Assembly (NCBI RefSeq): GCF_001874145.1
Contig: NZ_MPCX01000011.1
Location: 1 to 64,000 of the forward strand
Origin: Lacinutrix sp. MedPE-SW
GTDB taxonomy: Bacteria > Bacteroidota > Bacteroidia > Flavobacteriales > Flavobacteriaceae
Reading direction: 5' to 3'
DNA: 64,000 bases
In this document: positions 1 to 64,000 of the stretch, one piece after another
How positions within the stretch are numbered: position 1 is the stretch's first letter
How the letters are laid out: the number at the start of each line of letters is the position of its first letter
Program-made: the position numbers and the translations under genes
Notes under the pieces: generated by a model
What the model saw: the letters and a program-made list of their open reading frames with translations, nothing else
Database searches by the model: none
Told to the model about the DNA's origin: nothing

Positions 1-51
1 GCAACCAATAGTAAAAAGCACTTTAGAGCACACTTTACATTAAAGCGTTAA
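1..51 (+). CDS. C-terminal end of a T9SS type B cargo protein (partial)
   Basis: Only the last 16 codons and the stop lie in the window; the ORF track omits it. The translation ends HFTLKR, nearly identical to the ends of the next cargo proteins downstream (GHFALKR), which is the typical end of the gliding-motility-associated (type B) C-terminal sorting domain. It is therefore most likely a fourth secreted or surface protein of the same array, exported by the type IX secretion system. The N-terminal part is outside the window, so its size and domains are unknown. Confidence 0.7.
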   Translation, partial: ATNSKKHFRAHFTLKR

Positions 52-84
52 CCTAAAGACTAAGAAATATTAAATAGTATCCAT

Positions 85-117
85 AAAAAAACCTGAACGT
101 TTAGTTCAGGTTTTTTT
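85..117 (+). terminator. Rho-independent terminator after the partial T9SS gene
   Basis: An 8-bp stem (ACCTGAAC / GTTCAGGT) with loop GTTTA is followed by seven T. It separates the truncated upstream gene from the 612-aa gene, so each cargo gene is probably its own transcript. Confidence 0.85.
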
Positions 118-172
118 ATTTAATTCTTCCTCATTTATTATTTGTATTTTTAAAACTCGTTAAGTTTAAATA

Positions 173-2011
173 ATGAAAAAATCACTTTCAGTTTTATTAA
201 TAATATTAGTATCTCCAATATTAGCTTGGTGTCAAGATATTTCAATATTTCAACAATTTAATGGAAGGTATGATTATCTAGCAATAGGAAACACACTAAA
301 TCCAGCCGAAAATAATTTAGTTCAAACGTTTTGTGAAATATTACCTTCATCTCAAGCAACACTTAATGTAGATAGCTCTTCAACAATAATTGCTGCATAT
401 TTATACTGGGCTGGTTCTGGACTTGGAGATACTGAGGTTTCTTTAAATGGAACTTCTATAATTGCTGAAAACACATATAATACAACTTATACAGATAGTT
501 TTTTTGGAGATTTAAATTATTTCTCATGTTATGCAGACATAACAAATCTAATTTTAAATGAAGGTAATACTATTTACGAGCTAACAAATCTTGATATTTC
601 TGAAACATTAAATAACAATCCTGGACATTGTGAAATAAGAACAAATTTTGCAGGTTGGAGTATTTATGTAATTTATGAAAACAGTGCACTTCCTCTTAAT
701 CAAGTCAACTTATTTCAAGGATTAGAAATTATAAATCGTAATGAAACTGAAAAAACAATTTTTCTTGATAATGTAAATGTACTCGATAATGAAAATGCTA
801 AAATAGGTTTTCTGGCATGGGAAGGCGACAATGCTTTAAATTTTGGAGAAACCTTATCTATAAATGGAAATATAATTTCTAATCCACCATTAAATTTAGC
901 AGATAATGCCTTTAACGGGACTAATACTTTCACTAATGCTACAAATTTTTATAATGGAGATTTAGACGTTTACAGTATAGAAAATAATATAAACATTGGA
1001 GACACACAAGTTGAAATAAAATTAACTACAGGAGATTTTAATGAATTTGGAACTTTTCAAGCAGATTTAATTTTAATTAATAACATTATAACCGTACTTA
1101 ATAGCCAATTACCAGATGCGACAATAGACATTATAGGAAATGCAACTAATTGCGGAGATAGAAATATAACTTTAAATTACATTGTAAACAATACAAACAG
1201 TACAGATCCCTTACCAGCCGAAACACCAATAGCCTTTTATGTAAACAACCAACTAATTGCACAAACAACAACAAGCAATATTATAGGAATAAACGAAAAT
1301 GAAACAGACACAATAGAAATAAGTATTCCAGACAATATTCCTAACAATTTTATTTTAGATGTGTATGTTGATGATGATGGCTTAGGAAACAGTACTGTGG
1401 TAGAAATTTTAGAAAACAACAATAACACAAACATAACTGTATCATTAATTCCGTTACCAGAAACAATACAATTACCACCATTAAACAATTGCAATGAAGG
1501 TTATAACACCTCAACCTATAACTTAGAATTAATTTTAACTGAAATAAATTCTAACAGCTATTTTAATTTTTCATTTTATGAAACTATTGAAGATCTTGAG
1601 AATAATACAAACCAAATTGTAAATATTAATAATTATCAATCACAACAAACACCACAAACACTATATATTAAAGCAGAAACAAGCACTTGTTTTGATATTT
1701 TTAAATTCAATTTAATAACAGAAAATTGTCCGCCATTTATTCCTCAAGGTTTTTCACCAAATAATGATGGCTATAACGATTATTTTAATATTCAAGGACT
1801 TTACACCATTTTTCAAGATCATGAACTATTAATATATAGTCGTTACGGTAATTTAATTTTTATTGGCGACGATAATTCTAAATGGTATGGTGTTGCTAAT
1901 CATGGCATTAATAAAGGAAAATTAGTACCAACAGGCACATATTTTTATGTACTAAAATTTAATCACAAAAATTTCTTACAAAAAACAGGCTGGATTTACT
2001 TAAATCGTTAA
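173..2011 (+). CDS. T9SS type B sorting domain protein, one cysteine module
   Basis: A 612-aa secreted protein. Residues 1-20 form a signal peptide (hydrophobic LLIILVSPILAW, then CQ). Residues about 25-310 are an extracellular beta-rich region that I do not recognise by name (AAYLYWAGSG stretch). Residues about 312-430 look like a CARDB-type Ig-like domain (VNNTNSTDPLPAETPIAFYV). Residues about 435-525 are one copy of the cysteine-paired module found 11 times in the next gene (NCNEGYNTSTYNL ... FYETIEDLENNTNQI ... STCFDI). The end (FSPNNDGYNDYF to WIYLNR) is the gliding-motility-associated C-terminal domain that directs export by T9SS. Asn, Thr and Ser are abundant, as in surface adhesins. 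The ligand is unknown. Confidence 0.88.
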   Translation: MKKSLSVLLIILVSPILAWCQDISIFQQFNGRYDYLAIGNTLNPAENNLVQTFCEILPSSQATLNVDSSSTIIAAYLYWAGSGLGDTEVSLNGTSIIAENTYNTTYTDSFFGDLNYFSCYADITNLILNEGNTIYELTNLDISETLNNNPGHCEIRTNFAGWSIYVIYENSALPLNQVNLFQGLEIINRNETEKTIFLDNVNVLDNENAKIGFLAWEGDNALNFGETLSINGNIISNPPLNLADNAFNGTNTFTNATNFYNGDLDVYSIENNINIGDTQVEIKLTTGDFNEFGTFQADLILINNIITVLNSQLPDATIDIIGNATNCGDRNITLNYIVNNTNSTDPLPAETPIAFYVNNQLIAQTTTSNIIGINENETDTIEISIPDNIPNNFILDVYVDDDGLGNSTVVEILENNNNTNITVSLIPLPETIQLPPLNNCNEGYNTSTYNLELILTEINSNSYFNFSFYETIEDLENNTNQIVNINNYQSQQTPQTLYIKAETSTCFDIFKFNLITENCPPFIPQGFSPNNDGYNDYFNIQGLYTIFQDHELLIYSRYGNLIFIGDDNSKWYGVANHGINKGKLVPTGTYFYVLKFNHKNFLQKTGWIYLNR

Positions 2012-2036
2012 AAAATACCGTATTTCATCGATTAAT

Positions 2037-2067
2037 TTTGCGTTTTAACTTTAAAACGTTAGTTTTG
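2037..2067 (+). promoter_or_regulatory. Bacteroidetes sigma-A promoter for the 1606-aa gene
   Basis: TTTG at 2037-2040, a 19-base spacer, then TAGTTTTG at 2060-2067 match the flavobacterial consensus TTG-N17-23-TAnnTTTG. A second -7-like box, TAATTTTG, lies at 2033-2040 and overlaps the -33 element. A start of transcription near 2073 would leave about 60 bases before the TTG start codon. Confidence 0.7.
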
Positions 2068-2131
2068 TGCACTTTAACGACACAATTGAAGTTTTCGATA
2101 TTTATAATTTTTAATTATTTGCACTAGTCCA

Positions 2132-5100
2132 TTGAATAAGTCCTCAAAAAATCCAGTTAACTATATAGTATGTATAGTCCTGATAGTAAGTTTTTTTAAA
2201 CTAAACGCGCAACAAATTAATGTTGACGGCACCCAAACACCTCAAAATTTAATAGAAAATAATTTAGTTCAAGGCTGTGTGCAAGTTTCTAATATTTCAT
2301 CACCAATTAATGGTAGTATAAATGGATTTTCAAGTTTTGGTTATTTTGAAAGAGCAAATTCAAATTTTCCTTTTGAAAACGGTATAGTACTATCATCTGG
2401 TAATATAAACTCTGTTGGAAACTCTCAAAATACAAATGCATTAAACGAAGGAAATACAAATTGGCAAACAGATCCAGATTTAGAAAACGCATTAGGAATA
2501 AATAATACACTAAATGCAACAACAATACAATTTAGTTTTATTTCTGGCTCGAGTTCAATTCAATTTAATTACATTTTAGCTTCTGAAGAATACTTTGCAG
2601 ACTACCCATGTAACTACTCTGATGGATTTGCTTTTTTAATAAGAGAAACTGGAAGTGGTAACCCATATCAAAATATTGCGATAGTACCAGGTACCTCAAC
2701 TCCAGTAAATACAAGTACAATACATGATGAAATAGTAGGATTTTGTCCTGCAGAAAATGAAAGTTATTTTGAAGGTTATAACATTGGAGACACTAATTTT
2801 AATGGTCGTACAACTGTTATGTCTGCCTCTGCTAATATAACTCCAAATACACAATATGATATTAAATTAATTATTGCAGACCAAACAGATAGAAACTTTG
2901 ATTCTGCTGTTTTTATAGAAGGAAATAGTTTTACAGACAGTGTAGATTTAGGTCCAGATTTTTCAACATGTGATGCTTCAACTGTACTAAATGCCAATAC
3001 AAATAATCCTCAAGCTACATATGTTTGGTATCAAAACAATACAATAATTAATGGAGAAAATTCAAGTAGTTTAAATGTAAATACTTCAGCCACATATACA
3101 GTAGAAATTACTGTGCCTTTAAATAATACCTCTTGCACCTTTGAAGATAGTATAGATGTTACATTAAACTCTATTCAAAACATATCTCCTCTAAATGATT
3201 TTGAATTATGCGATGACATAAGTAACGACCAAACTGAGAATTTTGACCTAACAACTAGAAATAATGAAATGCTTTCATTATTACCAAACTCAAACTATAG
3301 TATTAGTTACCATGCCTCAAGCCAAAGTGCTTCAAATAATACAAACGCTTTTACAAATATTAATAATGTTACAAATCCACAAACTGTTTATATAAGAGCA
3401 GAAGATACTTCTAGTGGTTGCGTTTATATTTCTCAAGTAAGTTTAATAGTTAATCCAACTCCAGAAATAACAGATCCAGAAGATGCCGAAATTTGTAGTA
3501 ATAGCGATGGCAGTATTGCGTTAACAAATTTTAATAATGAAATTACAAACAATAATTCTAATTATAGTGTTACTTACCATTTCTCTCAAACAGATGCAGA
3601 TAGTGGTGCAAACCCAATAGCTTCTCCTTACACTCCAACAAATACTACAGAGCAATTATTTATAAGAGTAATTAACATAAATACTGGTTGCTTAGCATTT
3701 ACAGACATAACTATAAACACATATGATGCGCCAGATGTAGACACTACAACACAGCAAATAAATGCCTGTGAACAAGACGATGATGGTTTTGAAACTTTTG
3801 ATTTAGAAAGTGTTTTACCAAACGTACTACAAGGTGTTACAAATGTCACTACAACCTTCCATACTTCTATTGAAGATGCTCAAAGCGATATTAACGCTAT
3901 AAATAACACCACAAATTTTCAAAATACAGAACCAGACTTTCAAATAGTTTATATAAGAATTGAAAATAATAACAATTCTTGTTTTGAAATTGTTGCAATA
4001 GAATTACACACAAATATCCTAGAAACAGGAACCAATATTCGAGATTTTTCGGTATGTGATAACGCACCAGATGATAATATTGGAGAATTTAATTTAGAAA
4101 ATATAACAACTACTATAGCCAATGGACTACCAGATGTAGAAATAACATACTATGAAACTGAAGAAGATTTAACAAATAATACAAATGCAATTGATGCCTC
4201 AACCTTATATAGCGTGAATAACACACAAACACTTTATATTTTAATAGAAGATGCAGATTGTTCTAATACTTCAGAAATTGTATTAAATATTTTACCATCT
4301 GTAACTATTTTAAATGATGCACCAGTTACCTATTGTGATACAGATCCAGATGGCTTTACCTCTATTCAACTTTCAAGCTTTAATAGTTTAATGAGCGAAG
4401 GCATCCCAAATGCTGCTGTAACTTATTACGAAACACAAACAGATGCAGATAATTATGAAAATCAACTTCCAGAATTTTACAATAACACAGTAAATCCTGT
4501 TACGGTATATGTTAGAGTGATTGGTGAAGGTGGCTGTCACGACATTAAACCATTGCAAATAGAAGTATTACCAGCACCAGACACAGTGATTCCTTCAGGA
4601 TTTTTAATTTGTGATGATGATCAAGATGGCATTTATAATATTGATTTAACATCAAAAAACACAGAAATAACAAACAACAACAATGTTTCAATTTCTTACT
4701 TTGAAACTGAAAATGATGCCAATTCATCTACAAATCAAATTATAAACGATACAAACTATGCTGCACAAACAAATACTGTTTTTGCCAAAGTTTCAAACAA
4801 TGACACAGGTTGTTATGCTCTAGTTCCAGTAGATATTATTATTAATACATTACCTGTATTTACAAGTATTCCAGATTTTAGATTATGTGAAACAGATGGA
4901 AATCAAACAGCAGATTTTATTTTCTCGTTACATGATGATAATGTTTTAAATGGTCAAACTGGAAAACAAGTATTGTATTTTGAAACACAAGTTGACGCTA
5001 CAAATAGAACAAATATTATAGATAAAAATGCTGTATATAACAATACATCTCAAACTCAAACAATGTTTGTTAGAGTAGAAAATATAACAGATAGTTCTTG

Positions 5101-6952
5101 TTTTGGTGTCTCTAATTTTAATATAGAAGTAGGTTCAGATCCTATTTACACAGAACCACAAGATGTTTTTGTTTGTGATGATATTTCTAATGATGGTTTT
5201 GAAACTTTTAATTTAAACGAGATAACAAATACTATAACGCAAGGTAGTCCAGATACTTTAACGGTTTCATATTACTTATCGCAAAACGATGCAGATAACG
5301 AAATAAATGCATTGCCTCAAAGTTTTACAACTACCGAAAATCCTCAAGCCATATTTGTTGTTGTAGATAATGGTACGTATTGTAAAGGCTTTAATAGTTT
5401 TGAGTTTAATGTAATACAAGTTCCACAAATTAATCCGGCATCAAATTTAGAGGTTTGTGATACTAATACAGATGGTTTTGCTGCATTCGATTTAACTATT
5501 GCAGAGATTGAAGTGCTAGCCGTAAGACAAGATAATATTTCTATTGCTTATTATGAAAATATAAATGATTTAGAAACAAATAATAACCCAATAGCAAACC
5601 CAGAAAATTATACAAATACTTCTAATCCGCAAACAGTTTATATAGAAATTACAAATACCGTATCAAACTGTGAGGTTTCTGTACCAATAGAATTAATTGT
5701 AAATCTTCCACCTGTAATTAACAATATTGGTTCTTACAATACATGCGATAATGAAAATAACACTTTCAATTTAAATGAAACTATAGACACTTTAATAAAC
5801 AACCAAAATGCAATTGTTAACTTTTTTAGTTCTCAAGCAGATGCAGAAACAAATCAAAATGCCTTAAATACAGATTATACATACACATCTAACAACGAAA
5901 CTATTTATGCTAGAGCAGAATTTTCAAACAATGGATGTTATAATATTATGCCATTTACGCTAGTTGTTAATGCTTTACCAATAGCAAATTCACCACAAGA
6001 TTTAGAAGCTTGTGATGATGATTATGATAGTTTTTTATTTTTCGATCTTTCTCAACAAACAGCCACAATATTAGGTAATCAAAATCAAAACGATTTTACA
6101 GTAACATATTACAATACTTTAGCAGATGCAAATTCTGCTAGTAACCCTATTCAAAATTTAAATTATGAAGCTGAAAATGGTGAACAATTTTTTGCAAGAA
6201 TAGAAAACAATACCACTAGTTGTTATAGTACTACTAGTTTTTTAACCATTGTTAGGCGCAAACCAAATGTAGAAATTACTAATCAAGTTATTTGTTTAGA
6301 CAATTTACCACTTACCGTTACTGCAGAAACATTTGTAGATACAGATACATATTTATGGTCTACAGGAGAAACCACTTCTATTATAGATATAGATTCAATA
6401 GGAAATTACAGTGTTACCGTAACAACACAATACGGTTGTTCAACAACCTCTAATTTCGAGGTCTCAGAATCTGAAGCAGCTATCATAGAATTTACAGAAA
6501 CCATAGACTTTGGAAACCCAAACAACTTAACAATAACGGTTTCTGGAATTGGTGAATACCTATATCAATTTGATGATGGAGAACCTCAAGAATCTAATTT
6601 CTTTGGTAATGTTCCAATTGGCCCACATACAATAACAGTTATAGATGTTAATGGGTGTAATAGCACAACAAAAGAAATTGTAATAATTGATGCTCCGCAG
6701 TACTTTACACCAAATGGAGATGGCATTAATGAAACTTGGCATATTACTGGAGTCGAATTATTAGAAGGTACAATTGTAAATGTATACAATAGATACGGTA
6801 AATTATTAGGTACATTAAACCATTTTTCTAATGGTTGGGATGGTAACTATAACGGCAACCCAATGCCTGCTACAGACTATTGGTTTGTTGCAGATGTTAA
6901 AAAAGGAAATATAGAATTTCAAGTTAAAGGCCATTTTGCCTTAAAACGCTAG
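2132..6952 (+). CDS. Giant choice-of-anchor L / T9SS type B adhesin, 11 repeats
   Basis: A 1606-aa secreted protein. A signal peptide (IVCIVLIVSFFKLNA) is followed at residues about 42-270 by a choice-of-anchor L domain (SGNINSVGN, FNYILASEEY, PCNYSDGFAFLI). Residues about 350-1386 hold 11 tandem modules of about 90 aa, each with one Cys near its start (CDDxxxDGF) and one near its end, with a central YYETxxDA-like segment. A short Ig/SprB-like stretch follows, and the end (YFTPNGDGINETW to GHFALKR) is the T9SS type B sorting domain. The start is TTG; I found no in-frame ATG before the signal peptide, and the promoter lies well upstream. It probably acts as a cell-surface or released adhesin; target unknown. 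Confidence 0.9.
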   Translation: MNKSSKNPVNYIVCIVLIVSFFKLNAQQINVDGTQTPQNLIENNLVQGCVQVSNISSPINGSINGFSSFGYFERANSNFPFENGIVLSSGNINSVGNSQNTNALNEGNTNWQTDPDLENALGINNTLNATTIQFSFISGSSSIQFNYILASEEYFADYPCNYSDGFAFLIRETGSGNPYQNIAIVPGTSTPVNTSTIHDEIVGFCPAENESYFEGYNIGDTNFNGRTTVMSASANITPNTQYDIKLIIADQTDRNFDSAVFIEGNSFTDSVDLGPDFSTCDASTVLNANTNNPQATYVWYQNNTIINGENSSSLNVNTSATYTVEITVPLNNTSCTFEDSIDVTLNSIQNISPLNDFELCDDISNDQTENFDLTTRNNEMLSLLPNSNYSISYHASSQSASNNTNAFTNINNVTNPQTVYIRAEDTSSGCVYISQVSLIVNPTPEITDPEDAEICSNSDGSIALTNFNNEITNNNSNYSVTYHFSQTDADSGANPIASPYTPTNTTEQLFIRVININTGCLAFTDITINTYDAPDVDTTTQQINACEQDDDGFETFDLESVLPNVLQGVTNVTTTFHTSIEDAQSDINAINNTTNFQNTEPDFQIVYIRIENNNNSCFEIVAIELHTNILETGTNIRDFSVCDNAPDDNIGEFNLENITTTIANGLPDVEITYYETEEDLTNNTNAIDASTLYSVNNTQTLYILIEDADCSNTSEIVLNILPSVTILNDAPVTYCDTDPDGFTSIQLSSFNSLMSEGIPNAAVTYYETQTDADNYENQLPEFYNNTVNPVTVYVRVIGEGGCHDIKPLQIEVLPAPDTVIPSGFLICDDDQDGIYNIDLTSKNTEITNNNNVSISYFETENDANSSTNQIINDTNYAAQTNTVFAKVSNNDTGCYALVPVDIIINTLPVFTSIPDFRLCETDGNQTADFIFSLHDDNVLNGQTGKQVLYFETQVDATNRTNIIDKNAVYNNTSQTQTMFVRVENITDSSCFGVSNFNIEVGSDPIYTEPQDVFVCDDISNDGFETFNLNEITNTITQGSPDTLTVSYYLSQNDADNEINALPQSFTTTENPQAIFVVVDNGTYCKGFNSFEFNVIQVPQINPASNLEVCDTNTDGFAAFDLTIAEIEVLAVRQDNISIAYYENINDLETNNNPIANPENYTNTSNPQTVYIEITNTVSNCEVSVPIELIVNLPPVINNIGSYNTCDNENNTFNLNETIDTLINNQNAIVNFFSSQADAETNQNALNTDYTYTSNNETIYARAEFSNNGCYNIMPFTLVVNALPIANSPQDLEACDDDYDSFLFFDLSQQTATILGNQNQNDFTVTYYNTLADANSASNPIQNLNYEAENGEQFFARIENNTTSCYSTTSFLTIVRRKPNVEITNQVICLDNLPLTVTAETFVDTDTYLWSTGETTSIIDIDSIGNYSVTVTTQYGCSTTSNFEVSESEAAIIEFTETIDFGNPNNLTITVSGIGEYLYQFDDGEPQESNFFGNVPIGPHTITVIDVNGCNSTTKEIVIIDAPQYFTPNGDGINETWHITGVELLEGTIVNVYNRYGKLLGTLNHFSNGWDGNYNGNPMPATDYWFVADVKKGNIEFQVKGHFALKR
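3180..6290 (+). repeat. Eleven in-frame ~90-codon modules inside the adhesin gene
   Basis: The encoded units run from PLNDFELCDD to the last unit, which starts PQDLEACDDD. Each has the pattern Cys, acidic DxDGF, FDL, hydrophobic strand, (Y/F)(Y/F)ETxxDA, NPQTVYVR(V/A)E, Cys. Units differ clearly in sequence, so this is an old tandem array rather than a recent perfect repeat. The same unit occurs twice in the following gene and once in the preceding gene. Confidence 0.85.
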
Positions 6953-6974
6953 ACTATATGCTTTAACACAACTT

Positions 6975-7008
6975 TTTGTAATCCCTTTTTTATTCTTACT
7001 TATATTTG
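6975..7008 (+). promoter_or_regulatory. Promoter for the 779-aa T9SS cargo gene
   Basis: TTTG at 6975-6978, 22 bases, then TATATTTG at 7001-7008. The -7 box ends 17 bases before the ATG at 7026, so the leader would be only about 12 bases. This also argues against the TTG at 7017 as the start. Confidence 0.6.
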
Positions 7009-7025
7009 CAAAATATTTGCTAGAA

Positions 7026-9365
7026 ATGAAAAATGCTTTTTTAACAGTTTTACTATTGTTTAGTGTTCTTGCGACTTCGCAAAACATTACTGTAGATAGC
7101 CAAACTTATACACCACAACAACTTGTTGAAGATATTTTAATCGATAGTGATTGTATTTCTAATGTTCAAATTACAAATGCAATTGGTGGAGATTTTAATA
7201 ATACCGATCAAAGTTACGGTTATTTTCATGCTACAGGAACAACGTTTCCTTTTCAATCTGGAATAGTTTTAAGTACAGGTAGACTTGAAAATGTTCCTGG
7301 TCCAAACAATTCTTTAAGCGATGATGATGCTCCAAACTGGCAAGGCGATCAAGATCTTGAAGTTGCATTACAAGAGTCGAACACATTAAATGCTACAATA
7401 ATAGAATTCGATTTTACATCGGTAGCAAACCAAATTAGCTTTCGTTATATATTTGCTTCAGAAGAATATCAAGAAGGGAATTCTAGTACCTGCCAATATT
7501 CAGACTTATTTGGTTTTTTAATTAAACCAGCAAGTGCACCAGATTCAGATTTTGAAAACATTGCCTTAGTACCTAACACCCAAACGCCTGTTAAGGTTAC
7601 TACAGTACATCCAGAAATTCCTGGTAGTTGTGATGCTATTAACGAAATCTATTTTGACACCTTTAATGATAATATTGCACCAATAAATTTTAACGGTCAA
7701 ACAGCTGTACTTACTGCTACAGCACAAACAGTACCTAACCAAAGTTACCATGTAAAATTAGTAATTGCAGATGAGCAAAATTACCGTTATGATTCTGCAG
7801 TGTTTTTAGAAGCTGGTAGTTTTGAACTTAGTACAAATTTGGGAATAGATAGATTATTATCAACCAATAATCCACTTTGCGGAACAGAAACTTTAGAGCT
7901 AAATGCAACTCAAGCGAATGCTACTAGTTACCAATGGTATAAAGATAATGTAATATTACCAGGTGAAATTAATGCAATTTACACCGTTACAAATCCTGGT
8001 ACATATAGTGTAGAAGTTAGTGTAAATAACACCTGTATTTCTTACGGCGAAATTACAGCTGAATATGCACAAACACCAAATGTTGAAAACACTACTCTAT
8101 TTGAATGTGACATAAATCAAGATGGTTTTACTACCTATAATTTATATGATGCTGCAGATACCGTTACAATGGAAGCGCCAAATGTTGGTGTAACAGATTT
8201 CTATTTAACTTACACAGATGCCGAAATGCAAATTAATGCCATTTCAAATCCTAATAATTTTAATAATACAAGTGTAATGCAAACCGTTTATGCTTCGGTT
8301 ACAAACCAAAGTACTAATTGTACAGCTATAGCTGAAATACTTTTAGATATTTCAACAAACACCTTAACATTACAACCTTTTGATGCTTGTGATGATGATA
8401 CTGTAGATGGATTTACAAGTTTTAATCTTAACGATTTAAGACTTCAAATACAACCTAGCGTTCCTACAAATGCTACCATAACTTTTTACACAACAATTGA
8501 AGATGCTTTTGCTGAGACTAATAGTATTAATGGAGACTTTAATAATACAACTCAAAACACTCAAGATATTTTTGTAAAAGTTGTTACAGATACTAACCAA
8601 TGTTATGCTGTTTCTAGCGTAACTTTAAATGTTCTTTTTACACCACAACTTTTACCAAACGAATCTGTTTTTTATTGTTTAAATAGTTTCCCGGAAACTA
8701 TTACGCTCAACGGTGGCATAACTAACGACTTACCAAATAATCATTATTATCAATGGCTATTTAATGGTACAGACACAGGAGTAGATACTAGCTTTATAGA
8801 GATTAATGAAGTTGGCGTTTATACCGTAATTGTAACAGACCCAAATGGCTGTTCTAATTCAAGAGAAATTACAGTTTTACCTACAAGCGAGCCTATTATA
8901 GAAGATGTAATATTTACAGAATTAACAACAAATAACACTGCAACAGTTATTGTTTCTGGCACTGCCGACTACGAATATGCTATTGATGATGAATTTGGAT
9001 TTTATCAAAGTAGCAATACATTCTCAAATCTTGAACCAGGTTTTCATACCATTTATGTTCGTGATTTAACAAACTGTGGCGACGCTTCAATAAGTTTTTC
9101 AATTTTAGGATTTCCGCAATACTTTACTCCAAATGGCGATACCGTAAACGAAACCTGGAAACCAGTAGGTGTAAACAATGAGTTTAATACCAACTTAAAT
9201 ATTTTAATCTACAACCGCTATGGTAAATTATTAGCTAATGTAAATCCTGTTATTGGGTGGGATGGTACTTTTAACGGCTTTAATTTACCAAGTGATGATT
9301 ATTGGTACGTAATAAACCATCCAAACGGAAACCAATATAAAGGTCATTTTGCGTTAGTTAGATAA
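7026..9365 (+). CDS. Choice-of-anchor L / T9SS type B protein, 2 repeats
   Basis: A 779-aa paralogue of the preceding giant protein. Signal peptide MKNAFLTVLLLFSVLATSQ; choice-of-anchor L domain at about 35-265 (GIVLSTGRLENV, RYIFASEEYQ, CQYSDLFGFLI); an Ig-like part; two cysteine modules at about 360-540 (ECDINQDGFTTYNL, ACDDDTVDGFTSFNL); another Ig-like part; and the type B sorting domain (YFTPNGDTVNETW to GHFALVR). I use the ATG at 7026 rather than the TTG at 7017 because the signal peptide begins there and the -7 box sits just upstream. Probably exported by T9SS; function in adhesion is inferred. Confidence 0.9.
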   Translation: MKNAFLTVLLLFSVLATSQNITVDSQTYTPQQLVEDILIDSDCISNVQITNAIGGDFNNTDQSYGYFHATGTTFPFQSGIVLSTGRLENVPGPNNSLSDDDAPNWQGDQDLEVALQESNTLNATIIEFDFTSVANQISFRYIFASEEYQEGNSSTCQYSDLFGFLIKPASAPDSDFENIALVPNTQTPVKVTTVHPEIPGSCDAINEIYFDTFNDNIAPINFNGQTAVLTATAQTVPNQSYHVKLVIADEQNYRYDSAVFLEAGSFELSTNLGIDRLLSTNNPLCGTETLELNATQANATSYQWYKDNVILPGEINAIYTVTNPGTYSVEVSVNNTCISYGEITAEYAQTPNVENTTLFECDINQDGFTTYNLYDAADTVTMEAPNVGVTDFYLTYTDAEMQINAISNPNNFNNTSVMQTVYASVTNQSTNCTAIAEILLDISTNTLTLQPFDACDDDTVDGFTSFNLNDLRLQIQPSVPTNATITFYTTIEDAFAETNSINGDFNNTTQNTQDIFVKVVTDTNQCYAVSSVTLNVLFTPQLLPNESVFYCLNSFPETITLNGGITNDLPNNHYYQWLFNGTDTGVDTSFIEINEVGVYTVIVTDPNGCSNSREITVLPTSEPIIEDVIFTELTTNNTATVIVSGTADYEYAIDDEFGFYQSSNTFSNLEPGFHTIYVRDLTNCGDASISFSILGFPQYFTPNGDTVNETWKPVGVNNEFNTNLNILIYNRYGKLLANVNPVIGWDGTFNGFNLPSDDYWYVINHPNGNQYKGHFALVR

Positions 9366-9452
9366 ATATTTACACGTTTTATATTAAAACTTTCAACTAA
9401 AAGGATAAATCGCTTTAACCTTCCTTTAAACAAATAACTGCACAATATTCTG

Positions 9453-9460
9453 TAATTTTG
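9453..9460 (+). promoter_or_regulatory. -7 box immediately before uvrB
   Basis: TAATTTTG ends five bases before the uvrB ATG at 9465. If it is used, transcription would begin at or next to the start codon, giving a leaderless or almost leaderless mRNA. I see no good TTG at the -33 distance, so the box is tentative. Confidence 0.45.
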
Positions 9461-9464
9461 TAGT

Positions 9465-11468
9465 ATGAAGTTTAAAATAGAATCAGAGTTTAGCCCAACT
9501 GGAGATCAGCCATCTGCAATTAAACAGTTGGTTAATGGTATTAATACAAACGAAAAATACCAAACCTTACTTGGGGTTACAGGTTCTGGAAAAACATTTA
9601 CCGTAGCAAATGTTGTAGAAAGTGTACAAAAACCCACATTAGTTTTAGCACATAATAAAACACTTGCAGCCCAATTATATAGCGAGTTTAAACAATTTTT
9701 TCCAGAGAATGCTGTTGAGTATTTTGTTTCTTATTATGATTATTATCAACCAGAAGCCTATATTCCAACATCTGGTGTATATATAGAAAAAGATCTATCT
9801 ATTAACGAAGAAATAGAGAAAATGCGTTTAAGCACTACATCTTCTCTACTCTCTGGACGTCGAGATGTTTTAGTTGTCGCTTCAGTTTCATGCTTATATG
9901 GTATTGGTAACCCTATAGAATTTCAAAAAAATGTAATTACAATAAAACGTGATCAAGAAATTTCTAGAACAAAATTGTTACATCAATTAGTTCAAAGTTT
10001 ATATTCTCGTACCGAAGCTGATTTTAAACACGGTAACTTCAGAATAAAAGGAGATACAGTCGATATATTTCCAAGTTATGCAGACGATGCCTTTAGAATA
10101 CACTTTTTTGGTGATGAAATTGAAATGATAGAACAGTTTAATATTCAAACCAATGAAGTAATTGAAGAGTACGATAGACTTAACATTTATCCTGCTAACA
10201 TGTTTGTAACCTCTCCAGACGTCTTACAAGGTGCTATTAAAGAAATTCAAGATGATTTAGTTAAACAACACGATTATTTTAAAGACATAGGCAAACATCT
10301 TGAAGCTAAAAGGTTAAAAGAACGTACCGAATTTGATTTAGAAATGATACGAGAACTTGGCTATTGCTCTGGTATAGAAAACTATTCTAGATATTTAGAT
10401 GGTAGATTACCTGGTACTAGACCGTTCTGTTTACTTGATTATTTTCCAGACGATTATTTAATGGTAGTAGATGAAAGTCACGTTACAATTTCTCAAGTGC
10501 ATGCGATGTATGGTGGCGATAGAAGCCGAAAAGAAAACTTAGTTGATTACGGTTTTAGGTTACCTGCTGCAATGGATAATAGACCTTTAAAGTTTGAAGA
10601 ATTTGAAGCTTTACAAAATCAAGTACTTTATGTTAGTGCTACTCCAGCAGATTACGAGCTTCAAAAAACAGATGGTGTTTATGTTGAACAGGTTATTAGA
10701 CCAACAGGATTGCTAGATCCTATTATTGAAGTAAGACCTAGTTTAAACCAAATAGATGATTTAATTGAAGAAATACAAGTGCGTGTAGAAAAAGATGAAC
10801 GTACTTTAGTTACTACATTAACTAAAAGAATGGCTGAAGAGTTAACAAAATATTTAAGCAGAATAGATATTCGTGTACGTTATATACATAGTGATGTTGA
10901 CACTTTAGAGCGTGTTGAAATCATGCAAGATTTACGTAAAGGTATTTTTGATGTATTAGTTGGTGTAAACCTTTTACGTGAAGGTTTAGATTTACCAGAA
11001 GTGTCTTTAGTTGCAATTTTAGATGCAGATAAAGAAGGTTTTTTACGCTCTAACCGCTCGCTAACGCAAACTGTTGGTCGTGCTGCAAGACATTTAAATG
11101 GTAAAGCTATTATGTATGCAGACAAAATTACTAAAAGTATGCAATCTACTATTGATGAAACCGAATATAGGCGTGCTAAACAAATAAAGTATAATACAGA
11201 TAATAACATTACTCCTAAAGCGCTTAATAAAAGTTTAGATAATGTTTTATCTAAAAACTCTGTAAGTACCTATAGTTACGAATTAGAAGCTGCTAAAGCT
11301 GCAGAACCTGAAAGCGAATATTTAACTAAAGCAGAATTAGAAAAGAAAATTAGAGAAAAAAGAAAACTAATGGAAAAAGCGGCAAAAGCTTTAGATTTTA
11401 TAATTGCTGCACAATTACGTGACGAAATAAAAGCATACCAAGGAAAACTAGAAGATTTAAAAGTTTAA
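9465..11468 (+). CDS. uvrB: UvrABC excinuclease subunit B
   Basis: UvrB is the damage-verifying helicase-like subunit of nucleotide excision repair; it is loaded by UvrA and then recruits UvrC. The 667-aa length is normal for the family. Visible signatures: Walker A GVTGSGKT (37-44), the beta-hairpin region YYDYYQPEAYIP, the Walker B VVDESH, helicase motifs SATPADYE and TLTKRMAEEL, motif VI QTVGRAARH, and a C-terminal UVR motif (ALDFIIAAQLRDEI) that binds UvrC. Cytoplasmic. The next gene starts two bases after the stop and is probably co-transcribed. Confidence 0.98.
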   Translation: MKFKIESEFSPTGDQPSAIKQLVNGINTNEKYQTLLGVTGSGKTFTVANVVESVQKPTLVLAHNKTLAAQLYSEFKQFFPENAVEYFVSYYDYYQPEAYIPTSGVYIEKDLSINEEIEKMRLSTTSSLLSGRRDVLVVASVSCLYGIGNPIEFQKNVITIKRDQEISRTKLLHQLVQSLYSRTEADFKHGNFRIKGDTVDIFPSYADDAFRIHFFGDEIEMIEQFNIQTNEVIEEYDRLNIYPANMFVTSPDVLQGAIKEIQDDLVKQHDYFKDIGKHLEAKRLKERTEFDLEMIRELGYCSGIENYSRYLDGRLPGTRPFCLLDYFPDDYLMVVDESHVTISQVHAMYGGDRSRKENLVDYGFRLPAAMDNRPLKFEEFEALQNQVLYVSATPADYELQKTDGVYVEQVIRPTGLLDPIIEVRPSLNQIDDLIEEIQVRVEKDERTLVTTLTKRMAEELTKYLSRIDIRVRYIHSDVDTLERVEIMQDLRKGIFDVLVGVNLLREGLDLPEVSLVAILDADKEGFLRSNRSLTQTVGRAARHLNGKAIMYADKITKSMQSTIDETEYRRAKQIKYNTDNNITPKALNKSLDNVLSKNSVSTYSYELEAAKAAEPESEYLTKAELEKKIREKRKLMEKAAKALDFIIAAQLRDEIKAYQGKLEDLKV

Positions 11469-11470
11469 AT

Positions 11471-11905
11471 ATGGAATTAAAAAACACACCAATTATTGTT
11501 AAGCAAGAATTTAATACTACAGCAGAAAAAGTTTGGGAAGCAATTACAAATCCAGATTTAATGCGCCAATGGTATTTTAATAACATTCCAGACTTTAAAA
11601 CCGAAGTTGGTTTTAAAACAGAGTTTATTGTAAAATCTGAAACTAGAGTTTTTCCACATATTTGGGAAGTTACAGAGGTTATTAATTTAAAGAAGTTAAG
11701 TTATTCTTGGTGTTTTAATGGCTATGAAGGAAAATCTATTTCTACGTTTGAGATATCACCATTAAAAGACAAAACCAAGTTAACACTTACCGCAAGTATT
11801 ATTGAAAAATTTCCAGAAAATATTCCCGAATTTAAAAGAGAAAGCGGTGTTGCAGGATGGAATTACTTAATTAAAGAAAGCTTAGTTGCTTTCTTAAACA
11901 AGTAA
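11471..11905 (+). CDS. SRPBCC / AHSA1-like domain protein
   Basis: A 144-aa single-domain protein of the START-like SRPBCC superfamily, AHSA1 (Aha1-like) branch. The opening strand KQEFNTTAEKVWEAITNPDLMRQWYF and the later W(E)VTEVINLKKLSYSW are typical. No signal peptide and no membrane segment, so cytoplasmic. It starts two bases after uvrB, which implies co-transcription, but the family has many roles (lipid-like ligand binding, chaperone assistance) and neither the ligand nor a link to DNA repair can be read from the sequence. Confidence 0.8.
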   Translation: MELKNTPIIVKQEFNTTAEKVWEAITNPDLMRQWYFNNIPDFKTEVGFKTEFIVKSETRVFPHIWEVTEVINLKKLSYSWCFNGYEGKSISTFEISPLKDKTKLTLTASIIEKFPENIPEFKRESGVAGWNYLIKESLVAFLNK

Positions 11906-11912
11906 ATTTTAA

Positions 11913-12314
11913 TTAATTGTATTGTACTTTAAAGATATCTATAAGCACTTCCGCAGGAACCATCATATCTGGAAAACCTTCCATTAAATATAATACTCGT
12001 GTAATAGATTCATGATTTAATCCCATTCTAAGCCCGTAATTATAAAGTTTAGCAACCTCTTCTCGCGTTCTTTCTTGATCTATATGCATTAATAAAACTA
12101 AACGGTGAAATTGTACAATGCGTTCACTATGCGATTTTAAATGTATATAATTTATTGGGTGATCAATAAGATAATCAAAATCTTCTCTTGAAATATCAAG
12201 TTGTTTTGCTACGCCTAAAAGAAAATTATATTCAATTTTTTTTAGTTGCGTATCAGATTTTGCAAAAGCAATCATTTCTGATAATAAACTTAACTTTTGT
12301 ACTCTATTTGGCAT
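11913..12314 (-). CDS. TerB-like small helical protein
   Basis: A 133-aa, probably all-helical soluble protein (MPNRVQKLSLLSEMIAFAKSD..., then LGVAKQLDISREDFDYLI). The pattern of a short helical bundle with an EF-hand-like acidic loop region resembles the TerB family of tellurite-resistance-like proteins. I recall such small genes next to uvrB in flavobacteria being labelled excinuclease subunit B by transfer from the neighbour; nothing in this protein resembles UvrB. It converges with the AHSA1-like gene, leaving seven bases between stops. Function unknown. Confidence 0.5.
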   Translation of the reverse strand: MPNRVQKLSLLSEMIAFAKSDTQLKKIEYNFLLGVAKQLDISREDFDYLIDHPINYIHLKSHSERIVQFHRLVLLMHIDQERTREEVAKLYNYGLRMGLNHESITRVLYLMEGFPDMMVPAEVLIDIFKVQYN

Positions 12315-12745
12315 AATGCGAGGGAATTAAATTATACTTCATAAAGTTAATAAAAATCAATAATTTATAATCGTTGAAAGCACGTAGCTTATCGAAAAAC
12401 AAACCGTTTTATATCGAATATTATTTAGCTTTAAACCGATTTCTATATTTACATTTAAAAAAAAGTTAAATATCATTTTATAAAAAAATTGATTTAAAAT
12501 CTTAAAAAACAACACAACTTACTACTATATAGATTGTTGCGTTTAAAAAAAACTATATGTTTTGGCTTCAAAAAATAACAATAATTTAATTTTTAAATTA
12601 ACATTTAGAAATTTACTAAAACGCTAATGTTTACATTTAGTTGAATAATAATTAATGTTTTAGGCTATTTTAATTTATTTTTGATGCCAGAAAATATTTT
12701 ACCTCTCATTAGTATTTGAATTATTTAAATACTAAAAAATTGATT
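12315..12745. other. 431-bp AT-rich intergenic region with an inverted repeat
   Basis: Divergent promoter region between the TerB-like gene and the DUF1456 gene. It contains a -7-like box TATTTTTG on the plus strand (12676-12683) and an inverted repeat AGTATTT-N9-AAATACT (12711-12733) just upstream of the DUF1456 ATG. I see no convincing small ORF, RNA gene or terminator in the rest. Confidence 0.5.
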
Positions 12746-13069
12746 ATGACAAACAACGATATATTTAAAAAATTAAGAGTTGCTCACAAGCTTCGTGACG
12801 ATGATATTATTAAAATTTTAATGCTGGTTGACTTTAGAGTTACTAAAAGTGAGCTTAGTGCTTTTTTTAGAAGAGAAGATCATCCAAATTATGTAGAATG
12901 TGGAGACCAAATTTTAAGAAACTTCTTAAATGGTTTAATTATTCATTTACGTGGTCCAATGCCTAAAAAAGAAGACAAACCCAAAGCAGTAAAAACTGTT
13001 AAGAAGAAAAGGTTTGATAATAAAAAGAATTTTAATAAACCTAGAGATAAAAAAAAGAGCAACGATTAA
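12746..13069 (+). CDS. DUF1456 family protein, single-repeat form with basic tail
   Basis: A 107-aa protein. Residues 1-70 (NNDIFKKLRVAHKLRDDDIIKILML, then RVTKSELSAFFRREDHPNY) match one copy of the DUF1456 (YehS-like) unit. Family members I know carry two copies in about 150 aa; here the second is missing and the end is a lysine-rich tail (KTVKKKRFDNKKNFNKPRDKKK), which could bind nucleic acid (inference). The ORF-track start is a TTG 30 bases upstream; I chose the ATG because MTNNDI fits the family start. Its stop codon lies within the terminator hairpin loop. Confidence 0.75.
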   Translation: MTNNDIFKKLRVAHKLRDDDIIKILMLVDFRVTKSELSAFFRREDHPNYVECGDQILRNFLNGLIIHLRGPMPKKEDKPKAVKTVKKKRFDNKKNFNKPRDKKKSND

Positions 13070-13078
13070 GTTGCTCTT
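13055..13078. terminator. Bidirectional terminator between DUF1456 gene and sucC
   Basis: A 9-bp stem AAGAGCAAC / GTTGCTCTT with a six-base loop, flanked by A-runs on the left and T-runs on the right. It can end transcription from both the plus-strand gene and minus-strand sucC. The left arm lies within the last codons of the DUF1456 gene and the loop contains its TAA. Confidence 0.85.
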
Positions 13079-13100
13079 TTTTTTATATAAATATTTTAGC

Positions 13101-14294
13101 TTATGCTAAAACAGCTTGTACTTTATCTGCTGCTTCTTGAAATTCTGTAGCACTCATTACATCTAATCCAGAGCTATCAATAAGTTCTTTTGCGATATCT
13201 GCATTAGTACCTTGTAAACGTACAATAATTGGAACGTTTATAGCGTCACCCATATTCTTGTATGCATCTACAACACCTTGAGCAACACGATCACAACGTA
13301 CAATACCACCAAAGATGTTTATTAAAATTGCTTTTACAGCTGGATCTTTTAATATAATTCTAAAAGCTGCTTCAACACGTTTAGCATCTGCAGTACCACC
13401 AACATCTAAAAAGTTAGCAGGTTCTCCACCAGCTTGCTTAATTAAATCCATAGTTGCCATTGCTAAACCAGCACCATTTACCATACATCCAACGTTACCG
13501 TCAAGATCTACATAGTTAAGTCCTAATTCACCAGCTTCAACTTCAATTGGGCTTTCTTCACGTTTGTCACGTAACTCTGCTAAATCTTTATGTCTGTATA
13601 ATGCGTTAGCATCTAAAGTTACTTTAGCATCTACCGCCATTATTTTATCGTCACTTGTTTTTAAAACAGGATTAATTTCAAATAAAGAAGAATCAGATTT
13701 TACATAAGCTGTATATAAAGACGTTACAAATTTTGTCATGTCTTTAAAAGCTGCTCCAGATAAACCTAAGTTAAAAGCAACTTTACGTGCTTGAAATGGT
13801 AAAATTCCAGTTGCAGGATCTATTTCTTCAGTAAAAATTAAATGTGGTGTTTCTTCTGCTACAGTTTCAATATCCATTCCACCTTCTGTAGAATACATAA
13901 TCATATTACGTCCAGTTCCTCTATTTAAAAGTACAGACATGTAATATTCTTCTGGCTCAGAATCTCCTGGATAGTAAACATCTTCTGCTACTAAAACTTG
14001 GTGTACACGCTTACCTTCTGCAGAAGTTTGAGGTGTCACTAAATCCATACCAATAATATCATTAGCGATAGATTTTACTTCGTCTAAGTTTTTAGCAAGC
14101 TTAACGCCACCACCTTTTCCACGACCACCGGCGTGAACTTGAGCTTTAATTACGTGCCATCCTGTTCCGGTATCTTCTGTTAGCTTTTTAGCTGCAGTTA
14201 CAGCTTCATCAGCGTTTTGTGCAACTATACCGCGTTGGATACGTACGCCAAAGCTGCTTAATAATTCTTTTCCTTGATATTCGTGTAAATTCAT
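13101..14294 (-). CDS. sucC: Succinate--CoA ligase (ADP-forming) subunit beta
   Basis: Beta subunit of succinyl-CoA synthetase, the TCA-cycle enzyme that makes ATP from succinyl-CoA; it pairs with SucD, which is not in this window. At 397 aa the length is normal. Visible: ATP-grasp domain from [12 protein letters not shown], the glycine-rich [14 protein letters not shown], the metal-binding FEINPVL, and the C-terminal ligase domain [13 protein letters not shown] / [10 protein letters not shown]. Cytoplasmic. It has its own promoter, a roughly 85-base leader containing a small palindrome, and a terminator, so it looks monocistronic. Confidence 0.97.
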
Positions 14295-14314
14295 CTTTAA
14301 ATAGATTATTTGTT

Positions 14315-14334
14315 ATTTCCGCGAAGACGGAAAT
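14315..14334. repeat. Short palindrome in the sucC leader
   Basis: ATTTCCG-CGAAGA-CGGAAAT, a 7-bp stem with a six-base loop, lies between the sucC promoter and start codon and would form a hairpin in the mRNA. It resembles the small intergenic palindromes with CGAAG loops that I recall from flavobacterial genomes. Only one copy was noticed in this window. Confidence 0.5.
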
Positions 14335-14385
14335 CTATAAAATTAAATTTTTGATTGTAATAAATTCCGAAGAACTATTATGCAA

Positions 14386-14416
14386 CAAAAGTAAATAACC
14401 TTAGGCGTTTTACCAA
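14386..14416 (-). promoter_or_regulatory. sucC promoter
   Basis: Read on the minus strand: TTG, 20 bases, TACTTTTG. Both elements fit the flavobacterial consensus. The predicted leader is about 85 bases. Confidence 0.65.
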
Positions 14417-14486
14417 TATTTTTTATTAATGATTTTAATTGATTTGCTTTTATAATTATGTTGGTATTATAATTATGTAGTTTTAT

Positions 14487-15143
14487 TTAATCTTTCAAGC
14501 TTTTTATTACAGAAAAGGCTTTATCTACTAAATGGTCTTCTACTAATATTGTAAACTCGTTAGTTGTAGAAATTACTTCGTATAAAGTTACATTTTCCCA
14601 TGCTAAACGTTTAAACATTTGGTAATACAAACCTGCTATTTTAGAGTTTCCTCTTGGTAAATTTATACTTATGGCAGATAGTTTATCTTGTAACCCAATT
14701 AGTGTTTCGTTTTTAAAAATTTTTAAAATCGCATCTTTCTCTACACTAGAAATAATGATATTACTTTCTAAAATACCACGAGTAAAACCATAAAATATAT
14801 GGTTATTTGTATTTATTTTTTCTAATATTTTTGAGTGACTATTTATTAATGTTTTTGAGTTTTGAAATGTAAAATCACTAAGATTTGAACGTACAGTTAT
14901 ATCTCCTAAGTTTTTAAATACCTTTTTTAACTGTATAGAGTTATCTACATTAATTGGTTGATTGTAACGCCTTAACGCCATCATTATCGCACCATTTTTA
15001 ATAGGCTTACGTAGCATTTTTGAAATGGTATCGTTTAAGTCTTCTGCTAATGCAGAATAATTAATAATATTACGAGAAAGTGCTTCTTCTAAAAAAGGAC
15101 TAGAAATAATTATTTCTTCTACACAAGATGCGATAGTTTTCAT
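14487..15143 (-). CDS. ACT-domain-like protein divergent from lysA
   Basis: A 218-aa soluble protein. The first ~65 residues (SCVEEIIISSPFLEEAL, IMMALRRY) are helical and HTH-like; the rest has two alternating beta/alpha stretches, the last (LAWENVTLYEVISTTNEFTILVEDHLVDKAFSVIKSL) closely resembling the ACT regulatory domains of aspartate kinases. No kinase domain is present. Flavobacterial homologues are, to my memory, sometimes annotated as aspartate kinase. It is transcribed divergently from lysA, and together with the ACT fold this suggests a regulator of lysine or aspartate-family metabolism, but that is inference. Confidence 0.55.
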   Translation of the reverse strand: MKTIASCVEEIIISSPFLEEALSRNIINYSALAEDLNDTISKMLRKPIKNGAIMMALRRYNQPINVDNSIQLKKVFKNLGDITVRSNLSDFTFQNSKTLINSHSKILEKINTNNHIFYGFTRGILESNIIISSVEKDAILKIFKNETLIGLQDKLSAISINLPRGNSKIAGLYYQMFKRLAWENVTLYEVISTTNEFTILVEDHLVDKAFSVIKSLKD

Positions 15144-15218
15144 TTTGTTAAATATTTAACATTATGTGCAAAAATAGATAAAATTTTTCATTTTTAAGTT
15201 TTTAAAGGTTTTTACATT

Positions 15219-15226
15219 TAGTTTTG
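15219..15226 (+). promoter_or_regulatory. -7 box of lysA
   Basis: TAGTTTTG ends 29 bases before the chosen lysA ATG. The -33 region has no clear TTG. Confidence 0.45.
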
Positions 15227-15255
15227 CTTTACAATTAGATTTGATATTAAAGAAA

Positions 15256-16482
15256 ATGAAACAAAACACCTTATTACAAATTGCTAAAGATTTTGGAAGT
15301 CCTGTATATGTTTACGACTCTCAAACCATAACAAATCAATACAACCGCTTAACTTCTGCATTTAATAAGGTTAAACAGGTTAAATTAAATTATGCAGTAA
15401 AAGCATTATCTAATATTTCAATTTTAAAGTTAATGCGCTCGCTTGGTGCTGGTTTAGATACTGTATCTATTCAAGAGGTTCATTTAGGCTTAGCTGCTGG
15501 CTTTAAAGCTGAAGATATAATTTTTACACCTAACGGCGTTTCGCTATTAGAAATTGAAACTGTTGCTAAATTAGGTTGCCAAATTAATATTGATAATCTT
15601 TCTATATTAGAACAGTTTGGCACTAAACACCCAAAAATTCCCGTTTGTATTCGTATTAATCCTCATGTTATGGCTGGCGGAAATACTAATATTTCTGTAG
15701 GACATATTGATAGTAAATTTGGTATTTCTATTCACCAAATACCACATATACTTCGTATTGTAGAAAATACAAACATGACTATTAATGGTATTCACATGCA
15801 TACAGGAAGTGATATTTTAGATATAGATGTATTTTTATATGCTAGTGAAATACTTTTTGAAACGGCTAAGAATTTTAAAAATTTAGATTTTATAGATTTC
15901 GGTTCTGGCTTTAAAGTGCCTTATAAAACAGGAGATATTGAAACTAATATTGAAGAGTTTGGAGACAAACTTTCTGCAAGATTTAATACCTTTTGTAAAA
16001 ATTACGGTAAAGAGTTAACCTTAGCCTTTGAACCTGGTAAGTTTTTAGTTAGTGAAGCCGGACAGTTTTTAGCTAAAGTAAATGTAGTAAAACAAACTAC
16101 CTCGACAGTTTTTGCTCAAGTAGATTCTGGTTTTAATCATTTAATTAGACCAATGCTTTATGGCTCTCAACATGAAATAGAAAATATTTCTAACCCTAAA
16201 GGTAGAGAACGCTTTTATAGTGTTGTGGGTTACATATGCGAGACAGATACTTTTGCAAATAACAGGCGTATTGCCGAAATAAGAGAAAACGACATTTTAG
16301 CTTTTAAAAATGCTGGAGCTTATTGCTACTCTATGGCTAGTAATTATAATTCACGTTATCGTCCAGCTGAAGTTTTATGGCACAATGGTGAAGCACACTT
16401 AATTAGAAAACGTGAAACCTTTGATGATATTTTACGTAACCAAGTTGAAATAGATTTAAAACCTAAAAAAGTAAAAATTTAA
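15256..16482 (+). CDS. lysA: Diaminopimelate decarboxylase
   Basis: Catalyses the last step of lysine synthesis, decarboxylation of meso-diaminopimelate, with pyridoxal phosphate. The 408-aa product has the fold-type III barrel with the PLP lysine in LNYAVKALSN (Lys49), HMHTGSDI, the glycine loop FGSGFKVPYK, the phosphate-binding EPGKFLV, and the C-terminal beta domain with CETDTF (catalytic Cys) and NAGAYCYSMASNYN. I chose the ATG at 15256 over the TTG at 15241 because MKQNTLLQIAKDFGSPVYVYD is the normal start. Cytoplasmic. Confidence 0.96.
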   Translation: MKQNTLLQIAKDFGSPVYVYDSQTITNQYNRLTSAFNKVKQVKLNYAVKALSNISILKLMRSLGAGLDTVSIQEVHLGLAAGFKAEDIIFTPNGVSLLEIETVAKLGCQINIDNLSILEQFGTKHPKIPVCIRINPHVMAGGNTNISVGHIDSKFGISIHQIPHILRIVENTNMTINGIHMHTGSDILDIDVFLYASEILFETAKNFKNLDFIDFGSGFKVPYKTGDIETNIEEFGDKLSARFNTFCKNYGKELTLAFEPGKFLVSEAGQFLAKVNVVKQTTSTVFAQVDSGFNHLIRPMLYGSQHEIENISNPKGRERFYSVVGYICETDTFANNRRIAEIRENDILAFKNAGAYCYSMASNYNSRYRPAEVLWHNGEAHLIRKRETFDDILRNQVEIDLKPKKVKI

Positions 16483-16490
16483 TTTACAAA

Positions 16491-16520
16491 AAAGCCTCTT
16501 AATTTTAAGAGGCTTTTTTT
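16491..16520 (+). terminator. Terminator after lysA
   Basis: Stem AAGCCTCTTAA / TTAAGAGGCTT with a minimal loop, followed by a T-run. The gene ends nine bases upstream. Confidence 0.9.
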
Positions 16521-16676
16521 TGTTAAACAACTAAAAAAGAAAACATTAGTAAAAACACAACATGCAAAAACATTCACGATACATACAATAATCGACTTAA
16601 TGTGCTTTTTATCTAATTTTTTATTAACTTGCTATCTATCTTTATGTTTTCATTTATATAATAATTAAAATTAAAA

Positions 16677-18185
16677 ATGCAAGACCTCAACAAATTGAAT
16701 ATTATATCGAATGAAATACATGATTTCGAGTTTATTAATGCTATAGAAAACTCTTTAGCCATTGGCTCTTGGGAATTTAATTTAAAAACAAATACCTTAA
16801 AATGGAGTACTGTTACTAAGAAAATTCATGAAGTTCCAGATGATTATAAACCAGATGTAGAAACAGGACTTAACTTTTACAAAGAAGGTTTACACAGAGA
16901 ACGAATTACTTCCATTTTTAGTAATGCTATTTTAACTAATACAAGTTTTGATGACGAATTTATAATTATTACAGCAAAAGGTAAAGAGAAATGGGTACGC
17001 TCTATTGGTTATCCTGTATTTGAAAATGATACTTGCGTTTTAGTTAAAGGTGTGTTTCAAGATATTACCGAAAAAACACAAAAAAATATTGAAATTTCTT
17101 ATAAAGAAAGTTTGTTTAGATCCATTTTTGAAAACTCAATAACAGGAATGGCTATTGTAAGTTTAGAGGGTAAATGGCTAAAAGTAAATAACAGTATTTG
17201 CAAAATTTTTGGGTATTCTGAAGCTGAACTTTTAGATTTAAACTTTATAGAGTTAACTCATAATGATGATAAACACATTGGTTTAGAGGAAATAAAATTA
17301 ATGATTGAAGGAAAGTTAGATAACTTTCAGGTTGATAAAAGATATATAAATAAAAACGGAAACATTATTCATTGTCAACTTTCTACTACAATAGTAAGAG
17401 ATCTCGATAATGAACCTGTTCATTTTGTTGCAAATATTAATGATATTACGAAATCTAAATTAGCAAAACAAAAAATTAAAAACCTATTAGCTATATCGTC
17501 TAAGCAAAATGAAAGATTATTAAATTTTGCACATATTGTATCTCATAATTTAAGATCTCACGCTGGAAATCTAGACATGCTAATTGGTTTAAAAAAAGAA
17601 GATTACCCAGACGCTGTAGATAATGAATACTTCCCACATATTGAGAAAGCTGTAAAAAATTTAAATGAAACTATAGCAAATTTAAATGACGTTGCCATAC
17701 ATAATATTGTAGAAGTTGAAAATTTAGAACCACTAAATTTACTAGAATATGTTAATAATGCTATAAGTAATATTAAAGCATTACACGTTGTAAAAAAAGC
17801 TAAAATTAAAATTGATATTAATAAAACAATAAAAGTTAAAGGAATACCAGCTTATTTAGATAGTATTATAATTAATTTATTAACCAATGCTATTAAATAT
17901 AAAAACCCAGATGAAGACCCTAAAATAAAATTAATAGCTAGTAAAGATGATAAAAATATAATTTTAGAAGTTATAGATAATGGTATAGGAATAGATTTAA
18001 AAAAACATGGCGAAAAATTATTTGGCATGTATAATGTTTTCCACCATAATAAAGACTCTCGAGGATTAGGTTTATTTATTACAAAAAATCAAATTGAAGC
18101 TATTGGTGGAAAAATAGAAGTTAAAAGTAAAGTGGGAAAAGGCACTACTTTTAGACTATTTTTTAAAAAAACTAACTATGCATAG
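16677..18185 (+). CDS. PAS-PAS sensor histidine kinase (soluble)
   Basis: A 502-aa kinase with no membrane segment, so a cytoplasmic sensor. Residues about 17-135 form a first PAS-like fold ending in VFQDITEKTQ; about 140-262 is a second PAS domain (FRSIFENSITGMAIVSLEG ... ANINDITKSK). The phospho-acceptor is His290 in HIVSHNLRSHAGN. The ATPase domain has the N box NLLTNAIKYKN, the G1 box DNGIGID and the G2 box GLGLFITKNQIE. The receiver gene downstream overlaps its end by eight bases, so the two form a two-component pair. The signal is unknown; PAS domains may bind a small cofactor. Confidence 0.93.
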   Translation: MQDLNKLNIISNEIHDFEFINAIENSLAIGSWEFNLKTNTLKWSTVTKKIHEVPDDYKPDVETGLNFYKEGLHRERITSIFSNAILTNTSFDDEFIIITAKGKEKWVRSIGYPVFENDTCVLVKGVFQDITEKTQKNIEISYKESLFRSIFENSITGMAIVSLEGKWLKVNNSICKIFGYSEAELLDLNFIELTHNDDKHIGLEEIKLMIEGKLDNFQVDKRYINKNGNIIHCQLSTTIVRDLDNEPVHFVANINDITKSKLAKQKIKNLLAISSKQNERLLNFAHIVSHNLRSHAGNLDMLIGLKKEDYPDAVDNEYFPHIEKAVKNLNETIANLNDVAIHNIVEVENLEPLNLLEYVNNAISNIKALHVVKKAKIKIDINKTIKVKGIPAYLDSIIINLLTNAIKYKNPDEDPKIKLIASKDDKNIILEVIDNGIGIDLKKHGEKLFGMYNVFHHNKDSRGLGLFITKNQIEAIGGKIEVKSKVGKGTTFRLFFKKTNYA

Positions 18186-18585
18186 AATTAAATTAGCCTG
18201 CGTAATTGACGATGACCCAATTTACATATTTGCAATTAAAAGATTATTTAAGAGAAAAAACTTTACAAGTAATTTTATAATTTACAATAATGGTAATGAA
18301 GCTTTTAAAGGGATTAAAGAGCGTTTAAAAAATGGCGAGCAACTTCCAGACATTATATTATTAGATATTAATATGCCAGTTATGGATGGATGGCAATTTT
18401 TAGAAGATTATAAAAAACTAAAAATTGAAAAAAAAATACCTATTTATGTAACAAGCTCTTCTATTAAAAAAAGCGATGTCGAAAAAGCCCAAGGTGATAA
18501 TTTTGTTAGAAATTATGTAAACAAACCCATTAATAAAGAAAATCTAGATTTTTTAATTGAGGATTTTAAAAAAGTAGATTTATAA
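18178..18585 (+). CDS. Single-domain response regulator receiver protein
   Basis: A 135-aa CheY-like receiver without an output domain. The acidic pocket is CVIDDDPIYIF, the phospho-acceptor is Asp63 in LLDINMPVMDGW, the switch Ser/Thr lies in VTSSSIKK, and the conserved Lys is in NKPINKENL. It overlaps the kinase gene by eight bases and is surely co-expressed with it. With no DNA-binding part it must work through protein contacts or as a phosphorelay intermediate. This IDDDPIYIF type of receiver is common in Bacteroidetes beside PAS kinases. Confidence 0.92.
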   Translation: MHRIKLACVIDDDPIYIFAIKRLFKRKNFTSNFIIYNNGNEAFKGIKERLKNGEQLPDIILLDINMPVMDGWQFLEDYKKLKIEKKIPIYVTSSSIKKSDVEKAQGDNFVRNYVNKPINKENLDFLIEDFKKVDL

Positions 18586-18592
18586 TTTAGCT

Positions 18593-18970
18593 CTATAAAT
18601 TACTATAAAATGTGAGCCCGTTATTATCTAAATCATAAAATGCAAACTCTACAGTTTCCCAATCTGTTTTTCTTAAAATTGTTTTATCACTAATAACACC
18701 TCTAAACTTATATTCTTCGTAAAGATTTTCTATATGTTCTGTAACAATACGCAACATTGGTGTATTAAAACCTAACTCCCATTCTTTTTCATCATGCCAT
18801 TGTAAATGTATTTCTATTGCATCACGAGTTATGCCTGCATATTTTGGGTTTTTAGAATCATCTGCAAAAGCTATTTTAAAGCCTAATTTTTTCACATAAA
18901 AAGTTAATGCTTCTACTACATTTTTAACAGGTAAAATGGGATGTATTTGATGTAGTATTGGTTTTGGCAT
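18593..18970 (-). CDS. VOC (glyoxalase/bleomycin-resistance) family protein
   Basis: A 125-aa protein with two beta-alpha-beta-beta-beta units of the vicinal oxygen chelate fold. Typical strings are ILPVKNVVEALTFYVKKLGFKIAFAD and VEFAFYDLDNNGLTFYSNL. Its length and IHLQWHDEKEW segment resemble the bleomycin-resistance-like branch, which binds ligands as a dimer rather than acting as an enzyme. The substrate cannot be read from the sequence. It converges with the receiver gene. Confidence 0.82.
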   Translation of the reverse strand: MPKPILHQIHPILPVKNVVEALTFYVKKLGFKIAFADDSKNPKYAGITRDAIEIHLQWHDEKEWELGFNTPMLRIVTEHIENLYEEYKFRGVISDKTILRKTDWETVEFAFYDLDNNGLTFYSNL

Positions 18971-19004
18971 TTTGAAAAATTAAGTTTTAAAATAAAAAAT
19001 ACAA

Positions 19005-20402
19005 CTAATCTTTTAGCTCTTTTACATCATTAATGTTTGATGTTCCATATTTATCAAAAAGATAAATTAAGCTTGTCATGGTTGCTGCACCTAACTCTAA
19101 CTCTCTTTTATTTACAGCATCAAAAGTATCGTTACTTGCATGATGATGATCAAAATAACGTTGTGAATCTGGACGTAATCCTGCTAAAACAATATTATCA
19201 TTTTTTAATGGACCAATATCTGCGCCACTATATCCTTTTTCAAAATAATGAATTAAATAAGGTTTAAATAATGGCTCCCAGCTTAATACTTTATTTAAGT
19301 TAGCTTCGCTACAATCAAAACTAAAACCTCTTGGTGTAAAACCACCAGAATCACTCTCTAAAGCAAACACATGATTTTCGTTTTTACGTTTTGCTTCTTC
19401 GGCATATTTTTTACCACCTCGCAATCCATTTTCTTCATTCATAAACAAAACAACTCTAATGGTACGTTTTGGTTTAATACCGCTTTCTTTTAACAAACGT
19501 AAAACATCCATAGATTGTACAACTCCAGCACCATCATCATGAGAACCGTCGCCTAAATCCCAAGAATCTAAGTGACCACCAACAACCATATACTCGTTTG
19601 GAAATTCGCTTCCTGTAATTTCTCCAATTACATTATAAGACAATACATCTTCAAACTGTTTACAATTTTGTTTAAAATAAAATTCTAGGTTTTTATCATT
19701 TTTTAATGCTTCAGATAAAATATTTGCATCGTTTGTACTTATTGCTGCACTTGGTATACGTTGGTTATTTGGTAAATCTAGATAACCCATACTTCCTGTG
19801 TGTGGTAAATCGTCTTGACGTAAATTTAACGAGCGAACTATTACACCAACAGCGCCAAGTTTTCCTGCTTCGTAAGCACCTGCATAACGTTGTTTAGAAC
19901 AACCTCCATATGCCTCAAAGGTGTGGATTAATTCAGGATTCATTGCGCCATTAAAAAAAACTATTTTTCCTTTTACTTTTGTACCAAGTTCTGCAAGTTC
20001 TTCAAAGCTTTTTACTTCTACTACTTTAGCTTTTAAACCTGTTTTTGGTGTTGCAATAGAACCACCTAAAGCACAAATATTAACATTTTTTTGTTTTCCT
20101 AAAGTTGTAAAATAACCTACTTCTTTTTCACCTCGATCCCATTTTGGTACCATAACTTCTTGAAGCCATACTTTATCTAACCCTAATTTTTCTAATTCGG
20201 TTTTTGTGTATTGCACCGCTCTTTCTGCATTTACAGAACCAGAAAGTCTACCTCCTATATTATTTGATAAATAATCTAACCATGCATATGCTTTACCATT
20301 TGTTAATGACTGTTTATATATTGTTTTTAAAACATCTTTATCATTTTGAGCGAAACTTAATAAAGAGGTAAGCATTAAAAGTATAAGTATATTTCTTTTC
20401 AT
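19005..20402 (-). CDS. Secreted M28 family metallopeptidase (carboxypeptidase Q-like)
   Basis: A 465-aa exported zinc aminopeptidase or carboxypeptidase. Signal peptide MKRNILILLMLTSLLSFAQ; an inserted PA-type domain in the middle (KGKIVFFNGAMNP ... YEAGKLGAVGVIVRS); and a catalytic domain with zinc ligands in VVGGHLDSWDLGDG, the bridging Asp in HDDGAG, the glutamates in MNEENGLRGG, an Asp in LESDSGG and the last His in YFDHHHASNDT. The arrangement resembles plasma glutamate carboxypeptidase. The PPK2 gene ends 17 bases upstream of its start, so the two may share a transcript. Likely role: degrading peptides in the periplasm or outside the cell. Confidence 0.9.
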   Translation of the reverse strand: MKRNILILLMLTSLLSFAQNDKDVLKTIYKQSLTNGKAYAWLDYLSNNIGGRLSGSVNAERAVQYTKTELEKLGLDKVWLQEVMVPKWDRGEKEVGYFTTLGKQKNVNICALGGSIATPKTGLKAKVVEVKSFEELAELGTKVKGKIVFFNGAMNPELIHTFEAYGGCSKQRYAGAYEAGKLGAVGVIVRSLNLRQDDLPHTGSMGYLDLPNNQRIPSAAISTNDANILSEALKNDKNLEFYFKQNCKQFEDVLSYNVIGEITGSEFPNEYMVVGGHLDSWDLGDGSHDDGAGVVQSMDVLRLLKESGIKPKRTIRVVLFMNEENGLRGGKKYAEEAKRKNENHVFALESDSGGFTPRGFSFDCSEANLNKVLSWEPLFKPYLIHYFEKGYSGADIGPLKNDNIVLAGLRPDSQRYFDHHHASNDTFDAVNKRELELGAATMTSLIYLFDKYGTSNINDVKELKD

Positions 20403-20419
20403 TTTAAACTTAGTTTAGG

Positions 20420-21298
20420 TTATTCGTTGTTTAATTCTTGGCGGTACAAGTCTAAATTTGCTTTGGTTTTTGCATCTAATTCTGGCTCGTCAATATCTTT
20501 ATATTTTTTTAACGTTTCGTATAAAATAGTAGCTACTGCAAGTCTGGCAGAAGGTTTGTTATCTGCCGGGATGTTAAACCATGGTGCATGAGCTTTAGAG
20601 GTTCTATTTATAGCATCTTCATAACAAAACATATAATCGTCCCATAATTTACGTTCTTTTAAATCGCCTGCAGAAAATTTCCAATTTTTTTCTTTTAAAT
20701 CTAAACGTCGTAATAGTCTGTTTTTTTGTTCTTCTTTAGATAAATTCATAAAGAATTTAAATATAATGGTTCCGTTTTCTACTAAATGTTTTTCGAAATT
20801 GTTTATTTGCTCAAAACGTTTATCCCAAAAGGCTTCATCTACATCATCAATAGATGTTACGTTAGGTAAATTTTCTCCTAATATATAATTTGGATGAACA
20901 CGTGTTACTAATACATTTTCGTAGTGTGTACGATTATGAACACCAAATTTACCGCGAGCAGGTAATGCGATATAATGTCGCCATAAATAATCATGCTTTA
21001 ATTCTAAAGCTGTTGGTACTTTAAAGCTCATAACCTCAACACCGCGTGCATTAAAATCTTTAAAAACCTCACGTATTAAGCTATCTTTACCAGAGGTATC
21101 CATACCTTGCAAACATACTAATACAGAATACTTACCGTGAGCGTAAAGTGTATCTTGTAGTTTCCCTAATTTTCTTCTAACTTTTCTTAGTTCATCTTTT
21201 ACTTCATCATCACTTTCGTTTAGGTCTAGTAAAGATGGGAGATTAGACAGTGATATTTTTGATGTTATTATGTGGTCTTTTATATTAATATCTTTCAT
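20420..21298 (-). CDS. Polyphosphate kinase 2 family protein
   Basis: PPK2 enzymes transfer phosphate between polyphosphate and nucleotides. The 292-aa protein has the Walker A GMDTSGKD (65-72), the lid-type NRTHYENVLVTRVHP and FFMNLSKEEQKNRLLRRLD, and DYMFCYEDAINRTS. This is the one-domain form that usually phosphorylates nucleoside mono- or diphosphates using polyphosphate; the exact nucleotide preference is not visible. Cytoplasmic. Probably first gene of an operon with the M28 peptidase. Confidence 0.92.
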   Translation of the reverse strand: MKDINIKDHIITSKISLSNLPSLLDLNESDDEVKDELRKVRRKLGKLQDTLYAHGKYSVLVCLQGMDTSGKDSLIREVFKDFNARGVEVMSFKVPTALELKHDYLWRHYIALPARGKFGVHNRTHYENVLVTRVHPNYILGENLPNVTSIDDVDEAFWDKRFEQINNFEKHLVENGTIIFKFFMNLSKEEQKNRLLRRLDLKEKNWKFSAGDLKERKLWDDYMFCYEDAINRTSKAHAPWFNIPADNKPSARLAVATILYETLKKYKDIDEPELDAKTKANLDLYRQELNNE

Positions 21299-21385
21299 AA
21301 AATGATTGTAAAGCTTAAATATACGAATGTAATTTTACTTACTAAATCTTATATTTATTTTAGTGCCTGTATAGTTGCTATTTGT

Positions 21386-21393
21386 TATTTTTG
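21386..21393 (+). promoter_or_regulatory. -7 box overlapping the annotated start of the barrel gene
   Basis: TATTTTTG lies inside the first codons of the ORF-track version of the gene (start 21375) and six bases before the GTG at 21399. If used, the GTG would be the start and the mRNA almost leaderless. Confidence 0.45.
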
Positions 21394-21398
21394 AAATC

Positions 21399-22625
21399 GT
21401 GGAAGACAATTTTAGCAATATAAAATTATTTTTAAGCATTTTTTTTATAACTATTTCTCTAGCTAGTTATACTCAAGTAAATGTGGATAGCACAAATTAC
21501 TCTTTAAAAAATGGAATTTCTAAACCAAGTATACTTTCTACAAACACATTTGGTATCTTTTTTTCAAGATTAAATCATAATTTTAAATTAAAACCTTCTA
21601 AAAAAACAGAAATTGATATTGTTTTAGAAAGCGGAAATGTTTGGGGAGCAAATGTTAAAACCTATTTGCCAGACAGTGAAACCATTAGAAACAAATTAAG
21701 AACTGTAAATTGGTATTCTCGACAATTTTTATTTGATGAAGACACATTAAAAGGCAAAAATTACAGCATTAAAACCGATGGAACTATTAAAGGTTTAAGA
21801 GCAAATATAACACTGCCAATACATAACCAACAAGAATTAGTTTTAGGGTTTAGGTCTTTTATTTTAACTGAAGGTAAATTTCCATTATCAATCTTTACAA
21901 ATGATGCTTTTATTGAGTTTTTTCACAATAATATTGCTGGCGGAAACGACCCGTTTGATAGAAAAGTTTTTGGTTACAATAGAGCTGAAGTTAACTATAC
22001 AGATAGAAATGGTAATAATTTAAAACTTAATAAAGGAAGTTTTGTTTTTGGTGGTATTGAAGCACATTACTTTTATTACCCAAAATTATTAAATAATAGA
22101 AATGTATTTATAAATTTTGGTGCACATCTAGGTACTAACCTATCTCAATACAATTCGTCTATAGATTTAGGGCTATCTGCAGCTGCTGTAAAAAAACTAA
22201 CCTTAAATTCAACTAATCAATTTTTATTTGGAATAGGCTTAAATACAATACATAAAAATAGTGTAGAGTTTAAAAAAAACAATATAGAGTTTGGTACAAA
22301 TAATTTTATTGCAAGTTTAGAAACAGATATTGAATATAATTTTACCTCAAAAGGAAAAACCAATCACGCATTTGGATTGGCTTTTTATTTACAAACAAGT
22401 CTTAATAACAAAGACGAGTTTAATTACGCCATATTAGTAAGAGATGAAAGTGCTTATAATTCTTGGCAGCATGCTAGTAAACACTTGTACCAGAATAATA
22501 ACTATTGGACTTTTATGTACACGTTTACCAGAAAAATTGCAACTTCTTTTTATTTACAACAGGATTTTACAGTAAACAATAATCCAGATATACAAACTGG
22601 TGTTGGTATTAAATTTGGTTTATAA
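21399..22625 (+). CDS. DUF3187-like outer-membrane beta-barrel protein
   Basis: A 408-aa exported protein. With the GTG start at 21399 the N terminus is a short basic/acidic part followed by IKLFLSIFFITISLASYTQ, a signal peptide; the TTG at 21375 lies upstream of a -7 box. The rest alternates amphipathic strands rich in Tyr, Phe and Asn (ELVLGFRSFILTEGKFPLS, EFFHNNIAGGNDPFDRKVFGY) and ends in GVGIKFGL, with a terminal aromatic/hydrophobic strand as in outer-membrane barrels. The FxNxxxGGxDPFxRxxFG segment resembles DUF3187. Function unknown. Confidence 0.6.
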   Translation: MEDNFSNIKLFLSIFFITISLASYTQVNVDSTNYSLKNGISKPSILSTNTFGIFFSRLNHNFKLKPSKKTEIDIVLESGNVWGANVKTYLPDSETIRNKLRTVNWYSRQFLFDEDTLKGKNYSIKTDGTIKGLRANITLPIHNQQELVLGFRSFILTEGKFPLSIFTNDAFIEFFHNNIAGGNDPFDRKVFGYNRAEVNYTDRNGNNLKLNKGSFVFGGIEAHYFYYPKLLNNRNVFINFGAHLGTNLSQYNSSIDLGLSAAAVKKLTLNSTNQFLFGIGLNTIHKNSVEFKKNNIEFGTNNFIASLETDIEYNFTSKGKTNHAFGLAFYLQTSLNNKDEFNYAILVRDESAYNSWQHASKHLYQNNNYWTFMYTFTRKIATSFYLQQDFTVNNNPDIQTGVGIKFGL

Positions 22626-22627
22626 GT

Positions 22628-23791
22628 TTATTTACTTGCAAACAACTTAACATCTTGCTCACTAACTTCTAAACCGCCTAGTATAATTAATCGCTCTACT
22701 ACGTTTCTTAATTCTCGTATATTTCCTGTCCAATCGTATTCTTGCAATAATTTTATTGCTTTTGCAGAAAAGTTTTTTTCTGCCGTACCTTGCTCTGCAG
22801 AAATCTTTTTTGCAAAATGATTTATTAAAAGTGGTATATCTTCTCGTCTGTCATTTAAAGCAGGAACTTTAACTAAAATCACAGCTAGTCTATGGTATAA
22901 ATCTTCTCTAAACTTACCATTTTCAATTTCCTTTTTTAAATTTTTGTTTGTTGCAGCAACAACACGTACATCTACTTTTATGTCTTTATCACTACCAACG
23001 CGCTGTATACGGCTTTCTTGCAAAGCACGTAACACTTTTGCTTGGGCAGATAAACTCATGTCTCCTATTTCATCTAAAAAAATAGTACCGCCATTTGCTG
23101 CTTCAAATTTTCCAGCTCTATCTTTTGCAGCACTTGTAAATGCTCCTTTAACATGTCCAAAAAGTTCACTTTCTATAAGCTCACTTGGTATCGCTGCACA
23201 ATTAACCTCTATCATTGGTCCTTTTGCTCGCTCACTTTTTTGGTGTAACCAATGTGCTACTAATTCTTTTCCTGTTCCATTTGGCCCAGTAATTAGTACA
23301 CGAGCATCTGTTGGTGCAACTTTATCTATTATTTGTTTTATTTGAGAAATAGCATCACTATCTCCAACCATCTCATACTTTTTACTAACCTTCTTTTTAA
23401 GAATTTTGTTTTCTACAACAAGTTCTTTTCTGTCTAAAGCATTGCGTACGGTGTTTAACAACCTGTTTAAATCTGGTGGTTTTGATATGTAATCAAAGGC
23501 ACCAAGTCGCATTGTATTTACTGCAGTATCTAAATCGCCATGGCCAGAAATCATTACCATTGGTATTTCTGGTTTTATTTTTCTTACTGCTTCAAGCACT
23601 TCTACGCCATCCATTTTTGGCATTTTAATATCGCATAATACTAGATCGTAATCATCTTTTTTTATTTTTTCTATGCCAATTAAACCATCTTCTGCTTCTT
23701 CAACTGCATATTTATCGTTTTCTTCAGAAAGAATTTTAACTAAAACCCTTCTAATTGCTGCTTCGTCTTCTATTACTAATATTTTTGGCAT
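22628..23791 (-). CDS. NtrC-type sigma-54 activator lacking a DNA-binding domain
   Basis: A 387-aa response regulator. Residues 1-120 are a receiver with phospho-acceptor Asp54 (LVLCDIKMPKMDG) and Lys104. Residues about 142-375 are an AAA+ sigma-54 interaction domain: Walker A GPNGTGKE (169-176), GAFTSA at 216-221 (GAFTGA in most relatives), Walker B GGTIFLDEIGD, and EDLYHRLAV. The protein stops at VSEQDVKLFASK, where other members continue with a Fis-type helix-turn-helix. It therefore probably activates RpoN promoters without tight DNA binding. The start overlaps the upstream stop as TAATG, implying translational coupling to the barrel gene. Confidence 0.92.
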   Translation of the reverse strand: MPKILVIEDEAAIRRVLVKILSEENDKYAVEEAEDGLIGIEKIKKDDYDLVLCDIKMPKMDGVEVLEAVRKIKPEIPMVMISGHGDLDTAVNTMRLGAFDYISKPPDLNRLLNTVRNALDRKELVVENKILKKKVSKKYEMVGDSDAISQIKQIIDKVAPTDARVLITGPNGTGKELVAHWLHQKSERAKGPMIEVNCAAIPSELIESELFGHVKGAFTSAAKDRAGKFEAANGGTIFLDEIGDMSLSAQAKVLRALQESRIQRVGSDKDIKVDVRVVAATNKNLKKEIENGKFREDLYHRLAVILVKVPALNDRREDIPLLINHFAKKISAEQGTAEKNFSAKAIKLLQEYDWTGNIRELRNVVERLIILGGLEVSEQDVKLFASK

Positions 23792-24678
23792 TATATCTTA
23801 AATTTTATTCCACTTCTAAAATAGAAAGTATTTACATTATCTAGTTTAAATACTTCTTCTCTATCACTATCTCTTAATCTATTATTCATACTTAAAGTAT
23901 ATCCTGTGTAGGCATACCAAACTAAATGTTTTGTAAAATAATGTTCGTAACCTAAACCAGATATTACTACAGATAAGGAAATACTATCTGCTTCTTTATT
24001 GTCTATAAATATAGGGTTTTGAATGTTAGCAAAATAACCATCGATACTTGTATACAGTTGTACAATGTTTTTTTCATCAAAAAAATATTTTACATTGGTT
24101 TTAGGTACGCCTAAGTTAAAAGACCAGTTTTTATTTACTCGCCTAAAATAGCTTACAAAAGGCAATGGTAATGGTATTCCTGCGGTACTATTATATGTTA
24201 AACCAACAATTAAACGGTATGGTTTTTTAACAGACTCGTCTTTAGTACGGTCGTTAATCGCATAAACACCACCATTAATAAAAATATCATCTCCACTAAT
24301 TTTTTCTCTTAAAGTAGAAGCTATTCTTGGAGATATTTTTGCGCCTAACCTCCATTTTTCGCTTACCTTAAAAGTATAGCCTAAATTAAAGTCTATTACA
24401 TGAAGCCTGCTTAAATTCTCTGTACTAAATGGATAATGGTCTTCTATATCGAAATCGATATTACTGTATTCTCCTCCAACTATTAAATATGTATCTTCTT
24501 TTAGTTCTATAGGATAATTAATAAGTGTTCTAAATCTTTTAAAACTATCTTCAGAATTTTTTTTAGGTATATATGAATATTCAATTCTCGCTAGGTCTGT
24601 AAGCTGAGCAGATACCGTTTGAATTGAAGTTATAATTAATATAATTAGAATATAATTCTTAAATTTTAGTTTTAACAT
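23791..24678 (-). CDS. DUF6268-type outer-membrane beta-barrel protein
   Basis: A 295-aa protein with a signal peptide (NYILIILIITSIQTVSAQ) followed by amphipathic beta strands (RTLINYPIELKEDTYLIVGGEYS, HLVWYAYTGYTLSMNNRLRD, FYFRSGIKFKI) typical of small outer-membrane barrels. The pattern matches what I remember as DUF6268. It sits in the middle of a minus-strand operon, three bases after the MscS gene and overlapping the sigma-54 activator by one base. Transport or structural role unknown. Confidence 0.7.
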   Translation of the reverse strand: MLKLKFKNYILIILIITSIQTVSAQLTDLARIEYSYIPKKNSEDSFKRFRTLINYPIELKEDTYLIVGGEYSNIDFDIEDHYPFSTENLSRLHVIDFNLGYTFKVSEKWRLGAKISPRIASTLREKISGDDIFINGGVYAINDRTKDESVKKPYRLIVGLTYNSTAGIPLPLPFVSYFRRVNKNWSFNLGVPKTNVKYFFDEKNIVQLYTSIDGYFANIQNPIFIDNKEADSISLSVVISGLGYEHYFTKHLVWYAYTGYTLSMNNRLRDSDREEVFKLDNVNTFYFRSGIKFKI

Positions 24679-24681
24679 AAA

Positions 24682-25647
24682 TTATCTATTAGAATTTGGG
24701 GTTTTCATTTTTAAATTTAAATTATCATCTTCCTTTTGAATAATATGAATATCTCGCTGTGGAAACGGAATACTTATATTGTTTTCTCTAAAAAGCTTAT
24801 CTATTGCAAATCGTATTTCACTTTTTGGTATTCTAGCATTAAAACTATCTTCAATTGTAAATGCTACTCTAAAATCTAAAGAACTTTCTCCAAAATTTGC
24901 AAAAACAACACTTGGTGGCGGATTTTTAAATACTAATTTTGATGATTTTGCTGCTTCTATTAATAATTTTCTTACTAATTCTACATCACTACCATAGGCA
25001 ACACCAACATCTACAGTTTCACGAGTAGACGAGCCATTTTGTGTCCAATTATACAAACTATTAGTTAAATATAAATGGTTTGGTATAATTAACACCTTAT
25101 TATCTATCGTTACAGCTCTTGTAGTTCTTAATTTAATTTCTTCTACACGGCCAACTTTACCTTCAATCTCAATTATATCTCCAACATGAACCGATTGATC
25201 TACCAATATAAAAACACCAGAAATAATATCTTGAAATAATGTTTGAAGTGCTAAACCAATACCTATTAAAAGTGCTGCCGAAGCTGCAAAAACGGCTGTA
25301 ACATCTATACCAATTGAGTCTATAGCTATTAAAAAAACTATTGCATATACTAGCCATCTTGCAAAAGAAAATACTGTATTAAACTTAGACTTATCATCTT
25401 CTGGCATTTTACGTGTTAAAAGCTTTTTTACCCATCGTAAAAGGTAAGTAGTTAACATGAGTATTAGTATAACTAATAAAATATACTTTACCTTTAAAAA
25501 ACCTGTTTCAGCGCCATTTTCACCTGTAAATGTGTAAAGTTTAAAATTTAAAAACTCTATAAATTTTTCCCATAGAGAACTGTCTACAATAACGTCTCCA
25601 ACTTTCTCTACTTCTTTTTCTAGCTTATCTGTTACTTTTTCCTGCAT
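24682..25647 (-). CDS. Small-conductance mechanosensitive channel (MscS family)
   Basis: A 321-aa inner-membrane channel that opens under membrane tension to release solutes. After a short N-terminal amphipathic part come hydrophobic segments at about 50-70 (YILLVILILMLTTYLL) and 90-140, with the pore helix ALLIGIGLALQTLFQDIISG followed by FILVDQSVHVGDIIEIEGKVGRVEEIKLRTT, the hallmark beta domain. The C-terminal alpha/beta part ends IPFPQRDIHI. One base separates it from the upstream ABC permease gene, so it belongs to the same operon. Confidence 0.94.
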   Translation of the reverse strand: MQEKVTDKLEKEVEKVGDVIVDSSLWEKFIEFLNFKLYTFTGENGAETGFLKVKYILLVILILMLTTYLLRWVKKLLTRKMPEDDKSKFNTVFSFARWLVYAIVFLIAIDSIGIDVTAVFAASAALLIGIGLALQTLFQDIISGVFILVDQSVHVGDIIEIEGKVGRVEEIKLRTTRAVTIDNKVLIIPNHLYLTNSLYNWTQNGSSTRETVDVGVAYGSDVELVRKLLIEAAKSSKLVFKNPPPSVVFANFGESSLDFRVAFTIEDSFNARIPKSEIRFAIDKLFRENNISIPFPQRDIHIIQKEDDNLNLKMKTPNSNR

Positions 25648-25648
25648 T

Positions 25649-26962
25649 TTAATACTTAATCCATTTTAAAAGTTCTTTATAACTTGGCTTTTTACCATAC
25701 ATTAAAATACCTACTCGATAAATTTTGGCTGCAAACCATACGGTAAACATAAATGTACCAATTAATAATGCTAACGATAATATTTGTTGCCATATTGGAA
25801 CACCAAACGGTATACGCATAAGCATAACTACTGGTGATGTAAAAGGTATAAACGAAAAAACAGTAGATACGGTTCCGTGAGGATCTTCAATTACCGTAAA
25901 CATACCAACATATACTGCTAAAATTAATGGCATTAATATTGGCAACATAAACTGTTGTGTATCTGTTTCATTGTCTACTGCTGCTCCAATTGCCGCGTAA
26001 AGTGAGCTATATAATAAATACCCACAAATAAAAAATAATATAAAGGCTATAATTAGGTTTGCTATAGGCAAGTTGTAAAACGATTGCATAACGCTTTGCA
26101 CCTTCATGTTAATATCTGGGTTCTCAATAGCTTGTTGTAACATTTCTTGCTGTGGTGTTTTTACTGCAGCCACATCTATACCAAATATTGCAGATACAAC
26201 AGTAAGCATAACGCCTCCAAGAATAATCCAAATCACAAACTGAGTAATACCTGCAAGCGAAGTTCCTATAATTTTGCCAAGCATAAGTTGTATAGGTTTT
26301 ACTGAAGATATTATAACTTCTATTATTCTACTTGTTTTTTCTTCTATTACAGAGCGCATTATCATATTACCATAAATAATTATAAACATGAATAGTAAAT
26401 AACCAGCTACGCCACCAAAACCAAGTTTTAAAAAACTATCTATTTTAGAGGTTTTCTCACCTGTATAATTTTCTTGATTAATATCTATGCGTATTCTCGA
26501 GGCTTCAATTAAAGCAACATTTGCTCCTTTTTGCTCTAAATTTAAATCGGTTAAGCGTTTTTCTATTTTATTCTCAATCTCTGTGATTACAGAAAGTGAT
26601 GGTGAATCGTCTGAGTAAAATTCTATACCGTTTTCTGCTCTTTCTATGTTTTCAAATTTTGAAATGTGCAACAACCCGTAATAATCCTGTTCTGCTGCAA
26701 TTGTTTTTGCATTATCTAATGTTAAATTTTCTAATTTAATATATTTTGTATTGTCTGTATTTTCAAAAACCTGCTGTACTTTTCCAGAGTCATCTAGAAT
26801 TGCTATAGTTCTTTCTTTACTATTATTTAATTGCGATAAATAAGCTACAACGGTTATTAATGCAATCATAATTAGCGGACTTAAAATAGTCATTACTAAA
26901 AATGATTTGTTTCTAACCTTAGTTAAATACTCGCGTTTTATTATTAGTGATAAATGATTCAT
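25649..26962 (-). CDS. ABC-2 type transporter permease (NatB-like)
   Basis: A 437-aa membrane protein: one N-terminal membrane helix (SFLVMTILSPLIMIALITVVAYL), a long extracytoplasmic loop (residues ~50-180), then five or six helices (GGVAGYLLFMFIIIYGNMIM, ITQFVIWIILGGVMLTVV, LIIAFILFFICGYLLY, LPILMPLILAVYVGMF, LSLALLIGTFMFTVWFAA). The motif IEEKTSRIIEVIISSVKP is typical of NatB-like exporters. It pairs with the ATPase encoded just upstream (five bases between). NatAB-type systems export sodium or other ions or drugs; the substrate here is not known. Confidence 0.9.
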   Translation of the reverse strand: MNHLSLIIKREYLTKVRNKSFLVMTILSPLIMIALITVVAYLSQLNNSKERTIAILDDSGKVQQVFENTDNTKYIKLENLTLDNAKTIAAEQDYYGLLHISKFENIERAENGIEFYSDDSPSLSVITEIENKIEKRLTDLNLEQKGANVALIEASRIRIDINQENYTGEKTSKIDSFLKLGFGGVAGYLLFMFIIIYGNMIMRSVIEEKTSRIIEVIISSVKPIQLMLGKIIGTSLAGITQFVIWIILGGVMLTVVSAIFGIDVAAVKTPQQEMLQQAIENPDINMKVQSVMQSFYNLPIANLIIAFILFFICGYLLYSSLYAAIGAAVDNETDTQQFMLPILMPLILAVYVGMFTVIEDPHGTVSTVFSFIPFTSPVVMLMRIPFGVPIWQQILSLALLIGTFMFTVWFAAKIYRVGILMYGKKPSYKELLKWIKY

Positions 26963-26967
26963 AGCTA

Positions 26968-27894
26968 CTAATTATTCTTTACAGTTTGAATAAATATATC
27001 GTTTGCACTTGGTATTACTTCTACAAAATGAGACAACTCACCTTGTGTAGTTAAATAACTTAATAATTGATTTGCCGTTTCTTTTTCTGAAAGCTTAATA
27101 TTAAGTTTTAGCTCGTTATTTAGCGATTTAAATTCTGCAGGTGAAACAATAAACTTTTCTGAAAGTGTTTTTTGTAATTCCGTAGGATTTTTGGCATTTA
27201 TACCAATTTCAAATGTATTGGTTTTATACTCGCGTTTAATGGCATTTAAATTACCATCTAACACCTTATTAGACTTGTGTATTAAAGCAATATGGTCACA
27301 TAATTCTTCTACAGATTCCATACGGTGAGTTGAAAAAATTACCGTAGCGCCTTCATCTCGCAATCTTAATATTTGATCTTTAATTATGTTAGCATTAATA
27401 GGATCGAAACCTGAAAACGGTTCATCGAAAATTAATAATTTAGGTTCGTGTAGTACAGTAACAACAAACTGTATTTTTTGTGCCATACCTTTAGAGAGTT
27501 CTTGAATTTTTTTATTCCACCAATCTCCAATTTCTAGTCTTTCAAACCAATCTAACAATCTTTTTTTAGCAACAGCTTTATCCATACCCTTAAGTTGCGC
27601 TAAGTACAAGGCTTGTTCTCCTACTTTCATAGACTTATATAAACCGCGCTCTTCTGGCAAATACCCAATATTTTGAATATGATGTCTTTTTAAAGGTTCG
27701 CCATCTAATAAAACATGACCAGTATCTGGTATTGTTATTTGGTTAATAATTCTAATTAAAGTTGTTTTTCCTGCACCATTTGGCCCAAGCAAACCAAATA
27801 TGCTACCTTTTGGTACTGCAATAGAAACATTATTTAATGCTTTAAAGTTTCCGAAACTTTTAGAAACCGAGTGTGCTTCTAATAAATTATCCAT
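26968..27894 (-). CDS. ABC transporter ATP-binding protein (NatA-like)
   Basis: A 308-aa ATPase energising the permease encoded next. Walker A GPNGAGKTT, Q-loop within IGYLPEERGLY, signature LSKGMAQK, Walker B LLIFDEPFSGFDP, and H-loop FSTHRM are all present. The C-terminal extension after residue ~215 corresponds to the DUF4162-type tail of this ATPase class. First gene of the five-gene operon that continues with the permease, MscS, an outer-membrane barrel and the sigma-54 activator. A near-consensus -7 box TATATTTA lies on the minus strand about 35 bases upstream. Confidence 0.94.
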   Translation of the reverse strand: MDNLLEAHSVSKSFGNFKALNNVSIAVPKGSIFGLLGPNGAGKTTLIRIINQITIPDTGHVLLDGEPLKRHHIQNIGYLPEERGLYKSMKVGEQALYLAQLKGMDKAVAKKRLLDWFERLEIGDWWNKKIQELSKGMAQKIQFVVTVLHEPKLLIFDEPFSGFDPINANIIKDQILRLRDEGATVIFSTHRMESVEELCDHIALIHKSNKVLDGNLNAIKREYKTNTFEIGINAKNPTELQKTLSEKFIVSPAEFKSLNNELKLNIKLSEKETANQLLSYLTTQGELSHFVEVIPSANDIFIQTVKNN

Positions 27895-28065
27895 ACGTAT
27901 GTTTTGGCTGTTAGTAGCGTAAATATAGAAAATGTAACACGAGAAACTTTATTGTTTAGAAATAATTTAACGCTGATAAACATAATAGCTAAAAGCTATT
28001 ACACAAATAAGTTTTAAAGAAATTGAATTTGTAAGATTTCTTATAGTAATGTATATAACAAAACC

Positions 28066-28153
28066 CTATAAAAACAAAACCCACCCTTAGTAAACTAAGG
28101 ATGGGAAAAAATTGCTATGAAAAAGAAAAATTACCACTAGCTTTCACTAGTGA
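28066..28153 (-). ncRNA. Candidate small RNA upstream of the ABC operon
   Basis: On the minus strand a -7 box (TATATTTG, 28159-28166) is followed by a hairpin CACTAG-tgaaag-CTAGTG (28135-28152), an A/U-rich linker and a 12-bp hairpin (28080-28105) leading into TTTTGTTTTTATAG. The larger hairpin has one C-A mismatch on the plus strand but a G-U pair on the minus strand, so it is best read as minus-strand RNA. The dnaJ transcript already ends at its own terminator upstream, so this second terminator suggests a separate short transcript of about 88 bases. No Rfam family recognised. Confidence 0.4.
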
Positions 28154-28158
28154 TAAAC

Positions 28159-28166
28159 CAAATATA
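28159..28166 (-). promoter_or_regulatory. -7 box of the candidate small RNA
   Basis: Minus-strand TATATTTG, a perfect match to TAnnTTTG, six bases before the predicted 5' hairpin. No TTG at the -33 distance was found, which weakens the call. Confidence 0.4.
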
Positions 28167-28220
28167 ACATTTTTTAACTAACTTTAACTTAAATGCATAA
28201 ATTAGTTGATATTTTAACAA

Positions 28221-28250
28221 AAAAAATCCGCGATTTTTTCGCGGATTTTA
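28221..28250 (-). terminator. Terminator of the grpE-dnaJ operon
   Basis: Stem AAATCCGCGA / TCGCGGATTT (10 bp, loop TTTTT). On the minus strand it is followed by a run of T (A-run at 28219-28226 on the plus strand). It lies about 22 bases after the dnaJ stop. Confidence 0.9.
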
Positions 28251-28272
28251 TTATAGTAATCTTTTGTTAAGC

Positions 28273-29391
28273 TTAAGAAAACATATCTTTTACTTTTTCA
28301 AAAAATGATTTATCAGATTTTTCTGGTTTTGGTGAAAAATGATCATCATTTTTCATGCTTTCAAAAAATTCTTTTTGTTGTTTACTTAATGTTTTAGGTG
28401 TCCAAACATTTACGTGTACTAATAAATCTCCTTTACCGTAACCGTTTATACTTGGAATTCCTTTTCCGCGTAAGCGTAAAATTTTACCAGATTGTAAACC
28501 TGCTTCAATTTTTATTCTCACTTTACCAGAAACTGTATCTATTTCTTTAGATGTTCCTAAAACAGCATCACTAATACTTACATATAAATCATAATGTAAA
28601 TTATCTCCTTCTCGCTGTAATGTTTCGTGATCTAATTCTTCTATAGCTACTAAAAGATCTCCAGCTATACCATTTCCTGGTGCATCGTTTCCTTTTCCAG
28701 AAACTTTAAGTTGCATACCATCTACAACACCTGCTGGAATTTTAACCGATATTGTTTCTTCTTTTGTTATTAAGCCTTGAGCATCTGCATTGGCTGGTTT
28801 TTTGTCTATAATTTGCCCAGAACCACCACATGTTGTACAAGGTGAAGCTGTTTGCATGCGTCCTAAAATAGTATTAGTAACACGAGTAACTTGCCCAGAA
28901 CCATTACAAGTAGAACAGGTTTTATATGTTGTGCCTTGAGCTTGTACTTTACGCTTTACTTTTATTTTTTTCTCTACACCATTAGCAATTTCTTCTAGTG
29001 TAAGTTTAACGCGAATACGTAAGTTACTTCCTTTTACTCGACGTTGTTGTTGGCCTCCACCAAAACCGCCGCCAAAACCAGAAAAACCACCACCGCCAAA
29101 AATGTCTCCAAACTGGCTAAATATGTCGTCCATATTCATACCGCCGCCGCCAAAACCGCCGCCGCCTTCAAAGGCTTGGTGACCAAATTGGTCATAACGT
29201 GCTTTTTTGTTCTCGTCGCTTAAAACTTCATAAGCCTCGGCAGCTTCTTTAAATTTAGCCTCGGCTGTAGCGTCGTCTGGATTTTTATCTGGGTGAAACT
29301 CAATAGCTTTTTTACGGTAAGCTTTTTTTATCTCACTAGCTGTTGCGTTTTTACTTAATCCTAATATTTCGTAATAATCTTTTTTTGCCAT
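28273..29391 (-). CDS. dnaJ: Molecular chaperone DnaJ, two-motif zinc region
   Basis: Hsp40 co-chaperone that loads substrates on DnaK and stimulates its ATPase. J domain with HPD at 33-35 (EFHPDKNPDD), a Gly/Phe-rich linker (GGGFGGGGMNMDD), then a zinc region and two beta-sandwich domains (VKIPAGVVDGMQLKVSGKGN). The zinc region has only two CxxCxGxG motifs (CSTCNGSG, CTTCGGSG) instead of four; motifs I and IV are absent, so one of the two zinc sites should be missing. I believe this is typical of flavobacterial DnaJ. Length 372 aa. Downstream of grpE with 52 bases between. Confidence 0.97.
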   Translation of the reverse strand: MAKKDYYEILGLSKNATASEIKKAYRKKAIEFHPDKNPDDATAEAKFKEAAEAYEVLSDENKKARYDQFGHQAFEGGGGFGGGGMNMDDIFSQFGDIFGGGGFSGFGGGFGGGQQQRRVKGSNLRIRVKLTLEEIANGVEKKIKVKRKVQAQGTTYKTCSTCNGSGQVTRVTNTILGRMQTASPCTTCGGSGQIIDKKPANADAQGLITKEETISVKIPAGVVDGMQLKVSGKGNDAPGNGIAGDLLVAIEELDHETLQREGDNLHYDLYVSISDAVLGTSKEIDTVSGKVRIKIEAGLQSGKILRLRGKGIPSINGYGKGDLLVHVNVWTPKTLSKQQKEFFESMKNDDHFSPKPEKSDKSFFEKVKDMFS

Positions 29392-29443
29392 CTTGTTTTA
29401 CTATTAGCTAAATAACTTTTGTTATTAGCTATAATTTTTAAAA

Positions 29444-29983
29444 TTATTGTCCGATAACTACTTTTGGAAAACGTATAACTGTATCACCTAAAGTATAGCC
29501 TTTTTCTACTACGTCTATAATTTTCCCTTTTAAATCGTCACTTGGCGCAGGCACTTGAGTAATTGCTTGGTGAATTTCAGAATCAAATGTGTCTCCTTGC
29601 TTAACTTCCATTGCTGCTAAACCTTTTTGACCTAATGTATTTAATAGTTTTTGGTATATTAATACGACTCCTTTTCTTAATTCTTCAGCTTCTTTATCGT
29701 CTTCAATATGCATTAAAGCTCGCTCGAAATCGTCTAAAACAGGTAACATAGACACCATGACATCTTTACTTGCTGTTTTAAATAATTCTATACGCTCTTT
29801 AGAGGTTCTTTTTTTATAATTTTCAAATTCTGCAAATAAGCGCAGAAATTTATCTTTTTCTTGACCTAACTCTTCTTGTAACTTCTCTTCTACCGTTAAC
29901 TCAGGAGTTTCTACAGTTTCTGTTTGAATGTCACCGTTTTGTTGGTCTTCAATCTCTTCTTGTTTATCTTTCTTTTTGCTCAT
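29444..29983 (-). CDS. grpE: Nucleotide exchange factor GrpE
   Basis: GrpE releases ADP from DnaK. The 179-aa protein has an acidic, low-complexity N terminus (QEEIEDQQNGDIQTE), a long helix with FLRLFAEFENYKKRT, and the C-terminal wing with VKQGDTFDSEIHQAI and GYTLGDTVIRFPKVVIG. Usual length for the family. It lies directly upstream of dnaJ on the same strand, the common grpE-dnaJ operon; dnaK is not in this window. Confidence 0.97.
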   Translation of the reverse strand: MSKKKDKQEEIEDQQNGDIQTETVETPELTVEEKLQEELGQEKDKFLRLFAEFENYKKRTSKERIELFKTASKDVMVSMLPVLDDFERALMHIEDDKEAEELRKGVVLIYQKLLNTLGQKGLAAMEVKQGDTFDSEIHQAITQVPAPSDDLKGKIIDVVEKGYTLGDTVIRFPKVVIGQ

Positions 29984-30106
29984 TTTGTATTTCTTATTTT
30001 AAACACAGTTAAAAGGTTGGCAAAAGTACTGCCAATATTATAAAAATGCCATAATGTCATTACTTTTTTTTAAGAAAAATTTAAGTATATTCCATGGAAA
30101 CTTTTT

Positions 30107-30114
30107 TATATTTG
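30107..30114 (+). promoter_or_regulatory. -7 box of the YceI-family gene
   Basis: TATATTTG, 26 bases before the ATG. A -33 TTG is not evident. Confidence 0.45.
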
Positions 30115-30140
30115 TGGCTAACCATTAATAAAAATAAAAG

Positions 30141-30776
30141 ATGAAAAAACAAGTTTTAAATATTTTTGCAATTATTGCTATTGGAGCGTCAGTTGTAGGA
30201 TGTAAAAGTGATAAAAAAACTGAAACAACTGAAGCTAAAGAAGTAGAAACTGTTATGGCAGAAGAAACTTTTAAAGCTATACCAGCAGAATCTATGGTAA
30301 CTTGGGAAGCTAACAAAATTGTTGGTGGACATACTGGAACTATAAACTTAAGTAACGGTGTTGCTAAAGTAAAAGGTAATCAACTAGTTGGTGGTAACTT
30401 TATTTTTGATATTTCTACTTTAAAAAATACAGATATTGAAAAAGAAGAAAGTAGAGCTAGTATTGAAGGACACTTAAAAAGTGCAGACTTTTTTGATGCT
30501 GAAAAATTTCCAAATGCTGCTTTTGAAATTACAAGTGTTGAAGGAAACAACGTAAGCGGAAACTTAATGATGAAAGGCATTAAGAAAAATGTAACTGTAC
30601 CTGTAAATGTAAATATTAACGGTGATAGCATGACCATTACAAGTGATGAGTTTACAATTGATAGAACAGAATGGGACATTAAATACAACTCTGGTAAGTT
30701 TGCAGAAAACTTAGGTGATAAAATGATTAAAGATAACGTAAAGTTAAAAATCTCAGTTAAAGCTAATAAAGCATAA
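30141..30776 (+). CDS. YceI family lipoprotein
   Basis: A 211-aa lipoprotein: signal peptide with lipobox ending VVGCKSD, a short charged linker (KKTETTEAKEVETV), then the YceI lipocalin-like barrel from about residue 47 (SMVTWEANKIVGGHTGTINLSNG ... EGHLKSADFFDAEKFPNAAFEIT ... DRTEWDIKYNSGKF). YceI-fold proteins bind isoprenoid-type lipids in a hydrophobic cavity; the ligand here is not known. Monocistronic, with its own -7 box and a strong terminator. Confidence 0.93.
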   Translation: MKKQVLNIFAIIAIGASVVGCKSDKKTETTEAKEVETVMAEETFKAIPAESMVTWEANKIVGGHTGTINLSNGVAKVKGNQLVGGNFIFDISTLKNTDIEKEESRASIEGHLKSADFFDAEKFPNAAFEITSVEGNNVSGNLMMKGIKKNVTVPVNVNINGDSMTITSDEFTIDRTEWDIKYNSGKFAENLGDKMIKDNVKLKISVKANKA

Positions 30777-30799
30777 TTTAGATTTATTTTTACTTAAAA

Positions 30800-30827
30800 A
30801 AAGCCACATCGAAAGATGTGGCTTTTT
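30800..30827 (+). terminator. Terminator after the YceI gene
   Basis: An 11-bp stem AAAGCCACATC / GATGTGGCTTT with a GAAA tetraloop and a following T-run. Confidence 0.92.
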
Positions 30828-30886
30828 TATTTACTTAAAGTTTAAAATTAAAAACTTAAATTCGTTAAATAAATTGAAAACTAAGA

Positions 30887-31522
30887 ATGAAAATTAAACT
30901 TACTATCCTACTTTGTTTTTTCGCTATAACTTTATCTTACGGCCAGTACGCATGGACTAAAGGCGAATTGGTTTTAAAAAATGGTGAAATTTTAATAGGG
31001 CAAATTAAACTTCCTATGATTTCTAAAAATTTAATAGCTTTTAATGGTAAAGAAAAAGTAAAATACAGAAAGAATAGAAAAAGTAAGAAAGTAAAATACG
31101 ATGAAACTCAAGTTGAAAAAGTAATTTTTAAAAACTCAGACACAGAAGTTGCATATTTTGAATACATACAAACTTCAAAAAAGAAAAAAGGATTATTTAA
31201 AATTATTAGTTCTGGTGAAGTAACCTTGTATGCTAGAAGTGTTAGTATGACTTCTTCTACTCCTATGCATATGGGTGGACCACAAGGCACAACTTGGAAT
31301 CATTGGCATTACTCTTTTAGTGATTTTAACGAGTTTTATGTTCTTAGAGAGAATGAAAAAATTGCAAGTCCATTAATTACTGCAAGATTATCAAGATCTT
31401 TTAAAAAAAGAGCATTAGAATATTTTAGTGATTGCGCAGAATTAGTTTCTAATTTAAAAGAACGCATTTACATTAAAAGCGACATTAAAGATGTTGTAGA
31501 TGATTATAATAACTGTAAATAA
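30887..31522 (+). CDS. Exported protein of unknown function
   Basis: A 211-aa protein with a clear signal peptide (MKIKLTILLCFFAITLSYGQ). The mature part starts with a small beta domain (KGELVLKNGEILIGQIKLP), continues with a lysine-rich stretch (KVKYRKNRKSKKVKYDETQVEKV), a His/Met/Trp-containing loop (MHMGGPQGTTWNHWHYSF) and a helical C terminus containing two Cys (FSDCAELV, DDYNNCK). I do not recognise the family beyond a resemblance to flavobacterial periplasmic proteins of this length. Probably in one operon with the RDD and lipoprotein genes that follow. Confidence 0.7.
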   Translation: MKIKLTILLCFFAITLSYGQYAWTKGELVLKNGEILIGQIKLPMISKNLIAFNGKEKVKYRKNRKSKKVKYDETQVEKVIFKNSDTEVAYFEYIQTSKKKKGLFKIISSGEVTLYARSVSMTSSTPMHMGGPQGTTWNHWHYSFSDFNEFYVLRENEKIASPLITARLSRSFKKRALEYFSDCAELVSNLKERIYIKSDIKDVVDDYNNCK

Positions 31523-31548
31523 AAAAGATAAACTTATTATTATTTAAT

Positions 31549-31905
31549 ATGAAAAAACGAGTAAGGTTGTTTAACTTTTTAATTGATTCTGTAATATTTT
31601 TTATTATCGTTATTATATTTTCAATGCTTTTAAAAAATTACATCGCAAGAGAAAATTTAAATTACTTTATGATAGCATTGTACTATCTTTATTATTTAAT
31701 TTTTGAATATACAACCGGACAAACTATTGGAAAAATTATTACTAAAACAAAAGTTGTAAATATCGATAATGATTTAAAACCAAGTTTTTCTACCATTTTA
31801 CTTAGAACATTATGTAGACTAATACCTTTCGAAATAATATCCTATTTATTTTCTGTTAATGGTTTACATGACAGACTATCTAAAACCACTTTAAAAAACA
31901 TATAA
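31549..31905 (+). CDS. RDD family membrane protein
   Basis: A 118-aa inner-membrane protein with two strong hydrophobic segments (VIFFIIVIIFSMLLK, YFMIALYYLYYLIF) and the RDD hallmark TTGQTIGKIITKTKVV. It starts with RVRLFNFLIDSVIFF, where the family Arg-Asp pair is expected. RDD proteins are small transporters or channel-like proteins; some act as ion antiporters. The substrate is not evident. It sits 26 bases after the exported protein gene and 22 bases before a small lipoprotein gene. Confidence 0.85.
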   Translation: MKKRVRLFNFLIDSVIFFIIVIIFSMLLKNYIARENLNYFMIALYYLYYLIFEYTTGQTIGKIITKTKVVNIDNDLKPSFSTILLRTLCRLIPFEIISYLFSVNGLHDRLSKTTLKNI

Positions 31906-31927
31906 TCACTAACTAAAAACTATTATC

Positions 31928-32155
31928 ATGAAAAAAATTAAAAATGTAATTGCTATTGGATTAATGGCAATAATTATGTCAAGTTGCGCTACCGTATTTG
32001 GAGGAAAAGTAACTGCTGCCCAAAAAAGAAAACCTTTACCAGGAGAAGAGCAAAGACAAGTACGTGTTGTAGCCTTAATAGCAGATATTATATTATTCTG
32101 GCCTGGATTAATTGTAGATTTTGCAACTGGTGCAATTTACAAACCAAATAAATAG
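31928..32155 (+). CDS. Small lipoprotein with C-terminal membrane segment
   Basis: A 75-aa protein with a lipobox (GLMAIIMSSCATVFGG), a basic proline-containing middle (AAQKRKPLPGEEQRQVR), and a hydrophobic stretch VVALIADIILFWPGLIVDFATGAIYKP near the end. The end resembles the conserved FWPGLIVDFATGAIYKP segment of small bacterial lipoproteins of unknown function. Last gene of a three-gene cluster; an imperfect palindrome follows. Confidence 0.75.
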   Translation: MKKIKNVIAIGLMAIIMSSCATVFGGKVTAAQKRKPLPGEEQRQVRVVALIADIILFWPGLIVDFATGAIYKPNK

Positions 32156-32186
32156 TGCACTAAAATTTTAAACTATTGTATTTAAC

Positions 32187-32231
32187 ATAACAATGTGTGA
32201 CTTATAATATATGTAAGGCACACATTATTAT
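32187..32231. terminator. Long imperfect hairpin between convergent genes
   Basis: ATAAcAATGTGTGaCTTA with TAAGgCACACATTaTTAT around a nine-base loop gives 16 paired bases with two single mismatches. It fills the space between the lipoprotein gene (+) and the TIGR01777 gene (-) and is probably a bidirectional terminator, although the T-runs are poor on both sides. Confidence 0.55.
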
Positions 32232-32232
32232 A

Positions 32233-33135
32233 TTAAAGTAATTTATTTAAAGCACTTTTTAAATTAGGGAACTCAAAATTAAAACCTGTATTTTCAATTT
32301 TTTTAGAACTTACTCTTTGACTTTCAAATAAAATAATATGCATTTCTCCTAATACAATCTTCATAATTATTTTTGGAATATTTGGTAGTATTAAAGGCTT
32401 TTTTAGATGTCTAGCAATAGATTTTGTTATTGATTTATTAGTTTCTGGATTAGGAGAAACACCATTATAAATACCTTCTAATTTATTTTTGGCAACATGT
32501 AAAAAAATCGCGGCAAGATCATGTAAATGAATCCATGACATCCATTGTTTACCATTACCCATTACTGCTCCAGCACCATATTTTATAGGTTTAGCTAATT
32601 GCGGAAATGCACCACCTTCTTTTGAAAAAACAACACCTATTCTAATTTTAGAAACGGTGATATTTAAGGTTTTAAAAGTATCTACTGCTTGCTCCCAAAC
32701 CTCAACTACTTGACCCAAAAAAGAGGTATTTACATTTTTTTCGTCTTCTGTATAATAATTAGTTAGCGAATCTGGGTAATAACCAATTGCACTGGCAGAT
32801 ACAATTTGTTTTATTGTATTTGGGTTGTTTTTTACAGTATCGTGTAAAAGCGCTGTGGTTTTTAACCTACTATTTAATATAGCTTGTTTATGTGCTTTAG
32901 TCCATCGTTTAGAAATACTAGCTCCTACTAAATGGATAATTACATCTACATTTTCTAAGCATTTTACATCTATAATAGCATTACTAGGATTCCAGTAGTA
33001 ACCTTGATAATTTTTTTTATTTTCAATTTTAGATTTACTAGTAGTAAGATAATTAACGGCAATACCTGCTTTGTGACACTGCGCTACTATTTCTGTACCT
33101 ATTAAACCTGTAGCGCCTGTAATTAATATTCGCAT
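32233..33135 (-). CDS. TIGR01777 family SDR epimerase-like protein (YfcH type)
   Basis: A 300-aa extended short-chain dehydrogenase. N-terminal NAD(P) motif ITGATGLIGTEI, then VDVIIHLVGASISKRWTKAHKQAILNSRLKTT, SASAIGYYPD and IRIGVVFSKEGGAFPQLAKPIKYGAGAVMGNGKQWMSWIHLHDLA, all characteristic of TIGR01777 (YfcH, or cell-division-inhibitor SulA-like in old annotations). The C-terminal ~50 residues match the DUF1731 tail. Cytoplasmic; the physiological substrate is not established. The next upstream gene is mnmD, 78 bases away. Confidence 0.93.
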   Translation of the reverse strand: MRILITGATGLIGTEIVAQCHKAGIAVNYLTTSKSKIENKKNYQGYYWNPSNAIIDVKCLENVDVIIHLVGASISKRWTKAHKQAILNSRLKTTALLHDTVKNNPNTIKQIVSASAIGYYPDSLTNYYTEDEKNVNTSFLGQVVEVWEQAVDTFKTLNITVSKIRIGVVFSKEGGAFPQLAKPIKYGAGAVMGNGKQWMSWIHLHDLAAIFLHVAKNKLEGIYNGVSPNPETNKSITKSIARHLKKPLILPNIPKIIMKIVLGEMHIILFESQRVSSKKIENTGFNFEFPNLKSALNKLL

Positions 33136-33213
33136 TTCTTTTTTATTTATAAAAATACAACTTAAAGCCTTTATTTACATAGCGTTTAAGTTTGATTTAA
33201 CACATTAAACCTT

Positions 33214-33885
33214 CTAACTTTTTATTGCTCTAAGCATATGCCTTTTACCTGGTGGTCCTTCTTCTTTTGTTACTTTAAAGCCTGCAGTAATCATAGCGCG
33301 TCTTGCATGACCTTGAGCACAATAAGTCACTAATACACCTTTAGTATTTAAAGCTTTATACATAGCATTAAATATTGGCTGTGTCCATAACTCTGGTTGT
33401 ACACGCGGCCCAAAAGCATCAAAATAAATCACATCAAAAACACCAATATCATTAATGCTATCGAACGTTTTTTTTTGTTTATTTAATTTAAATGAATTTG
33501 TGCAAGTTTTAAAAGACTCCCATTTAGAATTGTGAATGGCGTTAAAAATTAATTTTTCGCGTTCTGTTTTCGTGTAGTTAAGTTGTTTTATTTCTGCTTC
33601 TAAAACAGGATAAGCCTCTACACCAGTATATTCTATTTTAGTATTATTATTGTCTACCTCTAATGCTGTTAAATAAGCATTTAAACCAGTACCAAATCCA
33701 ATTTCTAATACAGAAATTGTTTTTTTTAAATTATTAATTTGTTCCATAAAAAAAGCTAAACCGTGTTTTATATACACGTGTTTAGCTTCTTGTATTGCAC
33801 CATGAGTAGAATGGTATTGCTCATTCCATTCTGGTATATGAATGGTTTTAGAACCGTCTTTCGTGGTGATAATTTCGCGTCTCAA
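33214..33885 (-). CDS. mnmD: tRNA 5-methylaminomethyl-2-thiouridine methyltransferase MnmD
   Basis: Methylates the aminomethyl group of the wobble uridine in certain tRNAs, the last step toward mnm5s2U34. In Enterobacteria this domain is fused to MnmC1; here it stands alone (223 aa). Motifs: TKDGSKTIHIPEWNEQYHSTHGAIQEAKHVYI at the N terminus, SAM-binding VLEIGFGTGLNAYLT, and the catalytic region IYFDAFGPRVQPELWT with YCAQGHARRAM. Cytoplasmic. It starts one base after the DUF4920 gene's stop on the same strand, so those two genes are co-transcribed. Confidence 0.93.
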   Translation of the reverse strand: MRREIITTKDGSKTIHIPEWNEQYHSTHGAIQEAKHVYIKHGLAFFMEQINNLKKTISVLEIGFGTGLNAYLTALEVDNNNTKIEYTGVEAYPVLEAEIKQLNYTKTEREKLIFNAIHNSKWESFKTCTNSFKLNKQKKTFDSINDIGVFDVIYFDAFGPRVQPELWTQPIFNAMYKALNTKGVLVTYCAQGHARRAMITAGFKVTKEEGPPGKRHMLRAIKS

Positions 33886-33886
33886 A

Positions 33887-34408
33887 TTACTCTTTTAAAA
33901 GTACGCCATCTGCTTCAAATGAGTAAGTACGTTTAGGTTCTGTTATAGCTGCAATTGCTTCTGCACTTTCTCCTCCATCTTCAGCATAATGTCTTTGCTC
34001 ATCTACAGAAACTTCTTTTACATAAGCTTTTCCGTTAATAATAACTTCTTTACCTTCAATATCTTTAGGCATAAAAAAACCATAATCTTTAAATTTTACC
34101 ATGACTTCTTCTCCATTTGCAAGATCAAGTTTCATCCAGCATCCTTTAGATTTACAAACCTCGTTTACTTTAGCAGTCATCTTAGCATCTATACTATCAC
34201 CAACTTTCATAGCTTCATAATGCTCTGCCATTGAAGCTGTATTTAAAGCATCGTTTGCTACAATTTCTTTACCAAAAGTTTTGTACGAAGCATCCACTAT
34301 TTCTTTTGTTGTTTCCTCTTTTGCCGTTTCCTCTTTAGTTGTTTTCTCTTCATTTTTACAGGCTGAAAACACCACGATTAAAGAAAAGATTAGGATTATT
34401 TTTTTCAT
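33887..34408 (-). CDS. DUF4920 lipoprotein
   Basis: A 173-aa lipoprotein (signal peptide LIFSLIVVFSAC followed by KNEEKTTKEE). The Cys followed by acidic residues resembles the lipoprotein export signal that sends Bacteroidetes lipoproteins to the cell surface (inference). The globular part has CKSKGCWMKLDLANGEEVMVKFKDYGFFMPKDIEGK, the DUF4920 signature with two Cys and a Trp, which could bind a metal. Located just upstream of mnmD on the same strand, with one base between. Confidence 0.88.
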   Translation of the reverse strand: MKKIILIFSLIVVFSACKNEEKTTKEETAKEETTKEIVDASYKTFGKEIVANDALNTASMAEHYEAMKVGDSIDAKMTAKVNEVCKSKGCWMKLDLANGEEVMVKFKDYGFFMPKDIEGKEVIINGKAYVKEVSVDEQRHYAEDGGESAEAIAAITEPKRTYSFEADGVLLKE

Positions 34409-34484
34409 GTTTTAAAGTTTTATTAATTATCTAACAAATATACTATTTTAAGCTATATTTCACATTTTTTAAGTCTTATTTCTG

Positions 34485-34492
34485 TATTTTTG
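34485..34492 (+). promoter_or_regulatory. -7 box of ilvE
   Basis: TATTTTTG ending 22 bases before the ATG at 34515. Confidence 0.5.
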
Positions 34493-34514
34493 CAAAAAAG
34501 CTAAATATCTAAAA

Positions 34515-35579
34515 ATGACAAAAACCAACCATACTTTAACCATTAAAAAAGTCGAAAATTCTAAAATTGAAACTGTTGATTTTAATAATTTAACTTTTGG
34601 TAAAACCTTTACAGATTACATGTATTCATGTGATTATGTAGATGGTGAATGGACTAATCCAACCATTGAACCTTATGGGCCTTTGCAAATAGATCCTAGT
34701 GCAAGAGTTTTTCATTACGGGCAAGCTGTTTTTGAAGGTATGAAAGCCTTTAAAGATGCTAATAATGATGTTTGGTTATTTAGGCCAGAAGACAATTTAA
34801 ATAGAATAAATAAATCGTCTGCTAGGTTAGCTATGCCAGAGTTTCCTAAGCATTTGTTTTTTGAAGGATTAACAACATTGTTAAACTTAGATAAACAGTG
34901 GATAAAAAATACCGAAGGCAGCTCTATGTATATTAGACCTTTTATTATTGCTACAGAACCTGCAATATCTGCTTCACCAGCAAGCCAATATAAGTTCATG
35001 ATTATTTTATCTCCTGCACAGTCTTATTACGCTGGAGAAGTTAGAGTACTTTTTGCAGAACAATACAGTCGTGCTGCAAATGGTGGTGTTGGTTTTGCTA
35101 AAGCTGCAGGAAATTATGCTGCACAATTTTATCCAACAAGCTTAGCACATAAAGAAGGTTACCAACAAATAATCTGGACAGATGCTAATTCTCATGAATA
35201 CTTAGAGGAAGCTGGCACAATGAATATTTTCTTTAGAGTTAATGATACCTTATTAACAGCTCCTATTAGTGATAGAATTTTAGATGGCATCACTAGAAAG
35301 AGTATAATACAATTAGCTAAAGACAATAATATTGCCGTTGAAGAACGACCAATAACCGTTAAAGAAATTAAAGAAGCTGCAACAAATGGAAGCCTAAAAG
35401 AAATTTTTGGAGCAGGAACAGCTGCTGTAATTACTCCCATTTTAGGATTTAAACATGGTGAAATGAAACATGAAATTGTTCCAGCAACAGACTCTTACGC
35501 CTTATTATTTAAGCATAATTTAATGGCAATTCAATATAACAAAACCGAAGACAAACACGGTTGGAGATATAAAATATAA
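34515..35579 (+). CDS. ilvE: Branched-chain amino acid aminotransferase
   Basis: Transfers amino groups between leucine, isoleucine or valine and 2-oxoglutarate, using PLP. The 354-aa protein belongs to fold-type IV, long (class II) form: ARVFHYGQAVFEGMKAF, YIRPFIIATE, the PLP lysine in GFAKAAGNYAAQFY, YLEEAGTMNIFF, LDGITRKSIIQLA and FGAGTAAVITPI. Cytoplasmic. Single gene with its own -7 box and a strong terminator. Confidence 0.96.
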   Translation: MTKTNHTLTIKKVENSKIETVDFNNLTFGKTFTDYMYSCDYVDGEWTNPTIEPYGPLQIDPSARVFHYGQAVFEGMKAFKDANNDVWLFRPEDNLNRINKSSARLAMPEFPKHLFFEGLTTLLNLDKQWIKNTEGSSMYIRPFIIATEPAISASPASQYKFMIILSPAQSYYAGEVRVLFAEQYSRAANGGVGFAKAAGNYAAQFYPTSLAHKEGYQQIIWTDANSHEYLEEAGTMNIFFRVNDTLLTAPISDRILDGITRKSIIQLAKDNNIAVEERPITVKEIKEAATNGSLKEIFGAGTAAVITPILGFKHGEMKHEIVPATDSYALLFKHNLMAIQYNKTEDKHGWRYKI

Positions 35580-35581
35580 CT

Positions 35582-35613
35582 AAAAAGCCTTTAACAATTG
35601 TTAAAGGCTTTTT
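35582..35613 (+). terminator. Terminator after ilvE
   Basis: A perfect 32-base palindrome, AAAAAGCCTTTAACAA followed by its complement, with T-rich right arm. The A-rich left arm also allows it to work on the minus strand for the MazG-like gene that ends just beyond it. Confidence 0.9.
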
Positions 35614-35621
35614 AATTTTAC

Positions 35622-36008
35622 TTAGCCTTCTAAGATGGCTTTAATATTTGGTTTAAAGTAATTTGGACCTTTTAAAACCTTACCATCTTCTCTGTAAATT
35701 GGTTCTCCATTATCACCTAATTTACTCATATTACTACGTTGTATTTCGTTAAAAACTTCTTCAATTTTATGCTGCATACCATGCTCTATAATTGTACCAC
35801 ATAAAATATAAAGCATATCTCCTAAAGCATCTGCTACTTCTACTAAGTCATCATTATTTGCTGCTTCTAAATATTCTTCATTCTCCTCTTTCATTAAATT
35901 AAATCGTAAAGAATTTTTAGCTCTTCCTAAGTTAGCTTTTGGAGACTCTAAATGTCCTATTTTAAATGCAGTATGAAATGCTTTTACAGCTTCTATTTTA
36001 TTTTTCAT
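35622..36008 (-). CDS. MazG-like nucleotide pyrophosphohydrolase
   Basis: A 128-aa all-alpha NTP pyrophosphatase of the MazG/PRA-PH superfamily. Magnesium-binding motifs are visible as LMKEENEEYLEAA and EVADALGDMLYILCGTI; the C terminus has SNMSKLGDNGEPIYREDGKVLKGPNYFKP, typical of the phosphoribosyl-ATP-pyrophosphohydrolase-like house-cleaning form. It probably hydrolyses a nucleoside triphosphate to the monophosphate; which one is not visible. Cytoplasmic. Divergent from the small membrane protein gene. Confidence 0.9.
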   Translation of the reverse strand: MKNKIEAVKAFHTAFKIGHLESPKANLGRAKNSLRFNLMKEENEEYLEAANNDDLVEVADALGDMLYILCGTIIEHGMQHKIEEVFNEIQRSNMSKLGDNGEPIYREDGKVLKGPNYFKPNIKAILEG

Positions 36009-36036
36009 GTAATTCGGTTTTACAGGTAGTATTAGT

Positions 36037-36044
36037 TATTTTTG
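36037..36044 (+). promoter_or_regulatory. -7 box overlapping the ORF-track start of the 60-aa gene
   Basis: TATTTTTG covers the TTG (36042) that the ORF track uses as start, so translation must begin later, at the ATG at 36060, with a leader of roughly ten bases. Confidence 0.5.
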
Positions 36045-36059
36045 TATAAAAATAATAAT

Positions 36060-36242
36060 ATGTTTAGTACAGGACAATTAATCTTTGCCATTTGTTTTGC
36101 TATGGTTTTTATCTCTTTTATAATTTATACTTATAGAAAAGATATTAATATCCACAAACAACATTACAGAGGTGTCTTTTGGGTGCTTTTAGCCTTTGTA
36201 GGATTTATTGGATTAATAGCTGCTATAAAATTTCTATTATAA
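36060..36242 (+). CDS. Small two-helix membrane protein
   Basis: A 60-aa protein with two membrane helices (LIFAICFAMVFISFIIYTY and GVFWVLLAFVGFIGLIAAIKFLL) joined by a basic loop (RKDINIHKQHYR). I recognise it only as a conserved-looking flavobacterial small membrane protein. The ATG at 36060 is chosen because a -7 box covers the TTG of the longer version. Function unknown; it lies divergent from the MazG-like gene. Confidence 0.75.
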   Translation: MFSTGQLIFAICFAMVFISFIIYTYRKDINIHKQHYRGVFWVLLAFVGFIGLIAAIKFLL

Positions 36243-36352
36243 AATTATTTTAGTCAAACTTCTATTTTAAAGACATTGTAGTTATTTTTTTTGCATTACT
36301 CAAATGCACATAAAATTTACTAACTTTGACTAACCAACTAACTAATAGATTT

Positions 36353-37375
36353 ATGAAAGCACTAAAATACATTTTCTTTTTACTACTTATTTTAATTATT
36401 GGCTTTGCCATATATATTGCAGTACAGCCTAACGATTTTTCTGTATCTAGAACAAGAACTATAAATGCTCCTGCCAAAGTTCTTTTTGAAAAAGTAAATG
36501 ATTTTAAAACTTGGAAATCTTGGTCTTCATGGGTTGAAAAAAATCCAGATATGAAAATCACCCTATCAAATAAAACATCTGGTGTTGGTGCTAAATACAC
36601 TTGGGAAGATAGTGATGGAATTGGCACAATGAAAACTATAGAAACAAACCCAAATAAATCTATAGATCAAGTTATGCAATTTGAAGATTTCCCACCATCT
36701 CAAGTAGATTGGGAGTTTAAACCTAATAACGATGGCTCAACTAACGTAACTTGGAATATTGCCGGAAAAGACTTACCATTTAGTTTTAAAGCTTTTGCAG
36801 CAATTATGGGCGGTATGGAAAAGCAAATTGGTCCAGAATACGAGAGAAGCCTTGAAAAACTAGACAGCCTTGTATTATTAGATATGAAAAAATATAGTAT
36901 TGTAGTAGATAAGCAAACTACACAACACAGTGGTGGTTTTTATATTTACAATACTACTGCAACAACATTTGAAGATTTCCAGTCTAAAATGGCGACAATG
37001 TTTCCTCAAGTAATAGAATATGCTAATAAAAATAATATAACTATGGCTGGTGCGCCATATGTTTTATATCACAAATGGGATAAAGAGAATAATGCGGTAA
37101 TATTTTCTTGTTGTGTTCCAACAACTTCAAGAGTAATTACTACCAGTGACACTATTTTAACAGGCCAATTAGAGCCATTTAAAGCTGTAAAAACCACATT
37201 AAATGGCAGTTACGATAATTTAGAGGAAGCTTGGCTAAAGGCTAATCAAGCTATAACTAATAGTGGTTTAAAAAAGGATGAAAATGGTCCTGCTGTAGAA
37301 GCCTATTTAAACTCACCAATGAATACACCAAATCCAGCAAATTTAAAAACGGAAATATATATTGCTGTAAAATAA
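36353..37375 (+). CDS. Membrane-anchored SRPBCC-GyrI-like fusion protein
   Basis: A 340-aa protein with an N-terminal membrane anchor (YIFFLLLILIIGFAIYIAV), a START/SRPBCC domain at about 28-165 (RTRTINAPAKVLFEKVNDFKTWKSWSSWVEKNPDMK), and a GyrI-like effector-binding domain at about 185-340 (PYVLYHKWDKENNAVIFSCCVPT ... GSYDNLEEAWLKANQAI). Both halves are ligand-binding folds and neither is catalytic in known members; the ligand is unknown. The TTG at 36326 of the ORF track overlaps a -7 box (TAACTTTG, 36321-36328), so the ATG at 36353 is taken as start. Followed by a strong terminator. Confidence 0.85.
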   Translation: MKALKYIFFLLLILIIGFAIYIAVQPNDFSVSRTRTINAPAKVLFEKVNDFKTWKSWSSWVEKNPDMKITLSNKTSGVGAKYTWEDSDGIGTMKTIETNPNKSIDQVMQFEDFPPSQVDWEFKPNNDGSTNVTWNIAGKDLPFSFKAFAAIMGGMEKQIGPEYERSLEKLDSLVLLDMKKYSIVVDKQTTQHSGGFYIYNTTATTFEDFQSKMATMFPQVIEYANKNNITMAGAPYVLYHKWDKENNAVIFSCCVPTTSRVITTSDTILTGQLEPFKAVKTTLNGSYDNLEEAWLKANQAITNSGLKKDENGPAVEAYLNSPMNTPNPANLKTEIYIAVK

Positions 37376-37398
37376 CAACAGTACACATTTTTAATAAA

Positions 37399-37432
37399 AA
37401 AAAGCAGTTCTAAATTTAGAACTGCTTTTTAT
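37399..37432. terminator. Bidirectional terminator between the SRPBCC gene and the 692-aa gene
   Basis: AAAAGCAGTTCTAAA / TTTAGAACTGCTTTT, a 15-bp perfect inverted repeat with A-run to the left and T-run to the right, between convergent genes. Confidence 0.9.
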
Positions 37433-37444
37433 TTTTTTTTAAAA

Positions 37445-39523
37445 TTAATTTTCTTTTAAGCATATTGTTTTTGGCAAGTGCCTACCGTCGTGCATTTCTC
37501 TACTATGAATTACGGTTCTTGGTTTTGCAAAAATAGTAATAACACCACAGTTTTTTGTTGTAGATGCTGTGAAATTAAATGTACCTGAAAACTCTGTTTC
37601 AGTAGGATCTGCTGGAATTACGTGTTCTAAAATACTAACACCAGTCTCGTTTATAGATGTACTTAAACGATAATATTCTATATGACTTTCAGAAACTGAA
37701 AAATTACCACTTATTGGCAATCCTTTTATAAAGTGGGAGCAATCTCCGTAATTAGTAATATTTAATTCTAAATCTGGACTACTATTGTCCATTTGAATAA
37801 CCTTACTTGACGATGTCCCATCTGCATGCTCAATAGTAACCCTTAATAAATCGTTAGTTTTTGGATAAAACTTAGCTACTGCATTTAAAGAATTATTTGA
37901 AGCATCTCCATAATAAGTATATTCTTTAGTTATTGGGTTAGCATGAGAAACATTAAAAATATTGTCCATGACAAAAGAATTATCAACATAATAACTATTA
38001 CCTGTATTTAAATTATCTACTCGTATTTTATAACGTTGACCATTAAATTTATTAGTTTTTGCTTCTACTATAATTAAACCACCAAAAGCACTTCTATTAG
38101 TAACCTCTAAACCTGTAAATCTAAAATGCGCATTTGGCATTGTTAATCCGTTAGCATTTATCCAGTTTACATCTACTCCTCCAATAGCAACTATTTCTGG
38201 GCCATTTCCTACAGAAGGTGCTTCTGGTTGTATTTGCACATAAGATTCTAATATGTTTCCCCAACGAGAACACTCCATCCCTTGTGGCTCAACATTCCAA
38301 GATAAAATAGCTTTTACTTTTAATACTTGTGGGTTTTCGCATTCTTGCTTTAAACCATCGAATTTATAAGGTAGTACTGCAGAGTAAAAAAGTCCCTTTT
38401 CTGGCACTTCTGGAATATCATATACATTTACATATGTTGTTCCTGCATGTATCCATTCACAATTATCTTCTGTTTGTATCCAAAAAGAAACATATTCTTT
38501 ACTTCCGTCTGTACATAAGCCGCCATTATACCCAGAAGACTTGTTAAGTTTAAACGTACCTATTAATGCTTGCCTGTTATAATCTGCTCCAACGCACACT
38601 AATTCTTCATATTCTGTATCGCAGTTTATAGTGTTTAGCTCTACTAAACTGTCTGAAAGATTCCAATTATTTACCTCAAAAATATTTGAGATATTATTTA
38701 GCTCTAGTTTATTTGGAGCTTTTATAACAGTTTGTAGCTCCTTAATTCCAAAACGGTGTGGTTTAATTTTTTTATTATTGTATAAAGCAGAAAGATCTGA
38801 AAAATTAAGCGCCTTTGGTTTAGCTGCTGCCTTAGCCTTTTTAATTGCCAAAAGTTTTTCGGGCTTATTTAATGTTAATTGATTTAAAGATAAATCTGGA
38901 TTTAAAATAACCGAATTTAAAATATCATCAACTTCTAAAATTGGAAAATCTGGAAAAAAGAATTTATACGGTTCTATTTGAATTTGAACATCTTTGGTAT
39001 CACTCCATATGTAAGTTCCACTTTCTAAATCTGGATCATTAGGTTCTGGAACAGAATTCCAAGATAAAACAGCTCTTACTAATGGCAAGTTTGGTACAGA
39101 ACAAAATTTTCTTTTAGATTCTATATCTAATCTTGCGACATAAGTAATTGGTTTTTCGTCTTGATTATTACAGTCTTTTTCTGTAGGAATATCATGTACA
39201 TTAACACCAACAACTCCCATATCTTCCCAACCATCACCATCTTGATAATCTATATAAAACCTAACATATTCATAAGATCCATTTTCACAAAGCGAACCAG
39301 AATAACCACTAGATTTCTTAATATTTATAGTTGCTGTTAACTGTTGCTTTTCCGAATTATAGCCAATACAACCTAACGACTCGAATGTGGTATTCATTTT
39401 TTGAGTAAAAAAATCTAAAGATGTTTTTAATTTAAGTTTAGAAAGATGTTTTCCTCCTAAAGACAAAAATGGTTTAAACTCTTGTCTAGCAACTAATAGT
39501 TGCTTTTCGTTTAATGTTTTCAT
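37445..39523 (-). CDS. Unrecognised 692-aa protein with duplicated cysteine domain
   Basis: I do not recognise a named family. Residues about 48-185 and 306-434 are two copies of one domain: Cys-x-G, KSSGY(S/N)G(S/G)LC, GSxEYVxFxI, a Trp-containing strand, (V/Y)NV(H/Y)DIP, Cys, (V/K)(R/K)A(V/I)LSWN, and a closing W-VQI(E/Q)P. Between them is a basic, Ala/Lys-rich linker (KKAKAAAKPKA). The C-terminal third is beta-rich with further Cys (NYGDCSHFIK, KTICLKEN). There is no signal peptide, lipobox or T9SS domain from the ATG at 39523 (the ORF-track GTG adds MRYLILFI, too short to be convincing). Monocistronic, ending at a strong terminator. Function unknown. Confidence 0.75.
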   Translation of the reverse strand: MKTLNEKQLLVARQEFKPFLSLGGKHLSKLKLKTSLDFFTQKMNTTFESLGCIGYNSEKQQLTATINIKKSSGYSGSLCENGSYEYVRFYIDYQDGDGWEDMGVVGVNVHDIPTEKDCNNQDEKPITYVARLDIESKRKFCSVPNLPLVRAVLSWNSVPEPNDPDLESGTYIWSDTKDVQIQIEPYKFFFPDFPILEVDDILNSVILNPDLSLNQLTLNKPEKLLAIKKAKAAAKPKALNFSDLSALYNNKKIKPHRFGIKELQTVIKAPNKLELNNISNIFEVNNWNLSDSLVELNTINCDTEYEELVCVGADYNRQALIGTFKLNKSSGYNGGLCTDGSKEYVSFWIQTEDNCEWIHAGTTYVNVYDIPEVPEKGLFYSAVLPYKFDGLKQECENPQVLKVKAILSWNVEPQGMECSRWGNILESYVQIQPEAPSVGNGPEIVAIGGVDVNWINANGLTMPNAHFRFTGLEVTNRSAFGGLIIVEAKTNKFNGQRYKIRVDNLNTGNSYYVDNSFVMDNIFNVSHANPITKEYTYYGDASNNSLNAVAKFYPKTNDLLRVTIEHADGTSSSKVIQMDNSSPDLELNITNYGDCSHFIKGLPISGNFSVSESHIEYYRLSTSINETGVSILEHVIPADPTETEFSGTFNFTASTTKNCGVITIFAKPRTVIHSREMHDGRHLPKTICLKEN

Positions 39524-39743
39524 AATAAATAAAATTAAATAGCGCACTTACTCTATTTTGGCTTTTCAGTTTCCGCCAAACATCTAATAGCTTAAAATAA
39601 GTTTACCATTAGAGTACACTACTTAATACATTTATAGTAAAATAGTTAACACGGTATGTGTTAAAATTTAAATCTTAAAAAATTTTATATTCTATAAAGA
39701 GATTAGAAAAAAATAGATAATATTGCATTACATTATTTTAAAA

Positions 39744-40115
39744 ATGAAAAACTTAGTTCTAGTATTTGTTGGTGGTGGTTTAGGAAGTGTTTTAAGATAC
39801 ATTATTGGTAAGTACCTTAACAGTACAGAAAATGGTGTGCCTTATGGTACTTTTACAGCTAATATTTTAGGTAGTTTGCTAATAGGAATTATTTTAGGTT
39901 TAGCACTTAAAAACAATTCCTTAACACAAAACCATACTTTGTTATTAGCAACAGGATTTTGCGGTGGTTTTACAACTTTCTCTACTTTTGCTTACGAAAA
40001 CCATATGTTTTTAAAATCTGGTGATTTTGTAAGTTTTGCTATTTATACTATTGCAAGTTTTGTTATAGGATTTTTAGCTGTTTTTGGAGGTATGTTTTTA
40101 GCTAAAATATTTTAG
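39744..40115 (+). CDS. crcB: Fluoride efflux channel CrcB (Fluc)
   Basis: A 123-aa four-helix membrane protein that exports fluoride as a dual-topology dimer. Motifs: VFVGGGLGSVLRYIIGKYL, GTFTANILGSLLIGI (conserved Asn), and GFCGGFTTFSTFAYE with the Phe/Thr track of the pore. The ATG at 39744 gives the normal N terminus; the ORF-track TTG is 21 bases upstream. I looked for a fluoride riboswitch in the 220 bases upstream and found none. Its stop overlaps the stop of the convergent DUF1684 gene by four bases. Confidence 0.94.
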   Translation: MKNLVLVFVGGGLGSVLRYIIGKYLNSTENGVPYGTFTANILGSLLIGIILGLALKNNSLTQNHTLLLATGFCGGFTTFSTFAYENHMFLKSGDFVSFAIYTIASFVIGFLAVFGGMFLAKIF

Positions 40116-40720
40116 TGTTTATTATAATCTTTAACACCTGCTTCTACTCTAACATTTATATAATTTTCTCTTGGTACAACAGGACATGAAAATTTTTCGT
40201 TATAAGCACAATATGGATTATAAGCTTTATTAAAATCTATAACCACAGTGTTACCTGTTGGTGTTTTTAAATTAATATAACGACCACCACCATAGCTTCC
40301 ATCTCCATTTGTATCGTCTAGAAAGGATAAAAACATACTTTCATCTTTCTCTGTATCTTCTTTTAATTCTATATTTTGATATAAATTTAATTTATGATCT
40401 AAACCTTTTAAGGAAAAGGTTAATTCGCCATATTTAACATATAGTGGTGTTCTATTAGTTGTTGTTTTCATTTTAAAAGTTTTCTCATTTGGAGTACGTT
40501 TAAAATTTGCAGTAACAATATAAGTTGAATCAAATTTAAAAAATTCAAGACCTTCAAAAGTTTTTCTGTCTTTTTGCGATAGTGGAGATTTAGTAGCATC
40601 TTTAAAATCTGCATTTAACTTACGCTGGTATGCTGTTTCACCTTTTAACGGTGTTTTTTGAGCACAACTTACTGTTGAAATTACACATAATAGTAACCAA
40701 AAAAACTTCTTCATTTTCAT
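40112..40720 (-). CDS. DUF1684 domain protein, exported
   Basis: A 202-aa protein with a signal peptide ending in a lipobox-like CVISTVSCAQK, so probably a lipoprotein. The C-terminal part carries the DUF1684 signature: DTNGDGSYGGGRYINL, VVIDFNKAYNPYCAYNEKFSCPVVPRENYINVRVEAGVKDY. The conserved Cys and Tyr-Asn-Pro-Tyr-Cys region is typical; biochemical function unknown. Its stop shares the bases TTAG with the crcB stop. A -7 box TATTTTTG lies 14 bases before the start. Confidence 0.9.
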   Translation of the reverse strand: MKMKKFFWLLLCVISTVSCAQKTPLKGETAYQRKLNADFKDATKSPLSQKDRKTFEGLEFFKFDSTYIVTANFKRTPNEKTFKMKTTTNRTPLYVKYGELTFSLKGLDHKLNLYQNIELKEDTEKDESMFLSFLDDTNGDGSYGGGRYINLKTPTGNTVVIDFNKAYNPYCAYNEKFSCPVVPRENYINVRVEAGVKDYNKH

Positions 40721-40733
40721 TTTTTATTTAATT

Positions 40734-40741
40734 CAAAAATA
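40734..40741 (-). promoter_or_regulatory. -7 box of the DUF1684 gene
   Basis: Minus-strand TATTTTTG, 14 bases upstream of the ATG; divergent from the candidate small RNA promoter at 40762. Confidence 0.5.
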
Positions 40742-40761
40742 CAACTTTAAAATATTTTGTT

Positions 40762-40769
40762 TAGCTTTG
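40762..40769 (+). promoter_or_regulatory. -7 box of the candidate rod-shaped small RNA
   Basis: TAGCTTTG matches TAnnTTTG. No clear -33 TTG is present, so this is a weak promoter call on its own. Confidence 0.35.
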
Positions 40770-40775
40770 GGTAAT

Positions 40776-40924
40776 TAAAACATAGAAATACATGCGTTGC
40801 GTCATTAAAAATTATAAACAAATCACCACTTATAGACCTATAAGGAGGACTTGTTATATTATATAATGATGTAAATATCAAATAATACAATATTAAAAGT
40901 CCAACTCTATAGTTGGACTTTTTT
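40776..40924 (+). ncRNA. Candidate structured small RNA with its own terminator
   Basis: Between divergent genes lies a strong plus-oriented terminator (AAAAGTCCAACT / AGTTGGACTTTT, 40895-40922, then TT) with no protein gene before it. Upstream, an 11-bp stem pairs 40797-40807 with 40864-40874 (two G-U pairs), then AU-rich partial pairing, a second stem ACAAATC / GACTTGT (one mismatch), an internal loop containing GAG, and a tip stem CTTATA / TATAAG. The result is a long rod, roughly like 6S-type RNAs, about 150 bases in total. I cannot assign a family. Confidence 0.5.
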
Positions 40925-40985
40925 ATTTTACATATAAAATATCCAATAAATGATTTAAAAACAATATCTAAAACCAACCAATCCA

Positions 40986-42224
40986 ATGAAAATGCTATTC
41001 AATAATTACTTAAACACTTTTAAAGGCCTCTCCAAAGAAGTATGGTGGCTTGCATTAATTACATTAATTAATCGTGCCGGTACAATGGTTATTCCTTTTC
41101 TTTCTATTTATTTAACCGAAGATCTAAATCTCTCGTTAGAAAAGGTTGCTTGGGTAATGACCTGTTTTGGTTTAGGCTCTGTAATTGGTACTTGGTTGGG
41201 AGGCAAATTAACAGATACTATAGGCTTTTACAAAGTTATGGTTGTAAGCCTTTTTTCTACTGGTATTTTATTTATTGCCGTACAATTTTTAAAAACTTTT
41301 GAGTCTTTTTGTTTGGGTATATTTCTACTAATGGTTGTTGCAGATACATTTAGACCAGCCATGTTTGTTGCTATGAGTACTTATAGTAAACCAAAAAATA
41401 AAACTAGAAGTGTAACCTTAATTAGGCTTGCTATAAATTTAGGCTTCTCTGCCGGACCTGCAGTTGGTGGCTTAATAATTTCGGGAATAGGCTATTCGGG
41501 ACTTTTTTGGGTAGATGGCTTAACTTGTATAGCAGCTACACTACTACTAATTAAAGTATTAAACCCGAAAAAGGCAATTGTACAAGATGAAATAAAAATA
41601 GAGAATCCAGAATCTGCCTACAAGAACAAAGGCTTTATTATTTTCTTTTTTGCAATGCTTGTTTTTGCTGTTATATTCTTTCAATATTTTTCGGCAATGC
41701 CTTTATATTACAAAGATGTACATTTATTAAATACTGTAGAAATAGGTTTACTTTTAGGTGCTAATGGTTTTTTTATATTTTTATTTGAAATGCCTTTAAT
41801 TAGCTGGCTAGAAAAAACGAAATACAACAAAGTAAGTCTAGTATTATTTGGAGCCTTTTTAACAGGCTTAAGCTTTATTGTTTTAAATATTACAGCATGG
41901 TCTGGAATATTAATAATTGGTATGTTTTTAATGACCGTTGGTGAAATGATTGCTTTTCCTTTTTCAAACTCTTATGTTATGGATCTTGCAAAAAAAGGAA
42001 ACCAAGGTGAGTATATGGCTATGTATATTATGTCTTTCTCTATTGCAAGTGTATTTGGTTTTAATGCAGGATTGCAAATAGTATCTGGTATTGGTTTTAA
42101 TAGCACGTGGTTAGTAATGACAGCGCTTGCAGGAATTTGCATTTTACTTTTATTTGTATTAAAATTATATATGAAGAAAAAAATTAATAGTAATGAACTT
42201 AAACCAAGTTACAATAGCCACTGA
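40986..42224 (+). CDS. MFS transporter (DHA1-like)
   Basis: A 412-aa inner-membrane protein with about 12 hydrophobic helices. The A motif is visible between helices 2 and 3 (GTWLGGKLTDTIGFYKVM) and helix 5 has LAINLGFSAGPAVGGLI, typical of drug:H+ antiporters such as the MdtH/MdtG type. The substrate is not known. The downstream VOC gene starts 32 bases before its stop, in another frame, so the two are translationally linked. Confidence 0.9.
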   Translation: MKMLFNNYLNTFKGLSKEVWWLALITLINRAGTMVIPFLSIYLTEDLNLSLEKVAWVMTCFGLGSVIGTWLGGKLTDTIGFYKVMVVSLFSTGILFIAVQFLKTFESFCLGIFLLMVVADTFRPAMFVAMSTYSKPKNKTRSVTLIRLAINLGFSAGPAVGGLIISGIGYSGLFWVDGLTCIAATLLLIKVLNPKKAIVQDEIKIENPESAYKNKGFIIFFFAMLVFAVIFFQYFSAMPLYYKDVHLLNTVEIGLLLGANGFFIFLFEMPLISWLEKTKYNKVSLVLFGAFLTGLSFIVLNITAWSGILIIGMFLMTVGEMIAFPFSNSYVMDLAKKGNQGEYMAMYIMSFSIASVFGFNAGLQIVSGIGFNSTWLVMTALAGICILLLFVLKLYMKKKINSNELKPSYNSH

Positions 42225-42567
42225 AAACACAAGACAACTAGTATCTTTTTATAAAAAATTAGGTTTAAAATTAATTGTAGATGCTTTGCCTCGCTATGCT
42301 AGGCTGGAATGTCCAGATGGTGAGGCTACTTTATCTATAAGCTTTACAGATGATATTTTATTAAGGAACAACACCACGCTTTATTTTGAAAACCAAGAGC
42401 TTGATACTGTCGTTAAAACGCTTCAAAATAAAGGCATTACATTTAACCAATTACCAAAAAATGAGTCTTGGTTATGGCGCGAAGCCAAACTCCAAGACCC
42501 AGATGGTAATAATATTATTCTTTTTAAAGCTGGTGAAAATCGTAAAAATCCACCATGGCGTATTTAA
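42193..42567 (+). CDS. VOC (glyoxalase-like) family protein
   Basis: A 124-aa protein of the vicinal oxygen chelate superfamily (NQVTIATENTRQLVSFYKKLGLKLIVD ... EAKLQDPDGNNIILFKAG). His/Glu metal positions are not all obvious, so it may be an enzyme or only a binder. It overlaps the MFS gene by 32 bases and was probably co-inherited with it, which hints at a resistance function (inference). Its stop shares TTAA with the stop of the convergent CocE-type gene. Confidence 0.82.
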   Translation: MNLNQVTIATENTRQLVSFYKKLGLKLIVDALPRYARLECPDGEATLSISFTDDILLRNNTTLYFENQELDTVVKTLQNKGITFNQLPKNESWLWREAKLQDPDGNNIILFKAGENRKNPPWRI

Positions 42568-44498
42568 TTAGCTAAAATTGAAAATTCAATATTAGAAGCA
42601 TTAAATACTGTATGTGTTTGGTTTTTAAAATCGCTTTCTTTGGCTTTATAAATATTTGGTACAAATGTTTGCGGATTTAAATCAATAAGTGGAAACCAAG
42701 TACTTTGAACTTGTATTTGCAATTTATGTCCTGCTTTTATTGTATGAAAAACATCTTGTAATTTAATAGTTACATCTGTAGTTTTATTTGGCACAAAAGG
42801 TTCTGGTTTTTCAAAGCTATTTCTAAAACGACCACGCATAACTTCACTTCTAACCATCATATGGTAATTACTAAGTTTTAAGTGATCTTGCATACCTTCT
42901 TCTTGCTCTTCAATGTCTCCAGGATGTACATCTATAACTTTAACAATCCAATCTGCATCTGTTCCTGTTGTTGCTACTTTTAAATTTGCTAAAATATCTC
43001 CTGCTAAAGTTAAATCTTTCTCTAATGCTTCAGTTTCAAAAACTAATACATCTGGTCGTCTAGCAGCAAAACGTTGATCGTCTGTCATATACTTTCTTGG
43101 TGTAAATACCGTTTTTATATCTTCAGAATATGGTACAGGACGTTTTAAATCACTAATAAAAACCTCTTTAGTATTTCCCTTTTTTGTTGTTGCTAATTCC
43201 TGATTAGCATTTAAATACATTTTCTGTTTAGTAACGTTTTCTGGTGGCCAAGCGTTAAAACTACTCCAATCTTTTTTTCCAGAATCAAAAACATAAGCTT
43301 CTGGTAATCCTGTATTTTTATCGCCACTTCCTTTTAAAAAGTGATTAAAAAACTTTGTTTCTACTTGTTTTTGGTAGTTAAGAGATATTGAATCTCCAAA
43401 GAAATAATTACCCACATAATTTTTTTCATCACTTCTAGCCCAACGTCCATGATCCCAAGGTCCAAACACAATAGTATTGTAAGCTTCAGGATTATTTTTT
43501 TCAATAGCTTTATAGGTTTCTAATGGTCCATACAAATCTTCTGCATCAAAAAAACCACCAACTATCATAGTCGCTACAGTAGGTTTAGAATGTTTTAAAT
43601 TTTGAATAAGTCCTTTTGGTTTCCAAATACTATCGTAATTTGGATGCTCTATAATTTCTTTCCAAAACACATCATCAATTCTATCTGTTTTAGAAACAGA
43701 TTTATCATCGGGAGTTTCATATTGAAAATAGCTATTTAAATTACTAAGTGGTCCAGCATCTAAAAAAAACTGATACTGATCTTGTGTTGGTAAATTTGGT
43801 AATTTATACCATGCAGAATCTGTAGGTTTATTTTTTGTAGTTCCAAAAAGAGAAACGGCTCTAAAATAGCTTAATAAAAATGCGCCATTATGATGAAAAT
43901 CGTCGAAAAAGAAATCACCAATACACGCTTGTGGCGATGCTGCTTTTAATGCTGGATGCGCATCTATAGTTGAATATGTTGCATAAAAACCTGGATAGCT
44001 AATTCCCCAAGTACCAACGCGGCCATTATTATTTTCTACATTGTTTACAAGCCAATCTATAGTATCGTAAGTATCTGATGATTCGTCTACATCATTATTA
44101 TCTTTTTTATTAGGAATGTAAGCTCGCATATTATCGTAAACACCTTCACTCATCCAACGGCCACGAACATCTTGATAAACAATAATGTTTCCTTCTTTCA
44201 TTAAATGTACATTTGGACCTATTTTTTCTTTAAATTTATTTTCTCCATATGGTTTACTACTATATGGCGTACGCATCATTATTATTGGGTATTCCTTACT
44301 TGTGTCTTTTGGAGAATAAATGGTTGTGTGCAACTTTATACCATCTCGCATGGCGATATCCACTTCTTTTTTGGTATAATTATCTTGTACATACGTATCT
44401 GTTTCTTGAGTAACAGTTGTTGTTGTTGTTTTTAAATCTTTTTTACAGGACGTAAAAAGAATTAAAAGCGCAAAAGTGATTTTAAAAATGTGTTTCAT
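42564..44498 (-). CDS. CocE/NonD family hydrolase, lipoprotein
   Basis: A 644-aa serine hydrolase of the X-Pro dipeptidyl-peptidase (S15)/cocaine esterase family. The ATG at 44498 gives a lipoprotein signal (IFKITFALLILFTSCKKD); the ORF-track version adds 43 residues that look like read-through upstream sequence. Catalytic Ser is in GTWGISYPGFYA, the Asp probably in GGFFDAEDLYGPLETY, the His in GPWDHGRWA. The C-terminal jelly-roll domain ends with IQVQSTWFPLIDLNPQTF. Family members split acyl esters or N-terminal dipeptides or act as glutaryl-7-ACA acylases; the substrate here is open. Confidence 0.92.
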   Translation of the reverse strand: MKHIFKITFALLILFTSCKKDLKTTTTTVTQETDTYVQDNYTKKEVDIAMRDGIKLHTTIYSPKDTSKEYPIIMMRTPYSSKPYGENKFKEKIGPNVHLMKEGNIIVYQDVRGRWMSEGVYDNMRAYIPNKKDNNDVDESSDTYDTIDWLVNNVENNNGRVGTWGISYPGFYATYSTIDAHPALKAASPQACIGDFFFDDFHHNGAFLLSYFRAVSLFGTTKNKPTDSAWYKLPNLPTQDQYQFFLDAGPLSNLNSYFQYETPDDKSVSKTDRIDDVFWKEIIEHPNYDSIWKPKGLIQNLKHSKPTVATMIVGGFFDAEDLYGPLETYKAIEKNNPEAYNTIVFGPWDHGRWARSDEKNYVGNYFFGDSISLNYQKQVETKFFNHFLKGSGDKNTGLPEAYVFDSGKKDWSSFNAWPPENVTKQKMYLNANQELATTKKGNTKEVFISDLKRPVPYSEDIKTVFTPRKYMTDDQRFAARRPDVLVFETEALEKDLTLAGDILANLKVATTGTDADWIVKVIDVHPGDIEEQEEGMQDHLKLSNYHMMVRSEVMRGRFRNSFEKPEPFVPNKTTDVTIKLQDVFHTIKAGHKLQIQVQSTWFPLIDLNPQTFVPNIYKAKESDFKNQTHTVFNASNIEFSILAN

Positions 44499-44550
44499 TA
44501 AAGTAATTGATTGTTTAGATTGACTAAATTTACAAAAACAATTTCTCTCT

Positions 44551-45324
44551 ATGATTAATATGAAAAATATAGGCTTCCTTTTTTTAATTTTAACACTATT
44601 TGGATGTAATTCTAATAAAAAAAGCACTGTCGCACCTCCTAGTATTACCAGTGAAAAACAAATTGAAGAAAAACAATTCCCTAAATTAGAGCCTAACCGT
44701 TATAATGTTGCATTTTTAATAATGGATGGTACTTTTAATACAGAACTAACTGCGCCTTTCGATATTTTTCAACATACCATATTTAGAGAAAATATTAAGG
44801 CCATGAATGTTTTTACTGTTGCAAATACAGATAAACCTATTACTACTTTTGAAGGCATGCGTATTACTCCAGATTTTAACTATGTACAAGATAGCTTACC
44901 TAAAATAGATATATTGGTTGTACCTAGTGCTGAACATCATTTAGATACAGACCTAGAAGATAAAGTAATGATTGATTTTGTTAAAAAAATTGATAAAGAA
45001 GCTACTTTTATAACATCGCATTGTGATGGAGCTTTTGTATTGGCAAAAGCGGGACTATTAAATAATGTTACTTCAACAACTTTCCCTAGTGATATTGATA
45101 AAATGCGAGAAATGTTTCCTAAACTAGATATTAAAAAAGAGGTGTTATTTGTTCATGATGGTAAATACATTACCTCTGCTGGTGGTGCAAAAAGTTTTGA
45201 AGCTGCACTATATTTATGCGAATATCTTTACGGAAAAGAAATTGCACAATCCCTCGCTGGTGGTTTAGTAATAGACTGGAATCTTAATAATGTACCACAT
45301 TTAATTATTGAAAAAAATCTTTAA
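44551..45324 (+). CDS. DJ-1/PfpI family lipoprotein
   Basis: A 257-aa lipoprotein (IGFLFLILTLFGCNSNKK) with a class I glutamine-amidotransferase-like domain from about residue 50. Motifs: AFLIMDGTFNTELTAPFDIFQHT, LVVPSAEHH, and the nucleophile elbow FITSHCDGAFVLAKAGLL with the conserved Cys. The set-up is close to the AraC-regulator-type DJ-1 domain but without a DNA-binding part and attached to the envelope. The ATG at 44551 or the one nine bases later could be used. The stop overlaps that of the RES toxin by four bases (TTAA). Confidence 0.9.
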   Translation: MINMKNIGFLFLILTLFGCNSNKKSTVAPPSITSEKQIEEKQFPKLEPNRYNVAFLIMDGTFNTELTAPFDIFQHTIFRENIKAMNVFTVANTDKPITTFEGMRITPDFNYVQDSLPKIDILVVPSAEHHLDTDLEDKVMIDFVKKIDKEATFITSHCDGAFVLAKAGLLNNVTSTTFPSDIDKMREMFPKLDIKKEVLFVHDGKYITSAGGAKSFEAALYLCEYLYGKEIAQSLAGGLVIDWNLNNVPHLIIEKNL

Positions 45325-45791
45325 AGTTTTGTAGAATCCAACAAACGACTATCGATATCTAAATCTGAAATTTTAATAATCTTTAATTTACCTATGTCTT
45401 TATGCTTTGGGTTTACTAAAATATTATTTGCTATTGGCAGTATAGCACAAGGTACTTTTAATGCTAATTTTTTATTTTCTTTTAAAAAGTTATTTCCAAG
45501 ATTTATAGTACTGCTTTTTGGTGGGTTATCTCTCCAATCGCTATTTAAATCTTTTATTTTTAGACTTTTATTAACCAAGGTCTCTGGAATTTCCACTTCC
45601 ATATAACCAAAATCGTTAGATAAATATTTAAAATCAAGGTGCACTAAAACCTCTAAAAGACTTGTAGATAAACTGTCTGAGAAATATAACATAGCCATAC
45701 CTTTTTTATTCCAACGGCCACCATATAACCTAGAACCTTCACCAGATAAATCTTCTAAATATTGCTTTTTAGCTATTCTAAAACCTCGCAT
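45321..45791 (-). CDS. RES domain toxin (NAD+ phosphorylase type)
   Basis: A 156-aa RES-family toxin. RES toxins degrade cellular NAD+ and are neutralised by Xre/DUF2384 antitoxins. The invariant residues are visible in the N-terminal FRIAKKQYLEDLSGEGSRLYGGRWNKKGMAMLYFSDSLS (Arg and Glu), with TSLLEVLVHLD following. Length is typical. It lies two bases after its antitoxin gene on the same strand, in the standard antitoxin-toxin order. Confidence 0.93.
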   Translation of the reverse strand: MRGFRIAKKQYLEDLSGEGSRLYGGRWNKKGMAMLYFSDSLSTSLLEVLVHLDFKYLSNDFGYMEVEIPETLVNKSLKIKDLNSDWRDNPPKSSTINLGNNFLKENKKLALKVPCAILPIANNILVNPKHKDIGKLKIIKISDLDIDSRLLDSTKL

Positions 45792-45793
45792 AA

Positions 45794-46297
45794 TTAAGAG
45801 TAAACACCAAATTCTATACGGCCTAAAACATCTAAAATTAATGCAGTACCAAAACTGGTATCTAGCAAACTAATAGGTTTATTATAGTTTAAAACACGAA
45901 TATCACTGTGCAACCAAGATGTGAAGTTATCTAGTGTTCCTAAAACTTCTATACCGCGTGAAACAACTTGAGCAATTTCTAGTATTTGCTCTGTACTGTA
46001 AACATTTAATAAATCACTATCACTTTTACGTTGAATTGTACGGTGCGAAACATGTATTAAATCACTCATGTGCTCCATAGAAATACCTAATAATTTACTA
46101 AGCGTTAAAACCGTAGATTTTGGCAATCCTTTTCTAGTAATTTGAATAAGATCAAAATCGCTGTTTATATCTTGAGAGATATTTGCACTACCTCCCAAAA
46201 CACTTATAATTCTATCGTATTTGTTATCTAAGCCATAAAAAGTTTCTGGCTCATTTGCTAAGTTTTGAATACTAGATTCTTGTTTGTAAGGTTTCAT
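45794..46297 (-). CDS. Antitoxin Xre/MbcA/ParS (DUF2384) family
   Basis: A 167-aa antitoxin for the RES toxin. The N-terminal half contains an Xre-type helix-turn-helix (GLPKSTVLTLSKLLGISMEHMSDLIHVSHRTIQRK), the C-terminal half the toxin-binding DUF2384 domain (RGIEVLGTLDNFTSWLHSDIRVLNYNKPISLLDTSFGTALI). The ORF track starts at a GTG (46315) that falls on the -7 box TATATTTG, so I use the ATG at 46297. An inverted repeat around the -7 box suggests autoregulation. Confidence 0.92.
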   Translation of the reverse strand: MKPYKQESSIQNLANEPETFYGLDNKYDRIISVLGGSANISQDINSDFDLIQITRKGLPKSTVLTLSKLLGISMEHMSDLIHVSHRTIQRKSDSDLLNVYSTEQILEIAQVVSRGIEVLGTLDNFTSWLHSDIRVLNYNKPISLLDTSFGTALILDVLGRIEFGVYS

Positions 46298-46301
46298 GAT
46301 T

Positions 46302-46336
46302 ACGACATTTGACACAAATATAATTAATTTTGTCGT
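46302..46336 (-). promoter_or_regulatory. Promoter/operator of the toxin-antitoxin operon
   Basis: The -7 box TATATTTG (46315-46322, minus) is bracketed by the inverted repeat ACGACA (46302-46307) and TGTCGT (46331-46336). Such a palindrome around the core promoter is what an autorepressing Xre antitoxin would bind. Confidence 0.5.
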
Positions 46337-46362
46337 GATTTTAAAGTTTTACACTAAGTTTT

Positions 46363-46902
46363 TTAATTACAAATTTTACAATCTTCTTTTTCTTGTATTT
46401 CTCCAACCAATACACCATTATCATTCTCAACAAAACCACAACAATCCATAAAACCTTGTGCAACCATTTTTCGGGCGCGTTGTATTTGAGATTTTACGGT
46501 TGGCAGAGTAAGTTGTAATTGTTTCGCAATATCTGCTTGCTTTAATCCTTTAATATCTGAAAGAAACAATGGTTCTCTATACTTTTTAGGTAAGCTTTTT
46601 AAAATGCCATGTAAGCATTCTTTTTCTGTGTGAGTAGATTGTTTTATTTGCGTTTGAGTTTCAAAATTTGCAATCTCAAACGTTTTATTATTTGTTTTAA
46701 AATAATCTAGTACTGAATATCTTGCAATAGAAAATAACCAAGATTTTAGTTTAGAAACGTCTTGCAGAGTATTTAACTTAGTATGAATTTTTATAAACAC
46801 ATCCTGCAATATATCATCTGCTACCGCATCATTTTTTACTTTACTAAAAATAAAACGTTTTAAATCCTTAGCGTATGTTTGCCAAATTTGTTTTGTTGTC
46901 AT
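46363..46902 (-). CDS. sigZ: ECF-type RNA polymerase sigma factor SigZ
   Basis: A 179-aa sigma-70 family factor. Region 2 at about 5-70 (LKRFIFSKVKNDAVADDILQDVFIKIHTKL ... KLKSWLFSIARYSVLDYF) and region 4 at about 100-155 (LKSLPKKYREPLFLSDIKGLKQADIAKQLQLTLPTVKSQIQRARKMV) are complete. The tail carries a cysteine cluster, MDCCGFVEN ... EDCKICN (four Cys), suited to bind a metal or sense thiol stress. The ORF-track start is a TTG at 46908; the ATG at 46902 is preferred. Fifty-six bases upstream, on the same strand, ends a 33-residue cysteine-rich gene. Confidence 0.88.
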   Translation of the reverse strand: MTTKQIWQTYAKDLKRFIFSKVKNDAVADDILQDVFIKIHTKLNTLQDVSKLKSWLFSIARYSVLDYFKTNNKTFEIANFETQTQIKQSTHTEKECLHGILKSLPKKYREPLFLSDIKGLKQADIAKQLQLTLPTVKSQIQRARKMVAQGFMDCCGFVENDNGVLVGEIQEKEDCKICN

Positions 46903-46914
46903 AACCAAAATATT

Positions 46915-46954
46915 AAGTCGGTTTTACATAGAGTAAATTACATAAAACCAACTT
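46915..46954 (-). promoter_or_regulatory. Hairpin between the cysteine-rich gene and sigZ
   Basis: A 12-bp stem (AAGTCGGTTTTA / TAAAACCAACTT on the plus strand) is fully paired as minus-strand RNA, with one G-U pair, around a 16-base loop. It is followed by AATATTTTGG rather than a clean U-run, so it may be a leaky terminator or an RNA-stabilising element that sets the ratio of the two products. Confidence 0.5.
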
Positions 46955-46958
46955 TTAA

Positions 46959-47060
46959 TTAACACTTACAATTTACGCAAGTACAATTCTCGCATGTACA
47001 AGATTTACAATTGCCTTTTTTACAAGATTCACAGTTACAGTTACATTCTATATTTTTCAT
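46959..47060 (-). CDS. 33-aa cysteine-rich microprotein (metallothionein-like)
   Basis: Too short for the ORF track. The ATG at 47060 opens a 33-residue frame starting MKNIECNCNCESC with 11 Cys, arranged as CNCNC, CxxC, CTC, CTC and a final CKC, and no hydrophobic part. The density of Cys-x-Cys and Cys-x-x-Cys pairs is what metallothioneins use to bind Zn, Cu or Cd. A random frame would be unlikely to show one-third cysteine, all in alternating pairs, bounded by ATG and TAA. It is read in the same direction as sigZ, whose product has a cysteine tail, and ends 56 bases before it. A possible ECF-type promoter lies upstream. No homologue is claimed. Confidence 0.7.
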   Translation of the reverse strand: MKNIECNCNCESCKKGNCKSCTCENCTCVNCKC

Positions 47061-47087
47061 AATTATTATTATTTAGTGTTTATATAA

Positions 47088-47116
47088 TAGACTAAAAATT
47101 ATGTAAAAAGATGCAA
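47088..47116 (-). promoter_or_regulatory. Possible ECF-type promoter of the cysteine-rich gene and sigZ
   Basis: On the minus strand, TTGCATC, 17 bases, GTCTA. A GTCTA-type -10 is common for ECF sigma factors, and no TAnnTTTG box is found here, so the operon might be read by SigZ itself. Speculative. Confidence 0.25.
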
Positions 47117-47136
47117 AAAAACTTTACAAATTTTAG

Positions 47137-47577
47137 TTAAACTCTTTTAACAGGATTATTTTTTACTACATGAGATAAAACAATTTGAGTTTTAACCTCT
47201 CCATAAACAATTAATTGATCTATAAATGATTCTAAATGTTTTTGATGTTTTAATACAACTTCCATTACAATATTTTCGTTACCAGTAATTCTATAACAAT
47301 TTGTAACCTCATCATAAGTTTTTACTTTTTCTAAAAAGGGCTTTAACATGCCCATAAATGCTCTTAAGTTAATAATAGCTTTAAATTGATAACCAACAGC
47401 TATAGAAGAAACCATTGTATTATAGCTTTGTATAACTCCGGCATCTTCCATTTTTTTTATACGCTCTGAAACTGCTGGAGAGGATATGCCTACTTGTCTA
47501 CCAATTTCGGCATTAGATTGTCTCGCTTGCTTTTGCAAACAATTTAAAATTTTCCAATTTAAATTATCAATAGTCAT
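47137..47577 (-). CDS. Lrp/AsnC family transcriptional regulator
   Basis: A 146-aa regulator. N-terminal winged HTH at 4-60 (NLNWKILNCLQKQARQSNAEIGRQVGISSPAVSERIKKMEDAGVIQSY) and C-terminal RAM/AsnC ligand-binding domain (YDEVTNCYRITGNENIVMEVVLKHQKHLESFIDQLIVYGEVKTQIVLS). Typical length. Lrp-type proteins sense amino acids as octamers; the effector is not visible. Divergent from the 131-aa gene at 47696; the shared upstream region has a direct repeat that could be its operator. Confidence 0.93.
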   Translation of the reverse strand: MTIDNLNWKILNCLQKQARQSNAEIGRQVGISSPAVSERIKKMEDAGVIQSYNTMVSSIAVGYQFKAIINLRAFMGMLKPFLEKVKTYDEVTNCYRITGNENIVMEVVLKHQKHLESFIDQLIVYGEVKTQIVLSHVVKNNPVKRV

Positions 47578-47590
47578 GTTTAAACTTTTT

Positions 47591-47620
47591 AAGCAAATAT
47601 ATTTAAAAATTAAAGCAAAT
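47591..47620. promoter_or_regulatory. lrp promoter region with a 22-bp-spaced direct repeat
   Basis: AAGCAAAT occurs at 47591-47598 and again at 47613-47620, i.e. two helical turns apart. The first copy overlaps the lrp -7 box (minus-strand TATATTTG at 47594-47601). This is a plausible autoregulatory site for an Lrp-type protein. Confidence 0.4.
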
Positions 47621-47695
47621 AGTTATTTTTACATTAATATCTAAATCCAACTTTTTAAACTTGTTATTAAATTTGATAAAAATTGAAAAAGAAAA

Positions 47696-48091
47696 ATGTA
47701 TTACAATCTTCCACCACATGTACCTAAATCGCCTATATATCAAAAGGCTCTGGATATATTTGCCTTATCGCAAAATATTTCTATTTATTTAAGAGACGAT
47801 TTATCTTACTTAAAAAATAATGGAGAAGAAGACGAAAACATTTATGTTTCTGGTGACATTGTACAGCAATCTGTTTCTTTAGGTTCTGAAATTATAAAAG
47901 TGGAGTTAGAACATTGTAAAGAAAAAAAACACAAACAACTTTATAGTTTAAGAAGATTAACAAACAGGTTGTACCGAAATTGTATTAAACTAGAAAAATG
48001 CAATAGTAACGGAAAAGACTATCTTCCCATATTAAGAAAAGAATTAAAAATTTTTAAAAAGCTTCAAAGCCATTGGGCTTTAACATTGTAA
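47696..48091 (+). CDS. Hypothetical helical protein divergent from lrp
   Basis: A 131-aa soluble protein, mainly helical (KALDIFALSQNISIYLRDDLSYLKNN, GDIVQQSVSLGSEIIKVELEHCKEKKHKQLYSLRRLTNRLYRN). The helix lengths recall four-helix-bundle proteins of the 23S-rRNA-intervening-sequence type, but key motifs are not clear, so I leave it unnamed. It shares its upstream region with the Lrp gene and may be a target of that regulator (inference). It ends in a strong terminator. Confidence 0.65.
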   Translation: MYYNLPPHVPKSPIYQKALDIFALSQNISIYLRDDLSYLKNNGEEDENIYVSGDIVQQSVSLGSEIIKVELEHCKEKKHKQLYSLRRLTNRLYRNCIKLEKCNSNGKDYLPILRKELKIFKKLQSHWALTL

Positions 48092-48116
48092 CTATTTAAC
48101 CAACCACCATTATTAA

Positions 48117-48150
48117 AAAAGCACTTAATTTAAATAAATTAAGTGCTTTT
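48117..48150 (+). terminator. Terminator after the 131-aa gene
   Basis: AAAAGCACTTAATTT / AAATTAAGTGCTTTT, a 15-bp stem with loop AAAT, T-rich downstream. The A-run upstream could also serve IcmF-gene transcripts from the other strand, although that gene ends about 100 bases away. Confidence 0.88.
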
Positions 48151-48248
48151 TATTTTTATAACAACTAATCGTTTTCTAAAGTCCCAAATAAATATAGTAT
48201 AAGCAATTCATGTACTTTTTTGGAAAAAGCAAAAAAGTGTTTCTCTAC

Positions 48249-51200
48249 TTACATATTTCGGCGATACTGACCACCAACTTCAAATAACGCTGAAGTTATT
48301 TCACCTAAACTACATACTTTACAAACATCCATTAAGGCTTCAAAAATATTTTCGTTATTAATGGCTTTGTGCTGTAAGTCTTTAAGCATCGCTTTAGTAT
48401 CATTTGCTTTATGTAAATTCTCTAAAGTTTTTATCTGGAATTGCTTCTCTTCTTCTGTTGCTCTAATGACTTCCGCAGGAATTACCGTTGGCGAACCTTT
48501 AGAACTTAAAAATGTATTTACACCTACAATTGGGAACTTTCCGTTGTGTTTTAATGTTTCGTAGTATAAACTCTCTTCTTGTATTTTACTACGTTGGTAC
48601 ATGGTTTCCATTGCACCTAAAACGCCACCACGTTCTGTTATTCTATCAAACTCTTGTAAAACTGCTTCTTCAACTAAATCAGTTAATTCTTCAATAATAA
48701 AAGAGCCTTGTATTGGATTTTCATTTTTATTTAATCCTAATTCTTTATTTATAATTAACTGAATAGCCATTGCACGTCTAACCGATTCTTCAGTTGGTGT
48801 GGTAATGGCTTCGTCATACGCGTTAGTGTGTAATGAGTTACAATTATCGTAAATAGCATATAAGGCTTGAAGCGTTGTACGAATGTCGTTAAAATCTATT
48901 TCTTGAGCATGTAAGCTTCGTCCAGAAGTTTGAATATGGTATTTAAGCATTTGTGCTCTTGCATTAGCTCCATATTTATGTTTCATGGCTTTTGCCCAAA
49001 TTTTTCTGGCAACACGACCAATTACTGCGTATTCTGGATCAATTCCGTTAGAGAAAAAGAACGATAAGTTTGGTCCAAATTTATTAATATCCATACCACG
49101 ACTTAAATAATATTCCACATAAGTGAAACCGTTAGATAAGGTCAATGCTAATTGTGTAATTGGGTTGGCTCCAGCTTCTGCAATATGATATCCAGAAATA
49201 GAAACCGAATAGAAATTTCGCACATTATTCTCTATAAAATATTCTTGTACATCTCCCATTAATCGCAATGCGAATTCGGTAGAAAAAATACAAGTGTTTT
49301 GTGCTTGATCTTCTTTTAAAATATCTGCCTGAACTGTTCCTCTTACTTGTGCAATGGTATTCTTTTTAATTTCTGCATACACATCTGCTGGCAAGACTTG
49401 GTCTCCAGTAACACCTAAAAGCATTAATCCTAAACCGTTATTTCCTTCTGGTAAATCGCCGTTATAAGTAGGACGCTCTTTGCCTTTATAAAGTTTTGCG
49501 ATTTTTGCTTCAACTTCTTTTTCTAGACCATTTTCTTTAATGTAAATCTCACATTGTTGGTCTATGGCAGCATTCATAAAGAAACCTAATAACATAGGCG
49601 CAGGACCATTAATAGTCATACTTACCGATGTCATGACGTTTGCTAAATCGAAACCAGAATATAATTTTTTAGCATCGTCTAAACAGCAAATAGAAACACC
49701 AGCATTACCAATTTTACCGTAAATATCTGGACGTAAATCTGGGTCGTTACCATAAAGTGTCACACTATCAAAAGCGGTAGATAAACGTTTTGCCGGTAAA
49801 CCTGCACTTACGTAATGAAAACGTCTGTTTGTACGCTCTGGTCCACCTTCACCAGCAAACATACGTGCTGGATCTTCACCTGTACGTTTAAATGGATATA
49901 ATCCCGAAGTATATGGAAATTCTCCTGGCACATTTTCTTGTAAGGTCCAACGTAATAAATCTCCCCAAGCTTGGTACTTTGGTAAAGCTACACGAGGAAT
50001 TTGTAAGTGAGATAATGACTCAGAGTGTGTTTCAATTTTAATCTCTTTATCTCTTACTTTAAAGCTATATATTGGATTTTTATATTTATTTACCTTTTCA
50101 TCCCAACCGGTAATGACTTCCCAATTGTATGGGTCTAAGTTTAATTTAACACGATCGAATTCGGCAATAAGCAATTTTACAAAATCTTTATTGTCTTCTT
50201 TTATTTCAAAAGAATTTGAAGCAATTCCAGCTTTATCTAATTCTGGAGTTACTTCTAATACAGATTCTATAGTTTTATAAATTCCGTATAATTTTTGAGC
50301 AACTTCAACTTGTGTTTTAGCTGTTTTATCATAAGCACGATTATTTTCAGCTATTTCAGATAAATAACGTGTTCTACTTGGCGGAATTACAAAAATCTTC
50401 TCACTCATTTCATCAGAAATATGGAACGTAGATTTTAAGTCTGAATCTGCCTTTTCAACCAACTTATCCATAATCGCTTTGTACAGCGTATTCATTCCTG
50501 GATCGTTAAATTGCGAAGCTATTGTACCATAAACAGGTAATTCTTCTTGTGGTGTATCCCAAAGGTTATTGTTACGCATGTATTGTTTTTTTACATCACG
50601 TAAGGCATCTAAAGATCCACGTTTATCAAATTTATTAATGGCTACTAGATCTGCAAAATCTAGCATATCAATTTTTTCTAATTGTGTTGCAGCACCAAAT
50701 TCTGGTGTCATAACATAAAGAGAAACATCAGAATGTTCTATAATTTCAGTATCCGATTGTCCAATTCCAGACGTTTCTAAAATAATTAAATCATATTCGG
50801 CAGCTTTTAAAACCTCAACCGCTTCATTAACATATTTAGATAGCGCTAAGTTAGATTGACGTGTTGCCAAACTACGCATATATACTCTTGGAGAATTGAT
50901 AGCATTCATACGAATACGATCTCCTAAAAGTGCTCCTCCAGTTTTTCTTTTTGATGGGTCTACAGAGACTAAACCAATTGTTTTTTCTGGAAAATCTATT
51001 AAAAAACGACGAACCAACTCGTCAACCAAACTAGATTTTCCTGCGCCTCCCGTTCCTGTAATTCCTAAAACTGGTGTTTTAGAATTTTTATTTTTTAAAT
51101 GTATTTTATCTAAAGTATCTTTTGCAACTTCTGGAAAGTTCTCGGCAGAAGATATAACTCTGGCAATGGCTTTTGGGTTTTTAGTTGCAAGTGCATCTAT

Positions 51201-51662
51201 TTCATTATTTAAAGTATCACCAATGGCAAAATCTGATTGTTCTACCAAATCGTTAATCATACCTTGTAATCCCATGGCGCGACCATCATCTGGAGAATAA
51301 ATTCGTGCAATACCATAATCCATTAACTCCTCAATTTCTGAAGGCAAAATTACGCCGCCGCCGCCGCCAAATATTTTAATATGTTCTGCTCCTCTTTCTT
51401 TTAAAAGGTCGTACATATATTTAAAATACTCATTATGCCCACCTTGATAAGAGGTTAAGCAAATTGCATTAGCATCTTCTTGAATAGCAGTATTTACAAC
51501 CTCGTCCACGCTTCTATCATGGCCTAAATGTATAACTTCTACTCCTGTAGATTGGATAATACGACGCATTATATTTATTGATGCATCATGCCCATCAAAT
51601 AATGCTGCAGCTGTTACTATTCTAACTTTATATTTTGGATTGTAAGGTGCTTTTTGTTCCAT
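48249..51662 (-). CDS. icmF: Fused isobutyryl/methylmalonyl-CoA mutase (IcmF type)
   Basis: A 1137-aa adenosylcobalamin-dependent mutase joined to its own G-protein chaperone. Residues 1-150: B12-binding domain with lower-ligand His25 ([10 protein letters not shown]). Residues about 190-440: MeaB/MeaI-like GTPase, Walker [11 protein letters not shown] near 203-211, [31 protein letters not shown], and NKFDKRG. Residues about 520-1137: mutase barrel, [74 protein letters not shown]. The Phe in RMFAG, where methylmalonyl-CoA mutases have Tyr, points to isobutyryl/butyryl-CoA or related substrates. No cobalamin riboswitch was seen upstream. Confidence 0.93.
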
Positions 51663-51809
51663 TACTAATTTTAAGTGTGATTAAGGCTTGCAATTTACGG
51701 AATATTCAAAAAAATCGTTACCAAAATCATAATTATCTAATACTACTATGCGGTATTATATTTAAAACTTTTTTGCATTACCTTAGTTATACTATTAATA
51801 ATCAACATA

Positions 51810-52658
51810 ATGAATAAAATTACACTACAAATACATTGCAAAGACCAAACTGGCATAATAGCCTCTGTTACTAATTTTATTGCCAATAATAATGGAAACA
51901 TAGTATACATAGACCAACATGTTGATAGAGAACAAGATATTTTCTGTATGCGATTAGAAAGTGAGTTTAAAGCTTTTTCAATGGCAAGTTTTAAATCAAA
52001 TTTCACCAATGTATTAGCTGAAAGGTTTAACATGAAATGGCGAATTTATGATGTTGAAGACAAACCAAAAATGGCACTATTTGTTTCTAAATACGACCAT
52101 TGCTTGTATGATTTATTAGGAAGATATAATTCTGGAGAATTGTTTGTAGATATTCCTTTTATAATTAGTAATCATAATAATTTAAAACCTATTGCTGAAA
52201 GCTTTAATATTCCTTTTTATTATATTCCTGTCACAAAAGACACTAAAGCTGAAGCTGAAGCACAACAACTTAAACTTTGTAAAGAGCATGGTATTAATTT
52301 TATTGTTTTAGCACGTTACATGCAAATTGTAACAAATACATTAATTAATGAATACCCAAATAAAATTATTAATATTCATCATTCTTTTTTACCTGCATTT
52401 GTAGGAGCAAAACCTTATCATTCTGCCTATAAACGCGGTGTTAAAATTATTGGAGCAACAAGCCATTATGTAACTACAGACTTGGATGCAGGACCAATTA
52501 TTGCACAAGATGTAGCAAGCGTTTCGCATACACACGCAATAGAAGATTTAATTACTAAAGGTCGTGATCTTGAAAAAATAGTATTAGCCACTGCAATAAA
52601 ACACCACATAAACCGAAAAGTTATGGTGTTTAATAATAAAACAATTATTTTTTCATAG
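51810..52658 (+). CDS. purU: Formyltetrahydrofolate deformylase
   Basis: Hydrolyses 10-formyl-THF to THF and formate, balancing one-carbon pools and feeding PurT. The 282-aa protein has an N-terminal ACT domain (LQIHCKDQTGIIASVTNFIANNNGNIVYIDQHVD), then the formyltransferase-like catalytic domain: MALFVSKYDHCLYDLL, the active-site IINIHHSFLPAFVGAKPYHSAYKRGVKIIGATSHYVTTDLDAGPIIAQD (Asn, His, Asp). Cytoplasmic. Divergent from icmF. Confidence 0.96.
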   Translation: MNKITLQIHCKDQTGIIASVTNFIANNNGNIVYIDQHVDREQDIFCMRLESEFKAFSMASFKSNFTNVLAERFNMKWRIYDVEDKPKMALFVSKYDHCLYDLLGRYNSGELFVDIPFIISNHNNLKPIAESFNIPFYYIPVTKDTKAEAEAQQLKLCKEHGINFIVLARYMQIVTNTLINEYPNKIINIHHSFLPAFVGAKPYHSAYKRGVKIIGATSHYVTTDLDAGPIIAQDVASVSHTHAIEDLITKGRDLEKIVLATAIKHHINRKVMVFNNKTIIFS

Positions 52659-52774
52659 AAAGCATTCTATATGTAATACCATTTTTTATTTAAAGAATAG
52701 TTAACGTAATGCACAAGTTTTGAGTTAAAATCTCATCTTAAGAATGAGTATATTTACACCATAAATTATAGGAC

Positions 52775-53479
52775 ATGAAAAAATTATTGACTTTTATTAT
52801 TATTTTAAATTTTACAGCTTGTGCAGAATTACAAGATGTTGTTAACCAATTACCACAAGTAAATGGAGGATTATCTCAAGTGGATATTGGTAACGGATTA
52901 CGACAAGCGTTAGATTTAGGTATAGATAAACAAGTAACTAAACTAACACAAAAAGATGGCTTTTTTAAAAATGAATTAGTAAAAATTTTATTACCAGAAG
53001 AGTTACAAAAAGTAGATAAAGCTTTACGTGATATAGGCTTAAGTAATTTGGCAGACGAAGGTTTAAAAGTTTTAAATCGTGCAGCAGAAGATGCTGTTGG
53101 TGAAGCAACACCTATTTTTATTGATGCTGTAAAAGGTATTACTTTTAACGATGCTAAAAATATTTTACTTGGTGATAACGATGCTGTAACACAGTATTTA
53201 AGTAATAGAACAGAAAGTGCTTTATATGCTAAATTTAATCCTGTAATAAAAAACAGTTTTGCAAAAGTTGGTGCAGACCAAATTTGGGCTAATTTAATAA
53301 ACAAATATAACGCGATACCGTTTACAAATAATGTAAACCCAGATTTAACAGACTATGTTACAGGAGAAGCTTTAAAAGGTGTTTATAAAATGATTGCTGT
53401 TGAAGAGCTTGAAATTAGAGAAAAAGTTTCATCTAGAACTACAGATTTATTACGTAAAGTTTTTGCCTTGCAAGATTAA
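52775..53479 (+). CDS. DUF4197 lipoprotein
   Basis: A 234-aa envelope protein: lipobox LTFIIILNFTACAEL, then a helical domain matching DUF4197 (LSQVDIGNGLRQALDLGIDKQVTKLTQKDGFFKNELVKILLPEELQKVDKALRDIGL ... TESALYAKFNPVIKNSFAKVGADQIWANLINKYNAIPF). Function is unknown in the family. A near-consensus -7 box (TATATTTA, 52749-52756) lies upstream. A terminator is found about 125 bases after the stop. Confidence 0.88.
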   Translation: MKKLLTFIIILNFTACAELQDVVNQLPQVNGGLSQVDIGNGLRQALDLGIDKQVTKLTQKDGFFKNELVKILLPEELQKVDKALRDIGLSNLADEGLKVLNRAAEDAVGEATPIFIDAVKGITFNDAKNILLGDNDAVTQYLSNRTESALYAKFNPVIKNSFAKVGADQIWANLINKYNAIPFTNNVNPDLTDYVTGEALKGVYKMIAVEELEIREKVSSRTTDLLRKVFALQD

Positions 53480-53557
53480 TATAAGTAGCACATTTAGTAA
53501 TAGTTAGATAATATTAATGTAACATTAAAACTTAGGCTTTTATATACATTTGTATCT

Positions 53558-53645
53558 CAAGTTATTCATCTCGTATTTCTTGAGTTAGTTAGTTTATTAT
53601 AGTTTAAAAAACCAATCTTATTAATATTATAAGATTGGTTTTTTT
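53558..53645 (+). ncRNA. Candidate small RNA after the DUF4197 gene
   Basis: A -7 box TACATTTG (53545-53552) precedes a short hairpin CTCAAG-N17-CTTGAG (53556-53584) and a rho-independent terminator (53606-53645). The layout resembles the candidate at 28066-28153. It could also be only the long 3' end of the DUF4197 mRNA; no -33 TTG is evident. Confidence 0.3.
53606..53645 (+). terminator. Terminator downstream of the DUF4197 gene
   Basis: Stem AAAAAACCAATCTTA / TAAGATTGGTTTTTT around a nine-base loop, followed by more T. Confidence 0.9.
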
Positions 53646-53729
53646 ATATGTTTCTACAAAATTATCGTTTTGCAACTTGCTTATTATCAATATTTAATGT
53701 ATTTTTAATGAAAGAAATCTCCCAAAGCT

Positions 53730-53927
53730 ATGACAAGAAAAAACCTATTAAAATCACATCAACAAAAACTTAACAAGCGCTATAAGCAATTAGTTGAACA
53801 AGCGTATAATTTAAGAGAAACAGATCATGCTCTTAGTGATGACTCTGAGTTTAAAGCTATGAAATTATTGCACAAACTAAATCAAATACGGTTTTTAGCT
53901 CGAGATAACTCACAACCTATTTCTTAA
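53730..53927 (+). CDS. Lacal_2735-like small protein
   Basis: A 65-aa, basic, helical protein (SHQQKLNKRYKQLVEQAYNLRETDHALSDDSEFKAMKLLHKLNQI). The pattern of a KLxKxYxxLxEEAYxLxxTDxxxSDxxxxxA helix pair resembles the Lacal_2735/DUF6435 family of flavobacteria; function unknown. It overlaps the convergent BtuF-like gene by 18 bases. Confidence 0.65.
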   Translation: MTRKNLLKSHQQKLNKRYKQLVEQAYNLRETDHALSDDSEFKAMKLLHKLNQIRFLARDNSQPIS

Positions 53928-54701
53928 GGTTTTAAAATAATCGAATGCTTTAATTAATCTTGAACCATACCAAGAAAAGTACTCGCCATCAACAAAAATT
54001 GTTTTTGCATGGTGAGACACACGGCCAACTTCAAACGCATGCTCGTCTTTAAATGGATAAGGTTCACTAGATAACATTACAATTTCAAGATCTCCTTCTA
54101 ATCTTATCTTTTTTAATTCTATTTCAGGATAACGTTCACGGGTTTTATAGATGTTTTCAAAATTATTTAATTCTAATAAATAATTTATAAAAGTGTTATT
54201 AGCTGCAACCATCCATGGTTTTCTCCAAATAAAATAAGCAACCTTAAGTGTTGGTTTATTTTTTATAAAAGCCTTAAAATCGTTTAAATTAAAATTTATT
54301 TTATCTATTATTTTAGAGGCGTTTGTTCGCTTATTAAATAATTCTCCATATTGAGTTATTAACTCTAAACAATCTGATATATTAAAAATATCTGATACAT
54401 GTGTTGCACAAATTGTTTTACATGCATCTACTATTTCTTTTGTGTTTTCTTCTTTATTACAAAGTATAATATCTGGATTCAAAGCTTTTATAACTTCAAT
54501 TTTAATATTTTTTGTTCCGCCTACTTTTTGCTTTGTACTTTTTGCATGAAATGGATGCACACAAAATTTAGTGATACCAACAATAGAGTCTTCTAAACCT
54601 AAATCATAAAGTAATTCTGTTTGAGACGGCACTAAAGAAATTATACGTTTAGGTGTCCTTTTTAAAGTTACAGTATTTCCTATTTGATCTCTAATTTCCA
54701 C
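53910..54701 (-). CDS. BtuF-like substrate-binding protein without signal peptide
   Basis: A 263-aa protein of the helical-backbone metal-receptor class that contains BtuF (vitamin B12) and siderophore binding proteins: PKRIISLVPSQTELLYDLGLEDSIVGITKFCVHP, LNPDIILCNKEENTKEIVDAC, VAYFIWRKPWMVAANNTFINYLLEL, SWYGSRLIKAFDYF. It begins at a GTG; the in-frame pyrF stop lies 27 bases upstream, leaving no room for a signal peptide, so it should stay in the cytoplasm. No ABC permease or ATPase gene is adjacent. The ligand is not visible. Confidence 0.82.
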   Translation of the reverse strand: MEIRDQIGNTVTLKRTPKRIISLVPSQTELLYDLGLEDSIVGITKFCVHPFHAKSTKQKVGGTKNIKIEVIKALNPDIILCNKEENTKEIVDACKTICATHVSDIFNISDCLELITQYGELFNKRTNASKIIDKINFNLNDFKAFIKNKPTLKVAYFIWRKPWMVAANNTFINYLLELNNFENIYKTRERYPEIELKKIRLEGDLEIVMLSSEPYPFKDEHAFEVGRVSHHAKTIFVDGEYFSWYGSRLIKAFDYFKTLRNRL

Positions 54702-54728
54702 AAATTGTAATGGGCTTAAGTTTGTAAA

Positions 54729-55544
54729 TTATTTGTTTAAAATAATTTGCATTTGCTTTTGTAATTCTTCTGCTTTAATAGCGGCAACAGTAGCAAAATT
54801 TTCATCTTTTGAAGCATAAATAATACCTCTCGAGGAGTTTATTAACAAACCAATAGTATCTGTCATACCATACTTACAAACGTCTTGTAAATTTCCGCCT
54901 TGAGCACCAACTCCTGGAACTAATAAAAAGCTGTCTGGAATTATTTTTCTAATCTCTGAAAAATATTCTGCCTTTGTTGCGCCAACAACATACATTAGGT
55001 TTTCTGAATTTTTCCACGATTTTGAAGTTTCTAAAACTTGTTTATACAACTCTTTGCCATCTACCGTTTTTGTTTGAAAATCGAATGCGCCTTGATTAGA
55101 CGTTAAAGCTAACATAATGGTATGCTTATTTTTAAAAGCAAGAAAAGGTTCTACAGAATCTTTTCCCATATATGGAGCCACTGTAACACTATCGAAAGCT
55201 AAATCTTCGAAAAATGCTTTAGCATACATAGTACTTGTGTTTCCTATGTCTCCACGTTTTGCATCTGCTATTGTAAAAATTTCTGGAAAATTTTTATTTA
55301 GATAGTTTATAGTTTTCTCTAAAGATTTCCAGCCTTTTAATCCATAAGCTTCATAAAATGCTGTATTAGGTTTATAGGCAACACATAAATGGTGTGTAGC
55401 GTCTATTATAGCTTTATTAAACTCAAAAATTGGGTCTTCTAAATTTAATAAGTGTTGTGGTATTTTATTTAAGTCTACATCTAACCCAATACAAAGGAAT
55501 GAGTTCTTTTTATTTATTTGAGTTACAAGTTGTTTTGTAGTCAT
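54729..55544 (-). CDS. pyrF: Orotidine 5'-phosphate decarboxylase (type 2)
   Basis: Catalyses the last step of UMP synthesis, OMP to UMP plus CO2. A 271-aa TIM barrel of the long (type 2) class: [27 protein letters not shown]-like [16 protein letters not shown], the catalytic Asp-Lys-Asp set in [37 protein letters not shown], and [20 protein letters not shown] near the phosphate site. Downstream of prfA with a terminator between; the BtuF-like gene follows 27 bases after its stop. Confidence 0.95.
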
Positions 55545-55560
55545 GGTAAATTAATAATAA

Positions 55561-55584
55561 AAAAAGCCTCTAAAAAAGAGGCTT
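55561..55584 (-). terminator. Terminator between prfA and pyrF
   Basis: On the minus strand, AAGCCTCT-ttttt-AGAGGCTT followed by a T-run. It ends the prfA transcript; some read-through into pyrF is possible because the pyrF start is only about 20 bases beyond. Confidence 0.85.
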
Positions 55585-55589
55585 AAATT

Positions 55590-56666
55590 TTACATTATAT
55601 CGCTGTTTGCCTTTAATTTTTCGGTGTTTTCGGCAAGCATTAATTCGTCTATAATTTTTTGAATGTCTCCATTTACAATATTAGATAAATCGTAAAGTGT
55701 TAAACCTATTCTATGATCTGTTACACGACCTTGCGGATAGTTGTAGGTTCTAATTTTTGCACTTCGGTCTCCAGATGTTACCATGGTACCACGTAATGCA
55801 GCATCTTCCTCCATTTTTTTGGCAAGCTCTAAATCGTATAAACGAGAACGTAATACTTTAAATGCTTTTTCTTTATTTTTATGTTGCGATTTTTGATCTT
55901 GACATTGTGCAACTAATCCTGTTGGTTCGTGTGTTAAACGTACTGCAGAATAGGTTGTATTTACAGATTGTCCTCCTGGTCCTGATGAACAGAAGTAATC
56001 TATACGAACATCTTTAGGGTCTATTTCTACATCAAACTCTTCGGCTTCAGGAAATACCATTACAGTTGCTGCACTTGTATGAACACGACCTTGCGTTTCG
56101 GTTTGTGGAACACGTTGTACACGGTGAACACCTGCTTCAAATTTTAAAGTTCCATAAACATCGTCTCCAGATACTTCAAATTGAATTTCTTTAAAACCAC
56201 CATTTGTACCTTCACTATAATCTACAGTATCTACTCTCCATCCTTTGCTCTCACAGTATTTTGTATACATTCTATAAAGATCTCCTGCAAAAATACTAGC
56301 TTCATCTCCACCTGTACCAGCTCTTAATTCTACTACTGCATTTTTAGCATCTTGAGGATCTTTTGGTATTAATAATACTTTTATTTCTTCTTCAAGTTCT
56401 GGAATTGCTGTTTTAGCTTCATCGTATTGCATTTTAGCCATTTCTACCATTTCTGGATCACTACCATCTGCAATTATCTCTTCAGCCTCAGCTAAATTAT
56501 TTGTAAATTCTAAATATAACTCACGCTTATCCATTAACAAGCGTAAATCTTTATATTCTCTATTTAATTCTACATAGCGTTTTTGATCTGTTATAATATC
56601 TGGTTGAATGATTAAATCACTCACCTCATCAAAACGCTGTTTTACTATTTGTAATTTCTCTAGCAT
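55590..56666 (-). CDS. prfA: Peptide chain release factor 1
   Basis: Recognises UAA and UAG stop codons and triggers peptide release. The 358-aa protein has the GGQ motif in [46 protein letters not shown], an N-terminal helical domain, and [23 protein letters not shown]. Near the end, [23 protein letters not shown] is typical of RF1. Full family length. A -7 box TATTTTTG (minus, 56689-56696) lies upstream. Confidence 0.97.
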
Positions 56667-56688
56667 CTATCTCTTTAAATTGTAAAAA

Positions 56689-56696
56689 CAAAAATA
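56689..56696 (-). promoter_or_regulatory. -7 box of prfA
   Basis: Minus-strand TATTTTTG, 22 bases before the prfA start. Confidence 0.45.
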
Positions 56697-56779
56697 CGAT
56701 AATTTATCAATTAGTGGCTGATAATGTACAGATTCCGTTTTTTGAAAAATATTATATAATATTTTGCGTTGTTTAATAT

Positions 56780-57070
56780 ATGCTAAACCAATTTCGCGCT
56801 ATATTATTTTATTATAAACCACTTGCTATGTGGTCTTTTCTAGTTACCATAATACTTACTATTTATACTCCTGAAATAATAAGTGCTTTATTAACTAAGT
56901 TGTTTTTAATTATTATTTTTTGGTTGATGATTAATGATAAAAGTATGAGAAAAAAAATTGGGTTTTATAAAATGGTTGGTGTCTCTAATTTTAAACTACT
57001 TACTGTTTTGTATTTAATAGACTGTTTTATTACTTGTGGTTTTTTATTGCTTATTAAGGGCTTTATTTAA
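56780..57070 (+). CDS. Small three-helix membrane protein, unknown
   Basis: A 96-aa membrane protein with three hydrophobic segments (PLAMWSFLVTIILTIYTP, LLTKLFLIIIFWLMI, LLTVLYLIDCFITCGFLLLI) and basic loops (NDKSMRKKIGFYKMVGVSN). I do not recognise the family. Its last four bases (TTAA) are also the stop of the convergent DUF3078 gene. No operon partner on its strand. Confidence 0.6.
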   Translation: MLNQFRAILFYYKPLAMWSFLVTIILTIYTPEIISALLTKLFLIIIFWLMINDKSMRKKIGFYKMVGVSNFKLLTVLYLIDCFITCGFLLLIKGFI

Positions 57071-58020
57071 AATGCCATTATTACACCAACACCAAGCGCT
57101 TGTTTCCATTGCACTTTTGCTCCTTTTTCTTCAAACTCATCTTCAACATCTGTTTCTACAAGAGTTTTAATATCGTCATCATATTTTAAATGAGATCCTA
57201 AAGTCGCTTTTACATAATCGTTTACTTTAAAATCGAATACCAATTCCCAGTCTACATCTACATTACCAAAGCTATTAAAATAATCTGTATACAAACTTAA
57301 TTGATTTCTTAAATGAATATTGTCGAATAGTTCTGTTTCATAGTTGTTTGTAACTAACACACCCATTTCTGTTCTTACATTTTCTCCTTTTTTAATTCTA
57401 TTACCAAGTTCGTCATATATAGCAGGTTCTACTCCAAAAGAGCCTGCATCTGCTAAAGTTTGGTCTAAAACATAAGTTCCTTTATATGTTAACGGCGAAA
57501 AGTAAAATGCTAATTTTTCTATATTTTTTCCGTACTCAATTCCAACTCCTAAAAACATATAACCAGGTGCCATAAAACGTGAAATAGGATTAGCTCTATC
57601 TGGGTAATTGTAACCGTTTGAAAATTGTGTTTTAAAATTAAATTTACCTGAATAATACCAATTTGTAAGTGTATCTTTTCTATAACCAATTGTAGAACTA
57701 AGTTCTAATTCATCTTCGGTTTTTCTTAGCTTTTGGTTTTCTTGTTTATTTACTCCGTAACGCGTTCTGGCAACACTTTTCCAAATTAAATTGTCGCGTT
57801 TATAACGCAAGCTTGAATGTAAATTAAATAGTGCTGAAATAGAATTACTTCCTCCTGCACTCCAATTTACAAAGGTTACTTCGTTTATATCTAAACCTGC
57901 TTTATTCTCTTGTAGCCATTTAATTGTATCTTGAACTTTAACTACTGAATCTTGATTTACTTCTTGTGCTTTTACGTTGTTAATTGCTAATAGTGCAATA
58001 ATTAATAAACAAATTCTCAT
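57067..58020 (-). CDS. DUF3078 outer-membrane protein
   Basis: A 317-aa protein with a signal peptide (CLLIIALLAINNVKAQ) and a series of beta strands (FVNWSAGGSNSISALFNLHSSLRYKRDNLIWKSVARTRYGVNK, GVGIEYGKNIEKLAFYFSPLTYKGTYVLDQTLADAGSFGVEP). The NWxxGGxNSxS opening and LADAGSFGVEPA region are marks of DUF3078, a Bacteroidetes outer-membrane barrel family of unknown function. It begins 18 bases after the purM stop and may be co-transcribed with purM. Confidence 0.88.
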   Translation of the reverse strand: MRICLLIIALLAINNVKAQEVNQDSVVKVQDTIKWLQENKAGLDINEVTFVNWSAGGSNSISALFNLHSSLRYKRDNLIWKSVARTRYGVNKQENQKLRKTEDELELSSTIGYRKDTLTNWYYSGKFNFKTQFSNGYNYPDRANPISRFMAPGYMFLGVGIEYGKNIEKLAFYFSPLTYKGTYVLDQTLADAGSFGVEPAIYDELGNRIKKGENVRTEMGVLVTNNYETELFDNIHLRNQLSLYTDYFNSFGNVDVDWELVFDFKVNDYVKATLGSHLKYDDDIKTLVETDVEDEFEEKGAKVQWKQALGVGVIMAF

Positions 58021-58038
58021 TAATTTTATTTAGGAATA

Positions 58039-59217
58039 TTAATATTGAAACGTTCCAAAAGGACTTTCTATTGTTAGTTTTTTATTTTCTGAAGCTTCTA
58101 CTTTTCCTATTATTTGAGCATTAACATTAAAACTTTTTGAAATTGCAATAATAGATTCTGCAATTTCTGGGCTTACATATAGTTCCATTCTATGCCCACA
58201 GTTAAATACTTGATACATTTCTTTCCAATCTGTTTTAGATTGTTCTTGAATTAGTTTGAAAAGTGGCGGAATTGGGAATAAATTATCTTTTACAATATGC
58301 AAATTATCTACAAAATGAAGAATTTTGGTTTGTGCTCCTCCAGAACAATGTACCATACCATGTATGTCTTGCGAAGTATATTTAGATAAAATTTCTTTTA
58401 TAATTGGCGCGTAAGTTCTAGTTGGTGACAATACTAATTTACCAGCATCTATTGGGCTATTTTCTACTGCATCTGTTAACTTAACTTGCCCAGAATATAC
58501 TAAATCTTCTGGTACTGCTGCATCAAAACTTTCTGGATATTTTTTAGCTAAATAGTTATTGAATACATCGTGTCTAGCAGAAGTTAAGCCATTACTTCCC
58601 ATACCTCCATTATATTCTTTCTCGTACGTAGCTTGACCAAAACTTTCTAGACCAACTATAACATCTCCTGCTTTAATATTTGCATTATCGATTACGTTTT
58701 CTCGTTTTATTCTAGCTGTTACTGTTGAGTCTACAATAATTGTTCTTACTAAGTCTCCAACATCTGCTGTTTCTCCACCTGTAGAATGTATAGTAACTCC
58801 AAAGCTTTTTAAATCTTCAATTAATTCTTCAGTTCCATTTATAATTGCTGAAATTACTTCGCCCGGAATTAGATTTTTATTTCTTCCTATTGTTGAAGAT
58901 AACATAATGTTATCTGTTGCTCCAACGCAAAGTAAATCGTCTATATTCATAATTAAAGCATCTTGTGCAATGCCTTTCCAAACAGAAATATCTCCTGTTT
59001 CTTTCCAATACATATAAGCTAGTGACGATTTTGTACCTGCTCCATCTGCATGCATTATTAAACAATAATCCTCGTCATTAGTTAAATAATCTGGCACAAT
59101 TTTACAGAATGCCTTAGGAAACAACCCTTTATCTATATTTTTAATAGCATTGTGCACGTCTTCTTTTGAAGCCGATACACCACGTTGACTATATCTTTTA
59201 CTAATTTCTGAGCTCAT
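58039..59217 (-). CDS. purM: Phosphoribosylformylglycinamidine cyclo-ligase (AIR synthase)
   Basis: Forms aminoimidazole ribotide in purine synthesis, using ATP. This is the longer, divergent Bacteroidetes-type PurM (392 aa) rather than the ~345-aa enterobacterial form. Visible: SKRYSQRGVSASKEDV, CLIMHADGAGTKSSLAYMYW, IMNIDDLLCVGA, the ATP/Mg site STGGETADVGDLVRT, GLTSARHDVFN, and HGMVHCSGGAQTKILHF. Cytoplasmic. The curli operon ends upstream at its own terminator. Confidence 0.94.
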   Translation of the reverse strand: MSSEISKRYSQRGVSASKEDVHNAIKNIDKGLFPKAFCKIVPDYLTNDEDYCLIMHADGAGTKSSLAYMYWKETGDISVWKGIAQDALIMNIDDLLCVGATDNIMLSSTIGRNKNLIPGEVISAIINGTEELIEDLKSFGVTIHSTGGETADVGDLVRTIIVDSTVTARIKRENVIDNANIKAGDVIVGLESFGQATYEKEYNGGMGSNGLTSARHDVFNNYLAKKYPESFDAAVPEDLVYSGQVKLTDAVENSPIDAGKLVLSPTRTYAPIIKEILSKYTSQDIHGMVHCSGGAQTKILHFVDNLHIVKDNLFPIPPLFKLIQEQSKTDWKEMYQVFNCGHRMELYVSPEIAESIIAISKSFNVNAQIIGKVEASENKKLTIESPFGTFQY

Positions 59218-59251
59218 AATGTTGTGTTAGTATCGCAAAGATAATTGTAAA

Positions 59252-59280
59252 TAAAAAGCATACAAAATTATTGTATGCTT
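59252..59280 (-). terminator. Terminator of the curli operon
   Basis: Stem AAGCATACAA / TTGTATGCTT with loop AATTA, followed on the minus strand by a T-rich run. It lies about 25 bases after the propeller lipoprotein stop. Confidence 0.85.
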
Positions 59281-59304
59281 CTTTAAATTTATGTTATAAT
59301 TTTA

Positions 59305-60831
59305 TTAGTCCCAATCTGGCATTGAGGCAGCAGAAAATAATTCTTTTTCTTGTGTTGCTGCTCCAAATTGAAATTTTATAACTGTTGGTATAGCTCCAGT
59401 ATTATTGCCAACTCTTGTCAATATTATAGCGCCTTCGTCTGGAGAAAATTTAGGGTCTAAATCATTTTGACCTGCAACAACATCTGTTCCTAAAATATTA
59501 CTTGTTGCGGTTGAAAAATTATAAATAAACACTCTACTTTCAAATTGTCTATAATTACTATTTTCTGATCCAGATAAATCTCTAGTATATATTATTTGAT
59601 CTCCATTTGCAGTAATATCTAATCCTCCCAGTGCACCAGGTAAATTTTCTACAATTACTGTATTTTCCATACCTGTTGAAATATTGACAGTGAATATTCT
59701 AGCGTTATATCCATTAGAATTATTTGTTTTAAGAACCAATAAATCGTTATTAAATAATGTTTCTTGTACTTCTGTTATAAATGAACCATCTGTAGTTTGA
59801 AAAATTTGTGTTACTCCGCTACCATCTGAGTTTATTGAATATAATCTATCAAAGCTTGGATAATACAATTTACTACCATTTTGTGCCCAACAAAAATCTA
59901 CATGCTCCATTCTAAAACCATTTACAGGAATTGCATTTGTTATTTGAGTATCATTAGAACCATCACTATTCATTGTGAAAATTTGTGTATTGCCTCCAAC
60001 AGTTCTTAAGTAAGCTATTTTATTTAATGCAGAATTTGCTCTTGGCCTAAAACTATTAACTCCGCTATCTGTCAACTGAAGTAAATCAATATCTAATTCA
60101 TTATTTCCTCCAGATGCTAAATCTTCATTACCGGAATAAATAACATTATTTCCATTAACATTTTTAACAAAAACAAATGGATTATTAGGTGTTGTAATTG
60201 TTGAAAACTGACTTATAGCCGAAACTACATCATCATTAGTCCCATCATTTACTTTTACTTGCCAAAAATATGTAGTTGATAATTCAAGATTACTAGCTAG
60301 GTAAAACGTATCTTGAGCAGTTTCAAAAAGTTCTATTTCATTGGTTTCTCCATTTCTTAACTCTAATACATATGATAATTCATCATTTGTATCTGGATCG
60401 CTAGACTCCCATGTAAATTGTACTTCTAAAGGTATATCTGTAGCTAAATCTTCTGGAAACACTAAATTTGGCACCGTTGGCGGTTGGTTATTTGCATTAG
60501 ATGTAATCAACTCGAATGAAACCACTGCGGCAGCATCTTCAATAACCGTTACAGATTCAAATGCTGTTACATAAGAGCTTAACTCTGCTTGTACGGCATA
60601 AGTTTCTACTATAGCATTATTAATTACAAAATTACCCTCTTCATCTGTAAATACGGTGCTTGTTGCTGGATTAGTAGAGATTTTAACATTCTCTAAAGGA
60701 GTATTAGTTCCCTGTGCTACTACCTTTCCATTAATAGAGCCTGTTCGCTCTCCATCTATTTGATTTTCACTACATGTTAGTAATAGTAACATGGGAATAA
60801 AAAATATTATTATATATTTTAATGATTTCAT
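59305..60831 (-). CDS. Lipoprotein with CarboxypepD-reg, Fn3 and TolB-like propeller
   Basis: A 508-aa lipoprotein (FFIPMLLLLTCSENQIDGE). Residues about 32-110 form a carboxypeptidase-regulatory-like beta sandwich (GSINGKVVAQGTNTPLENVKISTNPA); about 115-212 a fibronectin type III domain (PPTVPNLVFPEDLATDIPLEVQFTWESSDPD ... TTYFWQVKVNDG); about 220-508 a TolB/WD40-type beta propeller with repeats such as TMNSDGSNDTQIT and SINSDGSGVTQIF. It is the last gene of the curli operon, 44 bases after csgG, so a role in fibre anchoring or interaction with the curli secretion pore is likely but inferred. Confidence 0.85.
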   Translation of the reverse strand: MKSLKYIIIFFIPMLLLLTCSENQIDGERTGSINGKVVAQGTNTPLENVKISTNPATSTVFTDEEGNFVINNAIVETYAVQAELSSYVTAFESVTVIEDAAAVVSFELITSNANNQPPTVPNLVFPEDLATDIPLEVQFTWESSDPDTNDELSYVLELRNGETNEIELFETAQDTFYLASNLELSTTYFWQVKVNDGTNDDVVSAISQFSTITTPNNPFVFVKNVNGNNVIYSGNEDLASGGNNELDIDLLQLTDSGVNSFRPRANSALNKIAYLRTVGGNTQIFTMNSDGSNDTQITNAIPVNGFRMEHVDFCWAQNGSKLYYPSFDRLYSINSDGSGVTQIFQTTDGSFITEVQETLFNNDLLVLKTNNSNGYNARIFTVNISTGMENTVIVENLPGALGGLDITANGDQIIYTRDLSGSENSNYRQFESRVFIYNFSTATSNILGTDVVAGQNDLDPKFSPDEGAIILTRVGNNTGAIPTVIKFQFGAATQEKELFSAASMPDWD

Positions 60832-60875
60832 TTTTTCTTTGTTTTAGTTAGTTCTCTTCAAGTTTGGTTTATTGA

Positions 60876-62372
60876 TTATTCTGTATCAATATTTTTCTTT
60901 TCTTTACTAACTTCATTATATAATCCTTTTTCAATATTTTCTCGTCTAATTCTTTTTAACTCTTGCTTTCTTCTTCGCTCTTCCGCTCTTTTTAAATCGT
61001 TTTGAGTATTATAATTTCCTATATATAAATTCGCGCCTAATCCAAGTCTTAAATACATATCATCTTTATCACCTCTAACTAAGCCATCGATTGTATCACT
61101 AAAAACAAAATTATTTTCTAAAAATAAAGTAACTCCTATTCTTTCTGTTACTAAATACTCTAAACCTAAACCTGCTTGTAACTTAGGGTTTATGTTATTA
61201 AAATCATTAGAAATATTTGTTCCACCACCAACATATATATACGGTGATAATTTATCAAAGGGAAGAATATTATACTCTACATTAGCATCAATTGAAACGA
61301 AACTTTGATCAAAAATATTTTCATTTTTTAACCGGAATTGATTTACATTTAAGTTTAAGTTAAAATGTTTACCTAGATAGCGTTTGTAACCTAACCTAAA
61401 GTTTAGTTGATGCTTTGCATTTATATAATCACCATTTATTCTAGCTGTTCCTACAGATGCATGAAGTGCATTATCTGTTCTTCTTTTAAATGTAAATCTA
61501 TTAAATAACTCTGTTGCATTAGCTGCTTCTTTTTCTTGCTTGTAGGCGTTTACAATTTCGGTATCCTTTTCAAGGCCCGCATTACTTGCCCAATAGCCAT
61601 CTTGAATGCCTTCTAGTATTAAATCGTAAACAGCTTTCTCAATTGCATCCTTAACAGCTAACTGTACTGGTTCATTTTGAGTAAACCCAGTTTCTGCTTC
61701 CAATAGTCTTTGAAATTTAACAAATCGAAACAAGCTTACATCAACTGCTTGAGACAGTATTGTTTTTGAAACATATATGGTTTTTAAAATTTCACCATTT
61801 TTAGTTGATATTGCTCTTAGATAAACAGTAATTCTATCTTGCCTGTACCTAGCAGATCCTCCAACCCCAAAATATCTTGCTCCAGCTCCACCAGTTACTA
61901 TGTTTGTATCGTAAGAAATTATACCGCCTTCTAACATTAATCCAGCATAAAGTAATGGTTCTATTGGCGGCTCGTTAGGATTTAATCCTTTTATATATTC
62001 TTGCTTGGTTGAGCGTATAATATTTCTTTCAGTAGAAAGGTTATTAAAATTTTCTCTTTCTAAAGGAATAAAATAGCCCGAATCTCCTAAGGCTTTAATT
62101 AAAATTGTTGTTGCTCCTTGTGTAACAGCTGTACTAAAAGTACTCCCATTCTCTACTGCCTTATATTGACCTGTTTGGTCACTAAAGTTATAGACAGCTA
62201 CTTCTAATGGAACTTTTGCTGGTGGTAAACTAAGCAGCTTGTTTGTAGATTTTGAAAACTCTCCAATTTTTGCTGGCTCCTGGGAAAAAGGTTGATTAAA
62301 ATAAGCACCACAAGAACTTAGAGTTATACATATTGTTATAACAACTATAACTTTTTTTATACAGATATTCAT
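60876..62372 (-). CDS. csgG: Curli secretion channel CsgG with C-terminal extension
   Basis: Outer-membrane lipoprotein that forms the nonameric pore through which curli subunits leave. Lipobox CITLSSCGAYFNQPF; the CsgG core at about 50-270 has VEVAVYNFSDQTGQYK-type strand (VPLEVAVYNFSDQTGQYK), FIPLERENFNNLSTERNIIR, LLEGGIISYDTNIVTGGAGARYFGVGGSARYRQDRITVYLRAIST, and VDVSLFRFVKF. E. coli CsgG ends near residue 277; here about 200 extra residues look like an eight-stranded barrel (ASVGTARINGDYINAKHQLNFRLGYKRYLGKHFNLNLNVNQF). This long form occurs in Bacteroidetes. Confidence 0.93.
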   Translation of the reverse strand: MNICIKKVIVVITICITLSSCGAYFNQPFSQEPAKIGEFSKSTNKLLSLPPAKVPLEVAVYNFSDQTGQYKAVENGSTFSTAVTQGATTILIKALGDSGYFIPLERENFNNLSTERNIIRSTKQEYIKGLNPNEPPIEPLLYAGLMLEGGIISYDTNIVTGGAGARYFGVGGSARYRQDRITVYLRAISTKNGEILKTIYVSKTILSQAVDVSLFRFVKFQRLLEAETGFTQNEPVQLAVKDAIEKAVYDLILEGIQDGYWASNAGLEKDTEIVNAYKQEKEAANATELFNRFTFKRRTDNALHASVGTARINGDYINAKHQLNFRLGYKRYLGKHFNLNLNVNQFRLKNENIFDQSFVSIDANVEYNILPFDKLSPYIYVGGGTNISNDFNNINPKLQAGLGLEYLVTERIGVTLFLENNFVFSDTIDGLVRGDKDDMYLRLGLGANLYIGNYNTQNDLKRAEERRRKQELKRIRRENIEKGLYNEVSKEKKNIDTE

Positions 62373-62390
62373 AAAAGGTTAAGTAAAATT

Positions 62391-62801
62391 TTATTGATTT
62401 GGAACAACAACTTGTGTTTGCTCTCCATTTGAGGTGTTTAAAATGTTAATTACAAGACCTTCGTCTGAATCAAACACTTCTACATTTAGTGAGCCAAAAG
62501 TAAATGTACCTTCTTGATCAAAATCTCCTACAGCATCAACTTGTTGCGCAAGTAAAACTCTAGAGATTTGACTTAATACTTGTTGGTTTAATTGTTCTCC
62601 AAAACGCTCTAATTCTGATTGTGCATCGGCAGTATTTCTTGGTGCCGTAAAACTATTTTGAGCTGTAGCCGAACTTTGCAGCCATTGGTAATTAAATGTT
62701 TCACCCCCAAAAGCTGGGTTTAAAGGTTTATAACTAAATTGTTGAGAAAAACCAATAGTTATTACTCCAAAAAAAAGTAAAAATGATAGTTTTATATTCA
62801 T
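62391..62801 (-). CDS. csgF: Curli assembly protein CsgF
   Basis: A 136-aa exported factor. Signal peptide IKLSFLLFFGVITIGFSQ, then QFSYKPLNPAFGGETFNYQWLQSSA, which corresponds to the N-terminal CsgF segment (FxNPxFGG) that inserts in the CsgG pore, followed by a helical and a beta-rich part that caps the channel and helps nucleation. Length matches E. coli CsgF (about 138 aa). Located between csgE and csgG with 2 and 18 bases of spacing. Confidence 0.93.
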   Translation of the reverse strand: MNIKLSFLLFFGVITIGFSQQFSYKPLNPAFGGETFNYQWLQSSATAQNSFTAPRNTADAQSELERFGEQLNQQVLSQISRVLLAQQVDAVGDFDQEGTFTFGSLNVEVFDSDEGLVINILNTSNGEQTQVVVPNQ

Positions 62802-62803
62802 AA

Positions 62804-63610
62804 TTAATAGCGTTTTAATGTTTCTTTTTGTTTTGCTAATTGTTGTAAATAAATAATACAGTTTTTTAATGCTCTATTTGCCATATCCTTTAAGAATTGC
62901 TTTTTAGGATTTACGAAAAATTGCCAAACTAATTGACCATCAACCTTTACTGTAATTCTTGTACTTCTTCTTTGGCCTGGAACCTCTTCTATAACAACAT
63001 TTTTATTTGTTTTAATTTGCTTATTAAAATATTCTGAAAAAAAGAATCTATGAAAATCCCTTCCTGATTTTGTTAATGTTTTTTGTATAACCAAACCTTG
63101 AATAAACACACCATCTTGTCCATCTGCAACTTTATCTTCAGACTCTTGCTCAATTAATTCTTTTCTATTAGGATCTAACTCAATTAAAATTTGCCCATTT
63201 TTGTTATTTGTTAATACTAACCTATCTTTTGCTATTGCACCTGTATTTTTTTCACCATCAACAATTGGATAAATTAATAGTACAAGAATAATTTTTCCAT
63301 CAAAATTATTATTTATTGTTAATGAAGATAATACTTTTTTTTCATTCCCTTCTAAATAGAAATTATCACTTTGAGAAGTTCTTGAATTATTATTGTTAGT
63401 ATCGGTTTTAAAAGCTAAAAACTCATATCTTAAATTATATCCAGAGTATTTTAAATTCTCTGCTGTTGCACTAAAAATAGTGAACTCACTTTTTTTATCA
63501 ATTTTAATTATTGCGTTAACTTCTTTATTATAAAATTTTTGTGCATTAACAGTAAAACTGGTAAGCACAAAAATTAAAAAAACAATATATGTTTTGATAT
63601 AAAAAGACAT
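62804..63610 (-). CDS. csgE: CsgE-type curli chaperone with N-terminal extra domain
   Basis: A 268-aa exported protein. Signal peptide IKTYIVFLIFVLTSFTVNAQ; residues about 155-268 match CsgE (GVFIQGLVIQKTLTKSGRDFHRFFFSEYF ... VEEVPGQRRSTRITVKVDGQLVWQFFVNPKKQFLKDMANRALKN), the periplasmic factor that gates the CsgG channel. E. coli CsgE has only about 129 residues; here about 130 further residues precede it and look like a small beta-sandwich (FTIFSATAENLKYSGYNLRYEFLAFK). I suspect a CsgH-like domain but cannot show it. It lies two bases upstream of csgF. Confidence 0.88.
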   Translation of the reverse strand: MSFYIKTYIVFLIFVLTSFTVNAQKFYNKEVNAIIKIDKKSEFTIFSATAENLKYSGYNLRYEFLAFKTDTNNNNSRTSQSDNFYLEGNEKKVLSSLTINNNFDGKIILVLLIYPIVDGEKNTGAIAKDRLVLTNNKNGQILIELDPNRKELIEQESEDKVADGQDGVFIQGLVIQKTLTKSGRDFHRFFFSEYFNKQIKTNKNVVIEEVPGQRRSTRITVKVDGQLVWQFFVNPKKQFLKDMANRALKNCIIYLQQLAKQKETLKRY

Positions 63611-63619
63611 TAAAAATCT

Positions 63620-64000
63620 CTAGTTAAAACTTCTAATAATAACTGTTGGTGAAGCTGTTGTTTGAGTAAATTTAATGTTTTTTGAAATACTATTTGCTCC
63701 AAATCTTTCAAAATACAAACCATCTCCATTTTGCTTTAATTCTAAAGACACTTTTGCGTTTGGGTCTATTACATAATCTAAAATTGCATTTTCGTTTCCG
63801 TTTTGCTCTAAATCTGAAACAACCGCATCCACTTTATAAGTAAGATTTATATTATTAGCATTTCCATTTTGAGCAATTTTAATATCACTTGCTCTAGAAG
63901 CTACTTTTACAACTGAAGTATTGAAGGACGCAATTTGAGTTATTGATACAGAATTTCCTGTTATAGTATTTAAATCTTCATTAGGGGTTGTATCAAAAAA
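63620..64000 (-). CDS. Curli subunit-like protein (partial, runs off the edge)
   Basis: The ORF track starts this gene at a GTG (63832), but the frame is open up to the window edge, adding 56 codons. The longer translation contains curlin-like repeats with the QNGN motif: IKIAQNGNANNINL, SDLEQNGNENAIL, and LELKQNGDGLYF, separated by about 20-25 residues as in CsgA/CsgB. It is the first visible gene of the curli operon, nine bases before csgE. It may be the nucleator (CsgB-like) or a second subunit; the start and the number of repeats are outside the window. Confidence 0.75.
   Translation of the reverse strand, partial: FFDTTPNEDLNTITGNSVSITQIASFNTSVVKVASRASDIKIAQNGNANNINLTYKVDAVVSDLEQNGNENAILDYVIDPNAKVSLELKQNGDGLYFERFGANSISKNIKFTQTTASPTVIIRSFN

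Follow-up and report, generated by a model that had tools for sequence, protein, structure and literature searches.

The closest described counterparts of the locus considered here are CorE and CorE2 of Myxococcus xanthus (former group ECF44, now ECF238), ECF sigma factors that sense Cu or Cd/Zn through a Cys-rich C-terminal extension and work without an anti-sigma factor (PMC8999054, PMC3107203). Further cysteines lie between the sigma2 and sigma4 domains of these proteins, where CorE needs a CXC motif. SigZ is a separate sequence family, represented by the models TIGR02959 and NF007215 and by SigZ of B. subtilis. No described function was found in the literature for SigZ, B. subtilis included, and none is given in PMC10141391. 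The bacterial metallothioneins SmtA/BmtA and MymT are very small and Cys-rich, with CxC and CxxC pairs and few hydrophobic residues, aromatic ones being nearly absent from metallothioneins, and zinc-binding anti-sigma factors (ZAS) carry an HxxxCxxC motif within a helical domain. Literature searches on SigZ in connection with arsenic and on metallothioneins of Bacteroidota found nothing relevant, and the combination of a microprotein with a self-driven sigma factor was not found described.

The locus lies in a window of 64,000 nucleotides from Lacinutrix sp. MedPE-SW, the whole stretch of DNA that was analysed, and consists of the following features.

46959–47060, minus strand: Cys-rich microprotein, putatively metallothionein-like (ATG start, 33 aa, 11 Cys, MKNIECNCNCESCKKGNCKSCTCENCTCVNCKC)
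46363–46902, minus strand: sigZ, ECF sigma factor (ATG start, 179 aa; SigZ models are the best matches, below their cut-offs)
46369–46443, minus strand: Cys tail of SigZ, CCGFVENDNGVLVGEIQEKEDCKIC (C154, C155 and C175 invariant in the alignment of partnered SigZ)
47088–47115, minus strand: predicted SigZ-type promoter (−35 TGCATC at 47110–47115, T-tract, 16-nt spacer, −10 AGTCTA at 47088–47093)
46915–46954, minus strand: intergenic hairpin, probable leaky terminator (folding energy −16.7 kcal/mol, z −5.3)

The locus and its sigma factor

The original prediction described a 33-codon frame with 11 cysteines on the same strand as sigZ, and both the coordinates and the translation agree with it; the two minus-strand genes are separated by 56 nt between the end of the microprotein ORF and the start of sigZ. 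The four-Cys tail that it noted in SigZ (CC...CxxC) is made up of C154, C155, C175 and C178. It also stated that no anti-sigma factor gene adjoins the pair, and indeed none is found among the identified neighbours of sigZ, the flanks being occupied by a RES/Xre toxin-antitoxin pair and a gene for an Lrp/AsnC-type regulator. Features not contained in that prediction are the promoter, the hairpin, the cysteine C96 of the linker, the kinship with arsenic and mercury operons, and the different Cys-rich partners of other SigZ proteins, including downstream ones. The RES/Xre pair (ParT/ParS-type; window 45321–46315, minus strand) lies directly 3' of sigZ and also adjoins sigZ in a few relatives.

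By its sequence, the sigma factor is SigZ-like. TIGR02959 and NF007215 are its best matches of all models, although its scores fall just below both curated cut-offs (156.9 versus 168.65 and 172.8 versus 212 bits, respectively). Its clade is nested among members that exceed the cut-off in a tree built from 116 SigZ proteins. These 116 comprise 64 SigZ partnered by a Cys-rich peptide and 52 unpartnered ones; one locus entered as 'none' in the tree (L253) bears a 30-aa peptide with 10 Cys, so that partnered loci number 65/116.

Across the 64 partnered SigZ, invariance is limited to seven residues (W55, C96, K137, C154, C155, G163 and C175), four of them cysteines. C178 is kept in over 90% of the same 64 proteins. 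While CC154-155 and C175 are widespread in the tree as a whole (108–111 of the 116), C96, within the motif EKECLHG, is present in 64/64 partnered SigZ versus 19/52 unpartnered. In an AlphaFold2 model of SigZ (mean pLDDT 83, pTM only 0.45), C96 opens the first sigma4 helix behind a disordered linker (75–88), CC154-155 closes the last helix, and a short beta hairpin precedes C175/C178. Foldseek matches of this model are ordinary ECF sigma factors. Taken with the alignment, these counts strongly support strict selection on the SigZ cysteines together with the microprotein.

SigZ shares several features with CorE and CorE2: it is an ECF sigma factor, its C-terminus carries a Cys-rich extension, a further cysteine lies between sigma2 and sigma4, and no anti-sigma factor is linked to it. 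It differs in having a single cysteine at the linker/sigma4 border (C96) in place of CXC, a shorter tail, and an operon shared with a Cys-rich microprotein. The best-supported reading is that SigZ would function much as CorE does; it is not classed with the CorE-like sigma factors because the CXC linker motif, the signature of the former ECF44, is absent.

Conservation of the microprotein and its pairing with sigZ

The microprotein is the only one among 166 ATG ORFs of 25–60 aa in the window in which cysteine makes up at least 25% of residues (33%). Having no aromatic residue and no His, few hydrophobic residues, and its cysteines in CxC/CxxC pairs, it resembles the bacterial metallothioneins in size and composition. 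It differs from SmtA/BmtA and MymT in its fixed register of 11 Cys in 33 aa, in the missing His, and in being encoded with its own sigma factor. No match to the microprotein was found in NCBIfam, Pfam (its metallothionein models included) or PDB; it is not assigned to a known metallothionein family because no model matches. We infer that it is a metallothionein-like metal buffer.

For a short frame that matches no library family, a chance or spurious ORF has to be considered, and the likelihood of this appears negligible. In 60 Markov-simulated windows, 0/14,127 ORFs of 25–60 aa reached 25% Cys, the maximum being 18.5%. The frame is present in 40/301 family genomes (the family is taken to be Flavobacteriaceae from related named loci such as L003, Lutibacter), and all 11 cysteines are invariant and in register across the 40 aligned cores, even though the codon varies between TGT and TGC at all 11 positions. 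Overall, the pN/pS ratio is 0.29; it drops to 0.00 at the Cys codons, whose pS is 1.02, and stands at 0.57 for the remaining codons. These low values point to selection on the protein and not on the RNA alone. The Cys content far beyond that of simulated ORFs and the conserved cysteines amid synonymous change led to the rejection of a chance ORF.

In 34/40 microprotein-bearing genomes sigZ follows the microprotein gene immediately and in the same orientation, with 3 to 249 nt (mostly 40–84) to the SigZ match in these 34. Conversely, where a family genome has a close SigZ (E below 1e-40), an intact microprotein stands in front of it in 35/36 cases. The exception (G190) retains a frameshifted microprotein remnant before a sigZ with stops, and in a genus mate (G305) a broken sigZ lies behind a microprotein that has lost five residues, two cysteines among them. 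The two genes thus decay together in both genomes (L313, L314), with the promoter site retained. The proposal that microprotein and SigZ form one unit, to be judged by conservation near sigZ and by gene neighbourhoods in relatives, is in line with these results; across the 14-kb regions around the microproteins only sigZ is always adjacent and co-oriented. As seen by comparison, then, a single conserved unit is strongly supported. A wider functional cassette with icmF, the Lrp/AsnC gene, a 131-aa gene or a family-1 membrane-protein gene was rejected, because only sigZ is constantly adjacent on the same strand; these other genes represent backbone synteny.

Six microproteins have no adjacent sigZ (L101, L104, L111, L112, L114 and L118). 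The one at L111 is of the 11-Cys type without fitting the exact Cys pattern, and at L112 a gene for a CDF transporter is found upstream of the microprotein.

Predicted promoter and intergenic hairpin

Every SigZ-linked microprotein in the family loci is preceded by a promoter-like site. The bipartite site, TGCATCTTTTT-N11-CGTCTA or a close variant (that is, TGCATC-N16-CGTC), is located ~40–100 nt before the microprotein ATG, and its spacing is that of an ECF −35/−10 pair. The version in the window is TGCATCTTTTTACATAATTTTTAGTCTA (47088–47115). When up to two mismatches are allowed, the operon site is the sole match in its own genome. Over 35 genomes, 17/17 perfect matches fall at the microprotein-sigZ operon, and the remaining weaker matches are at the level of a reversed-pattern control.

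Phylum-wide, with both 15-nt and 16-nt spacers allowed, the site class precedes sigZ at 63/64 microprotein loci versus 9/52 others (null 0.4%); partnered SigZ fall into few clades, and these co-occurrence counts, like that for C96, follow phylogeny and are not independent events. TGCRTC-N15/16-CGTC also occurs before distant sigZ genes in Flammeovirga, several Bacteroidota MAGs, Paenibacillus and an acidobacterial MAG. In a further SigZ clade of Flavobacteriaceae, which has a 14-Cys partner, the operon is preceded by TGTATC-N16-[ACG]GTCTAC or close variants in 10/10 genomes searched; one additional exact match each, in G219 and G222, lies within coding sequence. The site is absent before five sigZ-less microproteins, where TAnnTTTA-like boxes stand in its place; we take these boxes to resemble Bacteroidota housekeeping promoters.

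Mainly because sigma factor and site vary together, the bipartite site is very probably the SigZ promoter. The original prediction also held that SigZ drives the chelator and itself. The distribution of the promoter tracks SigZ, and such autoregulation is therefore strongly supported by comparison. A larger SigZ regulon was not found, additional motif matches lying inside coding sequence (L308–L311) with one exception. In G084 (L312, C14:17000-20410) the gene for a CDF cation exporter has a site with 1 mismatch 23 nt ahead of it; no site was found before that gene in the other genomes with a readable upstream region (18/26 loci, that of the window's own genome not among them).

A strong hairpin separates the microprotein stop from the sigZ start. 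Its sequence differs among loci and its presence is maintained throughout, with z below −3 in 32/34 loci as compared with 0/40 and 2/34 control stretches from the same loci. T-runs follow the stem on its 3' side at several loci, and Rfam gives no match to a known riboswitch or leader RNA at this locus. The simplest reading is that the hairpin may serve as a leaky terminator, which would yield much microprotein and little sigma factor.

SigZ relatives, metal genes and proposed regulation

One SigZ clade (support 99/95) is characterised by the 11-Cys partner, present at 37 loci. In its sister group an upstream peptide of 36–41 aa with 12–14 Cys is found at 12/13 loci. A separate clade (support 97/86) is formed by 13 SigZ that have a different Cys-rich ORF downstream of sigZ, and other upstream Cys peptides occur at two further loci, or three including L253. 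None of those SigZ-linked Cys peptides that were tested matched a library profile. The three SigZ lineages carry unrelated Cys-rich microproteins, which suggests that such genes were gained or swapped beside SigZ more than once, or that they have diverged beyond recognition.

SigZ genes without a microprotein have a different neighbourhood. NCBIfam models identify arsenite methyltransferase (ArsM), ACR3, ArsC, ArsI/CadI, MerTP, HgcA and SaoE-like permeases among their neighbours, and at least one such arsenic/mercury/cadmium-type gene lies within 3.6 kb at 32/52 of these loci versus 2/64 partnered ones. The sigma factors in these arsenic/mercury operons (with ArsM, ACR3, ArsI/CadI, MerTP or HgcA) belong to the same family and share the CC...C tail, but the operons produce a detoxification enzyme or a transporter and mostly lack both C96 in their SigZ and the TGCRTC site. 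The microprotein thus appears to hold the place that a detoxification gene occupies in the rest of the SigZ family. No metal gene adjoins the 11-Cys units themselves, and the metal theme is drawn from SigZ relatives without a microprotein; because these adjoin ArsM, ACR3, ArsC, ArsI/CadI, MerTP and HgcA genes, a thiophilic metal(loid) as the signal is supported indirectly. The site ahead of the CDF exporter gene in G084 fits the same theme.

Based on these observations, it seems probable that the two genes form a metal-stress operon under its own control. SigZ would sense a thiophilic metal, transcribe a metallothionein-like buffer together with some SigZ, and be reset by chelation. In the resting state there would be little SigZ, and it would be inactive. 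The inducer would be a thiophilic metal or metalloid of the As(III), Cd, Zn, Hg or Cu class, bound by a SigZ cysteine cluster that would combine Cys96, from the border of linker and sigma4, with the tail residues CC154-155 and Cys175/178. Bound metal would bring sigma2 and sigma4 into the active arrangement, and since the metal would set this arrangement directly, an anti-sigma factor would be unnecessary. SigZ-RNA polymerase would then use TGCATC-N16-[CA]GTCTA to transcribe the microprotein at a high level, with the hairpin stopping most transcripts and readthrough supplying some additional SigZ. The microprotein would chelate the metal, both protecting the cell and stripping metal from SigZ, which would close a negative loop.

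The same cysteines could instead serve a redox switch, with SigZ sensing disulfide, electrophile or hypochlorite stress and the microprotein acting as a thiol buffer or redox peptide. The original prediction allowed for thiol or oxidant sensing, and some SigZ in other taxa have thioredoxin-like neighbours. The recurrent neighbours of microprotein-less SigZ are, however, arsenic, mercury and cadmium genes, and the CxC/CxxC register of 11 cysteines, kept without loss, fits metal clusters better than a thiol pool; we regard a redox switch as unlikely. Tight linkage and co-decay, along with the lack of any other anti-sigma factor beside sigZ, would also be expected if the microprotein were mainly an antagonist of SigZ, a minimal metal-loaded anti-sigma factor and not a general chelator. 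This is decidedly improbable given that the microprotein has no hydrophobic surface and, having no His, lacks the HxxxCxxC motif of the ZAS proteins. Moreover, unrelated Cys-rich peptides fill the same niche in other SigZ clades, and sigZ-less copies of the microprotein exist with other promoters.

The order of a Cys-rich ORF, a hairpin and a regulator gene is also the layout of an attenuator, in which ribosome stalling at Cys codons of a functionless leader peptide would control the hairpin and hence sigZ. Several features make this very improbable. Purifying selection extends to the non-Cys codons, so the peptide sequence does not behave as dispensable, and the Cys codons are spaced out and form no run. 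Nor is the ORF always upstream of the gene to be regulated: a Cys-rich ORF lies downstream of sigZ at 13 other loci, and six microproteins have no sigZ behind them. The missing Rfam match points in the same direction.

If the metal-stress operon is the correct reading, SigZ would acquire a role, together with a predicted promoter and a candidate signal, and in most genomes it would have no predicted target other than its own two-gene operon. Very small metal-buffering proteins that library annotation overlooks are also predicted to form a family, and the unit could be put to use as a compact metal biosensor. A broader proposal, for which we consider the case evenly poised, is that SigZ may be a wide family of one-protein sigma factors sensing thiophilic metal(loid)s. 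In Bacteroidota they would form a closed one-operon regulon whose sole target is a new metallothionein microprotein family plus the sigma factor itself, several unrelated microproteins having been recruited by lineage, and the rest of the family would run arsenic and mercury operons, including hgcAB.

Three loci with individual neighbourhoods may be added. On the Arenibacter plasmid pSMS7 (L343) a SigZ-like gene is followed by thioredoxin-like and permease genes. At another SigZ locus (L250) an ArsR-like gene, a MerTP fusion and ACR3 are found nearby. In a Salinivirgaceae MAG (L008:5001-7000), the genes that immediately follow sigZ are hgcA (HgcA model E 6e-126, motif NVWCAAGK) and one for an HgcB-like ferredoxin, and this SigZ is a candidate sigma factor for the control of mercury methylation.
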